DNA of 56,752 nt from NCBI GenBank assembly GCA_902573585.1, contig CACGKH010000004.1:1-56752 (forward strand), read 5' to 3'. A program made the position numbers and the translations under genes. Positions 1 through 56,752 of this stretch are shown in pieces; the stretch's first letter is position 1, and every line of letters starts with the position of its first letter. The notes under the pieces are model-generated. The model searched no databases and was not told the origin of the DNA. It was given only the letters and a program-made list of their open reading frames with translations. Source of the DNA: an uncultured Pelagibacteraceae bacterium (GTDB lineage Bacteria > Pseudomonadota > Alphaproteobacteria > Pelagibacterales > Pelagibacteraceae).

Positions 1-1
1 A

Positions 2-919
2 GAATTAGCAGCACGATCACATGTTGAAAAAATAGATTGGATTGTTCAAAAAGCTATCGATGATAGTGGACGGAAAATTGACGAAATTGATGCAGTTGCT
101 TCAACTGCGGGTCCAGGTTTAATTGTTTGTTTATCTGTGGGTTTAAGTTTTGGTAAAGCTTTCGCATCTGCTCTAGATAAACCTTTTATAGCTGTTAATC
201 ATCTTGAAGGTCATGCATTGAGTCCAAAACTTAATTCAAAATTAAATTATCCATACTTACTTTTATTAATTTCAGGTGGACACTCACAATTTTTAAATGT
301 CAAAGATCTTGGAAAATATAAAAGACTTGGAACAACTATTGATGATGCGCTAGGTGAGGCTTTTGACAAAACTGCAAAACTTTTAGGAATAGAATTTCCT
401 GGCGGGCCACAAATTGAAATTTTAGCAGAAAAAGGTGATCCAAATAAATATGAATTACCAAAACCAATATTTAATAGAGGTGGATGCAATTTATCATTTG
501 CTGGTCTAAAAACTGCAATTTTAAAAATAACTAAAAATATTAAGACTGAACAAGAAAAATTTGATCTCGCTGCATCTTTTCAAAAAACAATTGAAGAAAT
601 ATTATGCAAAAAGACCAAAATTGCATTTAAAGAATTTGAAAAACAGAATAAGCCAAAAGAAAAAATATTTGTAGTAGCCGGAGGAGTTGCCGCAAATAAA
701 AAAATAAGGTCTATGTTAAAAAATTTGTGTAATGAAGAAAATTATATTTGTGTGTTTCCCCCACTAGAATTGTGTGGTGATAATGGAGCAATGATAGCAA
801 TGGTTGGTTTAGAAAAATATAAATTGAAACAATTTAATGATCTTGATTTTCCTGCTAAGCCTAGATGGCCTTTAGATGAAACTGCAGCCTTTCTTAAAGG
901 AGCAGGAGTAAAATTATGA
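2..919 (+). CDS. tsaD: tRNA N6-threonylcarbamoyladenosine transferase TsaD (5' truncated by window edge)
   Basis: TsaD transfers the threonylcarbamoyl group from TC-AMP to A37 of ANN-decoding tRNAs in the cytoplasm, working with TsaB, TsaE and TsaC. The reading frame is open from base 2 without a start, so about 50 N-terminal residues lie outside the window; the first visible residues (ELAARSHVE) match the family's early region. Visible signatures are VNHLEGHA (metal-binding histidines), ISGGHSQF, the GEAFDK segment, and a C-terminal GDNGAMIA motif. The visible 305 residues plus the missing part fit the usual length of roughly 350. The last seven codons (KGAGVKL) are repeated in divergent form 60 bp downstream. 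The usual alphaproteobacterial follower gpsA is not present; an accessory segment follows instead. Confidence 0.95.
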   Translation, partial: ELAARSHVEKIDWIVQKAIDDSGRKIDEIDAVASTAGPGLIVCLSVGLSFGKAFASALDKPFIAVNHLEGHALSPKLNSKLNYPYLLLLISGGHSQFLNVKDLGKYKRLGTTIDDALGEAFDKTAKLLGIEFPGGPQIEILAEKGDPNKYELPKPIFNRGGCNLSFAGLKTAILKITKNIKTEQEKFDLAASFQKTIEEILCKKTKIAFKEFEKQNKPKEKIFVVAGGVAANKKIRSMLKNLCNEENYICVFPPLELCGDNGAMIAMVGLEKYKLKQFNDLDFPAKPRWPLDETAAFLKGAGVKL

Positions 920-953
920 TAATAAAAATATAAAATAAAAGCGATATTAGTTA

Positions 954-980
954 ATGAAAGGAGCCGGCGTTAAAATTTAA
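954..980 (+). repeat. Duplicated tsaD 3' tail (remnant)
   Basis: ATG-AAA-GGA-GCC-GGC-GTT-AAA-ATT-TAA encodes MKGAGVKI and a stop. It mirrors the end of tsaD at 896-919 (KGAGVKL, stop), with differences mostly at third codon positions. A copy of the same coding tail with synonymous changes suggests the 3' end of a diverged tsaD allele, left behind by recombination or insertion between tsaD and its original follower. Confidence 0.6.
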
Positions 981-991
981 AATTTTTAATC

Positions 992-1885
992 ATGTTAAAA
1001 GGGTTATATAAAGAAAATATAAATAATAAGAATAATTTTATAATAATTAGCTTCTTTACAGAAAGTTATATTGATAAAGCTAACAGACTTATTAAATCTT
1101 TGAATAATTTTGATTTAAGTTATAAAATTTTCAAAATCCCCAACGTACATTTCTCAAAAAGCATTAAGGGAATTAATGACATTTCTTTCAGTCAACCAAA
1201 TTTAATATTAAATTGTATTGATAACTTTAATTCTTCCGTATTATATGTGGATGTTGATATGGTTTTTAAGGAAAAGCCAAAGGAAATTTTTTACATCGAA
1301 AAAAATAAAATAGATTTTGCAGTTTATAATTGGTTTGAAGACAAGGATAATGATGCCTTTCAACCAGTTAAGGCTACAATTAATGGAAAAATTTATACAT
1401 TTTATAAAAGAACTCATAGTATAGATTACTTTAACGACTCGGTTACACAGTTATATTCGTCGGGTGGTGTAAGTTTTCACTCAAAATCTAAGCTTTCAAA
1501 AAAAATTTTAAATGAATGGAAAAAAAATATATCCTTATATCCTAAGAGTCCAGATGATCAAACGCTGGACTATACCTTTAATAACATTAAAGATAATTTA
1601 AAAAATATAAAAACTTATTGGCTAGACAAAAGTTACTGTAGATGTAAATTTTGGATTTTCACAAAGCCAGTAATTGATCATCCTGATAACATTTCTAATA
1701 GACAGAAATTTACATTAAAGAAGATTTATGAACTTGATCGATTTGATGAAAAAAAAATGGGAATTAGAAGAAGAAAAAAAGATTTTGCATTCAGTATCAT
1801 TGATGTAAAAACTAAAAAACTATATATCTTAAAAAACAATAAGTTAGTTTTTCTAAGAAATTTTAAAGATGAAATTTATATTTAG
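992..1885 (+). CDS. Glycosyltransferase-like protein with DxD motif (accessory)
   Basis: This 297-residue protein looks like a GT-A nucleotide-sugar transferase. Around residues 84-92 a hydrophobic strand runs into YVDVDMVF, the DxD arrangement that holds Mn2+ and the sugar nucleotide. Near residue 155 there is SSGGVSFH, and DDQTLDYTF follows near residue 190, an acidic motif seen in many GT-A enzymes that act on surface glycans. No signal peptide or membrane helix is seen. The sugar and acceptor are unknown. The gene sits alone between a duplicated tsaD tail and a remnant of an EVE-gene head, so it appears to be cassette cargo. Extreme A/T content is like its neighbours. The start at 992 is the first ATG; no convincing Shine-Dalgarno precedes it. 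Confidence 0.6.
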   Translation: MLKGLYKENINNKNNFIIISFFTESYIDKANRLIKSLNNFDLSYKIFKIPNVHFSKSIKGINDISFSQPNLILNCIDNFNSSVLYVDVDMVFKEKPKEIFYIEKNKIDFAVYNWFEDKDNDAFQPVKATINGKIYTFYKRTHSIDYFNDSVTQLYSSGGVSFHSKSKLSKKILNEWKKNISLYPKSPDDQTLDYTFNNIKDNLKNIKTYWLDKSYCRCKFWIFTKPVIDHPDNISNRQKFTLKKIYELDRFDEKKMGIRRRKKDFAFSIIDVKTKKLYILKNNKLVFLRNFKDEIYI

Positions 1886-1894
1886 GATAAATTG

Positions 1895-1939
1895 ATGCAA
1901 TATTGGTTACTTAAACCAACACTTGTGATACATCGATAA
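1895..1939 (+). pseudogene. Remnant of an EVE-domain gene 5' end
   Basis: The 15-codon frame reads MQYWLLKPTLVIHR then stop. Its first seven codons match the start of the intact EVE-domain gene at 4211 (MQYWLMK), with third-base differences, and the match then collapses. This is best read as the truncated head of a second, diverged EVE gene left at an insertion junction. Confidence 0.55.
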
Positions 1940-1958
1940 GACTCCACTGACTCCCACT
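1940..1958. repeat. Short imperfect tandem repeat beside the EVE remnant
   Basis: The sequence gactccact is followed at once by gactcccact. It lies directly after the remnant EVE head and about 80 bp before the first 12-bp-period GGGGTAC pair. Its position suggests a junction or protein-binding array, but function is not known. Confidence 0.35.
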
Positions 1959-2002
1959 AACCTTTACCTTATCTTTACAATTAAAAATGTTGATTAAAGC
2001 TG

Positions 2003-2040
2003 ATTAATAAACGTAAATGTGGGGTACATTGTGGGGTACG
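2003..2040 (+). repeat. Direct repeat, left copy (GGGGTAC tandem)
   Basis: A 38-bp segment matches 4101-4138 at 34 of 38 positions by eye. Each copy contains two GGGGTAC motifs spaced exactly 12 bp apart (here GTGGGGTAC at 2019 and 2031). The two copies bracket the membrane-protein and helicase genes, 2,098 bp apart. This is the layout expected for the ends of an integrated element or for recombination between repeats. Tandem GGGGTAC-like repeats resemble arm-type sites near tyrosine integrases, which is inference only. Confidence 0.8.
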
Positions 2041-2071
2041 ATTATTTGTGCTAAATTTATTTTAATATCAG

Positions 2072-2732
2072 ATGAATTGGATAATTAGACAAATTGCAAA
2101 AATTACCCTAATAGGAAAATTAGTCGAAAAAACTAGGACCCAAAGTTCCAGTTATATTTATTGTTATATCATTAATATTTGCTGCGTTTTATATACCTTA
2201 CGAGTATGAAAATTTTTTAGAATTTAGAACTAAATATCCCGATGATAAAATTGGATTAATATTAAACTTAGCTAGACCAATTATAATAAATTTAATTTTA
2301 ATTATTTTTATAATTTCTGCCTTTAGCGCTGAAAAAGAAAGAAAAAAACGAATAGAAAGAGAAGAAGCTGAAAGACAAAGAAAAGAAGCAGAAGCTTTGG
2401 CTAGAAAAGAAGAGGCTATGAGAAAACTTGATGAGTTAAAAAAATCACCTGTGGGCAAAGCAACAGGAATAGTAGCAACTAAAGAAGGAATTGGTGCAAT
2501 AGGTGGTGGAGCTATTGGAGCTGCATTAGGAGGTTCTCTTGGTGTTGCAGGAAAAATAGTTGGTATAGGTGTTGCTCTTAATGGAGGAATAGTTTTAGCA
2601 GGTATTGGCGCTGTTGTAGGATTTCTTGGTGTAAAAGCATTTAAAAAAAATAAAACTGAAAAAGCTGAACATCAAAAAATAAAAGATTATGGAGAAAAAA
2701 TAAATAATGAGACAAGAAATAAGAACAAATGA
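2072..2732 (+). pseudogene. Membrane protein with coiled coil and glycine-rich zipper, +1 frameshift near its start
   Basis: No known family recognised. An ATG at 2072 opens a frame (MNWIIRQIAKITLIGKLVEK) that must move by one base in the run of six A at 2127-2132 to join the long downstream frame (LGPKVPVIF...). Joined, it makes about 219 residues: a first membrane segment (VPVIFIVISLIFAAFYIP), a second (ARPIIINLILIIFIISAF), a charged coiled coil rich in EKER/EAERQRKEAEA, then a Gly/Ala/Val/Ile stretch with IGAIGGGAIGAALGGSLG resembling a glycine zipper, and a lysine-rich tail. Without the shift no ATG/GTG start exists before the TTG at 2397, which lies inside the coiled coil and would drop both first helices. 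It precedes the helicase inside the direct repeats. It could be a pseudogene, or intact with a sequence error. Confidence 0.5.
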
Positions 2733-2797
2733 TTGAGGTTTTAATCATACTTGAATTATCATTTTTAACTTACAAATTATTATCTGATTAAATTAAT

Positions 2798-4105
2798 ATG
2801 AACTACGTCACTCAATTTGACTTAGGTACTGTACTTCCTAAAAATTTTTATGAATCAAAACAATTTAAACAATTAAGATCTAGTTTAGAAAGCTCAAAAC
2901 AATCATATTTCTTGACAGGTAAAGCAGGTACAGGCAAGTCAACTTTCGTAGAATATTTTAGGCTAAACACTAAAAAAAATGTGATGATACTTGCCTATAC
3001 CGGTATAGTTTCAATCAAATGTAGAGGTAGAACAATACATTCTTTCTTTGGATATCCTCATCACATATTGAAAAGAAAAGATTGTAAAATTTTACGTAAA
3101 AGAGATTTTTTGAAATCCTTGAATACTCTAATCATCGATGAAGTTTCAATGGTTAACCCAAATTTAATGGATGCAATAGATAGATCCTTAAAAGTTAATC
3201 GAGAAAATGACTTACCATTCGGCGGTGTTCAAATGTTGTTTGTTGGTGATGTATTTCAATTATCACCTATTGCAAAAGGTAAAGAAAAAGAAGTTTTGGA
3301 CAAAATGTATCCAGAAGGAAATTTTTTTTATAATTCAAAATGGTTTAAAATACTGAACCCAAAGAGAATTGAATTTGAAAAAATATTTAGACAAAAAGAT
3401 ACTCAATTTATTCAAAAATTAGAAAATATAAGAAGAAATCAAATAACAAATGATGTTTTGGATTATTTCAAAAATAGAGTTACTGGAGAACAAGAACTAA
3501 AAGATGGTTTAGTCTTGCTAGCTCCAACAAATAGAAAAACATTTGCTGTTAATCATAAAAAACTTCAAAGTATTAATTCTCGTGAATTTTCATATTTAGG
3601 AAAAGTTACTGGTGCATTTAAACCTGGTGATATGATGAGTGAAAAAAATCTGAAACTTAAAGTTGGAGCTCAAATAATGTTAACAAAAAATGACCCCAAC
3701 GAAAGATGGGTGAATGGCACAATAGGTTTTGTTGATAAATTAGAAAAAGATAAAATTTTTGTAAAAGTTGGAAAAAGATCTTTTCAAGTCGAAAAAGTTT
3801 TATGGGAAAAATATGATTATAATCTTAAAGACGGTAAGTTTGAACCAAAAGTAATTGGTACTTTTGAACAATATCCAATAAAATTATGCTGGGCTGCAAC
3901 TATACATAAATGTCAGGGTCAAACTTTTGAGAAAGCTATAATTGATCTTGATACTGGTGCATTTGCGCATGGCATGACTTATGTTGCATTAAGTAGAGTC
4001 AAATCATTGGATGGTCTATATTTAATTAGATCAATAAAATTAAGTGACATTAGATTTGATAAAAGAATATATAATTTTCAAAAAACAGTTGAGCTTTTTA
4101 ATTAA
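2798..4105 (+). CDS. Pif1/RecD-like SF1 helicase (accessory)
   Basis: This 435-residue ATPase of superfamily 1B should unwind DNA 5' to 3'. Motifs in order: Walker A GKAGTGKSTF near residue 41, AYTGIVSIKCRGRTIHSFF (motif Ia region), Walker B LIIDEVSMV near 112, GDVFQLSPI (motif III) near 150, APTNRK near 240, and the C-terminal IHKCQGQTFEKAIIDL with YVALSRVKSLDGLYL (motifs V/VI). Length fits the compact bacterial Pif1-like group, shorter than RecD2. No nuclease or extra domain is visible. It lies within the direct repeats, and its stop codon falls inside the right copy, so it appears to be element cargo. A role in element maintenance, recombination or defence cannot be decided from sequence. 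Confidence 0.85.
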   Translation: MNYVTQFDLGTVLPKNFYESKQFKQLRSSLESSKQSYFLTGKAGTGKSTFVEYFRLNTKKNVMILAYTGIVSIKCRGRTIHSFFGYPHHILKRKDCKILRKRDFLKSLNTLIIDEVSMVNPNLMDAIDRSLKVNRENDLPFGGVQMLFVGDVFQLSPIAKGKEKEVLDKMYPEGNFFYNSKWFKILNPKRIEFEKIFRQKDTQFIQKLENIRRNQITNDVLDYFKNRVTGEQELKDGLVLLAPTNRKTFAVNHKKLQSINSREFSYLGKVTGAFKPGDMMSEKNLKLKVGAQIMLTKNDPNERWVNGTIGFVDKLEKDKIFVKVGKRSFQVEKVLWEKYDYNLKDGKFEPKVIGTFEQYPIKLCWAATIHKCQGQTFEKAIIDLDTGAFAHGMTYVALSRVKSLDGLYLIRSIKLSDIRFDKRIYNFQKTVELFN

Positions 4106-4138
4106 TAAATTTAAATGCGGGGTACGTTGTGGGGTACG
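4101..4138 (+). repeat. Direct repeat, right copy (GGGGTAC tandem)
   Basis: Right-hand partner of 2003-2040. GCGGGGTAC at 4117 and GTGGGGTAC at 4129 keep the 12-bp period. The copy begins at the helicase stop codon and ends about 70 bp before the intact EVE gene. Confidence 0.8.
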
Positions 4139-4210
4139 TGTTTTATAAAAATGGCGCAAAACGAAATGAAGATGAGTCAAAAAATAAGTAAACATTGGAG
4201 AAACAATTAG

Positions 4211-4624
4211 ATGCAGTACTGGTTAATGAAATCTGAACCAGATGTTTGGTCAATAGATCAACAAAAAAAAGCTGGAAAGAAAGGTGCATCATGGGATGGA
4301 GTAAGAAATTATCAGGCGGCAAAAAATTTAAAAACAATGAAGAAAGGTGATCAATGTTTTTTTTATCATTCAAATATTGGTAAAGAAATCGTCGGCATTG
4401 TAGAGGTGATAAAAGAGTATTACTTGGATAAAACAGACCAATCTGGTCGGTTTGTGGCTGTTAATGTAAAATTTATCAAAAAGCTAAAAAAACCTATAAC
4501 TCTTGAAGAAATTAAAAAAAATAAGCAATTAAGCCACTTATCATTAATTAAGCAAAGTAGATTATCTGTAATGCCAGTGGACTCTAAAAGCTGGAAAATT
4601 TTAAATAAGATAGGTAAGATTTAA
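4211..4624 (+). CDS. EVE-domain protein (THYN1/DUF55 family)
   Basis: A 137-residue single-domain protein of the EVE family, related to PUA and YTH folds, which bind modified bases in RNA or DNA. The N-terminal [17 protein letters not shown] and the following [13 protein letters not shown], then [21 protein letters not shown], are the hallmark segments forming the base pocket. In some bacteria EVE domains are fused to modification-dependent restriction enzymes, but the stand-alone form is a common alphaproteobacterial housekeeping gene whose substrate is unproven. The gene is followed after 4 bp by acsA, so the two are probably cotranscribed. A truncated relative of its first codons lies at 1895, on the other side of the direct-repeat element. 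Confidence 0.9.
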
Positions 4625-4628
4625 CTTT

Positions 4629-6752
4629 ATGCCAAAAAAAAAGAAAAAACCAAAAACTAAAAGAAGACCTTTTAAAAAGAAAAGGGTCAAAATAAAAAAG
4701 AAACCCTTAAAAAGAAAAAAATTAATAAAAAGAATTAAAAGTAATAAAAAATATTCAAAAAAAGGAAAAAAAACAAAAAAAAGCTCAGAAAATAAAAAAA
4801 ATCAAAAAGATACATCTTCCGAATTAATTTTTAAAACTAAACAAGAATGGATTAAAAATAGTATTGCTAATAAATCTCAGTATCAAAACAAATATAATGA
4901 ATCTATAAAAAATAATAATGCGTTTTGGAAAAAAGAAGGAAAAAGAATTTCTTGGATAAAACCTTACAAAAAAATTAAGGATGTTAAATATAGCAAAGAA
5001 GAAGTTAAGATAAAATGGTATGAAGATGGAACGCTAAATGCTTCAGCGAACTGTATTGATAGACATTTAAAAGATAAAAAAGATAAAACTGCTATTATTT
5101 GGGTTGGAGATGATCCTAAAGATACACAAAAAATTTCTTATAAACAGCTTCATCAAAAAGTTTCTAAGGCAGCTAATGGTTTGAAAAAACTTGGAATTCA
5201 AAAGGGAGATAGAGTTACAATATATCTAACTATGATCCCAGAGTTAGCAATTTTAATGTTAGCATGTGCGCGAATTGGAGCAATTCATTCTATAATTTTT
5301 GGAGGTTTTTCAGCTGAATCTATTTCTGGAAGAGTAAATGACTGTAAATCTGAGTATATCATAACAGCTGATGAAGGTGTAAGAGGAGGAAAAACTATAC
5401 CTTTAAAGGCAACAACTGATGAGGCTCTAGCAAGTTGTCCTGACGTGAAAAAATGCATTGTTGTTAAAAGAACAGGAAATTATGTTTTTTGGAATAACGA
5501 CAGGGATGTTTGGTATCATGATTTAATTAAAGATGTTTCAAATCATTGTGAACCAGAAGAAATGAATGCTGAAGATCCACTATTTATTCTTTATACCTCT
5601 GGTTCAACTGGTAAGCCAAAAGGAGTTTTGCATACAACTGGGGGATATATGGTTTATGCATCAATGACCCATCAGTATATTTTTAATTATAAACCGAAAG
5701 ATATATATTGGTGCACAGCAGACATTGGCTGGGTTACAGGTCACAGTTATATAATTTACGGACCACTATCTAATGGGGCAACTACTATTATGTTTGAAGG
5801 TGTACCAAATTATCCAGATAGTTCTAGGTGGTGGCAAATTGTTGATAAATTTAAAGTAAATACTTTTTATACTGCACCAACTGCTATTAGGGCCTTAATG
5901 AGAGAGGGTGATGAACCCGTCAATAAAACTTCAAGAAAATCTTTAAAATTACTAGGTACTGTTGGTGAGCCTATAAATCCTGAGGCGTGGATGTGGTATT
6001 ATAAAACTGTTGGAAATTCCAAATGTCCTATTGTTGATACATGGTGGCAAACTGAAACTGGAGGAATTTTGATTGCACCTCAGACTGGTGCAATACCTCT
6101 TAAACCAGGCTCTGCAACAAAACCTTTTTATGGAATTAAACCAGCCATATTAGATAAAGATGGAAAAGAAATTAAAGGAGCTGGAGAAGGTAGACTTTGT
6201 ATTGCTCAATCTTGGCCTGGTCAAATGAGAACAGTTTATGGTGATCATCAAAGATTTATAGATACTTATTTTTCTCAGTTCGATGGAAAATACTTTACTG
6301 GGGATGGATGTAAAAGAGATAAAGATGGATATTATTGGATTACTGGTAGAGTAGACGACGTAATTATTGTTTCAGGCCACAATCTGGGTACAGCAGAAAT
6401 TGAAAGTGCTTTTGTTGCTCATCCAAAAGTGGCTGAAGCTGCAGTTGTTGGATATCCTCATGATATCAAAGGGAACGGCTTATACTGCTACGTGACATTA
6501 AATGCTGGCGAGGCTGAGACTGGTGAATTAGAAAGGGATTTAAAACTTTGGGTAAGAAAGCAGATTGGTCCGTTAGCTACGCCTGACCTTATTCATTTTT
6601 CACCTGGACTTCCAAAAACAAGATCTGGAAAAATTATGAGAAGAATTTTAAGAAAGATTGCTGCTAATGAACATGATCAATTGGGGGATACAACCACTTT
6701 AGCAGACCCAAGTGTTGTAACTAGCCTTGTTGAAAATAGAAAAAATATTTAA
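4629..6752 (+). CDS. acsA: Acetyl-CoA synthetase with long basic N-terminal tail
   Basis: AcsA makes acetyl-CoA from acetate, ATP and CoA through acetyl-AMP, in the cytoplasm. The adenylation signature [14 protein letters not shown] lies near residue 323, the acetate-pocket region WWQTETGG near 480, [18 protein letters not shown] near 560, and the C-terminal [11 protein letters not shown] carries the lysine that lysine acetylases modify in the family. The total of 707 residues exceeds the usual ~650 because the first 60 are almost entirely Lys/Arg. The ordinary fold begins around [11 protein letters not shown]. No in-frame ATG exists near that point, so the tail looks translated. The acetate-type symporter at 7497-9565 is the likely supplier of substrate. 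The 3' end overlaps the convergent gene by 4 bp. Confidence 0.95.
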
Positions 6753-7372
6753 AAGTTTATTCTTTCTTGAAATTCTTTTTTAACAGTATCCCATTTCAAA
6801 ATCATTGAATTCAGAACAATTTTTCGATCTAATGTTTTTAATTCATCAGCTATGGGCGCCCATTTAAATAATGTTAAAGCACTAGGATTAAATGGAAGAT
6901 CATTATAATAATTATCCCAGTTTGTTTTTTGAAATCTCTCATTAAAATTTTTTTTTGTTTCTTCAATTAAATCTAAGGGCATTTTATTTGAAGTCTCATC
7001 ATCTAAAATTTTAAAAAAAATTTCTTTTGCTTTTTCTGTATCTTCATAATTTAAATTTTTTTTCAAATAAGAAAATGTAAAAAAAGTTAAATCCTGAAGT
7101 GCAACTGAATAAATATTCCACTTAGCTTGATTTACAGATTCCATAAATTTTTCATTTTCAAAATGAAGAACATATCTTGTTCCCATTCTAGTTTTTAAAT
7201 ATCCATAGAGTGTCACTTGTGATACCCATGCTGATTTTGTCTGTATAAAATTTTCAAGTTCGTCTAAATTGCCAATTTTTTTCTTTGGCAAGAAAGCTTT
7301 AAATAATGCAAAAAGGTAAATCTTGAAATCATTCCAAGATAAATCTTTCCAGGTTAATTTATATTTTGCCAT
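6749..7372 (-). CDS. Conserved alphaproteobacterial hypothetical protein
   Basis: A 207-residue protein with no assigned function that I can defend. It is mostly helical and soluble, without a signal peptide. Aromatic and charged patches such as [18 protein letters not shown] (residues ~54-71) and the C-terminal [19 protein letters not shown] look like conserved blocks. I recall similar proteins across alphaproteobacteria, sometimes labelled esterase without a visible catalytic triad; no GxSxG motif is present here, so that label is not supported. It is convergent with acsA (4-bp overlap) and divergent from the symporter operon, from which it is separated by a 124-bp gap. Confidence 0.7.
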
Positions 7373-7483
7373 AAAATCCTTAATTTTCTCATTTATACCT
7401 TAAAAAATCCTATTTTATGTACAATTTTAACACTTTAAATCTGTTTCATAATGGTTATGGTTTTCGCCAGTTATAACTAAAAA

Positions 7484-7491
7484 GAGAGAGG
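7484..7491 (+). promoter_or_regulatory. Strong Shine-Dalgarno of symporter operon
   Basis: GAGAGAGG sits 5 bp before the ATG at 7497. Most genes in this window lack so clear a ribosome site, which agrees with the high-expression codon choice of the symporter genes. The 124-bp gap upstream must hold the promoter, but I see no convincing -35/-10 pair. Confidence 0.6.
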
Positions 7492-7496
7492 TATAA

Positions 7497-7757
7497 ATGT
7501 CAAAACAAGAACAACACTGGGAAAAAACCAGGAATTTGCTATTCGTTACGTTAGCAATCTGGTTTGTATTCTCGATTGGCATCTTCTTATTCGGAGCTGA
7601 AATGAATGAGGTCACAGGACCTTTCGGTTATCCATGGACATATTGGTTTACATGTCAGGGATCTCTTGGAATCTTCGTAATCCTAATTTTCTGGTTTGCG
7701 AATAGACAAGAAAAAATCGATGAAGAATTCGGCTTTTCAGAAAGAGGGGACGACTAA
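7497..7757 (+). CDS. DUF4212 small subunit of sodium/solute symporter
   Basis: An 86-residue inner-membrane protein with two hydrophobic helices (about residues 12-33 and 46-70: LLFVTLAIWFVFSIGIFLFG and YWFTCQGSLGIFVILIFWF). The N-terminal HWEKTRN, the PFGYPWTYWFTCQG loop and the acidic tail are hallmarks of the DUF4212 family, which is encoded directly upstream of VC_2705-type sodium/solute symporters. Its stop overlaps the start of the large subunit (TAATG), so the two are translationally coupled. Its biochemical role is not established; an accessory subunit of the transporter is inferred from constant pairing. Confidence 0.9.
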   Translation: MSKQEQHWEKTRNLLFVTLAIWFVFSIGIFLFGAEMNEVTGPFGYPWTYWFTCQGSLGIFVILIFWFANRQEKIDEEFGFSERGDD

Positions 7758-9565
7758 TGAAAGGTAATTTTATAGATAACTTGCCTAGGGTTTATGGAAT
7801 CTACACAGGTGGATTTTTAGCTTTCATAATCATTATGGCAATTTGCGAGCAGATGGGTATGACTGCGAAAACAATCGGTATTTGTTTCGTGGCCTTCACA
7901 GTAGCCATCTACGCAATAATCGGTTGGCTATCACGTACAGCGCAAGCAGATGCGTATTACGTAGCTGGAAGACAAGTACCTACCGTGTTCAATGGAATGG
8001 CGACTGCAGCAGACTGGATGTCTGGTGCTTCGTTTGTTGCAATGGCAGGTGGTATTTACTTTAAAGGCTACGGATACATGGCACTACTTGTTGGTTGGAC
8101 TGGTGGTTATGTATTAGTTGCATCTTTATTAGCACCATACTTAAGAAAATTTGGCTGTTACACAGTTCCAGATTTCATAGGTACAAGATATGGTGGTAAT
8201 CTAAGTAGGTTACTTGCAGTAATAGTTTTAACTGTTGCTTCATTTACTTATGTGACTGCACAAATAAACGCTACAGGTACTATTGCATCTGTTGCTCTTG
8301 ATATTCCATTCCAATACGCAGTATATGTTGGATTAGTAAGTATCTTACTATGTTCAATGTTAGGTGGTATGAGAGGAGTAACTTGGACACAGGTTGCACA
8401 ATACATTGTACTAATTATAGCTTACTTACTTCCAGTATTCTGGATCAGTAACAAAATGGGTGCGGGTTTCTTCCCTCACTTTATGTTAGCTGATGAAGTG
8501 GCTAGAATTGGTGAATTAGAACAACAGTTTGGTTTTGTGAAAAACTCTGCTGCTGATCTTGCGAATGTACCAAAAGGATTAGCTGGAATAACTAAAGCTC
8601 ACTCAGCGGTTAACGCTACACCGTGGGCATTTATTTCATTAGCACTAGCGATGATGATGGGAACAGCTTCATTGCCTCACGTGATGATGAGATATTTCAC
8701 TACTCCAAGTGTAAAAGCAGCTAGAAAATCAGTAGGTTGGTCTTTATTCTTTATCTTCCTACTTTATTCTTCTGCTCCAATGTTAGCGACACTTTCTAAA
8801 TTGTCATTGATTGACCCGTCATTACCAACAGGTATTATCGGTAAATCAATTGCAGAAGTTCAGGCGATAGATTGGTATCAAAACTGGAACCAAGCAAACT
8901 TAATGTTTGTAAGCGACTTTAACGGAAATGGAACTCTTGAGTTGAATGAGTTTTTCATGGGTGGTAAAGCCGTTGTGTTAGCGACACCGGAAATAGCTGG
9001 ATTACCATACGTAATCTCAGGTCTGGTTGCTGCTGGAGGTATGGCTGCTGCCATGTCAACAGCCGATGGTTTGATTCTAGCGATTGCAAATGCTTTATCA
9101 CATGACTTGTACTACAAGATCATTGATCCAAAAGCAGAGACTGCAAAACGACTAGTTGTTGCAAGGGTTTTACTTGTAGTAATCGGTTTTGCTGGAGCAA
9201 CTATTGCGGCAATGGAGATTCAAGGTATCTTAGGTTCAGTAATCTGGGCTTTTGACTTTGCGATGTCTGGATTGTTCTTCCCACTTGTACTTGGTGTATG
9301 GTGGAAGAGAGCTAACAAAGAAGGTGCTATAGCTGGTATGGCTTTAGGACTTGCTTCTGGTATGGGTTACCTAATTTGGGTACGAAATGGTGGAAGTGGC
9401 TTCTTAGGTATCACTCAGTTAACGTTTGGTATCTTCGGATCTGCAGTTAGTTTAGTATCTATGGTAGTTGTAAGTTTAATTACTTCAGCTCCAAATGCTG
9501 CTACACAAAAAATGGTTGATGAGGTTCGTGTACCATCTGGTAGAACGATCCTTGGCAAACAATAA
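7757..9565 (+). CDS. actP: Sodium/solute symporter, acetate permease-like (ActP/VC_2705 type)
   Basis: A 602-residue inner-membrane transporter of the SSS family with about 13 predicted helices. Features include the early DAYYVAGRQVPTVFNGMATAADWMSG region typical of SSS proteins, the glycine-rich GGMRGVTWTQVAQY segment, and MMGTASLPHVMMRYF. Known relatives carry acetate and other short carboxylates with Na+, and acetyl-CoA synthetase lies just upstream, so acetate is the best guess for substrate. A hydrophilic loop near residues 391-404 contains DFNGNGTLELNE, which fits a 12-residue EF-hand calcium loop. G/C content and codon choice are higher than in neighbours, pointing to strong expression. 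A clear terminator follows. Confidence 0.85.
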   Translation: MKGNFIDNLPRVYGIYTGGFLAFIIIMAICEQMGMTAKTIGICFVAFTVAIYAIIGWLSRTAQADAYYVAGRQVPTVFNGMATAADWMSGASFVAMAGGIYFKGYGYMALLVGWTGGYVLVASLLAPYLRKFGCYTVPDFIGTRYGGNLSRLLAVIVLTVASFTYVTAQINATGTIASVALDIPFQYAVYVGLVSILLCSMLGGMRGVTWTQVAQYIVLIIAYLLPVFWISNKMGAGFFPHFMLADEVARIGELEQQFGFVKNSAADLANVPKGLAGITKAHSAVNATPWAFISLALAMMMGTASLPHVMMRYFTTPSVKAARKSVGWSLFFIFLLYSSAPMLATLSKLSLIDPSLPTGIIGKSIAEVQAIDWYQNWNQANLMFVSDFNGNGTLELNEFFMGGKAVVLATPEIAGLPYVISGLVAAGGMAAAMSTADGLILAIANALSHDLYYKIIDPKAETAKRLVVARVLLVVIGFAGATIAAMEIQGILGSVIWAFDFAMSGLFFPLVLGVWWKRANKEGAIAGMALGLASGMGYLIWVRNGGSGFLGITQLTFGIFGSAVSLVSMVVVSLITSAPNAATQKMVDEVRVPSGRTILGKQ

Positions 9566-9576
9566 AAAATATTAAC

Positions 9577-9611
9577 TTAAGGGGCGATTTATTTCGCCCC
9601 TTTTAATTTTT
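9577..9611 (+). terminator. Rho-independent terminator after actP
   Basis: AAGGGGCGA at 9579 pairs with TCGCCCCTT ending at 9602 around a 6-base loop, and is followed by a T-rich tract. It ends the symporter transcript before the yggT-like gene. Confidence 0.9.
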
Positions 9612-9635
9612 TATCTTTTCTAATATAAATTCTAA

Positions 9636-9992
9636 ATGTCTGCCAATTTTCATCCTCTAGTTTATATAATTGACTATATTCTAGGAGTAATTATGTGGAC
9701 TTTAATTGGAAGAGTTGCAATGAACTTCTTCCAAAAAGAGGACTCTCAATTCTTTTTTATGAAAGTTTTTGTTAAATTTACCAATCCATTAATTAGGATT
9801 TTTAAACCTCTAACACCATCATTTATAATCCAACCATTAGTACCATTATATGTGGCTTGGTTTTTCTTTATGATAAGATTTTATTTAATGCCATGGGTTT
9901 TAGGTTATTCTGTAATGGGCATGCTGTCTTTTCCATTGGAAAGTGAAATTTCGAGACAAATTTACCAATTTTTTAATTCAATTAATTTTTAA
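9636..9992 (+). CDS. YggT family membrane protein
   Basis: A 118-residue inner-membrane protein. It has an N-terminal helix (YIIDYILGVIMWTLIGRVA), a short amphipathic middle with the FTNPLIRIFKPLTP block, and a further hydrophobic helix (PLVPLYVAWFFFMIRFYLM). The order helix, then TxPxxxxxRPxxP-like block, then helix fits YggT, a family of uncertain function tied to osmotic stress or division-site genes in other bacteria. The residues after NPL are looser than in typical YggT, so the family call is moderate. It stands between the actP terminator and rpe. Confidence 0.6.
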   Translation: MSANFHPLVYIIDYILGVIMWTLIGRVAMNFFQKEDSQFFFMKVFVKFTNPLIRIFKPLTPSFIIQPLVPLYVAWFFFMIRFYLMPWVLGYSVMGMLSFPLESEISRQIYQFFNSINF

Positions 9993-9994
9993 AA

Positions 9995-10022
9995 ATTGAT
10001 ACTAGTAAAACTAGTTATCAAT
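9995..10022 (+). promoter_or_regulatory. Hairpin covering the rpe start codon
   Basis: attgatactagt (9995-10006) and actagttatcaat (10010-10022) are complementary apart from one bulged base, with a 3-base loop. The right arm runs into the first two bases of the rpe ATG. It could lower rpe translation or mark the end of the yggT transcript; there is no T tract, so a plain terminator is less likely. Confidence 0.45.
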
Positions 10023-10680
10023 GAAAAAAATACAAATTTCACCTTCAATACTTTCAGCTGACTTCAGCCAACTTGGGCAAGAAATAAAGAAATTAGAGGA
10101 TGCTGGTGCTGACATGATACATGTAGATGTTATGGATGGTCACTTTGTTCCAAATTTAACAATTGGCCCACCAGTGATCAAAGCTTTGAAAAAACATTCT
10201 AATGTATTATTTGATGTACATTTAATGATTTCACCAGTTCACAAGTATATTGAAGCATATTCAGATGCTGGTGCAGATATAATCACAATTCATCCTGAAG
10301 CAACCGATAATCTAAATTCATCAATTTCGAAAATCAAAGAATTAAAAAAAAAAGTTGGAGTATCTTTAAACCCTGAAACTAAAATTGATATTATTCTAGA
10401 TGTTTTAGATCAAATTGATTTAGTTCTCATAATGAGTGTAAATCCAGGTTTTGGTGGACAAAAATTCATGCCTGAAGTTTTATCAAAAATAAAAGAATTA
10501 AAAAAAATTCAAAAAGCAAAAAAAATAGATTTTGATATAGAAATTGATGGTGGAATTAATTTTGAAAATTCAAAAACAGTAATAGAAGCTGGTGCAAATA
10601 TTTTAGTATCAGGCACTACAATTTTTAAAAGTAATAATGGAGATATTAAAAAGAATATTGAATTATTAAAATCAAAATAA
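10021..10680 (+). CDS. rpe: Ribulose-phosphate 3-epimerase
   Basis: Interconverts ribulose 5-phosphate and xylulose 5-phosphate in the pentose phosphate pathway, in the cytoplasm. The 219-residue TIM barrel shows the complete family signature: SPSILSADF at the N-terminus, HVDVMDGHFVPNLTIG with metal-binding residues near 35, FDVHLMI near 66, MSVNPGFGGQKF near 140, and EIDGGIN near 175 with the catalytic aspartate. Length is standard. A hairpin overlaps its start codon. The heparinase-like gene follows after 4 bp. Confidence 0.97.
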   Translation: MKKIQISPSILSADFSQLGQEIKKLEDAGADMIHVDVMDGHFVPNLTIGPPVIKALKKHSNVLFDVHLMISPVHKYIEAYSDAGADIITIHPEATDNLNSSISKIKELKKKVGVSLNPETKIDIILDVLDQIDLVLIMSVNPGFGGQKFMPEVLSKIKELKKIQKAKKIDFDIEIDGGINFENSKTVIEAGANILVSGTTIFKSNNGDIKKNIELLKSK

Positions 10681-10684
10681 TTTC

Positions 10685-12295
10685 ATGATTTATATAAATC
10701 GATTTTTTTTTAATCTTTTAAATCAATTACGTAAATTATATTTAAATTCAAAATTTTACGATAAAAAAATCTCCAAAATTTATAGTAATAATTTTATCTA
10801 CAAACCTAGTCCCCACTTACTTTCCTCCTTAATTAATTATCAAAAAAAAAAAATTAAAATTGAGGATTTTTCGGTAAATGAAATTTGGAATGATAAAAAT
10901 TTAAGTCAAAAAGAATATAAAAGTTTAAATAGTTTTTATTGGTTTTTCAGTTTAGATTTAAAATCTTCCAAACAGACCATGCAATCAATAATTTCAAATT
11001 GGGTTAACAACAATGATAAATATAATAATAAAAGTTGGGAATTTGACCTAACTGCAAAAAGAATTATTTCATGGTTATCTTGTCATAATATTACATACGA
11101 AGGAAGTAATAATAATTATAAAAACGAATTTAATAGAATTATACAAAAACAAACCAATCATCTTATTAATGAAATTAATAGATCAGAATTATTGGATGAT
11201 AAACTAATAGGATGTGCATCAATTATCCTAGTTGGGCTATGCTACCAAAATGAAAAAAATTATTTATCATTCGCTTCTTCTTTACTTAAAAAAATATCTA
11301 AACTAACCTTAGATAATCATGGCTTCCCAAAATCAAGAAGCATTAAACAATTAATCTTTTACCTGAAGTACTTTATTCTAATACGGGAATGGTTTAAAGA
11401 ATCTCAAATTAATATTCCTGAACACATAGATGAAACTATTTATTATCTTGGACAAGGTTATGCATTTTTTAATGAAAACCCAGATAATAATTTCTTATTC
11501 AATGGAAACAATAAATCTAACAATATAAATTTTGATAATTACTTAAAAAGATTAGGTTATAAATTCAAAAATGATAATCAAGAGTTTGGTGGTTACATAG
11601 TTTTTAAAAATAAAAAAATTTGTTTAGCCATGGATGCTGGATCCACACCGAATTTAAAATATACAAAAGATTATCAGTCAGGTACTTTATCTTTTGAAAT
11701 TATTTCTAATGGAAAAAAATTAATTACTAATTGTGGATATTATAAAAAAAATAACAATAAATTAAATCAATTATCAAAATCATCAGCAACACAAAATACT
11801 TTAATTATTGACGATAATTCATCATGTAAATTTAAACAAATTAATAACGCTTATTTTGTTAAAAAAGGAATAAAAATTATTAAAAAAAATTCTACTTTTA
11901 ATAAAAATTATTGGAGGATGAATGCATCTCATGATGGATACTTAAAAAAATATAATTCGATACATGAGAGAGAAATTGAGTTTTACCCTGAAGAAATGTC
12001 TTTCATAGGTATTGATAAAATAATAAGAAAAAAAACAAATTACAATTATAAATTTGACATTCGATTTCATGTGGAGCCTGGTGTTAAATTGATGAAAACT
12101 CAAGACAATAAAACTATCCTAATACAATTACGTGATGAAGGATGGAAATTTACATGTGATAATTATGATATAAATATTGATAATGGTTTGTATTTCGGTA
12201 ATAAAAATTTATATTCTGAAAACCAAAATATTTTTATAACGGGTATTACGAATAATCAGACACAAAATATTAAGTGGGAAATTAAAAAAATATAA
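10685..12295 (+). CDS. Heparinase II/III-like protein
   Basis: A 536-residue protein that fits the heparinase II/III family usually found immediately before purH in alphaproteobacteria. The N-terminal half is alpha-helical, including SWEFDLTAKRIISWL and a toroid-like run of helices. The C-terminal half is beta-rich, starting at FGGYIVFKNKKICLAMDAG and including SHDGYLKKY and HEREIEFY. The usual substrate, an acidic polysaccharide, is unproven for these chromosomal homologues, and no signal peptide is seen. Lysine and asparagine content is very high. Its stop overlaps the purH start (TAATG), which implies coupling. Function in this organism is unknown; the call rests on layout and sequence character. 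Confidence 0.7.
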   Translation: MIYINRFFFNLLNQLRKLYLNSKFYDKKISKIYSNNFIYKPSPHLLSSLINYQKKKIKIEDFSVNEIWNDKNLSQKEYKSLNSFYWFFSLDLKSSKQTMQSIISNWVNNNDKYNNKSWEFDLTAKRIISWLSCHNITYEGSNNNYKNEFNRIIQKQTNHLINEINRSELLDDKLIGCASIILVGLCYQNEKNYLSFASSLLKKISKLTLDNHGFPKSRSIKQLIFYLKYFILIREWFKESQINIPEHIDETIYYLGQGYAFFNENPDNNFLFNGNNKSNNINFDNYLKRLGYKFKNDNQEFGGYIVFKNKKICLAMDAGSTPNLKYTKDYQSGTLSFEIISNGKKLITNCGYYKKNNNKLNQLSKSSATQNTLIIDDNSSCKFKQINNAYFVKKGIKIIKKNSTFNKNYWRMNASHDGYLKKYNSIHEREIEFYPEEMSFIGIDKIIRKKTNYNYKFDIRFHVEPGVKLMKTQDNKTILIQLRDEGWKFTCDNYDINIDNGLYFGNKNLYSENQNIFITGITNNQTQNIKWEIKKI

Positions 12296-13830
12296 TGAAA
12301 AAAATAAATTCAGCTTTAATATCTGTATCAGATAAATCAAATTTAAAACCGCTTTTACAAGTTTTAAAAAAAAATAACGTTAAATTAATTAGTTCTGGCG
12401 GAACTTTTAAAGAAATACAAAAACTTAAATTTAAATGTTTAGAGGTTTCAGATTTTACTGGTTTTAATGAAATTCTCGATGGTAGAGTTAAAACTTTACA
12501 TCCCAAAATTCACGCTGGAATTCTTAATAAAAGAAAAAATAAATCACATATTAAGGATTTAAAAGTAAATAAATTTGAAAATATTGATTTAGTAATTGTT
12601 AATTTTTATCCTTTCGAACTAACGTTAAAAAAAACAAAAAATCACGATAAAATTATTGAAAATATAGATGTGGGTGGGCCTACCATGGTAAGAGCTGCAG
12701 CAAAAAATTATAATGACGTTACAGTCATTACATCTGCTAAGCAATACAACGAACTTATCAATCAATTAAATACTTACAAAGGCTCTACAACATTAAATTT
12801 TAGAAAAAATATGTCTCAACAAGCATTTACTGAAACAGCCTATTATGATTCCGTGATAGCAAACTATTTTAATAAGGTTTCAAATATTAATTTTCCCATT
12901 AAAAAAATTATTTATGGAAATTTAATTGAAAAATTAAGATATGGAGAAAATCCTCATCAAGAAAGTGCTCTATATTCAAAAAATTCAAGGTTAAATATAA
13001 ATAAGATACACGGAAAACAATTAAGCTATAATAATTATAATGATATTTTTTCTGCTTTAACTATATCCAAGTCTCTTCCCAAAAATAAGGGTGTTGTTAT
13101 TATTAAACATGCTAATCCCTGTGGTGTTTCAGTATTAAAAGATAAGATTGCTTGTTATAAAAATGCTTTAGCGTGTGATCCCATAAGCGCTTTTGGGGGC
13201 ATTGTTTCATGTAATTTTAAGATTACTAAATCTTTAGCATTAGAATTAAATAAAATATTTTTTGAGGTAGTGATTGCTAACGGTTTTGAAAATAAAGCTC
13301 TTCAAGTTTTAAAACTTAAAAAAAATTTAAGATTAATAGATTCTTCAAATTTTGAACTAAATGAAATTTTAAGATTTAATTCTATTAATGACTCTATGTT
13401 AATACAATCTGAGGATAAAAAAGAATTTTTACGTAAAAATTTCGAAATTGTTTCTAAAAAAAAACCAAGTAAGTCACAATTAGATAATTTAATATTTGCT
13501 TTTAATATTTGCCGTTATGTAAAATCAAATGCAATTGTTCTTGCTAGCAATCATTCAACTATAGGTATTGGATCAGGTCAACCAAGTAGACTTGATAGTT
13601 GTAAAATCGCTATCGATAAAATGAAAAAATTTGTAGAAACAAAAAATGAAATTGTTGCAGCTTCAGATGCTTTTTTTCCTTTTGTAGATGGTATCGAGAA
13701 ACTTATTCAATCGGGAGTTACTGCTGTAATTCAACCTGCAGGATCAATTAGAGATAAAGAGATTATAAAATTTGCAAACGCAACAAAAACTGTTTTAGTT
13801 TTTTCCAAAACTAGGCATTTTAGACATTAG
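12295..13830 (+). CDS. purH: Bifunctional AICAR formyltransferase/IMP cyclohydrolase
   Basis: Performs the last two steps of de novo purine synthesis, making IMP from AICAR with 10-formyl-THF. The N-terminal cyclohydrolase (MGS-like) domain shows ALISVSDKSNL, SSGGTFKEI, DGRVKTLHPKIHAGIL and DVGGPTMVRAAAKN. The C-terminal transformylase domain starts near LRYGENPHQ and carries HANPCGVS (with catalytic Lys-His) and DPISAFGGI, ending in VTAVIQPAGSIRDKE. At 511 residues it has normal length. It starts inside the stop codon of the heparinase-like gene and its 3' end overlaps the convergent pterin dehydratase gene by 11 bp. Confidence 0.97.
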   Translation: MKKINSALISVSDKSNLKPLLQVLKKNNVKLISSGGTFKEIQKLKFKCLEVSDFTGFNEILDGRVKTLHPKIHAGILNKRKNKSHIKDLKVNKFENIDLVIVNFYPFELTLKKTKNHDKIIENIDVGGPTMVRAAAKNYNDVTVITSAKQYNELINQLNTYKGSTTLNFRKNMSQQAFTETAYYDSVIANYFNKVSNINFPIKKIIYGNLIEKLRYGENPHQESALYSKNSRLNINKIHGKQLSYNNYNDIFSALTISKSLPKNKGVVIIKHANPCGVSVLKDKIACYKNALACDPISAFGGIVSCNFKITKSLALELNKIFFEVVIANGFENKALQVLKLKKNLRLIDSSNFELNEILRFNSINDSMLIQSEDKKEFLRKNFEIVSKKKPSKSQLDNLIFAFNICRYVKSNAIVLASNHSTIGIGSGQPSRLDSCKIAIDKMKKFVETKNEIVAASDAFFPFVDGIEKLIQSGVTAVIQPAGSIRDKEIIKFANATKTVLVFSKTRHFRH

Positions 13831-14164
13831 TTTTTTGATCAATTTTTGCAGCTAAAATAAAATCATTTTCAGACAAGCCCTCTATTGCGTGAGTTGTTAT
13901 ATTTATCTTAGCATAACCCCAACCAAAAGAAATATCGGGATGATGTCCTTCCTCCTCAGAAATTTTTCCAACTTCATTTACAAATTTTTGACTTTCTAAA
14001 AAATTTTTAAAATTAAATTTTTTTTCTAAGAAGTAGATATTTTTTTCATTTTTAATTATTTCCCAACCATCAATTTTTTTTTGATATTTGTGAATCTCAG
14101 AAATATCGAACGGGATAACTCCACCTTCACAGGGTAAACATTTTTTATTTAATAAATCATTCAT
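13820..14164 (-). CDS. Pterin-4a-carbinolamine dehydratase
   Basis: A 114-residue protein of the PCD/DCoH family, which dehydrates 4a-hydroxytetrahydropterin and recycles the pterin cofactor of aromatic amino-acid hydroxylases. The signature EEEGHHPDISFGW (two adjacent histidines for catalysis) near residue 70 and THAIEGLSENDF near 92 are both present. The N-terminus has CLPCEGG, seen in bacterial members. A phenylalanine hydroxylase is not in this window, so whether it works on that cofactor or elsewhere is open. It lies convergent with purH and next to tRNA-Gly on the same strand. Confidence 0.92.
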   Translation of the reverse strand: MNDLLNKKCLPCEGGVIPFDISEIHKYQKKIDGWEIIKNEKNIYFLEKKFNFKNFLESQKFVNEVGKISEEEGHHPDISFGWGYAKINITTHAIEGLSENDFILAAKIDQKTNV

Positions 14165-14168
14165 AAAC

Positions 14169-14243
14169 TGGAGCGGGCAAAGGGGGTCGAACCCTCGACC
14201 TTCTCGTTGGCAACGAGACGCTCTACCACTGAGCTATGCCCGC
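14169..14243 (-). tRNA. tRNA-Gly (anticodon GCC)
   Basis: Seventy-five bases including an encoded CCA. The acceptor stem GCGGGCA pairs with TGCCCGC, the D arm is AGCTCAGTGGTAGAGC, the anticodon stem CTCGT/ACGAG surrounds TGCCAAC with anticodon GCC at 14211-14209, and the T arm has GGTTCGACC. No intron. Confidence 0.97.
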
Positions 14244-14252
14244 AATTAAAAC

Positions 14253-14281
14253 AGTATAAATAGTCATTTTTTTTAATTCAA
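14253..14281 (-). promoter_or_regulatory. Sigma-70 type promoter of tRNA-Gly
   Basis: TTGAAT (14281-14276) and TATACT (14258-14253) are separated by exactly 17 bp. The likely transcription start is a few bases before the tRNA 5' end at 14243. This is a close match to the housekeeping consensus and the clearest promoter in the window. Confidence 0.7.
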
Positions 14282-14312
14282 GCAATATTAAATATGATAT
14301 ATTTTAATCATC

Positions 14313-14960
14313 ATGAAAAAAGATAATTTACCAAAAAAGTTGGCTGTTTTTCCACTAAGCAACTTTATAATATTTCCAAAAACAACAGTGCCATTAAATA
14401 TTTTTGAGCCTAGATATATTGACATGATAAATGACAGCATGAAATCCAATAAATTAGTCGGCATGATACAACCAAAATTATTAAAAAATAGTAGTGATGA
14501 TACACCTCAATTACATGAAATTGGCTGTATGGGAAAAATTACAAGCTTTAAGGAAACTGAGAACTCTAGATATCTAATTGAACTCAAAGGCATTATCAGA
14601 TTTAAAATACAAAAAGAAATTCAATCAAGTAAAAAATATAGAGAATGTGAAATTAATTTTGAAAGTTATTTTGAAGACCTCGAAAATAAAAAAGAGGATA
14701 TCAAATTTTCTGATTTAGAATTAATTTTTAAAGATTTAAAATCTCTATTTGAAAAAAGAGGATTCATAATTAATTGGAAGGCGTTAGAAAAACAAAGTTT
14801 GGATGAAACTATTAATGCTTTAGCTATGGCCTCCCCTTTTACTATCGAAGAAAAACAGGTTCTTCTGGAAGCTAAAAATTTGAATGTTAGAAAAACAAAA
14901 ATTGCTGAAATATTAACAACTTACTCGTTTGATCAATATAACAATACAACAATTCAATAG
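14313..14960 (+). CDS. Lon protease N-terminal domain-like protein
   Basis: A 215-residue soluble protein matching the stand-alone Lon substrate-binding (LON-N) domain. The opening AVFPLSNFIIFPKTTVPLNIFEPRYIDMI is the hallmark; the middle has a beta-rich segment (GCMGKITSFKETENSRYLIELKG) and the end is helical. No ATPase or protease domain is present. Many alphaproteobacteria have such a gene near thioredoxin; none is here. It may bind unfolded substrates or act as an adaptor, but that is inference. It is divergent from the tRNA-Gly across 69 bp. Confidence 0.9.
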   Translation: MKKDNLPKKLAVFPLSNFIIFPKTTVPLNIFEPRYIDMINDSMKSNKLVGMIQPKLLKNSSDDTPQLHEIGCMGKITSFKETENSRYLIELKGIIRFKIQKEIQSSKKYRECEINFESYFEDLENKKEDIKFSDLELIFKDLKSLFEKRGFIINWKALEKQSLDETINALAMASPFTIEEKQVLLEAKNLNVRKTKIAEILTTYSFDQYNNTTIQ

Positions 14961-14961
14961 T

Positions 14962-16035
14962 TTAAATTACTATTCCTTTATCAGCAAATTTAGTTAACAA
15001 ATCATTTATTTTTTTATTTTTACCTAAAAATTTTACAAATTTACTTAAGTTATTATTATTAATTTTAGTTTCGAAATTAAAAAATTCATAAATAAAATCA
15101 ACACCAGATGAGAAAAGATAATTATTTGTTCTAGTTTTTTTTTCAAAATCTGAACAAATAGAGATATCTAAATCCAGTCCATGTTCTTTTTTAAATTTAA
15201 TTAACTCAAGTATTTTTTTTATATCTCTGATAGTCATATTAAAACCCTGCCCTGCAAGAGGATGTATTTTATGAAGTAAATCACCAAAGGCAATTATGTT
15301 TTCATAGTAATATGACCGTAAGTTAGATGATTTAAGCTCAAAACTTAAACACTCATTTATTTTTAAGATCTTATACTTTGTATTATATTTTATTATCAAA
15401 TTTTTAAGATTTATATTTTTTTTACCTTTAATAGAATAAACAACAGAAGTTTCTGTCGCTGAAATAGGCAAAAAAGCAATAGGACCTTGCTTTGTAAAAA
15501 TTTGATATGCAATATTGTTATTTAATAATTTTGTATGTTTAAAAGTTGAGATATGTGCAAAGCTATTATAATTTTTGTCGATTTTTTTATAAAAAAATTT
15601 TTTAGAAATCGAATGATGAAAATCACAATTAAATATAAGTTTATAATTATTCTTAATTAAATTTTTATAGTCAATTTTTTTTTTAAATTTTATTAACTTA
15701 TCTTTACTCAAAGATGTCAGTAAATAATTATATAATTCAAAGTTTTTAATTATTGAAAAAAGTGGTTTTTTATAATTTGTAAAATTTAATAGTTTTTCAT
15801 TTTCTAGGCTTTCACTGAAGATTTCAATTTTATCAACATTCCATAGAAACTTCTCAATATTCAAAATATTTTCATTAAAAAAATCTATGTTTGCTTTAGA
15901 AATCCCAAGAGTTTGAATCTTATTGTTTTTTTGGATCTTTTGATCAGAAAAAATATCAACTTTAATACCTTGGTTGGTCAACGACTTCGCCAATGTTAAA
16001 CTAGTTAGCCCATTTCCCAATATAGAAACTTTCAT
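14962..16035 (-). CDS. FAD-dependent ubiquinone biosynthesis hydroxylase (UbiH/Coq6 family)
   Basis: A monooxygenase that adds a hydroxyl group to the ubiquinone ring, acting at the inner membrane. The dinucleotide-binding motif ILGNGLTSLTLAKSL is at residues 4-18. The second FAD motif FGDLLHKIHPLAGQGFNMTIRD is near 250-270. I chose the ATG at 16035 rather than 16074, because the 13 extra residues precede the strand that normally opens the FAD fold and would overlap the divergent ftsK start. The resulting 357 residues are slightly short for the family (about 390). Which ring position it modifies cannot be told. It diverges from ftsK across about 30 bp. Confidence 0.85.
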   Translation of the reverse strand: MKVSILGNGLTSLTLAKSLTNQGIKVDIFSDQKIQKNNKIQTLGISKANIDFFNENILNIEKFLWNVDKIEIFSESLENEKLLNFTNYKKPLFSIIKNFELYNYLLTSLSKDKLIKFKKKIDYKNLIKNNYKLIFNCDFHHSISKKFFYKKIDKNYNSFAHISTFKHTKLLNNNIAYQIFTKQGPIAFLPISATETSVVYSIKGKKNINLKNLIIKYNTKYKILKINECLSFELKSSNLRSYYYENIIAFGDLLHKIHPLAGQGFNMTIRDIKKILELIKFKKEHGLDLDISICSDFEKKTRTNNYLFSSGVDFIYEFFNFETKINNNNLSKFVKFLGKNKKINDLLTKFADKGIVI

Positions 16036-16065
16036 AATAATTTTAATTTTAACAATAAAAATTAG

Positions 16066-18189
16066 ATGATACAAAGTGGTAAATTTGATTCATCAAATAT
16101 GGATATAAAAAAACTGGGAAATTCAGTATTAATTTTTATTATTAAGCGATTAATAGAGATTGTTGGAATCTTTATTTTTTGCTTTGGTATTTTACTTTTA
16201 ATTTCTTTAATTTCTTATTCTCCGGAAGACCCAAATTTTATTTTTCCAAAGAATGTGGAAATTAAAAATATATTAGGATTTTATGGAAGTTATATATCTG
16301 ATCTTTTTTTCCAATCTGTTGGGTTAGTCGCATACTTAATACCACTTACATATATTTTTACTGGTATCAATATTTTCAGAAAAAAAGAAATATTCTTATT
16401 AATAGAAAATTCATTTTTCATAATTCTATATATTTTATTTGGATCGTTATTTTTAAATTTTTATTATGACAATACATTTAATTTTTACATAAATGGAAAT
16501 GGTGGATTTATTGGAAATTATATCAATATAACTTTTTTAAATAATATAATTAATTCATATCAGGCTTTTTTTTATTATTTTTTTATCTTATTAGTAACTA
16601 TATTATTTTTAATTAGTATAAATTTTAACATCAAAAATTTCATTCATTCGATAAAGAAAATTACTCAATTCCTTATTAGAAAAGATACCAAAAATTATAC
16701 TAATAAGAGTGAAATAATTAATGAATACATTCCACAAGATGAAATTAAAAATTTAATACAAGAAGATTTACCTTTTATAAAAGCAGAAACAAGTACATCT
16801 CATAGCAAAACTAAATTTGTTCTACCATCAATCGAATTATTAAAAATTCCTTCAAAAAAAGAGAGAGAAAATTCAAATAATAATGAAAATAACGATCCTG
16901 AATTTTTAGAAAAAATTCTTTTAGATTTTGGTGTAAATGGAAATATAAAAAAAGTAAGCCATGGTCCTGTTGTCACTTTAAATGAGTTCGAGCCAGCCGC
17001 TGGAGTAAAAGTTTCAAAAATAATAAATCTTTCAGATGACATAGCAAGAAATACAAGTTCTGAGTCAGCTAGGATAGCAACCATCCCTGGTAGAAATACC
17101 ATTGGTATTGAACTGCCTAATTCTTCAAGAGAAAATGTATATTTAAGTGAAATATTAAATAATTCAGATTTTAAGAAAAAAGAAAAAAAATTACCTATCG
17201 CATTAGGCAAAAGTATTTCGGGAATTCCTATAATTGGTGACTTAACTTCTATGCCACACTTATTAATTGCAGGGACAACAGGTTCAGGAAAATCAGTTTG
17301 TATTAATACTATTATATTGTCTCTACTTTACAGACATACTTCTGATAAATGTAAATTTATTTTAATTGATCCAAAAATGTTAGAGTTATCGACTTACGAA
17401 GGAATTCCTCATCTACTATGTCCTGTAATCACTGAAGCAAAAAAAGCTGCTTCTGTTTTAGGTTGGGTGGTTAAAGAAATGGAAAGTAGGTACAGATTAA
17501 TGACAAAAGAAGGAGTAAGAAATATTGATGGGTATAATTCAAAACATAAACTTCCAATGCCTTATATTGTTGTTGTTGTTGATGAAATGTCTGACTTAAT
17601 GTTAGTAGCAGGAAAAGAAATTGAAAATTATATTCAAAAACTTTCTCAAATGGCGAGAGCTGCTGGTATTCACATCATAATGGCCACTCAAAGACCTAGC
17701 GTAGATGTCATTACAGGAACTATAAAAGCAAACTTTCCAACAAGAATATCATTTCAAGTAACTTCAAAAATAGATAGTAGAACAATTTTAGGAGAACAAG
17801 GCGCAGAACAGCTATTGGGCAGAGGTGATATGTTGTACATGTCTTCAGCAAATAAAATTGTTAGAATCCATGCTCCGTTTGTATCTGATAATGAAATAGA
17901 AAAAATTAATAATTTTTTAAGATCTCAAGCAGAACCTGACTATGTGGATGAAATTTTGAATTTCGTGGATGAAAAGGAGATAAGTGAGAATACCAAAAGC
18001 CAAGGAGATAAAGATGAATTATATCAAACTGCTGTTGAAATTATAAAATCAGAGGGAAAAGCATCAACGTCATTTTTACAAAGAAAACTGCAAATTGGAT
18101 ATAATCGAGCTGCTAGGATAATTGATATGATGGAAGCTGAAGGTATTGTTAGTAAAGCAAATCATGTCGGAAAACGTGATGTTTTATAA
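16066..18189 (+). CDS. ftsK: DNA translocase FtsK
   Basis: FtsK pumps chromosomal DNA through the division septum and activates XerCD at dif. The N-terminus has about four membrane helices (residues ~25-45, 77-100, 105-130 and 160-185). A short linker follows, then the ATPase: Walker A AGTTGSGKSVCINT near 403, Walker B VVVVDEMSDLM near 504, and ATQRPSVDVITGTIKANFP. The C-terminal gamma domain (SFLQRKLQIGYNRAARIIDMMEAEGI) reads KOPS. The linker is short, giving 707 residues. An in-frame ATG at 16099 is an alternative start. Its stop overlaps the lolA start (TAATG). Confidence 0.97.
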   Translation: MIQSGKFDSSNMDIKKLGNSVLIFIIKRLIEIVGIFIFCFGILLLISLISYSPEDPNFIFPKNVEIKNILGFYGSYISDLFFQSVGLVAYLIPLTYIFTGINIFRKKEIFLLIENSFFIILYILFGSLFLNFYYDNTFNFYINGNGGFIGNYINITFLNNIINSYQAFFYYFFILLVTILFLISINFNIKNFIHSIKKITQFLIRKDTKNYTNKSEIINEYIPQDEIKNLIQEDLPFIKAETSTSHSKTKFVLPSIELLKIPSKKERENSNNNENNDPEFLEKILLDFGVNGNIKKVSHGPVVTLNEFEPAAGVKVSKIINLSDDIARNTSSESARIATIPGRNTIGIELPNSSRENVYLSEILNNSDFKKKEKKLPIALGKSISGIPIIGDLTSMPHLLIAGTTGSGKSVCINTIILSLLYRHTSDKCKFILIDPKMLELSTYEGIPHLLCPVITEAKKAASVLGWVVKEMESRYRLMTKEGVRNIDGYNSKHKLPMPYIVVVVDEMSDLMLVAGKEIENYIQKLSQMARAAGIHIIMATQRPSVDVITGTIKANFPTRISFQVTSKIDSRTILGEQGAEQLLGRGDMLYMSSANKIVRIHAPFVSDNEIEKINNFLRSQAEPDYVDEILNFVDEKEISENTKSQGDKDELYQTAVEIIKSEGKASTSFLQRKLQIGYNRAARIIDMMEAEGIVSKANHVGKRDVL

Positions 18190-18737
18190 TGAAAAAATAT
18201 CTTTTAATTTTTTTTTTAATTTTACTTAGCACTCAAACAAAAGCTGAAATAAAAAAAAATATTATTCAAAATCTTTTAAATACCAATAATTTTTCTTTTA
18301 ATTTTGAACAAAATATAAATGGAAAAATAGAAAATGGAAATTGTGTAATTCAATATCCAAAAAAAATATATTGCAAATACAATTTAAAAAATAAAAAAAT
18401 ATTAGTTTCTAATGGATCTTCATTGGTAATCAAAACTAACACAAGCTATTATATTTATCCTTTGGAAAAAACACCTCTAAATTTAATTTTAGATAAGAGC
18501 TATTTACTTAAAAAGGTTAAAAATTTGAAGGAAAGGGTTATTAAGGATAAATTTGTAAACTATAACTTTATTGAAAATGATAATGAAATAAATATTTTTT
18601 TTAACAAAATAAATCATAATTTAATTGGCTGGCAAACTTTAGATATTTATCAAAATTTAAGTATTACTTTTCTCTCTTCAATAAACAAAAATCAAGTTTT
18701 GGATAAAAATTTATTTACCTTACCTAAACAGAATTAA
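18189..18737 (+). CDS. lolA: Outer-membrane lipoprotein carrier LolA-like
   Basis: A periplasmic chaperone that ferries lipoproteins from LolCDE to the outer membrane. A signal peptide (MKKYLLIFFLILLSTQTKA, cut before E20) begins this 182-residue protein. The following FSFNFEQNINGKIENGNCVIQYPKKIYCKY matches the LolA core sheet, with the family's usual order of 'F.Q' then 'G' and 'P.k.rw.y'. The C-terminal half is poorly conserved, but position directly after ftsK is typical of alphaproteobacteria. Two cysteines (near 52 and 62) are present. The end abuts a convergent GNAT gene. Confidence 0.88.
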   Translation: MKKYLLIFFLILLSTQTKAEIKKNIIQNLLNTNNFSFNFEQNINGKIENGNCVIQYPKKIYCKYNLKNKKILVSNGSSLVIKTNTSYYIYPLEKTPLNLILDKSYLLKKVKNLKERVIKDKFVNYNFIENDNEINIFFNKINHNLIGWQTLDIYQNLSITFLSSINKNQVLDKNLFTLPKQN

Positions 18738-19241
18738 TTAAATTGTAATTGTTTCCTTTTTAAAAATCTTCATACCTCTAGCAGTATAATTTGTAAGTGC
18801 ATTTTTATGATCTAAAGAACATGTGTGTACCCACACTCTATAAGGTTTATCTAAAAATGAGTTTTTAATCGCTGATGATAAAAGATACGAGCCTAATTTT
18901 TTATTTTGATATTCCTCAAGAAGTCCGAGATAAGCAATTTCTATCTCATTTTTATCTCTATGAAAGATAAGTTCAAAGTAACCAGCTAAATCATTATTAT
19001 TTTTTAAAACATAAGTTTTTACTTTTTCATCGGAGGTATATTCAATCCATTGTTTTTCAGTCCAAACTAAACGATCAACCCAATGATGTTTTTTGCCGAC
19101 GTTCTTATAAAAAAACTTATTAAGCTGAAAATCCTTTGGATTTACAAATTGAATAGAATAGCCCTCTGGTGAAACGCTTACATCATTTAAATCCGTTATG
19201 GAATTTATTTCTAAGTAATTTCTTTCAATCTTTTTATTCAC
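18738..19241 (-). CDS. GNAT family N-acetyltransferase
   Basis: A 167-residue cytoplasmic acetyltransferase. The acetyl-CoA-binding segment is LLEEYQNKKLGSYLLSSAI (near residues 110-128), followed by RVWVHTCSLDHKNALTNYTARGMKIFKKE, the usual strand-helix ending of GNAT folds. The substrate is unknown. It overlaps the upstream hinT stop by 4 bp (ATGA), so it is coupled to hinT and sits at the end of the leftward histidine operon. Confidence 0.85.
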   Translation of the reverse strand: MNKKIERNYLEINSITDLNDVSVSPEGYSIQFVNPKDFQLNKFFYKNVGKKHHWVDRLVWTEKQWIEYTSDEKVKTYVLKNNNDLAGYFELIFHRDKNEIEIAYLGLLEEYQNKKLGSYLLSSAIKNSFLDKPYRVWVHTCSLDHKNALTNYTARGMKIFKKETITI

Positions 19242-19603
19242 TCAACCATTTTGCCAACTCTTTCACCTCCAAATAAATGAAAGTGTAAATGAGGTACTTC
19301 TTGGCCTCCATGCTCACTAATATTAGCTAATGCTCTATATCCTTTTCCAGTATCAACTGAAATTTTTAATTTTTTTGCAACAATACTAATTCCTTTTAAC
19401 AGTCCAATCATTTCGTCGGCTGTTGCTTTTGAACTAAAGTCATCAAGATCAATATACTTCCCCTTTGGAATAACTAATGCATGAATTTTTTTTTGAGGAT
19501 TGATATCATAAAAAGATAACACAAATTTATCTTCATAAATTTTTTCACAAGGTATTTCACCTCTTAAAATTTTAGCAAAAATATTATTATTGTCATAACT
19601 CAT
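19238..19603 (-). CDS. hinT: HIT family nucleotide-binding protein HinT
   Basis: A purine nucleoside phosphoramidase of 121 residues. The histidine triad PHLHFHLFGG near residue 104 gives the catalytic His. The N-terminal NNIFAKILRGEIPCEKIYED and the middle FSSKATADEMIGLL are diagnostic for the HinT branch. In alphaproteobacteria it commonly follows hisE, as here; start and stop codons overlap on both sides (ATGA). Confidence 0.95.
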   Translation of the reverse strand: MSYDNNNIFAKILRGEIPCEKIYEDKFVLSFYDINPQKKIHALVIPKGKYIDLDDFSSKATADEMIGLLKGISIVAKKLKISVDTGKGYRALANISEHGGQEVPHLHFHLFGGERVGKMVE

Positions 19604-19872
19604 TTTTTTCTTTTTTCTAATTCTTCCATTACATTTTCAATTTTAATATTATTTGCCTCAAGATACATGATCAAGTGATAAAAAACGTCTGCAGCTTCAT
19701 GGACTTTATTTGTATCTTTTTCTACAGCTTCTATTAATTCATTTATCTCCTCTAAAACTTTTTCTTTACTTAATGACTTGTCACTAAGCAATTTGTTTGT
19801 ATAAGAGTTTTCTTTGGGTGAATTTTTTCTTTCTCTTGCAAGATTAAATAAATTTTCTAATGTGTTAAGCAT
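19600..19872 (-). CDS. hisE: Phosphoribosyl-ATP pyrophosphatase
   Basis: Second step of histidine synthesis, hydrolysing phosphoribosyl-ATP to phosphoribosyl-AMP. The 90-residue all-alpha protein has NSYTNKLL, EKVLEEINELIEAV (acidic metal site) and HEAADVFYHLIMYLE, the MazG-like signature. It is not fused to hisI. It lies directly after hisF (1-bp gap) and overlaps hinT. Confidence 0.95.
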   Translation of the reverse strand: MLNTLENLFNLARERKNSPKENSYTNKLLSDKSLSKEKVLEEINELIEAVEKDTNKVHEAADVFYHLIMYLEANNIKIENVMEELEKRKK

Positions 19873-19873
19873 G

Positions 19874-20629
19874 CTAAATTCTAACAGGTATTCCTTTTGA
19901 GTCCAAATAATCCTTGGCTTCTTTTACAGAATGCTTTCCATAATGGAATATAGAAGCTGCTAAAACTGCACTGGCTTTTCCTAATTTAATTCCATCAACT
20001 AAGTGATCTAAATTACCCACACCACCTGATGCAATAACTGGAATATTAACCTCGGATGAAATTTTTGACATCAATTCAATATCATAACCAGCTTGCGTAC
20101 CATCTCTGTCCATTGATGTTACTAATAGCTCCCCTGCACCTTTTTCTTCCATCTCTTGAGCGTATTTTAATGCATTTATCCTACTATTATTTCTTCCTCC
20201 ATGAGTAAATACTTCCCACTTATCTCCATTTTTCTTTGCGTCGATTGCTACTACAATACATTGAGATCCAAACTTTTTTGAACTATCAATAACAACTTTT
20301 GAGTTTTCCACAGCAGCTGTGTTTATTGAAACTTTATCAGCACCACAATTAAGTAATTTATTTATATCTTCCACACTTCTAATTCCTCCACCAACTGTTA
20401 AAGGAACAAAGCATTTCTTTGAAGTTTTTTTGACAACATCATAAATAATATCTCTGTTTTCATTAGATGCTGTGATATCTAAAAAACAAATTTCATCTGC
20501 TCCACCATCGCTATAAATTTTAGCTTGTTCAACTGGATCTCCTGCATCTTTGAGATCAACAAAGTTAATACCTTTTACAACACGACCATTTTTTACGTCT
20601 AAGCATGGAATTATTCTATTTTTAAGCAT
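19874..20629 (-). CDS. hisF: Imidazole glycerol phosphate synthase, cyclase subunit
   Basis: With HisH it turns PRFAR and ammonia into imidazole glycerol phosphate and AICAR. The barrel begins [18 protein letters not shown] (catalytic Asp near residue 11) and carries [10 protein letters not shown] near 80, [19 protein letters not shown] near 128 with the second catalytic Asp, [13 protein letters not shown] near 170, and [11 protein letters not shown] near 200. At 251 residues the length is normal. Its start overlaps the hisA end by 8 bp. Confidence 0.97.
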
Positions 20630-21338
20630 CTTCTTTTACTAATTCTTCTAATTTAATATCACCATCATAAATAGCTTTACCAACTATTATACCTTCAATA
20701 TTTTTTAAAGTCTTAGCTTTTTTAATATCGTCTATTGATGAAACTCCACCAGATACAATTACAGGACAATTTGATATCTCAGCAATTTTTGTTGTTTCCT
20801 CGAAATTTGGACTTTGTTTCATGCCATCCCTATTAATATCAGTATAAATCAATCTACTAACACCATAGTCATTAACTTCTTTCAAATAATCTAAAGTTAA
20901 TTGATTAGAGTTTTCTTTCCACCCAGATACTGACAAATACCCATCTTTAGCATCTAAACCTAGAGCAATTTTATTTGGAAATTTTTTACATGCTTCTTTT
21001 AAAAAAAATTTATCCTTAATAGCAGCACTTCCTAAAATTACTTTCTCAGAACCAGAGTCGATATACTTTTGAATGCTATCAAGATTTCTGATACCTCCAC
21101 CTACCTCAACCTTTAGATCAAATTTACCAACTATATCCTTGATAATATCTAAATTAACTATTTCACCAGTTAAAGCTCCATCAAGATCCACAATGTGTAA
21201 ATTTTTAAACCCATGGTCTTTATATTTTCCTGCTTGATCAACTGGAGACATTTTATACTCAGTTTTATTGTCAAAATCGCCTTTGACTAGTCTCACACAC
21301 TTTTTATCTTTAATATCTATAGCTGGAAATATTTTCAC
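20622..21338 (-). CDS. hisA: ProFAR isomerase
   Basis: Isomerises ProFAR to PRFAR for the HisF/HisH step. A 238-residue TIM barrel similar to His[20 protein letters not shown] with the catalytic Asp near residue 8, [13 protein letters not shown] near 78, [14 protein letters not shown] near 127, [14 protein letters not shown] near 168, and [11 protein letters not shown] near 195. It overlaps hisH by one base (TAATG) and hisF by 8 bp. Confidence 0.97.
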
Positions 21339-21967
21339 TATTTTAAATTTAAAAAATTTTGAATTAGAGTTAAACCAATTTTATCACTCTTTTCTGGATG
21401 AAACTGGGTTCCAAAAATATTTTCTTTTTCAACAGAACAAACAATATTTGATGAATAATCTGTAGTTGCGGAAATTACATTTTTGTCATTCGGTACAAAT
21501 TCATAACTGTGTACGAAATACATGTGTGAATTGTTTTCTATATTTTGAAAAATCTTACTTTCTTTTACAATATTAATTTGATTCCAACCAATATGAGGAA
21601 GTTTAAACCTTCCATTTTTATTATCTATTTTGGATACTTTGCCTGAGATCCATCCCAATCCCTTAGTTTCAGTTTCCTCATAACCAATATCAGCAAACAT
21701 TTGTAAGCCAACACAAATTCCAAGAAGAGGCTTTTTATAAGTCGTTGCAAATTCATTTAAAGTTTCTGTAAGGCCATTAATTTTTTTTAAAGCCTCTACA
21801 CAGCTCTTAAATGAACCCTGCCCTGGTAAAACAACTTTGTCACTTGATTTAATTTTATTTAAATCTGAAGTTACCTCAATTTTTACTTTTTTTTTGGCAA
21901 CTTCTTTAAAAGAGTTTATTACCGAGCTAATATTGCCCGAGTTATAGTCAACAATTGTAACGTTCAT
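21338..21967 (-). CDS. hisH: Imidazole glycerol phosphate synthase, glutaminase subunit
   Basis: Class I amidotransferase that supplies ammonia to HisF. The nucleophile cysteine is in LLGICVGLQMFADIGYEE (near 80-97), and the partner His/Glu lie in GTQFHPEKS near 186. VLPGQGSFKSC near 48 is the oxyanion region. The 209 residues agree with the family. It follows hisB by 5 bp. Confidence 0.97.
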   Translation of the reverse strand: MNVTIVDYNSGNISSVINSFKEVAKKKVKIEVTSDLNKIKSSDKVVLPGQGSFKSCVEALKKINGLTETLNEFATTYKKPLLGICVGLQMFADIGYEETETKGLGWISGKVSKIDNKNGRFKLPHIGWNQINIVKESKIFQNIENNSHMYFVHSYEFVPNDKNVISATTDYSSNIVCSVEKENIFGTQFHPEKSDKIGLTLIQNFLNLK

Positions 21968-21972
21968 TTAAC

Positions 21973-22563
21973 TTATAAAGAACCTTTAGTCGAAGGAATT
22001 GATTTTTTATTCCTTGGGTCCATTTCCAATGCGGTTCTTAAAGATCTTGCCAATCCTTTAAAACAAGATTCTATAATGTGGTGACTATTATCACCATAAA
22101 TATTTTCAACGTGTAGTGTTATCCCAGCAGCTTGTGAAAATGCTTGAAACCACTCTTTAAATAATTCTGTATCCATCTCTCCAAGCTTTTCAACTTTAAG
22201 ATTAACTTTCCAAATTAAATAAGGTCTGTTTGATACATCAATAGCAACTCTTGTTAAAGTTTCATCCATCGGAATCATTGCGTGAGCATATCTTCTTATC
22301 CCAATAAATTTTTTAGATGCTTTTTTTAAAGCTTCACCGATCGCAATACCTGTATCTTCAGTTGTGTGATGAAGATCAATATGTGTGTCACCTTTAGCCT
22401 TAATATTCATATCGATTGATGAATGTTTAGAAAGTTGTTCCAACATATGATTTAGAAAACCTATGCCTGTGTCAATTTTGTATTTTCCCTTACCATCAAT
22501 ATTAAGATCAACACTAATACTTGTCTCTTTTGTTTTCCTGCTAATTTTACCTTTACGAGCCAT
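21973..22563 (-). CDS. hisB: Imidazoleglycerol-phosphate dehydratase
   Basis: Dehydrates IGP to imidazole acetol phosphate using Mn2+. This is the monofunctional form of 196 residues, with no phosphatase domain. Metal-binding motifs are [31 protein letters not shown] and [19 protein letters not shown]. It is the first gene of the leftward hisBHAFE-hinT-GNAT transcript and diverges from hslV across 91 bp. Confidence 0.97.
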
Positions 22564-22619
22564 AATTAAAAACAGGTATACATATATTATTCAATTATGG
22601 CAATAATACTAAACCTGGG

Positions 22620-22647
22620 CTTGAACTATTAAATTTAATATCCATTT
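22620..22647 (+). promoter_or_regulatory. RpoH-like promoter of hslVU
   Basis: CTTG at 22620-22623, then 18 bp, then CCATTT at 22642-22647, like the heat-shock sigma consensus. The ATG at 22655 is only 8 bases past the -10 element and no Shine-Dalgarno precedes it, so the transcript may be leaderless. The spacing equals that of the candidate at dnaK. Confidence 0.5.
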
Positions 22648-22654
22648 ATAAGCT

Positions 22655-23170
22655 ATGACAACAATTGTTTTAGTAAGAAAAAATAATGAAGTAGTGGTAG
22701 CTGGTGACGGCCAAGTGAGTATGGGTAATACTGTTGTAAAAAGCACCGCTTCAAAAGTTAGAAAAATTGAAAAAAGAGATGTAGTTGCAGGTTTTGCTGG
22801 ATCAACAGCTGATGCCCTAACTTTATTTGAGAGATTAGAAGCTAAAATAGAAAAACACGCTGGAAATTTATCAAGAGCAGCAGTTGAACTAGCTAAAGAT
22901 TGGAGAACTGACAAATATTTAAGAAGATTAGAGGCGTTAATGGCTATTGGGGATAAAGAGAATAGTTACATAATTTCTGGCACGGGTGATGTCCTTGAGC
23001 CTGAAGGAGATGTTATTGGAATTGGTTCAGGTGGAAACTACGCTTTAGCTGCAGGAAAAGTTTTAATGGATACAGATATGAATGCTGAACAAGTTGCAAA
23101 AAAAGCAATTGAAGTAGCTTCAGAGATTTGTGTTTTTACAAATAATAATATTAAGGTTGAAAAAATATAA
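22655..23170 (+). CDS. hslV: ATP-dependent protease subunit HslV
   Basis: The proteolytic half of the HslUV (ClpQY) protease, a cytoplasmic dodecamer related to proteasome beta subunits. The start MTTIVLVRK leaves Thr2 as the N-terminal nucleophile after Met removal, which fixes the start codon. [13 protein letters not shown] (near 18), [22 protein letters not shown] and [13 protein letters not shown] (near 125) are family signatures. At 171 residues the length is typical. Its stop overlaps the hslU ATG by one base (TAATG). Confidence 0.97.
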
Positions 23171-24543
23171 TGGAAAAATCAAATGTAACACCTCTTAAAC
23201 CAAAAAATAAAATTGATGAAAAAAATGAATCTCTAGTAAGCTCTCTATCCCCTAGAGAAATAGTTTCAGAATTAGACAGATTTGTTGTTGGGCAAAATAA
23301 AGCCAAAAAAGCTGTCGCTGTTGCCCTAAGAAATAGATGGAGAAGACAAGCTCTTAAAGGTGAAATGAAAAATGAAGTTTTACCAAAAAATATTCTTATG
23401 ATTGGACCTACCGGAGTTGGGAAAACAGAAATATCCAGAAGACTTTCTAAACTTGCAGAAGCTCCTTTTGTAAAAGTAGAGGCTACAAGATTTACTGAAG
23501 TCGGTTATGTGGGAAGAGATGTAGAACAAATTGTGAGAGATTTGATTGAAATTGCGATTTCAATGGAAAAAATTAAGAAAAGAAAAGAAGTATTTGCTCA
23601 AGCACAGAAATTAGCTGAAGAAAAAGTTTTAGATGCATTAGTTGGTAAAAAAGCAAGTTTAGCTACTAGGGAAAGTTTTAGAAAAAGACTTAGGGACGGA
23701 GATTTAGATGACAATGAAATAGAGATTGCTGTGAGTGATGCTGGAGGAAATAATACGTCATTTGAAATTCCTGGAATGCCAGGTGCTAATGTTGGAATGA
23801 TTAACATTGGAGAAATGTTAGGTAAATCAATGGGGAATAAAGAAAAAAAGAAAAAAATGACAGTAAAAGAATCCCATGAAATTCTAATTAATGATGAGTC
23901 TGACAAATTAATTGAACAAGATAAAATAATTAAAGCAGCAAAAGTTTCTACAGAAAATAATGGAATAGTTTTTTTAGATGAAATTGATAAAATTTCTGGA
24001 AGAACAGATAGGGTTGGAGGTGATGTTTCTAGAGAAGGTGTTCAAAGGGACTTATTACCTTTAATTGAAGGAACAACTGTTAATACAAAGTATGGTCCAA
24101 TTAAAACAGATCATATTTTATTTATTGCGTCTGGTGCATTTCAGCTAGCAAAACCCTCTGACTTACTTCCAGAGTTACAAGGTAGATTACCGATTAGAGT
24201 CGAATTAGAGGCTTTAACAAGCAAGGATTTTAAAAGAATACTTCAAGAGCCTGACTTTAGTTTAATCAAGCAATATGTTGCATTGCTAAAAACAGAAAAT
24301 GTTGAGTTAGAATTTTCAGATGATGGAATAAACACTATTGCAAATATAGCTTCAGAGGTAAACGCAACTGTAGAAAATATTGGAGCAAGAAGATTACATA
24401 CTATTATTGAAAAAATATTAGATGATATTAGTTTTACAGCAACTGATAGAGCTGGAGAAAAAATAATAATTAATAAAGATTATATAAATAAAAACCTAGA
24501 TAATTTAATTAAGGACACAGACCTATCAAAATTTATTTTATAA
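23170..24543 (+). CDS. hslU: HslU ATPase of the HslUV protease
   Basis: AAA+ unfoldase that feeds substrates to Hsl[24 protein letters not shown] opens the 457-residue protein. Walker [15 protein letters not shown] is near residue 80, the pore-loop motif GYVGRDVE near 110, Walker [13 protein letters not shown] near 260, and sensor [27 protein letters not shown] near 325. The C-terminal LSKFIL tail is the segment that docks into HslV. Its end overlaps the convergent smr gene by 6 bp. Confidence 0.97.
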
Positions 24544-24951
24544 TTTTTTTTTTAAATATATATAAAAAGCTCCACTTCCCCCGTCTTCAATATTAGCATC
24601 ATCTATATTATTTATTAGTTTCATTAAATCTTGATTATTTTTTATATATTCGGGTACTGAATATTTTAAGATTCCAAGTTCTTTAGAAATGTATGGATCT
24701 TTAATATTTTCAGAATGAAGACCTTTTCCAGTTACGATAATTAATTTATTTACTCCTGTTTCATAAGAATTTAAAATTAAATTATTAATTTTTTTATTAG
24801 CCTCATCTAAAGAATACCCATGAAGGTCGCACGTCTTAGTACTAAACTTTTTAATTTTTGGATTATTTAAATCTTTATTTGGTAATTTTTCGTCTTTAGA
24901 TAAAAAGTTTTCCCAATCTTTTTTATCTTTATCTGAAATATCGTTGTTCAA
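24538..24951 (-). CDS. Smr-domain protein
   Basis: A 137-residue protein ending in a Smr domain, which is found in MutS2 and in stand-alone nicking or RNA-cleaving nucleases. [16 protein letters not shown] (the LDxHG motif), [12 protein letters not shown] (TGKG motif) and the end [13 protein letters not shown] are the three signatures. The first 40 residues are charged and likely disordered. The start codon is TTG (24951-24949), immediately after the stop of the timA-like gene; no in-frame ATG lies before the Smr core. Confidence 0.9.
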
Positions 24952-25548
24952 TTAGGTTAATGTATCAACTAGTTGCCAATTTGGATTATTTGATTTGATA
25001 TCTCTAGAAAAAACCCAAGTGTCATAGATTTTTTTAATTTTATCTGGATTACCTGAAACTATCTTTTTTTCTTTATCTCTTATGCAGGTTATTACCTCTC
25101 CCACAAAATCGACAGTAACTTGTAATACATTATTGATTTTTTTGTGTTCTTTAATGTTTGCTGAGTCTACTCCAATGAAAGTAATCTCTGCATAATGACC
25201 TCTTTTACTTCTCTCTTGGAGAGCTTGATTGAACTGATCATAAATTTTTTTACTTAAAAGAGGTTTGCTTGTAGTCAATTTATTATCATTATCACTAAAG
25301 TCTGTTATAATGGTTTCATAAGCAATTTTGGCTCCATTTAAAAATTCTTTTTTTGCAGGCTCATCAAAAGTTTTGTGAGTTTTAATGCTCTTTTCTAAAT
25401 TTACGTTATTAATTACTTCTTGAAATTGTGATGGAGCTTTACCTTCAAATCCTGTTCTTTTACCTAAAATGCCTCTTAGTCTTAGAAAAATAAATCCAGC
25501 AATCATCGCCAAGAGAATTATATCAATATATTCGAAACTGTAATTCAT
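24952..25548 (-). CDS. Tim44-like protein (TimA)
   Basis: A 198-residue protein with one N-terminal membrane helix (IDIILLAMIAGFIFLRLRGIL) followed by a linker and a Tim44-like domain. The domain contains SKKIYDQFNQALQERSKRGHYAEITFIGVDSANIKE and ends KIYDTWVFSRDIKSNNPNWQLVDT, a typical ending for this family in bacteria (W.l...). Mitochondrial Tim44 anchors Hsp70 at the import channel; the bacterial role is unresolved. It sits next to smr and opposite fxsA-secB, the usual alphaproteobacterial grouping. Confidence 0.88.
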   Translation of the reverse strand: MNYSFEYIDIILLAMIAGFIFLRLRGILGKRTGFEGKAPSQFQEVINNVNLEKSIKTHKTFDEPAKKEFLNGAKIAYETIITDFSDNDNKLTTSKPLLSKKIYDQFNQALQERSKRGHYAEITFIGVDSANIKEHKKINNVLQVTVDFVGEVITCIRDKEKKIVSGNPDKIKKIYDTWVFSRDIKSNNPNWQLVDTLT

Positions 25549-25605
25549 AAGTTAATAGTAATTACTATGTTGATTAATTTCAACCAACAATTACATTAAA
25601 GACAA

Positions 25606-26031
25606 ATGAACACAGTAATATTATCAATTATTTTAGTCCCTATAATAGAAATTTATCTATTCATAAAAATAGGAGCACAAATTGGAGCTATTAAAACAAT
25701 TTTACTAATCTTTGTTACAGCAATGATAGGGATTTATTATGCAAGATATGAAGGTCTGAATACTTTGCGATCCGGTTTCACTTCAATGGTTAAAAATCAA
25801 TTACCTGCTTACGAGATCATCTCTGGAGCGGCCATTGCATTTGGAGCCTTGCTTTTGATCATCCCTGGTTTCGCAACGGATATAGTTGGATTTTTTATTA
25901 TTTTTCCATTTACAAGAAAAATAATTTTGGGAAGATTTTCAAATAATTTACAAAATAAAAAACCATCAAAAAAAGATTTCATAGATGGTGAATTTGAAGA
26001 TATAGAAGACAATGATGACAGAAAAATTTAA
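25606..26031 (+). CDS. fxsA: FxsA family membrane protein
   Basis: A 141-residue inner-membrane protein with about four hydrophobic stretches (residues 1-20, 24-44, 70-90 and 92-104). The PIIEIYLFIKIGAQIGA opening, YYARYEGL and ALLLIIPGFATDIVGFFIIFP blocks define FxsA, originally found because overproduction relieves phage T7 exclusion by the F plasmid. Its normal role is unknown. The tail is acidic. It overlaps secB by 20 bp in another frame. Confidence 0.92.
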   Translation: MNTVILSIILVPIIEIYLFIKIGAQIGAIKTILLIFVTAMIGIYYARYEGLNTLRSGFTSMVKNQLPAYEIISGAAIAFGALLLIIPGFATDIVGFFIIFPFTRKIILGRFSNNLQNKKPSKKDFIDGEFEDIEDNDDRKI

Positions 26032-26437
26032 AATCTTATCAAAATATATTAAGGATATGTCTAGTGAAACACCTGACTTAGAAACCTTTTTATTTGTGAA
26101 AGATAATATTCAAAAATATCAACTAAATATAGATATAACTTCTAAAGCATTAAAAAATAAACTGATTGAGATAAATACCAAATTAAAATTTGAAGACAAA
26201 GAGCCTAACGAAAAAAAATCTTACTTTGAAGTTGTTTATGCAACTATCATTAAAATTGATGACACGGTTCAGGATAAAAAAGAACTAGAAAAAATAATTT
26301 TATGCGATGTTCAAAATCAAATTTACAAAGAATTGGAAAATTCTTTTTTAAACCTGGTTCATAATTCAGGCCATCCAGGAATAAGGTTAGAGAAAAAAAT
26401 TGATTTTGATAAATTATATAACGAACGCTTTAATTAA
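26012..26437 (+). CDS. secB: Protein-export chaperone SecB-like
   Basis: SecB keeps secretory proteins unfolded and hands them to SecA. The 141-residue sequence has the SecB layout: an early sheet region (YIKDMSSETPDLETFLF), FEVVYATIIKIDD, and NLVHNSGHPGIRLEKKIDFDKLY with the helical ending. The N-terminal part is diverged, so the call leans on position between fxsA and dnaQ as well as motifs. Two adjacent ATGs (26012 and 26015) could start it. The 3' end overlaps dnaQ by 4 bp. Confidence 0.85.
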   Translation: MMTEKFKILSKYIKDMSSETPDLETFLFVKDNIQKYQLNIDITSKALKNKLIEINTKLKFEDKEPNEKKSYFEVVYATIIKIDDTVQDKKELEKIILCDVQNQIYKELENSFLNLVHNSGHPGIRLEKKIDFDKLYNERFN

Positions 26438-27096
26438 AAAAAATTTTTTTTCAAATTTTTTTTTAAAAAGATTTTATGATTTTCAATTTCTTCAGGTGAT
26501 AATTTAATAATTTTTTTAGAATACAATTTATTATTTGAATTTGGCTCTTTAATTTTAGACTCAAAATTTTGAAAGTCTAAAGTGGGCTCTTTTTGATCTA
26601 ATAGATTAATATAAACTTTTGCTAATAAATCACAATCAATCAAAGCTGTATGTTGAACCCTTTTTGAATTATCAATTCTATATTTTTTACAAAGTGCATC
26701 CAGGCTAATTGATGAACCAGGAAATTTATCTCTGGCTAAAATTAGTGTGTCAACAACATCATTATCAAGCTTCTCTCTATTTAGAATTTTCAATTCATTA
26801 TTCAAGTGTGATAAATCAAATTCAGCGTTATGAATTACTAATCTTTTTCCTTTAATAAAATTAAGAAATTCATCAACGATTTCATTGAATTTTTTTTTAT
26901 TTGACAAAAATTCATCTGTATATCCATGAACTTCTAAAGCTTTCTCAGAAACTTTTCTTTCTGGATTTAAATAACAATGGAATTTATTTTTTGTCGGAAT
27001 TAAATTTTCTACTTCTATACAACCTATCTCAACAACTCTATGTCCATCTTTAACTGACAGCCCAGTTGTTTCTGTATCTAAAATAATTTCTTTCAT
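26434..27096 (-). CDS. dnaQ: DNA polymerase III epsilon subunit (3'-5' exonuclease)
   Basis: The proofreading exonuclease of the replicase. Exo I ILDTETTGLSVKDGHRVVEIG is at the N-terminus, Exo II VIHNAEFDLSHLNNEL near residue 91, and Exo III HTALIDCDLLAKVY near 155, giving the DEDDh active site. The C-terminal tail beyond residue 175 is lysine/asparagine rich and normally binds the alpha subunit. At 220 residues it is near the usual size. It is last in the ppsR-maf-aroE-coaE-dnaQ leftward block. Confidence 0.96.
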   Translation of the reverse strand: MKEIILDTETTGLSVKDGHRVVEIGCIEVENLIPTKNKFHCYLNPERKVSEKALEVHGYTDEFLSNKKKFNEIVDEFLNFIKGKRLVIHNAEFDLSHLNNELKILNREKLDNDVVDTLILARDKFPGSSISLDALCKKYRIDNSKRVQHTALIDCDLLAKVYINLLDQKEPTLDFQNFESKIKEPNSNNKLYSKKIIKLSPEEIENHKIFLKKNLKKNFF

Positions 27097-27666
27097 TTAT
27101 TTAATATTTTTTAAAATATTATTAATCTGTACTTTAACAGACCTTTTTGTAAAATTATTTTTAATTATAAAATTTGATTTTTTTTTTTTATAATCAATTG
27201 GAAGTTGAATATTTCTAAATTTATTCATTAATTTTCTATTAAAATTTTTCCTTTTACGTAACCTTTTTAAGATTTCATTTTTTCCTGACTGAACGAATAT
27301 TAAAACATCATTTTTTTTATTAATCTTATTTTCTAATAAAAGAGGGATGTCTAAAATTACAAACTTTTTGTTTTTATTTTTTTTTAAAAAAGTATTCATT
27401 TTTTTTCTAACTTCAAAATGAATTATCTTAACAATTTTTACTAGATTATTTTTATTATCTAAAATTGCTTGAGAAACCTCGTCCTTTTTAATCGGGTAAG
27501 TATTAAAATATTTAGGTAAAATTTTTTTTAGTTTAAAAAAAATTTTTTTATTTTTTTTATATAATTTGCCAACCTCTAGATCAGCGTTAAAAACTGGATA
27601 GCCAAAATTTTTTGCAATAAAACTTTTTCCTGACCCAATATCTCCTATAATGCCTATTCTTATCAT
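27097..27666 (-). CDS. coaE: Dephospho-CoA kinase
   Basis: Last step of CoA synthesis, phosphorylating the 3' ribose position. The P-loop GDIGSGKSFIAKNFG starts at residue 8, followed by PVFNADLEVGKLY with the conserved Asp, and FVILDIPLLLENK near 100. The 189 residues are very lysine rich. Its start overlaps aroE by one base. Confidence 0.95.
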   Translation of the reverse strand: MIRIGIIGDIGSGKSFIAKNFGYPVFNADLEVGKLYKKNKKIFFKLKKILPKYFNTYPIKKDEVSQAILDNKNNLVKIVKIIHFEVRKKMNTFLKKNKNKKFVILDIPLLLENKINKKNDVLIFVQSGKNEILKRLRKRKNFNRKLMNKFRNIQLPIDYKKKKSNFIIKNNFTKRSVKVQINNILKNIK

Positions 27667-28457
27667 TAATCTAAAAGTTTATTTACTTCCTCATTAATTT
27701 CTGGATCAACCTCATGCCATATTTTAAATGCCAAGGCAGCCTGATAAATGAACATTTTTTTCCCATTTTCAGTGTAATTCTTATTAATTTTTGCATTTTT
27801 TAAAAAATTAGTTTCTTTAGGATTATAAATTACATCATAAAATAATTTACATTTATCAATTTTTGGTAAGTCGACATTTATCATATCATTCTTATTTAAA
27901 CCCAGACTTGTTGCATTAATGATCATGTCAAAATCTGTAATTTCTCCCCAATTTACTATTTTAATGTCGTTAAATAAATTTTTCAAATTTTCAGCTTTAT
28001 TTTTTGTCCTGTTACTAATTGTTATTTGAGATACATTCATCTTTTTTAAAGCATAAATAATTGAAGGCACAACACCACCAGCACCTAATATAAAAATTTT
28101 TTTATTTGCTAATAAATACTTAATTTGTTCAATGGCCATTTTAAAACCATCTATATCTGTATTATGACCTACAACTTTATCATTATCTAAATATATAGTA
28201 TTTACTGATTGTGTGCTCTCTGCCTCTGAACTTAATTTATCTAAATAAGTAATAATTTCCTTCTTAAAAGGAACGGTCACGTTCACACCATAAATTTTTT
28301 TTTCTCTAATTTCTAAAATTAATTCTTTTAGATTTTCACTATTTAATTTTTTCTTTTCATAAACTGCATTTATATTATATTTTTTGATCCAATAATTATG
28401 TAGTTTAGGCGACAAAGAATGTTCTACAGGATTTCCAACTACTAAATATTTTTTCAT
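27666..28457 (-). CDS. aroE: Shikimate dehydrogenase
   Basis: Reduces dehydroshikimate with NADPH in aromatic amino-acid synthesis. NPVEHSLSPKLHN (shikimate site), GVNVTVPFKKEI with the catalytic Lys near 66, GHNTDIDGF near 98, the nucleotide motif ILGAGGVVPSIIYAL near 124, NRTKNKAENL, and the ending MFIYQAALAFKIW. At 263 residues it has normal length. Overlaps: 4 bp with maf and 1 bp with coaE. Confidence 0.96.
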   Translation of the reverse strand: MKKYLVVGNPVEHSLSPKLHNYWIKKYNINAVYEKKKLNSENLKELILEIREKKIYGVNVTVPFKKEIITYLDKLSSEAESTQSVNTIYLDNDKVVGHNTDIDGFKMAIEQIKYLLANKKIFILGAGGVVPSIIYALKKMNVSQITISNRTKNKAENLKNLFNDIKIVNWGEITDFDMIINATSLGLNKNDMINVDLPKIDKCKLFYDVIYNPKETNFLKNAKINKNYTENGKKMFIYQAALAFKIWHEVDPEINEEVNKLLD

Positions 28458-29038
28458 TTATAGTTATTTAAATATTCTGTTATTTTTTTAATTGGTAAAC
28501 CCATTATCGTATCCTTATCTCCCTCAATATTTGAGAATAAATTTCTACCTTCTCCCTCAATCTGGTAAACATTATAGGCATATAGAGCTTCATCTGTTAT
28601 TTTGTTTAAATATTGTTTTAATTCATTATCTGAAAAATTTTTCATTGTAAGGTTGGCTTTATCAGTATAATTCCAAATCATTAAACCATTTCTTGATATA
28701 CATACGGAGCTCACTAAATGGTGTGTCCTAGCATTTAATTTTTTCAAAATCATCATTGCTTCATTTCTGTTTTCTGGTTTAGATATTAATTCTCCATTTA
28801 AATCTATAACGCTATCCGCACCTAAGACTAATTGATCGGGTTTTTTCATGCTAACTTTGTTTGCTTTCAATTCTGCTAAATTTTTTGAGATAATTTCTGG
28901 TGTTGCCTTTTCTTTTAAAAGGCTGTCTTTAACGATATCTTCATCTACATTGGACGGTTCAACAATACATTTAATATTATTTTTATCTAATATTTCTTTT
29001 CTTACTTTGCTTTTTGAGGCAAGAATTATCTTATCCAT
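28454..29038 (-). CDS. maf: Maf-like nucleotide pyrophosphatase
   Basis: A house-cleaning nucleoside triphosphate pyrophosphatase of 194 residues that removes modified nucleotides. ILASKSKVRKEIL is the N-terminal signature; VLGADSVIDLNGELISKP and the ending YQIEGEGRNLFSNIEGDKDT and IMGLPI complete the family pattern. The gene overlaps ppsR by 8 bp and aroE by 4 bp. Confidence 0.95.
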   Translation of the reverse strand: MDKIILASKSKVRKEILDKNNIKCIVEPSNVDEDIVKDSLLKEKATPEIISKNLAELKANKVSMKKPDQLVLGADSVIDLNGELISKPENRNEAMMILKKLNARTHHLVSSVCISRNGLMIWNYTDKANLTMKNFSDNELKQYLNKITDEALYAYNVYQIEGEGRNLFSNIEGDKDTIMGLPIKKITEYLNNYK

Positions 29039-29855
29039 TCTGTTTATATATTTCGTAAATTTTAATTATTGAAGCTGCTGTTTCTTCTACCGATTTTCTT
29101 GTAACATCAACTGTTGGCCATTTGTATTTTTTAAAAGTGTTTCTTGCTTCTTTAACTTCTTTTTTAATTTTTTCTATATTTGTGTATGATTTGTTTGCTG
29201 TTTCTTTTAATGAAGTCATTCTATTTTTTCTTATATCTGCTAATCTTTCCGGCTCTGTATTTAATCCAATTACGCAAGAAATTTTTGGATTATCTTTTAA
29301 AGCTTGAGGTAAAGAATTCTCGTTAACAAGAGGAATATTAGAAGTTTTAAATCCTTTATTTGCCAAATAAATTGATGTTGGTGTTTTACTTGTTCTACTT
29401 ACGCCTAATAATATTATGTCAGATTTTTCAATCTCTCTAACAAGATTTCCGTCGTCATGATTCATTGTAAATTGAATAGCTGCAATTCTTTTGTAATACT
29501 CATCATTTAACACGTGTTGTCCACTTGGTTCATGAGATGCTTTTTGATTTAATAATTTTGAGAAACTTAAAATTAGATCGCCCAATACCCCAAAACAAGG
29601 TATACTTTTATCATCACTTGTGTTTGCAAGATATTTAGCCAAATTACTATCAACAATAGAATATAATATTATTGAGTTAGGCTTTTTTTTAGCATTAGAC
29701 AAGATTTTGAGAATTTGATTTTCTGTCCTTGTGAATGAATATGTATAAATTTTATAATCTATATTTTTAAACTGGGCCTTAATAGCAAGGAAAATTCTGT
29801 CTAAAGTTTCCCCTGTTGAATCCGAAATTAGATAAATTTGGTATGTATTCTTCAT
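29031..29855 (-). CDS. ppsR: Pyruvate, phosphate dikinase/PEP synthase regulatory protein (DUF299)
   Basis: A bifunctional kinase and pyrophosphorylase that switches PEP synthase or pyruvate phosphate dikinase off and on by threonine phosphorylation. It begins YLISDSTGETLDRIFLAI; the P-loop-like GVSRTSKTPTSIYLANKG near 153 and CVIGLNTEPERLADIRKNRM near 198 identify DUF299. At 274 residues it is normal. Its start faces the candidate replication origin, as in Caulobacter, where hemE and this family flank Cori (recalled knowledge). Confidence 0.92.
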   Translation of the reverse strand: MKNTYQIYLISDSTGETLDRIFLAIKAQFKNIDYKIYTYSFTRTENQILKILSNAKKKPNSIILYSIVDSNLAKYLANTSDDKSIPCFGVLGDLILSFSKLLNQKASHEPSGQHVLNDEYYKRIAAIQFTMNHDDGNLVREIEKSDIILLGVSRTSKTPTSIYLANKGFKTSNIPLVNENSLPQALKDNPKISCVIGLNTEPERLADIRKNRMTSLKETANKSYTNIEKIKKEVKEARNTFKKYKWPTVDVTRKSVEETAASIIKIYEIYKQNG

Positions 29856-30137
29856 GTATTAACTGTTAATAACTTTTTACTATTTAAATCATATTATTAA
29901 ATTTTAGTATTTTTAAATTTCTATTGTAAAACAAGGCTTTTATTAACATTATTAAACAAGTGTATAAAGTTTTTCACTAAATTGTGTAAGTTTGTAAATT
30001 AGCTTCAATTTTTCTCATATATTAATAATTTTAAAGGTCTAAATGTTGATAATATGTCTATAAAATGTTTATTAAATTTAATTACCATTATCCCCAAGCC
30101 AAACTAATAATACTATTAATTATATTTAATTATTTAT
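29856..30137. other. Candidate chromosomal replication origin (oriC)
   Basis: A 282-bp A/T-rich gap between divergent ppsR and hemE. DnaA-box-like 9-mers (consensus TTATNCACA) are seen at 29864-29872 (minus, TTATTAACA), 29940-29948 (plus, TTATTAACA), 30044-30052 (minus, TTATCAACA), 30055-30063 (minus, TTATAGACA) and 30088-30096 (plus, TTATCCCCA). None matches perfectly. Genes on both sides read outward, and parAB with a parS site lie 9 kb away. In Caulobacter and Rickettsia the origin is next to hemE. The gap must also hold the promoters of both genes. Confidence 0.65.
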
Positions 30138-31139
30138 ATGTCACCAATTAACCAAGTAATAATAAATAAAGAAACAAAAAATAAGCCTATATGGATTATG
30201 AGGCAAGCAGGTAGATATTTGCCAGAGTTTAGAGAAATAAGAAAACAAAACACTGATTTTATTAAGTTATGCTTAAATCCAAATTTAGCCTCTGAAATTA
30301 CACTTCAACCATTAAAAAGATTTGAATTAGATGCAGCAATAATTTTTTCAGACATTTTAATGTTACCGTATGGGTTAAAACAAAAAATTGAATTTAAAAA
30401 GAATTTTGGACCAATTTTAGGAGATATAAATTTAAATGAAATTTCCAAATTAGACGAAATTGATTTTGTTGAAAGAATTTACCCAGTTTATAAAGCTATA
30501 AGTTTAGTAAGAAATAATCCTATTACAAAAAATAAAAGCACAATTGGTTTTGTTGGAGCCCCTTGGACACTACTAGTGTATATGATTAATAAACAATCAC
30601 CAAAAATTAAATTAAAAGATGATTTTTTTAAAGATGATTTTTTAATTAATAGAATTTTATTAATTTTAGAAAAATTTTTAAAAATTCATATTAAAAATCA
30701 AATTGACAATGGTGCAGAAATAATACAAATTTTTGATAGCTGGGCTGGACTATTAGATGAAAAGCATTTACCAAATTATGTTTATATACCCACTTTAAGT
30801 TTAGTCGAATATGTAAAATCTTTAAACATACCCGTAATTTGTTTTCCTAGAGGAATAAAAAATTATAATGAATATTGTAATCTTGTTAAACCAGATGTTA
30901 TTTGTATTGATTATGAAGTTGACCCACTTAAAATCTCAAAAAATATAAAGATACCCGTTCAGGGAGGCATGGATCCAAAAATATTATTAACAGAGAAAGA
31001 AAATTTAAAAAAAGAAGCAAAAAGATATTTAGATATATTTAAAGACCATCCATATATTTTTAATTTGGGTCATGGCATTTTACCAGAAACAGATCCCAAT
31101 ATGATGGACTATTTAGTAAAAACTGTAAAAGATTATTAA
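30138..31139 (+). CDS. hemE: Uroporphyrinogen decarboxylase
   Basis: Converts uroporphyrinogen III to coproporphyrinogen III in heme synthesis. KPIWIMRQAGRYLPEFREIR near residue 15 binds substrate and is the family signature; IIFSDILMLPYGL near 75 has the catalytic Asp; GFVGAPWTLLVYMI near 135, FDSWAG near 200, and FNLGHGILPETDP near the end complete it. At 333 residues it is a little short of the E. coli form (354). It is the first gene right of the candidate origin and abuts hemH. Confidence 0.97.
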   Translation: MSPINQVIINKETKNKPIWIMRQAGRYLPEFREIRKQNTDFIKLCLNPNLASEITLQPLKRFELDAAIIFSDILMLPYGLKQKIEFKKNFGPILGDINLNEISKLDEIDFVERIYPVYKAISLVRNNPITKNKSTIGFVGAPWTLLVYMINKQSPKIKLKDDFFKDDFLINRILLILEKFLKIHIKNQIDNGAEIIQIFDSWAGLLDEKHLPNYVYIPTLSLVEYVKSLNIPVICFPRGIKNYNEYCNLVKPDVICIDYEVDPLKISKNIKIPVQGGMDPKILLTEKENLKKEAKRYLDIFKDHPYIFNLGHGILPETDPNMMDYLVKTVKDY

Positions 31140-32174
31140 ATGAAAAAAGCTGTGATTTTATTTAACTTAGGTGGTCCAGATAAATTAGAAAATGTTGAAC
31201 CGTTTTTATTTAATTTATTTAATGATCCAGCAATTTTAAATTTACCAAGTTTTTTTAGATTTCCATTAGCAAAGCTTATAGCAAACAGAAGGGCGCCCAC
31301 TGCAAAAAAGATTTATCAAGAACTAGGAGGTTCTTCACCTATTTTAAAACTTACAAAGGAACAATCTAGCGCTTTAGAGGTTAAGCTAAATAGAGATGAT
31401 AACTCCTCTAATTATAAATGTTTTGTTGTTATGAGGTGTTGGCATCCTAGAGCAGAAAATGTTGTTAAAGAGGTTATTGGTTATAATCCAGATGAAATAA
31501 TTTTAATGCCATTATATCCACAGTACTCTGCAGCAACGTCTGGTTCATCAATTAAGGAATGGAACAATGTTTGTTTAAAAAATAATTTTAAGGTGAAGAC
31601 AAGTACAATTTGTTGCTATCCTACAGACAAAAATTTTGTAGAAGCACATAAGAATGAAATAATTAAAAAAATTAATAATTTAAAAAATTTTAAACTGATA
31701 TTTTCTGCACACGGATTGCCAGAAAAAAATATTAAAAAAGGTGACCCCTATCAGTGGCAAGTTGAGCAATCAGTGAAAGAAATCGTCAAATCTTTGAAAA
31801 TTAAAGATTTGGATTGGATTTTAAGTTATCAAAGTCGTGTCGGACCATTAAAATGGATTGGCCCATCAACTGAGGATATAATCGTGGAAAATTCAAAATT
31901 AGGGAAATACATTGTTCTGGTTCCTGTAGCATTTGTGTCCGAACATTCTGAGACATTGGTTGAGTTAGATATTGAATATAAAGAATTAGCTGAAAAAAAT
32001 GGTTGTAAAAATTATTCAAGAGTTCCAGCATTGGGTGTAAATGAAAATTATATTAAAGCCATGTCTGATTTAATAATTCACAAAAAAGAATATAATTTCA
32101 ACGATGAACTTTTTCCACCAAAAACACAGTGCCCAAGTCAATTTAAGAAATGCCCTTGTTTAAGTTATGAATAG
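31140..32174 (+). CDS. hemH: Ferrochelatase
   Basis: Inserts Fe2+ into protoporphyrin IX. KKAVILFNLGGPDKLENVEPFLFNLFND opens it (first 20 residues enough to identify), YSAATSGSS lies near 128, the catalytic His is in FSAHGLPEKNIKKGDPY near 190, and HSETLVELDIEYKELA near 263 holds the second His/Glu pair. The C-terminus CPSQFKKCPCLS has three closely spaced cysteines, which in some bacterial ferrochelatases belong to a [2Fe-2S] site; whether that holds here is not known. At 344 residues it is standard. It overlaps hemJ by 8 bp. Confidence 0.95.
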   Translation: MKKAVILFNLGGPDKLENVEPFLFNLFNDPAILNLPSFFRFPLAKLIANRRAPTAKKIYQELGGSSPILKLTKEQSSALEVKLNRDDNSSNYKCFVVMRCWHPRAENVVKEVIGYNPDEIILMPLYPQYSAATSGSSIKEWNNVCLKNNFKVKTSTICCYPTDKNFVEAHKNEIIKKINNLKNFKLIFSAHGLPEKNIKKGDPYQWQVEQSVKEIVKSLKIKDLDWILSYQSRVGPLKWIGPSTEDIIVENSKLGKYIVLVPVAFVSEHSETLVELDIEYKELAEKNGCKNYSRVPALGVNENYIKAMSDLIIHKKEYNFNDELFPPKTQCPSQFKKCPCLSYE

Positions 32175-32598
32175 TTATTTGTTATTTAAAAGTTTGCACC
32201 TGATTGCTGTTATTTCTTGGATGGCGGGTCTTCTATATCTTCCCAGAATTTTTGTTTATCACTCTGAAAATAATAATGAAATTATTTCAAATGTATTTAA
32301 AACAATGGAAAGAAAATTATTCTATTATATCATGACTCCAGCCATGATATTAAGCTGGATATTTGGTCTGGTATTAATTCATGAAATAGGTTTCGATCAA
32401 CTGGGTAGTTTATGGATACAATTAAAGTTAATCTTAGTAGCAATATTAACAGCCTATCATTTCTATCTTGGATTGTTGCTTAATCAATTTAAAGAGGATC
32501 AAAATAAGAAAACTTCGAAATTTTATCGATATATAAATGAAATACCAACATTGCTGTTAATTCTAATAGTATTTATTGTAATTTTTAAGCCAATCTAG
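32167..32598 (+). CDS. hemJ: Protoporphyrinogen oxidase HemJ
   Basis: An inner-membrane heme-synthesis enzyme oxidising protoporphyrinogen IX, replacing HemG/HemY in most alphaproteobacteria. The 143 residues form about four helices. HLIAVISWMAGLLYLPRIFVYH (with the essential His near 11) is the family hallmark, and LKLILVAILTAYHFYLG follows near 90. It completes a hemE-hemH-hemJ set making heme's last steps (coproporphyrinogen oxidase is not in this cluster). It overlaps hemH by 8 bp. Confidence 0.92.
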   Translation: MNSYLLFKSLHLIAVISWMAGLLYLPRIFVYHSENNNEIISNVFKTMERKLFYYIMTPAMILSWIFGLVLIHEIGFDQLGSLWIQLKLILVAILTAYHFYLGLLLNQFKEDQNKKTSKFYRYINEIPTLLLILIVFIVIFKPI

Positions 32599-32662
32599 GG
32601 TTGAAATATTCTTAATAGTATATATATTATATCTATTATTAAGTCCTTAATAATATCTAATC

Positions 32663-33931
32663 ATGAACATACAAGAATTAAAACTTAAATCATCTGAACA
32701 GCTTATTTCTCAAGCAGAAGAGCTTGGAATTGAAAATGCTAGTACCCTAAGGAAGCAGGAAATTCTTTTTGCAATATTAAAGAAAGTAGCTGAAAAAGAA
32801 GAGATTACTGGTGCTGGAGTACTACAGCTTTTACAAGACGGATTTGGTTTTTTGAGAGCAATGGAGTCAAATTATTTACCAGGTCCAGATGATATTTATG
32901 TGAGCCCTAGTCAAATAAGAAAATTTGGTCTTAGAACGGGTGATACAGTCGAAGGTCCAGTTAGAGCACCAAAAGAGGGAGAAAGATATTTTGCACTTTT
33001 ACAAGTAAGTAAAATTAATTTTGAAGAACCCGACAAATCCAGACATAAAATTGCTTTTGATAACTTAACTCCTCTTTATCCAGACAAACAATTAATAATG
33101 GAAGTAGAGGCAGTTAAACCCGATAAGAAACAAGACTTAACGCCAAGACTAATTGACTTAGTAAGCCCAATTGGTAAAGGACAAAGATCAATTATTATTT
33201 CTCCTCCTAAGGCTGGAAAAACAATGATTTTACAAAGTATTGCAAACTCAATAGCTAAAAATTATCCAGAATGTTACTTAATGGTTTTGTTAATTGATGA
33301 AAGACCTGAAGAAGTCACGGATATGCAAAGAACTGTGAAAGGAGAAGTTATAAGTTCTACCTTTGACGAGCCAGCACAACGCCATGTTGCCGTTGCTGAA
33401 ATGGTTATTGAGAAAGCAAAAAGACTAACTGAACATAAAAAAGATGTGGTTATATTATTAGATTCTATTACAAGATTAGGGCGAGCATATAATGCTGTGA
33501 TACCAAGTTCAGGTAAAGTTTTAACAGGAGGTGTTGATGCAAATGCACTTCAAAGACCAAAGAGATTTTTTGGTGCAGCTAGAAATATTGAAGAGGGTGG
33601 ATCATTAACAATTATATCAACAGCACTAATTGATACTGGAAGTAGAATGGATGAAGTAATTTTTGAAGAGTTTAAAGGTACAGGTAATAGTGAGACTGTT
33701 TTAGACAGAAAAATTGCAGATAAAAGAATATACCCAGCAATTGATATTACGAAATCAGGCACCAGAAGAGAAGAACTTTTATTTGATAAAAATGATCTTC
33801 AAAAAATGAATGTTTTAAGGAGAATTATTGCTCCTATGGGCACAATGGATGCTATAGAGTTTATAAATTCTAAATTGAAAGATACAAAAAACAATGCGGA
33901 GTTTTTTAACTCCATGAACAAACCCGCATAA
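32663..33931 (+). CDS. rho: Transcription termination factor Rho
   Basis: A hexameric RNA helicase that ends transcription. The N-terminal Rho-N helix bundle ([21 protein letters not shown]) precedes the RNA-binding cold-shock domain with [21 protein letters not shown] near residue 61. Walker [15 protein letters not shown] is near 183, [10 protein letters not shown] near 210, [15 protein letters not shown] near 265, and the Q-/R-loop [20 protein letters not shown] near 290. At 422 residues it matches the family. It lies in the conserved origin-proximal order before mnmE, but an OGT-like gene intervenes. Confidence 0.98.
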
Positions 33932-33935
33932 TTAA

Positions 33936-35603
33936 ATGACTTTGCTTAATCAAGAGCAAAAAATAAGACTTCACAAACTATATAACGAAGAAAAATTTGC
34001 AGAATTAGAACTAGAGATTGAAATGATTTCTAATGCAAAAACAAGGTCGGCATTTTTATCTAACTTGCTGGGCGTAGCTAAATTAAAAAAGAAAGATCAA
34101 AAGGATTGGGCTGGAGCAAGAGATTTGTTTTTAGATTCGTATAATAAAGATCCTAACTATGTAGATGCGCTTTGTAATTACGCGCACATAAGTGTAAAAT
34201 TACAAGATTATAACGATGCGTGTAAAAAATTAATTGAATTTAAAAAGAAGGGTTATAATTCAAAAATAAATGAAGCTTTAGCTAGAATTTATTTTTTTAC
34301 AGGTGAGATTGATAAAGAACTAGAATTATTCAAAGAGACAGAAAAAAATAATGATTTAAACAGAGTTACAGCCTCACATTTTATATCTTCGTTAAATTAT
34401 TCATCAAATATATCTCAGAAGAACTATTTTGATTATTCAAAGAAAATTGAAGAAAATATTAAAATTCCTCAAACCGAACTAGATAAACTTAAAGATTTAA
34501 ATTTGGGCGATGAATTGAAGATTGGATTTTTATCACCAGATTTAAAAGAACATTCGGTATATTATTTTTTAGATTCAACTATTAAACATCTAAAAAAAAG
34601 TGGGTTTAAAATTGTTTTATTTAATTTAAGAGACCATGGCGAGTTAGACAAAAAATCAGATATCTTAAAATCGAATTGTGATGAATGGGTTGACCTCATT
34701 AATTTAAATGACTTGCAGTCAGCAAATATTATAAGAGAAAAACAAATAAATATTCTTTTTGATATAACTGGTCATTTTGGAAGAAACAAAATATCAATAT
34801 TTAAATATAAACCTGCGCCAGTACAAATTGCATGGATGGGGTATGTAAATTCAACAGGCATCAAAGAAATTGATTACATTATTGCAGATAAAAATCTAAT
34901 TAAAAATGACGAGGATGCTTTGTATATTGAAAAAGTTTTTAAATTAGAAAATATTTGGAATTGCCACAAAGGTTTTGATGAAAATATCAAAATTCCAGAT
35001 TCACCATTTTTAAAAAATGGATATTTAACATTTGGATGTTTTAATAATACGGTGAAGATATCAGATAGATGTATTTTTACTTGGTCAGAAATTTTAAATA
35101 AAATAGAAGATAGTAAGTTAATAATAAAGGCAGTATCGAAAGATGCTGAAATAGCAGAAAATAAAATATTAGAAAAATTTTCTAAAAATAAAATAGATAC
35201 AAAAAGGATAGTTTTTGAAAAAACAAAAAAAGATAGAGTCGACCATTTAAAAATGTATCAAAATATTGATATTAGCCTTGATACTTTTCCGTATCCTGGG
35301 GTTACAACTTCATTCGAATCTATTTGGATGGGTGTTCCAGTGATTACAATGATGGGAAAAAATTTTGTATCACGTTGTGGTGAAAGTATAAATTTAAATT
35401 TAGGATTAAAAAATTTTATTGCTAAAGATGAAAAAGATTATGTGACAAAAGCAGTTTCTTTGAATACTAATAAAGATGAATTAGCAAAAATTAGATTAAA
35501 TCTACGAACAAAAGCCCTAGAATCACCCTTATTTGATACAGATTCATTTAATCTTCAATTTTCAAATATGATTAAAGAAATTTGGAGCAATTATTTAAAA
35601 TAA
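33936..35603 (+). CDS. TPR/OGT-like glycosyltransferase (GT41, SPINDLY type)
   Basis: A 555-residue protein with a TPR-like N-terminal region (residues ~1-165) and a GT41-like catalytic half. The catalytic part starts at LKIGFLSPDLKEHSVYYF (near 186) and carries ILFDITGHFGRNKISIFKYKPAPVQIAWMG near 270-300, FGCFNNTVKISDRCIFTW near 355-375, and DISLDTFPYPGVTTSFESIWMGVPVITMMG near 445-475, all hallmarks of O-GlcNAc/O-fucose transferase-like enzymes. Bacterial members may glycosylate proteins in the cytoplasm or build surface glycans; the target is unknown. It sits 4 bp after rho and before mnmE, an insertion into an otherwise conserved order. Confidence 0.88.
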   Translation: MTLLNQEQKIRLHKLYNEEKFAELELEIEMISNAKTRSAFLSNLLGVAKLKKKDQKDWAGARDLFLDSYNKDPNYVDALCNYAHISVKLQDYNDACKKLIEFKKKGYNSKINEALARIYFFTGEIDKELELFKETEKNNDLNRVTASHFISSLNYSSNISQKNYFDYSKKIEENIKIPQTELDKLKDLNLGDELKIGFLSPDLKEHSVYYFLDSTIKHLKKSGFKIVLFNLRDHGELDKKSDILKSNCDEWVDLINLNDLQSANIIREKQINILFDITGHFGRNKISIFKYKPAPVQIAWMGYVNSTGIKEIDYIIADKNLIKNDEDALYIEKVFKLENIWNCHKGFDENIKIPDSPFLKNGYLTFGCFNNTVKISDRCIFTWSEILNKIEDSKLIIKAVSKDAEIAENKILEKFSKNKIDTKRIVFEKTKKDRVDHLKMYQNIDISLDTFPYPGVTTSFESIWMGVPVITMMGKNFVSRCGESINLNLGLKNFIAKDEKDYVTKAVSLNTNKDELAKIRLNLRTKALESPLFDTDSFNLQFSNMIKEIWSNYLK

Positions 35604-35656
35604 AACTCAAAAATATTTATATTTATATTTATAACAAGTTGATGTTAAGTTAGTGT

Positions 35657-36988
35657 ATGACAATTTATGCGTTATCTACTGGACCAGGGGTATCAGGTGT
35701 AGCAATTATAAGAATATCAGGCCCTGAAGCATCAAACGTAATAAAATCTCTTACTGGCAAAGAAATTCCTAAGCCTAGAATGGCTATTCTTCGAAAAATT
35801 AACTATATCAACACTTCTGAGCTTATTGATGAAGGGATAATTATCTGGTTTCCTGGGCCTGAGAGCTACACAGGTGAGGATATGGCCGAAATTCATGTCC
35901 ATGGAGGCAAGGCAGTGGTCTTAGCACTTCAAAAAGAGATTTCAAAAATTAAAAATTGTAGATTGGCCGAACCAGGTGAATTTACTAAGCTTGCTTTTCA
36001 AAATGGAAAGATAAATTTACTTAAAGCAGAAAGTATAGCTGATTTAATCTCGGCTGAGACCGAAATTCAAAGATTACAAGCTGTAAAAATAATGAAGGGA
36101 AAATCTTCAGAAAAATTTAATGAGTTAAGAGAAAAATTATTAAAACTTTTATCATTTGTTGAAGCTAAAATAGATTTTCCTGATGAAGACTTACCAGAAG
36201 AAAATTTTAAAAGATTAAAAAAAGATTCCTCATATGTTTTAAAAGAAATAAATAAAATTTTAAATGACCAAAAGATTGGAGAAATAATTCGTGAAGGTTT
36301 TAAAATTGCAATTGTAGGACCAACAAATGCAGGTAAATCAAGTCTATTAAATAATTTGTCTAACAGAGAGGTTGCTATTGTATCTGAGATTGCTGGCACC
36401 ACGAGAGATGTTATTGAAACGCATTTAAATATAGATGGTTATCCTGTTATTATTTCTGATACTGCAGGGATAAGAGATTCAAAAGATGAAATAGAAAAAA
36501 AGGGTATTAAACTATCGCTTAATAAAGCTGAAAATGCTGACTTAAAGCTAGTTGTGGTTGATGCTAAAAACATTGATTTAAGCGGTTTTTTGAATGATTT
36601 ACTAAAAAATAATGCTATTCTAGTTGTTAACAAATCAGATCTTTTAAAAGAAAAATTAGACTCAGAAATTTCCAAACTAAATCATGTTCTAATTTCCTTA
36701 AAAGACAATTTAAATGTAGACGAGTTAATTTTAAAAATAAAAAATAATTTAAAAAACAAATTTATATCCGAGGAAGATATTCTCATTACTAGGGAGAGAC
36801 ACAGGCAACATTTGGAACAGTGCGCAGATCACCTGAAAAATTTTGAGGATAAAAATAATAAAAAGGATTTCGATAAAGCAGCTGAGGATATAAGGTTGGC
36901 AACTAGACATTTAGGCATGATTGTTGGAAAAGTAGATGTAGAGGAGATATTAGGTAACATTTTCAACGATTTTTGTATTGGAAAATAA
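35657..36988 (+). CDS. mnmE: tRNA modification GTPase MnmE
   Basis: With MnmG makes the cmnm5U34 modification in tRNA anticodons. The N-terminal tetrahydrofolate-binding domain opens TIYALSTGPGVSGVAIIRIS. The G domain has GPTNAGKSSLLN near residue 218, DTAGIRDS near 266 and NKSD near 330. The C-terminal FCIGK ends with the conserved C-I-G-K motif needed for modification. At 443 residues it is standard. A 115-bp gap with a possible hairpin separates it from mnmG. Confidence 0.97.
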   Translation: MTIYALSTGPGVSGVAIIRISGPEASNVIKSLTGKEIPKPRMAILRKINYINTSELIDEGIIIWFPGPESYTGEDMAEIHVHGGKAVVLALQKEISKIKNCRLAEPGEFTKLAFQNGKINLLKAESIADLISAETEIQRLQAVKIMKGKSSEKFNELREKLLKLLSFVEAKIDFPDEDLPEENFKRLKKDSSYVLKEINKILNDQKIGEIIREGFKIAIVGPTNAGKSSLLNNLSNREVAIVSEIAGTTRDVIETHLNIDGYPVIISDTAGIRDSKDEIEKKGIKLSLNKAENADLKLVVVDAKNIDLSGFLNDLLKNNAILVVNKSDLLKEKLDSEISKLNHVLISLKDNLNVDELILKIKNNLKNKFISEEDILITRERHRQHLEQCADHLKNFEDKNNKKDFDKAAEDIRLATRHLGMIVGKVDVEEILGNIFNDFCIGK

Positions 36989-37011
36989 ATGCAATTTTCC
37001 TGGATTTTTAG

Positions 37012-37045
37012 GGCTTTTTTAACGATATTCGTTGATAAATAAGCC
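37012..37045 (+). other. Weak hairpin between mnmE and mnmG
   Basis: GGCTT (37012-37016) can pair with AAGCC (37041-37045), and inside it AACGA (37021-37025) can pair with TCGTT (37029-37033). The stem is split and no T tract follows directly, so termination or attenuation is only possible. Nothing else is seen in this 115-bp gap. Confidence 0.25.
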
Positions 37046-37103
37046 TTATTTAACAAATAAACTCAGATCTTGTAAATATTTTAATCAAATATAAATTTAC
37101 ATC

Positions 37104-38975
37104 ATGAAAAAAGATTTATCTTTTGATGTTGTAGTAATTGGTGGAGGACATGCAGGTTGCGAGGCAGCAGCTGCATCTGCACGACTTGGAATTAGCACTG
37201 CCCTATTCACTCACAACAAAGATACCATAGGAGAAATGTCATGTAATCCAGCCATTGGTGGTTTAGGAAAAGGACATCTTGTTAGAGAAATTGATGCTTT
37301 AGATGGGGTTATGGGTGAGGTAGCTGATAAGTCTGGAATACAATTTAGACTGTTAAATAGAAGTAGAGGTCCAGCAGTAAGAGGACCAAGAACTCAATCA
37401 GACAGATCATTATATCGTAAATTTATGCAAGAAAAACTTGTAAACTACTGTAATTTAAGCATTTTTTCTGATCCTGTAATTAAGTTTATTTTTAATAATA
37501 ATGAAATAAGTGGATTTTTAACTTCAAAAGGTAATAAAGTAAGTTGTAACAAGTTAATACTTACAACTGGCACATTTTTAAACGGTTTGATACATATTGG
37601 TGATGAAAGAACTCCTGCTGGTCGATTTAATGAAAAGCCAAGTACAGGTTTAAGTGAACAGTTAGAGAAATATAATTTTAAAATAGGTAGACTAAAAACC
37701 GGGACACCACCAAGGTTAGATTCTAGAACTATTAATTTTAAAAAATTGGAAAAACAATTTGCAGATGATGATCCTTATTTTTTTTCTTTCTTAACAAAAA
37801 AAATTCTAAACAAACAAGTATCGTGCTCTATGACCTATACCAATGAAAGGGTTCATAAGATTATTGAAAAGAATTTATCTAAAAGTGCAATGTACTCTGG
37901 TAGCATACATGGCGTTGGTCCGCGATATTGCCCTTCAATAGAAGATAAGATAGTAAAATTTGCCGATAAGACTAGACATCAGATATTTCTAGAGCCAGAG
38001 GGCCTTAATGATCATACAATTTATCCAAACGGTATATCTACATCCCTACCTGTGGTTGTGCAGCATGAAATACTCAATAATATCAATGGTTTAGAAAATG
38101 TTAAGGTTATACGGCCTGGATATGCCATAGAATACGATTATATTGATCCTAGAGAACTTTTTTTAACATTGGAGACAAAGAAAATAAAGAATCTATACCT
38201 CGCAGGTCAAATTAATGGAACTACAGGATACGAAGAGGCTGCAGCTCAAGGTCTTATAGCTGGGATTAATGCTGCCCTCTCACTTAAAAAAATGGAGCCT
38301 TTTATCCTTGATAGATCAGATGCATATATTGGAGTAATGATAGATGATTTAGTAACCAAGGGAGTTGCCGAGCCATATAGAATGTTTACATCTAGAGCTG
38401 AATATAGATTAAGTCTTAGATCAGATAATGCTGACCTGAGACTTACCCACAAAGGAATTAATATTGGATTAATTTCTAACATCAGAAAAGAGATATTTGA
38501 GGATAAATTCTCAAAATTAAGCAAAATAACATTGCAGATGTCAAATTTGAGTATTTCTCCCACTAAAGCTGAGAGATTTGGTGTTAAAATAGCTAAAGAT
38601 GGTGTATTTCGATCAGCTGAAGAAATTTTAACTCAAAGATCCGTTAATATGAGTAAAATTAGGGATATTTGGCCTGAAATTTTAGATCATGGTACTGATA
38701 TTGATGAGCAAATTGAAATTAACTCTCATTATAGAGGATATTTAAAAAAGCAAAAAGCCGATATTTTAGCTTTTAAAAGAGATGAAAATCTATCAATACC
38801 AGATAATATTGATTACGATCAATTTTCAGGATTATCAAATGAGGTAAAAGCTAAATTTAAGGAAATAAGGCCTAAAACAATGGGTCAGGCTCTTAGAATA
38901 GATGGAATTACCCCCGCTGCTGTATATATTTTGTTGTCACACGTTAAAAGAAAGTCTATTAAGCATATAGCTTAA
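37104..38975 (+). CDS. mnmG: tRNA modification enzyme MnmG
   Basis: FAD-dependent partner of MnmE in wobble uridine modification. [21 protein letters not shown] (FAD site) is at the N-terminus; [20 protein letters not shown] and [16 protein letters not shown] follow near 45-100; the catalytic cysteine lies in the [13 protein letters not shown] block near 232; [20 protein letters not shown] near 365 and [25 protein letters not shown] near 425. At 623 residues it is full length. Its stop and the rsmG ATG overlap by one base (TAATG). Confidence 0.98.
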
Positions 38976-39622
38976 TGGATAACATAATTTTAAATTCCTA
39001 CTCAAAAATTTCTGATTTGAATGTTTCACGTGAAACTTGTAATGAGCTTGAAAGCTTAATTTCTATGATTCTAGAAAAAAACACAGAAATTAACATTATT
39101 AGTAAAAAAATGAGTGAAAAAGAGGCTATAAGAGATCGTCACATAATTGATTCAGCACAAATCATTGATTTTGTTGATTTAAATAGCAATACAACCTCAG
39201 ATTTAGGTACAGGAGGCGGTATGCCTGGCTTGATTGTAGCAATAGCAATGAAAAAAATAAAAAATAATATGAAAGTTAATCTTTATGAAAAAAGCCATCA
39301 TAAATGTGTTTTTTTGAAAGAAGTTTCAAAAAAGTTAAATTTAAACACAGAGATAATTCACAAAGATATTTTTACGGTTAGAAATATTGAAACAGGAACA
39401 ATTATGTCCAGAGCTTTTAAACCTATGCCAGTAGTTCTTAACTTAGTTAATGAAAATTTTAAAAACTACAAGAATATAATCTTCTTTATGGGAAGTAGTG
39501 GTAGAAAAACTCTTAACGAAGCACTTCAAGAATGGGATTTAGATTATGAAGAAAAAAAAAGCTTAACTAGCAAAGACTCATTTATATTAAATATTAAAAA
39601 AATTAAAAAAAAATTTTCATGA
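38975..39622 (+). CDS. rsmG: 16S rRNA (guanine-N7) methyltransferase RsmG
   Basis: Methylates G527 of 16S rRNA using SAM. LNVSRETCNELESLISMILEKNTEINIISKK opens the protein (only the first part is diagnostic), and RDRHIIDSAQI near 44 with SDLGTGGGMPGLIVAIAMKK near 72 form the SAM site. At 215 residues it is normal. The codons for NVSRET contain a parS sequence (39022-39037). It overlaps parA by 4 bp (ATGA). Confidence 0.96.
   Translation: MDNIILNSYSKISDLNVSRETCNELESLISMILEKNTEINIISKKMSEKEAIRDRHIIDSAQIIDFVDLNSNTTSDLGTGGGMPGLIVAIAMKKIKNNMKVNLYEKSHHKCVFLKEVSKKLNLNTEIIHKDIFTVRNIETGTIMSRAFKPMPVVLNLVNENFKNYKNIIFFMGSSGRKTLNEALQEWDLDYEEKKSLTSKDSFILNIKKIKKKFS
39022..39037. other. parS centromere site inside rsmG
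   Basis: TGTTTCACGTGAAACT matches the widely conserved parS palindrome TGTTTCACGTGAAACA at 15 of 16 bases. It lies 1.4 kb before parB, in coding frame for N-V-S-R-E-T of RsmG, a position also known in other bacteria. ParB should load here for origin segregation. Confidence 0.85.
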
Positions 39623-40413
39623 AAATAATTTCAATAATTAATCAAAAGGGTGGAGTAGGTAAAACAACAACAGTTATTAATTTAGCTTCTGCCTTATCAC
39701 AACAAGATAAAAAAATTTTAGTGATAGATCTTGATCCACAAGGAAATGCAACAACCGGTTTAGGGTTGTCCAATACTGAACAATCAGATCAAACTATTTA
39801 TGGAATTTTGAATGGTACAACATCAATTTCAAGAGTAATTAAAAAAACAAAGTTTCAAAATCTCGATTTAATTTCTTCAAACGTAGATTTGTCTGGACTG
39901 GAAGTAGAAACAGCTGGGGACAATGATAGAGCATTCATTCTAAAGTCCAAATTAACCGCATATTTAAATGATTCTAGAGGATCTTACGATTATATCCTCA
40001 TAGATTGCCCCCCTTCATTAAGTTTATTAACCGTAATGGCTCTTGTATCATCAAATTCCTTATTAGTACCACTCCAGACGGAATTTTTCGCATTAGAAGG
40101 GCTAACTCAATTAATGAAAACTATTGAAAGAATAAAAGTTAACTTAAATCCAAATTTAGAGATACAGGGGATACTTTTAACAATGTATGATAGAAGAAAT
40201 AAACTTTCTTCTCAAGTAGAGCAAGAAGCTAGGGATTATTTTAAAGATAAAGTTTATCAAACAGTCATCCCAAGAAATGTGAGACTGTCAGAGGCACCAT
40301 CTCATGGTGTGCCAGTCTTAATTTACGATAAAAACTGTCCAGGTAGTAAATCCTATTATAGCTTTACAGACGAATTTATAAACCAAGAAGACAAAATTGG
40401 GAGTGCAGCTTAA
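39619..40413 (+). CDS. parA: Chromosome partitioning ATPase ParA
   Basis: ParA-type Walker ATPase that moves ParB-bound origins. The deviant Walker A INQKGGVGKTTTVINLA is near residue 7, DLDPQGNATTGLG near 37, DYILIDCPPSLSLLT near 117, and ERIKVNLNPNLEIQGILLTM near 172. At 264 residues it is the chromosomal form without an N-terminal DNA-binding extension. Its stop overlaps parB by one base. Confidence 0.97.
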   Translation: MKIISIINQKGGVGKTTTVINLASALSQQDKKILVIDLDPQGNATTGLGLSNTEQSDQTIYGILNGTTSISRVIKKTKFQNLDLISSNVDLSGLEVETAGDNDRAFILKSKLTAYLNDSRGSYDYILIDCPPSLSLLTVMALVSSNSLLVPLQTEFFALEGLTQLMKTIERIKVNLNPNLEIQGILLTMYDRRNKLSSQVEQEARDYFKDKVYQTVIPRNVRLSEAPSHGVPVLIYDKNCPGSKSYYSFTDEFINQEDKIGSAA

Positions 40414-41258
40414 TGAGTTCAAAAATAAAAAAAGGTTTGGGTAGAGGATTATCATCTTTAATTGGAGAAACAAAAGTTGAAACTAAAACTAATAAATTAT
40501 TATTAAGTGAAATAATTCCAAATAAGTATCAACCAAGAAAAAATTTTGACGAAGAAAATTTAGAAGATTTATCGAATTCAATTAAAGAACGTGGAGTAAT
40601 ACAACCAATTATTGTTAGGAAATCGTCTTCAGAAAATTCTAAATATGAGATTATAGCAGGTGAAAGGAGATGGTTGGCTGCTAGAAAAGCGGGACTTCAT
40701 GATATTCCTGTTGTTGTTACAGAAGCTGATGATCTTAAATCGTTAGAATTTGCAATTGTTGAAAACGTTCAGAGACACGACTTAAATCCATTAGAAGAGG
40801 CTCAAGGATATAAAAGATTGATTGACGAATTTTCTTATGACCAGGAAAAAGTTTCAAAATTTATAGGTAAGAGCAGAAGTTATATTACGAATTCCTTAAG
40901 ATTATTAAATTTGCCAAAAGAAGTTCTTGAACTTGTTGAAAACAAAAAGATATCAGCTGGTCATGCTAAGATTTTAGTTGGTCTAGAAAATGCTGTTTTT
41001 ATTGCAAACAAAATTATAGAAAAAAAGTTATCTGTTAGGCAGGCTGAAAATTTTGTTAAAATCTTTAGAAAAAAACCGAATTCTATTAAATTAAATAAAG
41101 ATCCTAATATTAAAAATTTAGAGCAATCTATATCAGAAAAAACTGGTTTAAATGTTTCAATTAATAATACAAAAAGAAATAAAGGCTCAATAGTTTTTTC
41201 TTATCATGATTTAGATCAATTGAATAAAATAATTGATATAATTAAACTAAATTATTAA
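40413..41258 (+). CDS. parB: Chromosome partitioning protein ParB
   Basis: CTP-dependent DNA clamp that binds parS and spreads. The N-terminal KGLGRGLSSLIG contacts ParA; the ParB core has IIPNKYQPRKNFD, IIAGERRWLAARKAGL near residue 80 (CTP site) and VENVQRHDLNPLEEAQGYKRL near 112, followed by a helix-turn-helix around IGKSRSYITNSLRLLNLPKEV. The C-terminus forms the dimer. At 281 residues it is normal. It converges with holA with a 1-bp gap. Confidence 0.97.
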   Translation: MSSKIKKGLGRGLSSLIGETKVETKTNKLLLSEIIPNKYQPRKNFDEENLEDLSNSIKERGVIQPIIVRKSSSENSKYEIIAGERRWLAARKAGLHDIPVVVTEADDLKSLEFAIVENVQRHDLNPLEEAQGYKRLIDEFSYDQEKVSKFIGKSRSYITNSLRLLNLPKEVLELVENKKISAGHAKILVGLENAVFIANKIIEKKLSVRQAENFVKIFRKKPNSIKLNKDPNIKNLEQSISEKTGLNVSINNTKRNKGSIVFSYHDLDQLNKIIDIIKLNY

Positions 41259-41259
41259 T

Positions 41260-42243
41260 TTATATCACCATTTCCAAAATAAAATTTGTCATTATATTGA
41301 TTGATGATTGAGGATATTTTTTTATTAATAATTCTGTTTCATTTGTCTTATTTATCAGATTTTTAACAGTCTCATGGTTTTGGTTACTAATTTGTTTTTT
41401 TATTATTTCTTTATCCTTCCAAAAAATTGGAGGTTTAAATGAAGAAATTACTCCATCGATATTTTTACTACTTTTTAATTCTTCTTGTAGTTTCAATAGC
41501 CTTTTCAATTTTGACAAACATACTCTCAAAATTACTATACAATCTTCATCAGAAAAATTGTTTTCATTTAAAATATTAATTGTTTTTTTTTTATTTTTAG
41601 CCAATGAGTTATCTACAAGCTCTGTTGCGCTAAAATTATCTGCTAGATTTGTCAGTTTTAAAATTTCTTCAGTGTTTATTGTGCTTTTATTAAGCATGTA
41701 ATTTTGAATTTTTTTCAGTTCATTATTAAGATTTATTCTATCCCCATTGCATCTATCTATTATCAAATTAATATTTTGAGTGGATACATTGATTTTGTTT
41801 TGTTTAAAAAAATTTACCGCAATAGTTAGCAATGCTTTTTGATTATCCTCGTAGAATGGAACACATATTGTTTTTTTTTCTTTTTCAAAGAATTTTCTCA
41901 TTTTCGATTTTTTTTCAAGAATATTTGCATCCAAAATTATTTTTAAATTATCTAAATTCTTTTCATTTATATTCTCAATAATATTTAATATCTTATCGGA
42001 AGTTCTTTTTATAATTATTAATTTTTCATTATTAAAAAAAGAATTAGACAGGATATTATTATAAAAATTATCTTCATTTTTTAAAATTTCACTTTCAGTA
42101 TAATTTAGAACCTCTCCCAAATAATTATTTTTAAAATTTTTTTCTATAATTTCCTCTTTAAGGCCCTGATTTTCACCATAAAATAAGAATAAATTATATT
42201 TTGATATATTTGATTTATTTATATCGTAGGACTTAAAAATCAT
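41260..42243 (-). CDS. holA: DNA polymerase III delta subunit
   Basis: Clamp-loader subunit that opens the beta clamp. The 327 residues start with NLFLFYGENQGLKEEIIEKN, the family's near N-terminal G-E/D segment, then LIIIKRTSDKI and the helical C-terminal part (ATELVDNSLAKNKKKTINILNENNFSDEDCIVILRVCLSKLKRL, seen near 210-255). Sequence similarity is low as usual for delta; the call uses these blocks and the conserved position after lptE and parB. It overlaps lptE by 4 bp. Confidence 0.9.
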   Translation of the reverse strand: MIFKSYDINKSNISKYNLFLFYGENQGLKEEIIEKNFKNNYLGEVLNYTESEILKNEDNFYNNILSNSFFNNEKLIIIKRTSDKILNIIENINEKNLDNLKIILDANILEKKSKMRKFFEKEKKTICVPFYEDNQKALLTIAVNFFKQNKINVSTQNINLIIDRCNGDRINLNNELKKIQNYMLNKSTINTEEILKLTNLADNFSATELVDNSLAKNKKKTINILNENNFSDEDCIVILRVCLSKLKRLLKLQEELKSSKNIDGVISSFKPPIFWKDKEIIKKQISNQNHETVKNLINKTNETELLIKKYPQSSINIMTNFILEMVI

Positions 42244-42701
42244 TTTTCGAGGCTTAAAAATATAACAATTTTCTCCGATATCGATTTTATCAAATTTTCT
42301 TCAATTGTTTTTTTATATTCATTTAGTTCAAATTTGTTTTCTTTATTTGAGTAAGAAAAATTAGCAATAAAGTTTTTATTTATACTTTCAGTTTCATTAT
42401 CTTTTAAAATAATGTTTGTTTTAATAGTCATTTGATAAGTAGATGGATTTCCTGTTTTATCTTTTGAGGTAATTATATTTTCTTTTGTGCTGTTTAAAAT
42501 TAAAGTTTGAAAAATATTATCTGAACTATTTTTTTTAATTTTAATGAAATCTAGAATCCTATTGTTTATTTTTCTTTCCCCTAAAAATTCTATTTTACCA
42601 ACTTCGATTGTTGCTATTTCATTTTTTTTATAAATTGGCTTGTAACCACAAGCTATAACAAGAATGAAAATTAAGATATTTGCAAATATTTTTTTCTTCA
42701 T
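42240..42701 (-). CDS. lptE: LPS assembly lipoprotein LptE-like
   Basis: A 153-residue outer-membrane lipoprotein that plugs LptD. Signal peptide with lipobox FILVIACGYKPIY places the lipidated cysteine at residue 18; the C-G-(Y/F)-x-P segment after it is typical of LptE. The rest is a small alpha/beta fold. It lies between holA and leuS, overlapping both by 4 bp, which is the usual alphaproteobacterial order. Confidence 0.9.
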   Translation of the reverse strand: MKKKIFANILIFILVIACGYKPIYKKNEIATIEVGKIEFLGERKINNRILDFIKIKKNSSDNIFQTLILNSTKENIITSKDKTGNPSTYQMTIKTNIILKDNETESINKNFIANFSYSNKENKFELNEYKKTIEENLIKSISEKIVIFLSLEK

Positions 42702-45239
42702 TTAATTATAAGATTTATCAATTTATTTTTTATATAGATATGTTTTAATATATTTTTATCTTTAATGAAATTTTGAATTTCTTTTAATTTAATTACTTTT
42801 TCTAATAGGTCTTTTTCTTTAATTTCAGAGCCTGTTGTCAACAAAGCTCTTTTTTTACCATTTATTTGAATAACAATTTTAAATTCTTCTTTTATCAAAT
42901 ATTTCTCGTTTACTTCAGGCCAATGTATAGATTGTGTATGATTTAGATCTACCAGACATTCATTAGCTAAATGGGGTGTGACGGGTATCATTAAAGAAAT
43001 TATTTTTATATAATTTTCAGTAAAATTTTTATCCAAATTTGGTAGGTTTTTTTTAAGAAAATTATAGGTTTCATGCAAATTCGCGATAATAACATTGTAA
43101 TTAAATTTTTCTAAACAATGATTAACTTTATTTATTAGTTGATTTGTGAATTGTTCAAAATCTTTGTTATGATTTTTATTTACTTTGTTTGATTTAATTT
43201 GGATTATTATTTCTTTGTGTAAGGCCCAAAATTTTTGAACAAATTTATAGGCTGCTACCATGCCTTGATCTGACCATTGCACATCTTTTTCAGGGGGACT
43301 GTCAGATAAAATAAATATTCTAACCGCATCAGCTCCATAATTTTTAATTATTTCTTGTGGATTAATTGTATTTTTTTTTGATTTAGACATTGACTCAGAT
43401 GGTCCAACTTTAACTTTTACTTTTTTATCTATCTTTTTATAAAAGTCTTTACCATCATCGGTAAATACTTCATCTGGACTTAGCCAGTTATTTTTTTCAT
43501 CTTTATAAGTTTCATGACACACCATACCTTGAGTAAATAGACCTTTGAATGGCTCATTAAAGTTAAGTTCATTTTTTTGGAAATTGATAGCTTTCAAAAA
43601 AAAATCTAGAATAGAGAAGATGTAATATCGCATGTTCTATTCCTCCAATATATTGATCAACTGGTAACCAATAATTAACTTCATCTTTATCAAATGGTAC
43701 ATCAGAATTGTTTGCTGATGCAAATCTTAAAAAATACCAAGAAGAATCGACAAATGTATCAAGGGTATCTGTTTCTAATGTGCAATTTTTTCCATCAATA
43801 TTTATTTTTTTCCAATCATTTTGATGATCAAGTGGATTACCACTTGTCTGAAGGTTTATATTTTCGGGTAATTTAATAGGTAATTCAGTTAATGGAACTT
43901 TTACAATATTATTATTTTCATCATAAGCGATAGGTATAGGACATCCCCAGTATCTCTGTCGTGAAATTCCCCAATCTTTAAGTCTAAAATTAATTTTCTT
44001 TTTTCCAATTTTTTTATCTTCTAAAATTTGAATTGCCTTAATTACAGACTCACTAGGAGCTTTTAATCCATCAAATATTTTAGAATTAAAAATAATGCCC
44101 GCATCCGTGAATGCTTTATTGGATACATTAAATGTATCTTCTTCGTTGATTGGTTTTACAACTGTTTTAATATTCAAATTGTATTTTAATGCAAAATCAA
44201 GATCTCTTTGATCGTGTGCTGGACAACCAAAAACTGCTCCAAAACCATAATCCATTAAAACAAAATTAGCGAAGTAAACTGGTACTTTAATATTTTTATC
44301 TAATGGGTGTATTGCATACAGATCAGTTTTAAAACCTATCTTATCTGCTTGAGCAATAGACTCTTCTGTTGTTCCAGTCTTCGAGCATTTATCTCTAAAA
44401 TCACTAAATTCCTTATTTTTTTTGTAATATTTAGAAATTGGATGGTCAACTGATACAGCCAAAAAAGAAAAACCAAATAAAGTATCTGGCCTTGTTGTAA
44501 AACATTTAATTTTATCAACTTCACTATTGCCCTCTATATCAAAGTCTATTTCACATCCAAACGATCTACCTATCCAATTTTTTTGCATGATTTTTACTTT
44601 ATTTGGCCATTCATCCAGTTTGTCTAATTCATCAAGTAATTCATCTGAAAATTTTTTGATATTAAAAAACCATTGATTAAGTTTTTTTCTTTCGACTAAT
44701 GCACCCGATCGCCAGCCTTTACCATCAATTACCTGCTCATTAGCAAGAACAGTTTCGTCTACAGGATCCCAATTTACATAGTTTTCTTTTCTATAAACTA
44801 ATCCTTTATCAAATAGTTCAAGAAATAATTTTTGCTGGTGTTTATAATATTCTGGAGAGCAAGTTGAAATTTCTCTATCCCAATCAATAGATATACCTAA
44901 TTGTTTAAGCTGAGATTTCATAGTTTGAACATTCGTTTCTGTCCAAACTTTGGGGTCTAAATTATTTTGTTTAGCAGCATTTTCTGCTGGCATACCAAAT
45001 GAGTCCCATCCCATAGGATGAAGAACATTAAAACCATTCAAATTTTTGTATCTAGCTAAAACGTCTCCAATAGTATAATTTCTTACATGTCCCATATGAA
45101 TTTTACCGGACGGGTAAGGAAACATTTCTAAACAATAAAATTTTTTCTTTTTTTTATCTATTTCTGTTTTAAATGATTTGTTTTTTTCCCAATGATCTTG
45201 CCATTTTTTCTCTATAACTTTAAAGTTATATTTTTCCAT
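42698..45239 (-). pseudogene. leuS: Leucyl-tRNA synthetase interrupted by one extra base
   Basis: Charges tRNA-Leu. Read from 45239 the protein has FPYPSGKIHMGHVRNYTIGD (HIGH motif), editing domain with CFTTRPDTLFG, and YIGGIEHAILHLLYSRFF, then stops at 43569. The second frame (42698-43633) continues with FLKAINFQKNELNFNEPF, FTQGMVCHETY, and SMSKSKKNTINP (KMSKS-type motif). The two frames join if the run of nine A at 43596-43604 (plus strand) had eight. The whole would be 846 residues, the expected size. The enzyme is normally essential, so the break may be a sequence error or be bridged by polymerase slippage. Confidence 0.93.
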
Positions 45240-45257
45240 AAATTAAAATTTATAAAA

Positions 45258-45794
45258 TTAGTTCTTTTTTTCTAAATCAGCTTTTTTAATTAAAGCTGCT
45301 TTCTTCAGGATTGCGAGTTTAATTTCTCCATTCAAATCTGAATCTGAGACGAATGATTCACAATTAGCTTCTGTTTTACATTTTTTTTTATAAACGTTAA
45401 CTTTTATACCATCAGCTCTAATTTCATTAGTTAAAAAACGTACCATAATTTTGATGGATTCACTTTGATTTTGTGGAGACTTATACCAATCAGTGATCAC
45501 TATTCCTCCTCCGTAATCAACATCTGATAATGGAATGAAATCTAAAATATCTAGTGTAGCTCTCCACATTTCATTTGAGCTTGAAAATTGAAATGTTCCT
45601 CCACCTCCTCCGCTAAAAATTTTACCAGCTGAAAAACCTTTACCTTCTTCAACATTTTTTTTTATTCTTTCTTCGTCATTAGGAGAAACTTTACGAGCAT
45701 CTACAGGTTTATAAATACCACAACTGTATAAACTAATTGAGATAGACAATATTATAATTGATTTAACGATTGGTTTTACGATAGAAAATTTCAT
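45258..45794 (-). CDS. DUF3576 lipoprotein
   Basis: A 178-residue lipoprotein of alphaproteobacteria. The lipobox SLYSCGIYKP places the modified cysteine near residue 25. The remaining sequence holds GGGGTFQFSSSNEMWRATLDILDFIPLSDVDYGGGIVITDWY, the DUF3576 core (only fragments quoted), and a charged C-terminus. Function unknown; it is probably at the outer membrane. The gene stands before leuS-lptE-holA in the same direction, as it does in relatives, and diverges from the porin across 223 bp. Confidence 0.9.
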   Translation of the reverse strand: MKFSIVKPIVKSIIILSISISLYSCGIYKPVDARKVSPNDEERIKKNVEEGKGFSAGKIFSGGGGGTFQFSSSNEMWRATLDILDFIPLSDVDYGGGIVITDWYKSPQNQSESIKIMVRFLTNEIRADGIKVNVYKKKCKTEANCESFVSDSDLNGEIKLAILKKAALIKKADLEKKN

Positions 45795-45919
45795 TAAATT
45801 ACTTAATATATTGAAAAATAAAGTTTTAATATATTTATCAGTATATTATTTCTGATTTTTAAAAAATGGCATAAAATATGAATTTTATTGTGATAAATAA
45901 GTCACATAATCAATTAAAA

Positions 45920-46011
45920 TTAGCTTTTTTTGCTAAAAATAACGGTAAACACGCATTAAATTGATAAATATTCCACATCATAATTAATAATTATTAATTT
46001 AATAAAAGGAG
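45920..46011 (+). promoter_or_regulatory. Porin upstream region: hairpin, 18-bp palindrome and strong Shine-Dalgarno
   Basis: The 223-bp gap between DUF3576 and the porin holds TTAGC (45920-45924)/GCTAA (45932-45936) around a T-rich loop, a perfect 18-bp palindrome AATTAATAATTATTAATT at 45982-45999, and AAGGAG at 46006-46011, six bases before the ATG. Given the A/T content, the palindrome may be chance. No convincing -35/-10 pair was chosen. Confidence 0.45.
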
Positions 46012-46017
46012 ACAATT

Positions 46018-47034
46018 ATGAATAACTTAAAAAAAGTAGGTCTTTCAGCTCTTGCTGGATCACTTGTTGCTTTCTCAGCAAACGCTGTAGAAGTTACTGT
46101 GACTGGTAAAACTGAAGTTACTTACTCTGGAACTACTGACGGTGTTAACGGTAACAAATTTGGTGGTGGAAATGCACTTACATTCTCTGGTTCAGGAGAT
46201 ATGAATGGTATGACTGCTACTTACACAGCTGTTATCGGTGATGGCGGACAAGCAAACTCTAATAACTCAGAAACTTTTGCTTCTTCTTCACTAATGTTAG
46301 ACATGGGTGATATGGGAACAATCGGTTTTGACCAAGGTGTTGGTGAGTTCGGTGTTGGTACAATTGATGATAAAATGCCTTACGCTTACGAAGAAATCTG
46401 GACATACACAGGTGCTTCAAATGGTTTAAGAGCAGCAGGTGGAACTAACGTAGTTGGTTACAAAAACACATTTGCTGGATACACTTTATCTATAGAGCTT
46501 GATCCAGGTCACACTGACAACTCAAGTAAAGGTGGTTCAGGTGATGGTGGAAACACTGGTGCTGGAACTTTAGACAGTGGTTACAACTGGGCAGTTACTG
46601 GTAGTCCATTAGATGGATTATCTGTAGGTTTTGGTCATGGTAAAGAGGAGAAAAAAGATGCTTCTCAAACTAATGAGCAAGATAACACTTACACAACAGC
46701 TTACGCTACTTACGCAGTTGGTGGTCTAACTTTAGGTTACCAAATGTCAGAAGGTAATGGTGGTTCTGTTGCAGCAGTTGGAAACATTGTTGACATTTAC
46801 GGTGCATCTTTTGCAGTAAATGACAGTTTATCTGTATCAGTTACTCAAATGGATAACGAGTTTGATAAACCATCAGGTGTTAACGTAACAGAAGAAACTT
46901 CAGGTATTGGTATATCTTATACTATGGGTTCAGCTTCTGTAAGAATGTTAAGAGCTGAAACTGATAATTTAGGTGGTGCTTCAACAGCTAAAAGTGTTGA
47001 GCATACTGAAATCAGTTTATTACTTGCGTTCTAA
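46018..47034 (+). CDS. Outer-membrane porin
   Basis: A 338-residue outer-membrane beta-barrel. A signal peptide (MNNLKKVGLSALAGSLVAFSANA, cut before V24) is followed by alternating short strands and glycine/asparagine/threonine-rich turns, and it ends with the aromatic ISLLLAF, the usual C-terminal BAM signal. VEVTVTGKTEVTYSG and YNWAVTGSPLDGLSVGFGHG are typical barrel strands. Codon use is strongly biased to GGT, GTT and AAC types and richer in G/C than neighbours, which fits an abundant protein. A Shine-Dalgarno precedes it and a terminator follows. Substrate selectivity is not visible. Confidence 0.9.
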   Translation: MNNLKKVGLSALAGSLVAFSANAVEVTVTGKTEVTYSGTTDGVNGNKFGGGNALTFSGSGDMNGMTATYTAVIGDGGQANSNNSETFASSSLMLDMGDMGTIGFDQGVGEFGVGTIDDKMPYAYEEIWTYTGASNGLRAAGGTNVVGYKNTFAGYTLSIELDPGHTDNSSKGGSGDGGNTGAGTLDSGYNWAVTGSPLDGLSVGFGHGKEEKKDASQTNEQDNTYTTAYATYAVGGLTLGYQMSEGNGGSVAAVGNIVDIYGASFAVNDSLSVSVTQMDNEFDKPSGVNVTEETSGIGISYTMGSASVRMLRAETDNLGGASTAKSVEHTEISLLLAF

Positions 47035-47056
47035 TATAGTAATTTAGATTAAATTT

Positions 47057-47086
47057 AACGGCCCCTTTATGGGGCCGTTTTTTTTT
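47057..47086 (+). terminator. Rho-independent terminator after porin
   Basis: AACGGCCCC pairs with GGGGCCGTT around a 5-base loop, then a run of T. It separates the porin from the convergent TPR-sulfotransferase. Confidence 0.92.
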
Positions 47087-47090
47087 GTGC

Positions 47091-48599
47091 TTATAAATCT
47101 TTAAAAAGGTCTGAAGAAAATTTTTTATAATTATCGAAGGAATTGACAGAGCTAGAATAAATCTTTTTTCGAACCTGATTAACACTTAATGTTTTAATTG
47201 CTGTTTTATTTTCATTAAAACTCAAACATTTTTTATCCCACTTCAAGTCACAAAATTTAATTAAATTTTTAATTTCATTTTCAGAATTATTGATAATGTT
47301 TTCATATTTAATATCGTAAATAAAATTAGGGATTTTTTTTTTCCAGTAAATAATTAAATCTTGATAAAGTTTGTAGTATTCTGTTAATTCCATTTCATCA
47401 TAACACCATGCGCCTTCATGATCGAAAAGATTTTTATATATAGAAATACAATTATCCTTGGGGTTTCTGGAGCAATTTATAATTTTTGCAGATGGAAAAC
47501 AAATTTTGATAAATCCTATCCAAAAGAAATTTAAAAGAGTTTTATCAGTAAAATTGTCTTTTTTTAAATTAAAACTTTCAAGTAATTTATAGTAATTATT
47601 AATTATATGTTCTAAATCATATTTAGAACCTTTTACAAACTCATTTTCTGCAATTTTATTAAACAAATTTAATTCACCTAAACCTTCAACATTCTCATGA
47701 GATGATATAATTTGCTCTACCAAACTAGTACCTGATCTTGGCATACCTAATATAAAAATTGGTGATGGAAAATTTTTTTCTTTTTTATTTGTATCAAAAT
47801 TAAAATCATTAAATTGATCTTTAATTTTATCAACTAGTTCTTGGTCTTTTTTAATTGAGTAGTTTGATGTACTTCTTTTTAGTTTATTGCCTAATTTTAT
47901 ATAATCAAAAGCCTCTTTGAAATTTTTTTTATCCTCAAGGGCTTTACCAATTCCAAAGTATAAATATATTTTTTGATTATCATCCAAATCATTTTTTTCC
48001 AATTTTTTAATCATTAATTTAAGATGCGTATCATTTTTATTATAGTCTTCTAATAGACTTATCATTTTATCTGCTCTAGTAAATTTTGGATCTATTTCAT
48101 TAATCTTATAAAGATGTTCTTTTGCTTTTTTGAAATTACCTAAACTTTGTTGAGTAATTGCAAGATTTAGATGTATGGGAATAATTTCATTATTTGTTAA
48201 AAGTGCTTTTTCAAATAATTCTAATGCCTCTAAATTTTTATTTAAGATAAATTGTAAATTACCGTAATTTAGCAATACTTGAGTGTGATCTGGATTCTTT
48301 TTTAATGCATTGATATAAAATTCCTTTGATTTTTCAAATTCAAATTTATATTTAAAATTATTACCCAAGTTATTTAAAACACTAACATTGTCAGAATTTA
48401 CTTGTAAAGCTCTCATTAGTACAATTTCAGCATTATCAAATTTTTTTATTTGCTGAAATGTTAGACCTAATAGATTAAGAACAAAATCATTTTCTGGGTT
48501 TTTTTTTAAAAAAATTTGAGCAGTCTCAATTACTTTTTCAAAATCTTTTACGTTAAAAAGATTTATAATTTTTTGAATTATTTGATTATTCTTGTTCAT
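47091..48599 (-). CDS. TPR-repeat sulfotransferase
   Basis: A 502-residue protein with about seven TPR units in the first 270 residues (for example LLNYGNLQFILNKNLEALELFEKAL) followed by a sulfotransferase domain. FILGMPRSGTSLVEQIISSH near 280 is the 5' phosphosulfate-binding loop, and IINCSRNPKDNCISIYKNLF near 378 is the 3' phosphate-binding motif, both from the PAPS-dependent family. Marine bacteria often carry such proteins; their acceptors are mostly unknown. SAR11 cells are reported to lack assimilatory sulfate reduction, so a PAPS user is surprising unless PAPS is made otherwise. Overlaps the thiE-like gene by 4 bp. Confidence 0.88.
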   Translation of the reverse strand: MNKNNQIIQKIINLFNVKDFEKVIETAQIFLKKNPENDFVLNLLGLTFQQIKKFDNAEIVLMRALQVNSDNVSVLNNLGNNFKYKFEFEKSKEFYINALKKNPDHTQVLLNYGNLQFILNKNLEALELFEKALLTNNEIIPIHLNLAITQQSLGNFKKAKEHLYKINEIDPKFTRADKMISLLEDYNKNDTHLKLMIKKLEKNDLDDNQKIYLYFGIGKALEDKKNFKEAFDYIKLGNKLKRSTSNYSIKKDQELVDKIKDQFNDFNFDTNKKEKNFPSPIFILGMPRSGTSLVEQIISSHENVEGLGELNLFNKIAENEFVKGSKYDLEHIINNYYKLLESFNLKKDNFTDKTLLNFFWIGFIKICFPSAKIINCSRNPKDNCISIYKNLFDHEGAWCYDEMELTEYYKLYQDLIIYWKKKIPNFIYDIKYENIINNSENEIKNLIKFCDLKWDKKCLSFNENKTAIKTLSVNQVRKKIYSSSVNSFDNYKKFSSDLFKDL

Positions 48600-49141
48600 C
48601 TTTTATTTTGAATTTTTTCTTTTAAATAGGATATAGAGGCATAACCAAAACAATTGAGTAATTGTAATTGTTTAATCGTCTTTTCATTAATTCCTCCCAA
48701 CGCAATTAATTTTTTTTTAGTTTTAAGAGAAAGTAGATTAAATTTAACTGTGTTTAAACTGGTTTTTTTTTTCTTAATGGGGAAGACAGGAGATAAAAAT
48801 ATCTTAGAAACTCCCTGGTTTTCTTTAATTTTTATTTCCTTTAAATTATGCGCCGATCCGAGAATTTCAAAATTCTTGCTAAATTTAATTTTTTTTAAAC
48901 TTTTATTAAAAGAAGGTATATAAACTCCATCTAGCTGTAATTTTTTTGCTAATTTAATATTATTAGCTAAGTAAAATTTTCTATTATTGTTTTTGCAAAA
49001 AGATCTTATCTTTATCAACAATTTTTCATCTAGTTGTTCATTATAATTTCTAAAGATTATGTTAATTTTTTTATCCAATTTTAATATTTCTTCGCTATCA
49101 AAATTGTCAATAAAATAGTAAATATTATTTGAATGGAACAT
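48596..49141 (-). CDS. Thiamine phosphate synthase/TenI-like protein
   Basis: A 181-residue TIM-barrel related to ThiE and TenI. LANNIKLAKKLQLDGVYIP near residue 64, FEILGSAHNLKEIKIKENQGVSKIFLSPVFPIKKKK near 92-127 and KLIALGGINEKTIKQL near 142 correspond to the strand-loop blocks that hold phosphate and substrate. It is diverged, shorter than ThiE (about 210), and the pyrophosphate-binding residues are not clearly all there, so whether it makes thiamine phosphate is uncertain. Its start overlaps the divergent yggS start (49133-49141). Confidence 0.7.
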   Translation of the reverse strand: MFHSNNIYYFIDNFDSEEILKLDKKINIIFRNYNEQLDEKLLIKIRSFCKNNNRKFYLANNIKLAKKLQLDGVYIPSFNKSLKKIKFSKNFEILGSAHNLKEIKIKENQGVSKIFLSPVFPIKKKKTSLNTVKFNLLSLKTKKKLIALGGINEKTIKQLQLLNCFGYASISYLKEKIQNKR

Positions 49142-49780
49142 TTATCTGTAAATAATCTAAAACAAATAGAAAATGAAGTACAATTAAAAGGGTCTCCAGC
49201 AAAAATCGTTGTTGTTTCAAAATCATTTGAAATTAATGATATATTACCAGTAATTAATTATGGGCATAAAGATTTTGGTGAAAACAGAATTCAAGAAGCT
49301 ATTGATAAATGGAGCAATCTAAAGAAAGATAAAAAAGACATTAAACTACATTTTATTGGGAAGCTTCAAACAAACAAGGTAAAATTTTTATTACCACTAT
49401 TTGATTATATTCATTCATTAGACAGTTTGAAGCTAGCTAAAAAAATTTCGGAAGAACAGAAGAAAAAAAATTTTAAACCAAAAATTTTTATTCAAATTAA
49501 TATTGGTAATGAAAAACAAAAAACTGGAATATTAGAAAATGATCTACAGGAGTTTTTGGAAACTTGTAAAGAAGTTTATGATTTAGACATAATTGGCCTA
49601 ATGTGTTTACCACCAAATGATGGAGAGGCTGAAAAATATTTTGCTAGAATGAAGGTTTTGAAAAATGAGAATAATTTAAAAAATTTAAGTATGGGAATGT
49701 CTAATGATTATTTAAAAGCTTTAAATTTTGACTCAAGTTTTTTAAGAATAGGATCAAAAATTTTTGGACAAAGGAACTAA
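49133..49780 (+). CDS. yggS: PLP homeostasis protein YggS/PROSC
   Basis: Binds pyridoxal phosphate and keeps free PLP low. IVVVSKSFEINDILPVINYGHKDFGENRIQEA near residue 25-55 (Lys binds PLP) and HFIGKLQTNKVKFLL near 77 identify the family. IQINIGNEKQKTGI near 122 and IGLMCLPP near 152 continue the barrel; the C-terminal LSMGMSNDYLKAL and RIGSKIFGQRN bind the phosphate. At 215 residues it is normal. It overlaps the start of the divergent ThiE-like gene by 9 bp. Confidence 0.95.
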   Translation: MEHLSVNNLKQIENEVQLKGSPAKIVVVSKSFEINDILPVINYGHKDFGENRIQEAIDKWSNLKKDKKDIKLHFIGKLQTNKVKFLLPLFDYIHSLDSLKLAKKISEEQKKKNFKPKIFIQINIGNEKQKTGILENDLQEFLETCKEVYDLDIIGLMCLPPNDGEAEKYFARMKVLKNENNLKNLSMGMSNDYLKALNFDSSFLRIGSKIFGQRN

Positions 49781-50268
49781 GTAATTTTTATTTTAGTATC
49801 TTTTTTAATAATTTTCAGCAGTATAATCATATCACTTTTATTTAAAGCTACACATCCAAGAGTTTTTTTATAATTTGATGTTAAGTGTATAAATATTGCA
49901 CTTCCTTTATTTTTCTTTGGATGATTAAAATTGTACTTTATGGGTATGACATAGTCATATTTATGATCGGTCCTAAACATTTTTTCGTGTTTAATCTTTT
50001 TTGTTATTTTTATAGGTTTATTATATTTTTTGTAATTAACATCATCACACCAACCCATATTTTTTTTAATTTTAATGATTTTTAAATTTGTATCTATTTT
50101 TTTATTTCTATCATTTCTGAAATAGAGGGGACCTAAAGAGAAAGTCCCAATAGGAGTTTTTTTATCACCTTCAATTTTATTTTTTGAAGTACCATTTTTA
50201 CCAATAACACATTTAAAACTAAAGTCATCAATACAAAGAGTATCTTTATTTTTTAAAATAATTAACAT
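49777..50268 (-). CDS. L,D-transpeptidase (YkuD) family protein
   Basis: A 163-residue protein of the YkuD fold, which crosslinks peptidoglycan through a catalytic cysteine. GDKKTPIGTFSLGPLYFR near residue 32, GSAIFIHLT near 120 and KTLGCVALNKSDM near 138 (nucleophile Cys) are present. No signal peptide or membrane segment is seen at the N-terminus (MLIILKNKDTLCIDD...), so export is unclear and a cytoplasmic or non-classical role is possible. Related genes beside yggS occur in other alphaproteobacteria. It is convergent with yggS, overlapping by 4 bp, and divergent from the winged-helix gene. Confidence 0.8.
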   Translation of the reverse strand: MLIILKNKDTLCIDDFSFKCVIGKNGTSKNKIEGDKKTPIGTFSLGPLYFRNDRNKKIDTNLKIIKIKKNMGWCDDVNYKKYNKPIKITKKIKHEKMFRTDHKYDYVIPIKYNFNHPKKNKGSAIFIHLTSNYKKTLGCVALNKSDMIILLKIIKKDTKIKIT

Positions 50269-50281
50269 ATTTTGTTTATAT

Positions 50282-50845
50282 ATGAATTTAAAAAAAATTA
50301 TTATCTATGAATATGATATTTTATTCAAGATTTTAGATGAAGTAAAAGAAAATTTAAATTTTGAGATACTTAAAGCCAATCAAGAAAATTTAGAAGATAT
50401 AAAAAAAAATTTAATTTCAGATTTTATTATAATATCGAAAGAAAATAGTAATAGCTTTAAAGATCATATGGTTATTGACAATAAGCCACTGAAGATAGAA
50501 AAATTTTTAGAAATTATTAATATTTTTTTTTTAAAAAAAAAATTTAATATACAATCCGATGTAAATCTTGGTGCTTATAGCCTGAATCTGAACTCGAGAC
50601 ATATATCTAAAAAAGAAAAAAAATTGCATTTAACTGAGAGAGAAACAAATTTAATCATTTATTTGAAAAAAGCTAAAGGTGCAGTAAAAATAAATGAATT
50701 ACAAAAAGAAGTTTGGGACCATGGCTCTAAATTAGAGACCCATACTGTCGAAACACATATATATAGGTTAAGAAAAAAAATTAAGGAAAAATTTGGTGAT
50801 GATAAATTTATTATTAGTTCAAAAGAAGGTTATACAATAAATTGA
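50282..50845 (+). CDS. OmpR-type winged-helix regulator with degenerate receiver
   Basis: A 187-residue protein. The C-terminal half (residues ~110-187) is a Trans_reg_C winged helix: LTERETNLIIYLKKAKGAVKINELQKEVW and THTVETHIYRLRKKIKEKFGDD, with the wing KFIISSKEGYTIN. The N-terminal half looks like a receiver fold, but the phospho-acceptor aspartate cannot be placed (the matching strand reads DFIIISKEN), so it may act without phosphorylation. Target genes are unknown. Its stop overlaps the TTG start of the next microgene (TTGA), so the two are probably coupled. Confidence 0.85.
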   Translation: MNLKKIIIYEYDILFKILDEVKENLNFEILKANQENLEDIKKNLISDFIIISKENSNSFKDHMVIDNKPLKIEKFLEIINIFFLKKKFNIQSDVNLGAYSLNLNSRHISKKEKKLHLTERETNLIIYLKKAKGAVKINELQKEVWDHGSKLETHTVETHIYRLRKKIKEKFGDDKFIISSKEGYTIN

Positions 50846-50955
50846 AAAAAAAAAATAAATTTGCAAAAGACTTATTTACAAAAAAATATAAGGTTCGAGT
50901 TGTCAAGCCAAAGAAAGGAAAGGGAAGTTTTAAAAGAAAAAAAGTTAAAATCTAG
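50842..50955 (+). CDS. ArfA-like alternative ribosome-rescue factor (37 aa)
   Basis: A small TTG-initiated basic protein. The frame reads LFTKKYKVRVVKPKKGKGSF from residue 11 on. The stretch R-V-V-K-P-K-K-G-K-G-S-(F/Y)-x-R-K matches the core of E. coli ArfA (RVEKNKKGKGSYMRK), which frees ribosomes stalled at mRNA ends by recruiting RF2. ArfA in E. coli is about 70 residues; here only the core remains, as in other alphaproteobacterial short forms. The start overlaps the upstream regulator stop (TTGA) and the stop overlaps the end of the convergent adenosine kinase. Biological role is inferred from the motif only. Confidence 0.7.
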   Translation: MKKKNKFAKDLFTKKYKVRVVKPKKGKGSFKRKKVKI

Positions 50956-51874
50956 CCCCTATCTGTTGAATAATTTGAGATGATAATTCAGTTCCCTTAC
51001 TTAAATTATCTTCTTCAGAAAAATTATTCAAATAACCGTGTAAATATCCAGCAGCAAAAAGGTCTCCTGCCCCAGTTAAATCTTTAATATTGAGATTCTT
51101 TTTTGCATCTGTTTCTGTAATTTTATTATTCAAAATTGAAATTGCACCTTTATCTCCGCGTGTAATAACAAGAGTGTTTTTTATTTCTTTCGCAAAAGAA
51201 ATTACTTCATTAAAATTTTTAGCGTTAGTTAATGACATAATTTCAGCTTCATTTGCAAAAGTAATATCAATTTTATTTCTTACTAAATCTAAAAAATTCG
51301 TTTTATGTCTTTCAACACAAAATTGATCAGATAATGACATCGCAACTTTACTTGCATTATTGATTGCTTTTTCAAAAGCTTTTTTTGGTTCACCTTCATC
51401 CCAAAGATAGCCTTCTAAAAAAATTATTTCACATTTCTTTATTATTTCTGTTTGAATATCATTTTCATTAATTTTACCTGCTGTTCCCAAAAATGTGCAC
51501 ATAGTTCTTTCAGAGTCAGGTGTTACCAAAATTAAACAAGTTCCTGTGGATATGGGCTCTTTTTTTTTGGTATAAAAATATTTTACATTTTCTTTGATTA
51601 AACCTTCCTCATATTTATTGCCTAGTTCATCATCAGAAACTTTCCCAATAAAACCTACTTTGTTACCAAGTTGAGACAATCCTACAATTGAATTTGCAAC
51701 AGAACCGCCGGAAATTGTTTTTTCAATTTTAAGGTTAGTTAAAATTTTCTTAAACTCATTTTCATCAAAAATAAGTTTCATTGTGCCTTTTGTAAGATCA
51801 TTCTCAGAAATGAAATTTTCATTTACTTTACAAATTACATCTACTATAGCATTTCCGATTCCTAAAATTTTCAT
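50945..51874 (-). CDS. Adenosine kinase/PfkB family carbohydrate kinase
   Basis: A 309-residue cytoplasmic ribokinase-fold enzyme. GIGNAIVDVICKV opens it, SGGSVANSIVGLSQLGNKVGFIGKVSDDELG near 56-86 (substrate lid), TRGDKGAISI near 245, and the anion hole DLTGAGDLFAAGYLHG near 270 with catalytic Asp. Sequence is closest in pattern to bacterial adenosine-kinase-like members, but sugar or nucleoside substrate cannot be settled from sequence alone. It ends close to nth. Confidence 0.82.
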   Translation of the reverse strand: MKILGIGNAIVDVICKVNENFISENDLTKGTMKLIFDENEFKKILTNLKIEKTISGGSVANSIVGLSQLGNKVGFIGKVSDDELGNKYEEGLIKENVKYFYTKKKEPISTGTCLILVTPDSERTMCTFLGTAGKINENDIQTEIIKKCEIIFLEGYLWDEGEPKKAFEKAINNASKVAMSLSDQFCVERHKTNFLDLVRNKIDITFANEAEIMSLTNAKNFNEVISFAKEIKNTLVITRGDKGAISILNNKITETDAKKNLNIKDLTGAGDLFAAGYLHGYLNNFSEEDNLSKGTELSSQIIQQIGARF

Positions 51875-51875
51875 G

Positions 51876-52529
51876 TTAAGCTTTTTTAGTTTTTAAAGGT
51901 TTTTTTCTATTAGGATAACAAGTGGTACATATTTTACAAGTTAAACCATAACAATCTCTTGCTTTGCAATATTCTCTTCCATAGTAAATTATTTGAAGAT
52001 GAAGTTTGTTCCAGTTTTTTTTAGGAAATAATTTTTTAAGATCTTTTTCTGTTTCAATTACATTTTTGCCATTAGTTAGACCCCACCTTTGAGCCAATCT
52101 GTGAATGTGAGTATCAATTGGAAATGCTGGATAACCAAAACCTTGAGACATTACTACACTTGCTGTCTTATGTCCTACACCTGGAAGGTTTTCTAATTCA
52201 TTAAAAGTTTTAGGAACTTTGCCATTGTGTTTTTCAATTATTAATTTTGAGAGGTTATAAATACTTTTAGCTTTAATCCTAAATATGCCAATTTTCTTAA
52301 TCAATCTCTCAATTTTTTTCCTACCCAACTTTACAAAGTGATTTGGCTTATAATATTTGGGATAAATATTCTTAGTAACGTTGTTTACATTTACGTCAGT
52401 ACATTGAGCTGAAAGTAGAACTGAAATCAATAAAGTAAAAACATTTCGACTTTTTAAAGGTACAGTAATCGTAGGATAAGTTTTATTTAAAATTTTAAGT
52501 ACTGTTTTAGCTCTTTGGATCTCATTCAT
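51876..52529 (-). CDS. nth: Endonuclease III
   Basis: Base-excision repair glycosylase/AP lyase for oxidised pyrimidines. LLSAQCTDVNVNNVTKNIYP near 35, the helix-hairpin-helix LPGVGHKTASVVMSQGF near 110 with catalytic Lys, and DTHIHRLAQRWGL with catalytic Asp. Four cysteines near the C-terminus (CKARDCYGLTCKICTTC) bind a [4Fe-4S] cluster. At 217 residues it is usual. It starts one base into the dapB stop. Confidence 0.96.
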   Translation of the reverse strand: MNEIQRAKTVLKILNKTYPTITVPLKSRNVFTLLISVLLSAQCTDVNVNNVTKNIYPKYYKPNHFVKLGRKKIERLIKKIGIFRIKAKSIYNLSKLIIEKHNGKVPKTFNELENLPGVGHKTASVVMSQGFGYPAFPIDTHIHRLAQRWGLTNGKNVIETEKDLKKLFPKKNWNKLHLQIIYYGREYCKARDCYGLTCKICTTCYPNRKKPLKTKKA

Positions 52530-53305
52530 TATCTAAAATTCATAAGATCTCTCATCGAGTAAAGTCCAGCTTTTTTACCCATCAACCATTTTGCTGCTGA
52601 CAAAGCTCCTTCAGAATAGAGAGCTCTATCAAAAGCTTCATGATTTAAAGTAATAATCTCCTTACCACTCGAAAATTTCACCTCATGTTCACCAATAACT
52701 TCTCCTTTTCTTATAGAATTAAAATTAATCTTATTTCCATAAGGAAAAGTTTTTTTGTTTAAAAATTTTTTTCCTAATAAATTATAAAAATTTTGATTTT
52801 TTCCTATAGCAATACCCTTGCCTAACATTAAAGCGGTTCCAGATGGGTAATCTTTTTTATGTTTGTGATGAACCTCAAATATTTTACTTAAAAATTTTTT
52901 TCCAAGAGATTTTGAGGCAATTTCAGATAGATACATTAAAAGATTAATACCTAAACTCATATTTCCAGCCTTTAAGATTGGTATTTTTTTTGAAAATTTT
53001 CTAATTAAATTTTCTTCTCTTATTGTGAAACCCGTCGTACCTATAACCACTCTTTTTTTTAATTTTGAAGCTATTTTCAAAACCTGAAAAGTACATTTTG
53101 GTATCGTAAAATCTATTATTACATTAGCATTTTTAAAAGCTTGTTCTGTATTAAGATTAATTTTAATTCCATTTATCTTTTTATTAATTTTGTGATTTTC
53201 TGTCACGCTAATTAATTTGAAATTTTTATCAGATTTTACAGATTTGATTATCTGTTGACCCATTCGGCCCATGCATCCAGTTACAGCTAAGTTTATTTTT
53301 TTCAT
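52529..53305 (-). CDS. dapB: 4-hydroxy-tetrahydrodipicolinate reductase
   Basis: Lysine and diaminopimelate synthesis step using NAD(P)H. AVTGCMGRMGQQIIKSV binds nucleotide at the N-terminus; VVIGTTGFT near 90; HHKHKKDYPSGTALMLGKGI near 147 has the catalytic His/Lys pair; KGEVIGEHEVKFSSGKEIITLNHEAFDR near 208 follows. At 258 residues it is standard. Its ATG overlaps the stop of a tiny upstream membrane gene (ATGA). Confidence 0.96.
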   Translation of the reverse strand: MKKINLAVTGCMGRMGQQIIKSVKSDKNFKLISVTENHKINKKINGIKINLNTEQAFKNANVIIDFTIPKCTFQVLKIASKLKKRVVIGTTGFTIREENLIRKFSKKIPILKAGNMSLGINLLMYLSEIASKSLGKKFLSKIFEVHHKHKKDYPSGTALMLGKGIAIGKNQNFYNLLGKKFLNKKTFPYGNKINFNSIRKGEVIGEHEVKFSSGKEIITLNHEAFDRALYSEGALSAAKWLMGKKAGLYSMRDLMNFR

Positions 53306-53472
53306 TTAAAGATTAAATATGAAACTATCATAACAGAGACAACAATTATAGACCAAATAAATAAATTTATGACAAATTGTTTTAATTTTGAATTAGATTT
53401 TATAAATCCTGGTAAGACTAGAATTAAAACCAATATTAAAAAAATTCCAGGAATTATTTGTTCTAATTCCAC
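53302..53472 (-). CDS. Small two-helix membrane protein between dnaJ and dapB
   Basis: A 56-residue open frame starting GTG at 53472, two bases after the dnaJ stop. It encodes two hydrophobic segments (IIPGIFLILVLILVLPGFI and FVINLFIWSIIVVSVMIVSY) joined by a short basic link, and ends with a TGA that overlaps the dapB ATG. The tight packing on both sides and consistent codon character support a real gene. No family is recognised; a small inner-membrane protein is all that can be said. No obvious Shine-Dalgarno, which is common here. Confidence 0.6.
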   Translation of the reverse strand: MELEQIIPGIFLILVLILVLPGFIKSNSKLKQFVINLFIWSIIVVSVMIVSYLIFK

Positions 53473-53474
53473 TT

Positions 53475-54614
53475 CTAGCTATTCCAGAAACTCTTAGCTT
53501 TTTGAAAAAATTTTTTTATACTTGGATTGGATTTTTCATTCTCAATTTCTCTAAACTTTTCTAATAGTTCTTTTTGTTCTTTGTTAAGATAAACAGGAAC
53601 TTCAGTTTTGACTTGTACATATAGATCTCCAAAATCACCTCTACGCATGAAAGGCATACCCTTGCCTTTTAATCTAAATTGCTTTCCATCCTGAGTTCCA
53701 TCTGGAATTTTAATTTTTGCCTTTTTTCCATCAATTGTAGGTATTTCTATAGTTGTTCCTAGTGCTGCATCAGCAATTGAAATGGGAAACTCAAAAAACA
53801 AGTTTACATCTGATCTTTTGAATAATTCATGAGATTTTACATTTATAAATAAATATAAATCTCCATTAGCACCACCTCGTGTGCCGGCCTCTCCTTTACC
53901 AGCAAGTCTTATTCTGGTTCCATCATCTACACCTTTTGGAATAGTGACTGAAATTTTTTTAGAGGCTTGTTTGTTACCTTGGCCATTACAGTCTGTACAA
54001 GGATTGGTTATTTCTTCTCCACTACCAGCGCATTGAGGACAAGTCTGTTGTACTGTAAAAAAACCTTGATTAGAACGAACCTTACCGTTTCCTCCACAAT
54101 AAGTACATCTATCTGGGCTAGATCCAGGTTTTGAACCATTTCCTTTACAAGTGTTGCATTTTTCTGAAGTCGAAAATTGTATATTTTGTTTTTTTCCTAA
54201 ATATGCTTCCTCTAAAGAAATAGATAAGTCATATCTTAAATCAGAACCTCTATTATTAGAGCTTCGTCCTCTAGAACTTCTTCTACCACCTCCACCAAAG
54301 TCACCAAAAAAATCTTCAAAAATATCTGAGAAATCTGCTCCACTAAATCCCCCAAAACCTCCAAAACCTCCCTGACCACCACCTCCATTTTCAAATGCAG
54401 CGTGTCCAAAATTATCGTAGTTTTCTTTTTTTGATTTGTCTGAAAGAATTCCATAAGCTTCACTTGCTTCCTTAAATTTATCTTCAGCAGCTTTGTCTCC
54501 CGGATTTTTGTCGGGGTGATATTTTACAGCTAATTTTCTGTATGCAGCTTTTAATTCTTCAGGGGAAGAACTTTTACTAACGCCCAGGACATCATAATAA
54601 TCTCTCTTAGCCAT
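53475..54614 (-). CDS. dnaJ: Chaperone DnaJ
   Basis: Hsp40 co-chaperone that stimulates DnaK. The J-domain has YHPDKNPGD (HPD motif) near residue 32; a Gly/Phe-rich linker follows (including [14 protein letters not shown]); the zinc region has four CxxCxGxG repeats ([32 protein letters not shown]) near residues 150-210. The C-terminal substrate domain ends in [13 protein letters not shown]. At 379 residues it is typical. It follows dnaK by 28 bp. Confidence 0.98.
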
Positions 54615-54642
54615 GTATATAACCTGGACAAATAGATGTCAG

Positions 54643-56569
54643 TTAAGCGCTTTTTTCTTTATTTTCGTCTTTTACTTCTTCGAAATCCGCATCAACAACA
54701 TCATCGTCTTTTTTTTCCTTTTCATCCTTACCATCATCTTTACCTGAATCTGGTTTAGTATTTTGTTGTGATTTATAAATTGCTTCACCTAATTTCATAG
54801 AAGCTTGAACAAGAGCTTCAGTTTTTTTCTTGATATCTTCAATATCTTCACCTTTTAAAGACTCTTTAAGGGCATTCGATCCATCTTCAATTGCTTTTTT
54901 CTCAGCATCAGAAACTTTAGAACCATGTTCTTTAAGATTTTTTTCAGTTGAATGAATTAAAGTATCTGCTTGATTTCTTATATCAACTGATTCTCTTTTC
55001 TTTTTATCAGCATCTTTGTTTGCTTCAGCATCTTTAACCATCTTATTAATTTCTTCATCACTTAAACCACCTGATGCCTGGATTTGAATTTTTTGTTCTT
55101 TACCAGTTCCTTTATCTTTAGCAGAAACATTTACGATTCCATTAGCATCTATATCAAAAGTTACTTCAACTTGAGGTACTCCTCTAGGTGCTGGGGCTAT
55201 ACCAACTAACTCAAAATTTCCGAGTAATTTATTATCAGTTGCCATTTCACGCTCACCCTGAAGAACTCTTATTGAAACAGCTGGCTGATTATCTTCAGCT
55301 GTTGAAAATACCTGACTTTTTTTTGTTGGAATTGTTGTGTTTTTTTTCAATAAGTTTTGTAGATACTCCACCAAGAGTTTCTATTCCTAATGACAATGGA
55401 GTTACATCTAATAAAAGAACATCTTTAACGTCTCCTTGTAATACCCCTGCTTGAATAGCAGCACCCATTGCAACTACTTCATCAGGGTTAACACTTTTGT
55501 TTGGTTCTTTGCCAAAGAAATTTTTAACTTCGCTAATAACTTTAGGCATTCTTGTCATACCACCAACCATTACGATTTCATCGATGTCACTCGCAGAAAC
55601 ACCAGCATCTTTGAGTGCTGTTTTACATGGTGGAATAGTTCTAGAAATTAATTCTTCCACTAGAGCTTCAAGTTTAGCTCTGGTCATCTTTAAATTAATG
55701 TGTTTGGGACCATTTTTATCAGCTGTTATAAATGGTAAATTTATATCAGTTTGTTCTGCTGCAGATAACTCAATTTTTGCCTTTTCCGCTGCTTCTTTTA
55801 ATCTTTGTAGTGCAAGTTTGTCAGCTTTTAAATCAATACCACTGTCTTTTTTAAACTCTGTGATTAAATATTCTACTATAGAATTATCAAAATCTTCCCC
55901 ACCTAAAAATGTATCACCATTGGTAGATTTGACCTCAAATACACCGTCACCAAGCTCAAGAATAGATACGTCAAAAGTTCCACCACCCAAATCATAAACA
56001 GCAATTTTTTTGTTTTGTTTTTTATCTAAGCCATACGCTAGTGACGCAGCTGTTGGTTCATTAATAATTCTTAAAACTTCTAAACCTGCTATTTTACCTG
56101 CATCTTTTGTTGCTTGTCTTTGAGCATCATTAAAATATGCTGGCACAGTAATTACGGCTTTAGAGACTGCTTGACCTAAATATTTTTCAGCAGTTTCCTT
56201 CATTTTTTGTAGAATGAAAGCAGAAATTTGTGAGGGTGAATACTTTTCACCTTTAGCTTCTATCCAAGCATCACCCTTGTCAGAGTTTACAATTTTAAAT
56301 GGAGCTGCCTCAATATCTTTTTTTACAGTTGGATCTTCAAAATTTCTTCCAATTAATCTTTTAACAGCAAATATAGTATTTTCTGGGTTTGTCACAGCCT
56401 GTCTTTTTGCTGGTTGCCCAATCAATTTTTCTTTGTCATCTGTAAAAGCTACTACAGATGGTGTAGTTCTAGCGCCTTCAGCATTTTCTAATACTTTGGC
56501 CTGGCTACCTTCCATAATAGCAACGCACGAATTTGTTGTTCCTAAATCTATTCCAATTATTTTACTCAT
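54643..56569 (-). pseudogene. dnaK: Chaperone DnaK (Hsp70) interrupted by one extra base
   Basis: The main Hsp70. Read from 56569: [54 protein letters not shown] and [12 protein letters not shown] all match the ATPase domain, then the frame goes off at [13 protein letters not shown] and stops at 55295. The second frame (54643-55374) picks up [23 protein letters not shown] in the substrate domain and ends with the acidic tail [16 protein letters not shown]. The frames join if the run of eight T at 55340-55347 (plus strand) had seven. The total would be 641 residues, the normal size. As in leuS, this is one extra homopolymer base. Confidence 0.95.
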
Positions 56570-56589
56570 ACCTTTATTTCTCTTTCTTC

Positions 56590-56617
56590 ATATAGGGGTT
56601 AAATTGAATTCTACAAG
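56590..56617 (-). promoter_or_regulatory. RpoH-like promoter of dnaK
   Basis: CTTG at 56617-56614, 18 bp, then CTATAT at 56595-56590, very close to the alphaproteobacterial heat-shock sigma consensus (CTTG-N17/18-CyTATnT, from recalled knowledge). The dnaK ATG follows at 56569, with AAAGG as a ribosome site. It suggests dnaK-dnaJ can be started separately from grpE. Confidence 0.6.
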
Positions 56618-56629
56618 TTCATATAATCA

Positions 56630-56752
56630 TTATTTATTCTTTAAATTGTCTTTGTTTTCCTCATTATTTTCTACATTTTTAACTATTTTAGTTTCACTTT
56701 TTTTTGAAACACCTACCAAGGCAGGTCTTAATAACCTGTCTTTAATAGTAAA
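56630..56752 (-). CDS. grpE: GrpE, C-terminal end only (truncated by window edge)
   Basis: The last 40 codons of the nucleotide exchange factor for DnaK. TIKDRLLRPALVGVSKK is the conserved C-terminal beta-domain end of GrpE; a variable charged tail (ETKIVKNVENNEENKDNLKNK) then runs to a TAA at 56632-56630. The start lies beyond the window. It precedes dnaK by about 60 bp, in the order grpE-dnaK-dnaJ. Confidence 0.85.
   Translation of the reverse strand, partial: FTIKDRLLRPALVGVSKKSETKIVKNVENNEENKDNLKNK

What the first reader, a model, noticed from the sequence alone, without database searches (positions are those of the whole stretch)
2003..4138. Integrase-less 2.1-kb element bounded by 38-bp GGGGTAC direct repeats
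Two 38-bp imperfect direct repeats (34/38), each with a 12-bp-spaced GGGGTAC pair, bracket exactly two genes. No integrase, transposase or tRNA target is found inside. It may be a satellite-like mobile unit moved by an enzyme encoded elsewhere, or a scar of a larger island.
Basis: partly seen in the sequence, partly recalled or inferred. Interest (0 to 1): 0.65.

Follow-up and report, generated by a model that had tools for sequence, protein, structure and literature searches.

The report
Integrase-less SAR11 islands with phage-type ends
In SAR11 ocean bacteria, small gene islands, several of them carrying DNA restriction or methylation genes, sit at one exact chromosomal site and have the DNA ends of a phage-type integrating element but no integrase gene, so an enzyme from outside probably moves them.

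Summary
The repeats are real: 38 bp, 34/38 identical, at 2003-2040 and 4101-4138. They are not the ends of the element. They hold tandem 12-bp site pairs inside an integrated element whose ends are two copies of the 5' start of an EVE-domain gene (1895-1915, 4211-4231), in the tsaD-EVE interval. The same left end spans 114-148 bp in 12 of 397 genomes of the family, in six genera. Geometry is fixed: left pair 123 bp after the displaced ATG in 12 of 13 left ends; right pair 93-95 bp before the EVE ATG in the 9 measured. Cargo varies; 5 of 11 readable elements carry restriction or methylase genes, this one a Pif1-like helicase. No recombinase was recognised. Pair-core-pair order, orientation and 12-bp spacing match the annotated attP of satellite phage P4, where the integrase gene follows; here cargo follows. 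The window and another genus share 91.6% DNA identity over 870 bp between flanks of 65% and 72%: horizontal transfer. Two 218-220-bp versions have one pair and no cargo. Best reading: non-autonomous islands with P4-type att sites, moved in trans by an unidentified integrase. No helper was found and movement was not observed.

The parts
137..919 (+). tsaD (3' part); the gene that normally abuts EVE. In this window a glycosyltransferase-like gene (992-1885) lies between it and the element
   Evidence: ORF; used as tsaD query
1895..1915 (+). left copy of the core (attL): displaced EVE start ATGCAATATTGGTTACTTAAA
   Evidence: sequence; alignment of 13 left ends
1916..2017 (+). left arm, conserved between elements of six genera
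   Evidence: DNA search over 397 genomes; alignment
2018..2039 (+). left tandem site pair, two TGTGGGGTAC at 12-bp period; proposed integrase arm-type sites
   Evidence: +123 from the displaced ATG; pattern specificity; P4 comparison
2072..2732 (+). cargo gene 1: membrane-protein-like, frame shifted near its start in this window, intact in G021; no Pfam family
2798..4105 (+). cargo gene 2: Pif1/Dda-like helicase, 435 aa
   Evidence: Pfam PIF1 4.4e-28; PHROG Dda-like helicase 3.2e-70
4116..4137 (+). right tandem site pair, TGCGGGGTAC and TGTGGGGTAC, same direction as the left pair
   Evidence: -95 from the EVE ATG
4138..4210 (+). right arm, ending TTGGAGAAACAATTAG before the EVE ATG (possible new ribosome-binding stretch, inferred)
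   Evidence: alignment of 10 right ends
4211..4231 (+). right copy of the core (attR): functional EVE start
4211..4624 (+). EVE-domain gene, the integration target
   Evidence: Pfam EVE 1.8e-46

Best explanation
The window holds an integrated, non-autonomous mobile island of about 2.3 kb (1895-4210). A tyrosine integrase of the P4 type (Arm-DNA-bind_3 domain), supplied in trans, recombines the island's attP with attB, the first codons of the EVE-domain gene that normally abuts tsaD. Integration leaves a displaced EVE start on the left (attL); on the right the island supplies a ribosome-binding-like stretch, start codon and first codons, so EVE stays readable (attR). The tandem TGYRKRGYAC pairs on both sides of the core are the arm-type integrase sites. 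In P4 the integrase gene follows the second pair; in this family exchangeable cargo stands there. Shown: recurrent site-specific ends, constant geometry, variable cargo, no recognised recombinase, transfer between genera. Inferred: that the enzyme is P4-type, that it acts in trans, excision, and that the pairs bind integrase.
For: Same left end in 12 of 397 genomes (114-148 of 148 bp) in six genera, plus an 86-bp piece in G083 and L050. Left pair at +123 in 12 of 13 left ends; right pair at -95 in 7, -94 in 1 and -93 in 1 of the 9 right ends measured. Pair consensus: 12 matches in 397 genomes, all next to EVE-start cores, reversed control 0; 11 matches in 1.21 Mb of SAR11 loci, all at elements. 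Right EVE copies begin ATGAAGTACTGGTTA in 8 of 10, empty-site EVE genes in 0 of 28, while left copies are host-variable up to TGGTTAyTnAAA and conserved after it. Window versus G021: 91.6% over 870 bp between flanks of 65.4% and 71.8%. P4 attP: tandem 12-bp pairs on both sides of the core, same direction, gaps 53 and 112 bp, then the integrase gene; here gaps 73 and 102 bp, then cargo. Tandem 10-13-bp repeats near the start of P4-type integrase genes: 20 of 29, controls 3, 2 and 0 of 29. Scanned cargo proteins include no recombinase, and tblastn of four SAR11 P4-type integrases hits none of the EVE loci.
Against: No helper integrase with this core or pair was found. P4-type integrases occur in only 4 of 397 family genomes, none seen at this site. 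Many genomes are incomplete (the window's own is 71%), and the general integrase family PF00589 was searched in only 6 genomes, so non-P4 helpers are hardly tested. The motif RKRGYAY is not general for P4-type integrases: exact pairs in 1 of 29, relaxed in 4 of 29 (shuffle mean 0.49, maximum 3). Several copies are degraded (G767, G083, L037, right ends of G719 and L050), as expected for relics too. No circular or attP-junction form was found in viral contigs.
Confidence: 0.68

Rival explanations
1. Decayed islands: each was once an autonomous P4-type element that lost its integrase after integration (CIME-like relics) and no longer moves.
For: No integrase in any readable element; degraded arms in G767, G083, L037 and on the right of G719 and L050; the first cargo gene of the window is frameshifted; single-pair versions can arise by recombination between the two 38-bp repeats.
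Against: Pairs and spacing are intact at both ends in several elements (W, G692, G021, G180), cargo starts soon after the left pair in different elements with no integrase remnant recognised, and a 91.6% identical block in another genus points to fairly recent movement. Independent loss in every element is less simple than one integrase-less lineage.
Confidence: 0.2
2. Homologous recombination in a gene-exchange hotspot: the genes moved with flanking core DNA, without a site-specific enzyme.
For: The tsaD-EVE gap carries many inserts without these ends: of 53 loci 17 have 643-6805 bp, and in the named-genome set only L050 shows a clear left end and L037 a degenerate one.
Against: The shared block with G021 starts at the core and the flanks are only 65% and 72% identical; duplicated EVE starts, fixed pair distances and the switch between host-type and element-type sequence inside the core are not expected.
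Confidence: 0.06
3. The tandem pairs are the recombination sites themselves, of a cassette system in which genes are inserted between two pairs on a fixed scaffold (integron-like).
For: Two cargo-less copies of 218 and 220 bp have one pair joining left and right arm (G042, G054); in the other elements cargo lies between pairs.
Against: No pair-cargo-pair-cargo-pair array was seen. In G046 two neighbouring pairs are separated by a core and a left arm. The one clear transfer block includes core and left arm, not only cargo.
Confidence: 0.06

Closest known systems
Satellite phage P4 and other elements with Arm-DNA-bind_3 (P4-type) tyrosine integrases
   Same: attP with tandem 12-bp arm-site pairs in the same direction on both sides of a core, at similar distances (P4: 53 and 112 bp; here 73 and 102 bp)
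   Different: No integrase gene after the second pair; none of P4's other genes were recognised in the cargo; target is the 5' end of an EVE gene; the arm motif differs in part.
CIME (cis-mobilizable element)
   Same: attL and attR kept, integration and transfer genes missing (definition from a passage of PMC5704250)
   Different: CIMEs are described as decay products of ICEs or IMEs; here a multi-genus family shares one integrase-less architecture with different cargo, and no ICE or IME remnant was recognised.
dusA-associated genomic islands
   Same: Insert at the 5' end of a coding gene and replace that end with island sequence (passages of PMC4482086)
   Different: They encode their integrase; target is dusA rather than EVE.
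Defence hotspots of P2-like phages and P4-like satellites
   Same: Exchangeable antiviral genes on P4-related elements (abstract start of PMC9122126)
   Different: Here no satellite or phage genes, and several cargoes are not defence genes.
Tycheposons
   Same: Cargo-carrying islands of streamlined aquatic bacteria
   Different: Described with tRNA borders, a tyrosine recombinase and 4-200 kb length (passages of PMC10872708); not so here.

Membership tests
P4-type integrase element | Core sequence repeated at both ends of the insert | tested here: met
   EVE start at 1895-1915 and 4211-4231; same in other elements
P4-type integrase element | Tandem arm-type sites on both sides of the core | tested here: met
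   Geometry; P4 annotation. Binding itself not tested
P4-type integrase element | Integrase gene (PF13356 + PF00589) in the element | tested here: not met
   No such hit among scanned cargo or by tblastn
P4-like phage satellite | Satellite genes such as alpha primase, psu, sid, delta | tested here: not met
   Not recognised among Pfam-scanned cargo proteins; no dedicated search was made
CIME | attL and attR retained, integration and transfer genes absent | tested here: met
CIME | Derived by decay of an ICE or IME | tested here: inconclusive
   No integrase or transfer-gene remnant recognised; origin unknown
CIME | Tandem accretion at the att site | tested here: inconclusive
   G046 has a second pair 84 bp upstream of its left core, but the sequence there is unlike other right arms
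Integron gene cassette | attC sites with inverted-repeat structure and an integron integrase | not tested
   Sites here are direct tandem pairs; no IntI search beyond
Transposon or MITE | Terminal inverted repeats and varied target sites | tested here: not met
   None of the 25 longest inverted-repeat pairs shown (of 69) joins the two ends; insert site is the EVE start except for the G083 fragment
Tycheposon | tRNA border and tyrosine recombinase in the island | tested here: not met
   No tRNA near; no recombinase

The most novel reading that the evidence does not exclude
SAR11 hosts a dedicated class of integrase-free carrier islands: a minimal attP (two arm pairs and an EVE-start core) that transports interchangeable, often restriction-modification, cargo between genera by parasitising a P4-type integrase of an unknown visitor (phage, satellite or ICE), with cargo swapped by recombination at the repeated arm pairs.
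Probability: 0.42. Interest if true: 0.75.

Novelty: new variant of a known kind. Interest (0 to 1): 0.62.

Why it matters
SAR11 genomes are streamlined (recalled), and recognisable P4-type integrases are rare in them (4 of 397 genomes), so how they gain and lose defence genes is unclear. A recurrent, precisely defined insertion site with full attachment sites but no enzyme would explain part of that turnover, gives a DNA signature for finding such islands, and predicts a trans-acting integrase that can be searched for and tested.

Tried and rejected
Considered and set aside: target-site duplication of a transposon (the repeats are 93-123 bp inside the real ends); a dispersed repeat; a tRNA target; an Xer-only mechanism, because arm pairs are not part of Xer sites (recalled).

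Searches that led nowhere: viral-contig scans for the left arm, the attP junction and the helicase (one stretch, not confirmed); four viral hits to GGGGTAC pairs and three to the right-arm end, all in unrelated context by eye (ORFs listed only for L201); viral relatives of SAR11 P4-type integrases (103 pattern stretches, none confirmed); phage and plasmid records for the left end. Helicase relatives exist in 523 phage records, all under 60% identity; they do not point to a source.

Weak ends: by local alignment the left ends of L037 (AG-325-C03) and G054 score above all 500 shuffles; of the right ends tried, L025 does, while L010 (19 of 500 shuffles as good), L050 (171) and G767 (479) do not.

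Rows dropped: in the integrase test, 5 of the 30 loci (L175, L186, L192, L195, L200) were left out for short frames and 4 SAR11 integrases added, giving 29; L177 and L191 are near-identical copies in one genome. The shuffles there keep base composition only. In one search, 28 of the 30 short-gap loci were used (L009 and L041 left out); two of the 28 rows start one codon late. Of 33 genomes matching, 20 had only matches of 43 bp or less (mostly the EVE start or AT-rich stretches) and are not counted; G054, one of these 20, was recognised through its pair. G054's left distance is circular (its left end was placed from the pair) and is not counted.

Papers: only search listings, abstract starts and the passages named were seen. 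No description of these SAR11 elements appeared in the listings of nine paper searches; that is not proof of absence.

Full report
WHAT IS THERE. All four GGGGTAC heptamers of the window are in them. Reading the surroundings showed that the EVE-domain gene start at 4211 has a displaced second copy at 1895, and that the tail of tsaD (ending at 919) has a diverged second copy at 954-980. The window's best EVE relatives are Pelagibacteraceae records; the genome tool gives its family no name, so 'family' below means the tool's group f1, which I take to be that family.

EMPTY SITES AND A HOTSPOT. Of the 80 EVE loci fetched, 55 (L003-L057) were examined as SAR11; tsaD and EVE could both be placed in 53. 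Gaps: 30 of 13 bp or less, 1 of 36 bp, 5 of 102-121 bp, 17 of 643-6805 bp. The empty junction is common, and the gap is a hotspot for several kinds of insert, most without the ends described here.

THE ELEMENT FAMILY. The insert in L050 (AG-426-P23) begins with the same displaced EVE start and left arm, but its pair reads ATAGCAC instead of GGGGTAC, at the same spacing. A DNA search with window 1893-2040 over 397 family genomes gave 33 genomes with matches. Twelve span 114-148 bp (G000, G692, G021, G042, G180, G046, G719, G649, G014, G659, G688, G767) and one spans 86 bp (G083); the other 20 have 43 bp or less. The twelve belong to six genus labels (g1, g3, g4, g6, g7, g14). In 9 of the 12 the left end lies within 30 bp of the tsaD end; in the window tsaD ends 976 bp upstream, with a glycosyltransferase-like gene between; G046 and G649 showed no tsaD match in the stretch fetched. 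G083's fragment has neither tsaD nor EVE nearby.

GEOMETRY. From the displaced ATG, the left pair starts at +123 in 12 of 13 left ends (the twelve genomes plus L050, allowing up to 2 changes from the consensus as found); G767, whose arm has a deletion, gave none. From the EVE ATG, the right pair starts at -95 in W, G692, G021, G180, G649, G688 and G054, -94 in G659 and -93 in G042, the 9 measured. For G719, G046, L050 and G767 one search did not measure the right end; the stricter scan showed no pair before EVE there. G014 is cut by the contig end. Pair sequences vary (GGGG, ATAG, GTAG, AGGG types), even between the two ends of one element (G021), so the constant spacing is informative.

SPECIFICITY OF THE PAIR. 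TGYRKRGYAC-NN-YGYRKRGYRC has 12 exact matches in 397 genomes, in 7 of them; by position all 12 lie next to an EVE-start core, and the reversed control pattern has none. In 71 SAR11 loci (1.21 Mb) it occurs 11 times, again only there.

SITE-SPECIFIC RECOMBINATION. Left copies of the EVE start differ between hosts up to TGGTTAyTnAAA and are conserved after it. Right copies are nearly uniform before it (ATGAAGTACTGGTTA in 8 of 10, against 0 of 28 empty-site EVE genes) and host-variable after it. That is the pattern expected if strand exchange took place within this stretch. Most right arms end in GGAGAAACAATTAG before the ATG, which could give EVE a start signal where it normally follows directly on tsaD; this role is inferred.

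HORIZONTAL TRANSFER. Against G021, from another genus, the window is 91.6% identical over 870 bp (1884-2728), between 65.4% on the tsaD side and 71.8% on the EVE-acs side. By protein, the membrane gene is 95% identical while TsaD, EVE and the downstream synthetase are 55%, 71% and 73%. The second cargo gene differs.

CARGO. Window: frameshifted membrane-protein gene and Pif1-like helicase. G692: N6-methylase and type I specificity-like protein. G046: C5-methylase, type II restriction-enzyme-like protein, Vsr. G719: C5-methylase and three proteins without Pfam family. G688: two DNA methylases, a PLD-like protein below its cut-off, one unknown. L050: type IIG enzyme, DEAD-type helicase, T5orf172 protein; a further 200-aa frame there was not scanned. 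G649: endonuclease/exonuclease-family protein and two unknowns. G659 and G767: autotransporters. G021 and G180: mostly unknown. So 5 of 11 elements with readable cargo carry restriction or methylase genes. G042 and G054 are cargo-less, 218 and 220 bp, with one pair. No scanned protein is a recombinase (two large or restriction proteins were scanned in PADLOC only), and tblastn with four SAR11 P4-type integrases finds none in the EVE loci. The six genomes G000, G021, G042, G046, G180 and that of L050 each have a Phage_integrase match in a 309-325-aa frame; G042 has a second one of 456 aa by tRNA-Lys.

COMPARISON WITH P4. The P4 record annotates six attP arm repeats of 12 bp, four of them as tandem pairs at 3942-3965 and 4151-4174 around the core 4078-4097, and the integrase gene at 2607-3926. 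On the minus strand the units are GTGGGGGCACAA, AAGGGGGCATAT, core, TTGGGGGCATAA, TTGGGGGCATCT, all in one direction: pair, 53 bp, core, 112 bp, pair, integrase gene. In the window, with ATG to AAA (21 bp) as core and the two ends joined on paper: pair, 73 bp, core, 102 bp, pair, cargo. As a wider test, tandem repeats of period 10-13 in the 220 bp before and first 30 nt of P4-type integrase frames were significant (p at most 0.05) in 20 of 29 genes, against 3, 2 and 0 of 29 in three control stretches of the same loci. The motif RKRGYAY itself is not general: exact pairs in 1 of 29, relaxed in 4 of 29. Four of 397 family genomes have an Arm-DNA-bind_3 match, three above the cut-off: beside tRNA-Lys, tRNA-Thr, tRNA-Pro and, in one, no tRNA found; Pfam did not confirm the domain in the fourth at 0.001. 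Their best upstream tandem repeats include TGTATAG (p 0.06), TTTGTAGTCAA and TTGGGAGT. They are candidate helpers by class only.

CONCLUSION AND LIMITS. These look like non-autonomous islands with complete P4-type attachment sites in which cargo stands where the integrase gene would be. The enzyme in trans is inferred; no helper with this core or pair was found, but many genomes are incomplete and PF00589 was searched in only six genomes. Decay of once autonomous islands remains possible, and some copies are degraded.

Noticed in passing
window 954-980 and 992-1885: A second, diverged copy of the tsaD tail (ending KGAGVKI) is followed by a glycosyltransferase-like gene; a 41% identical gene lies alone between tsaD and EVE in L046. 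This looks like a separate, earlier insert in the same hotspot.
   Followed up: partly
window 2072-2732: The first cargo gene is frameshifted near its start relative to the intact G021 gene; sequencing error or real loss cannot be told apart.
   Followed up: partly
L151 13267-13352: G083 carries an 86-bp piece of the left end away from tsaD and EVE; possibly a secondary site or a relic.
   Followed up: partly
L098 8904-8925: G046 has an extra pair 84 bp upstream of its left core, followed by a sequence unlike other right arms; possibly a tandem element of another subtype.
   Followed up: partly
L096 (G021), left end: Four tandem 12-bp units (one with a changed base) instead of two.
   Followed up: no
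L031, L033, L048: The 121-bp tsaD-EVE gap holds a very small, basic reading frame that is conserved between these loci (by eye).
   Followed up: no
L005, L025, L039, L018, L023, L034, L043, L045: Other inserts in the tsaD-EVE gap without these ends; L045 has a C5-methylase-like start similar to G046 cargo by eye.
   Followed up: no
L173, L174, L190, L177, L191 and others: Many alphaproteobacterial P4-type integrase genes have a tandem G-rich repeat of 11-13-bp period next to their start, a possible general marker of their arm sites.
   Followed up: partly
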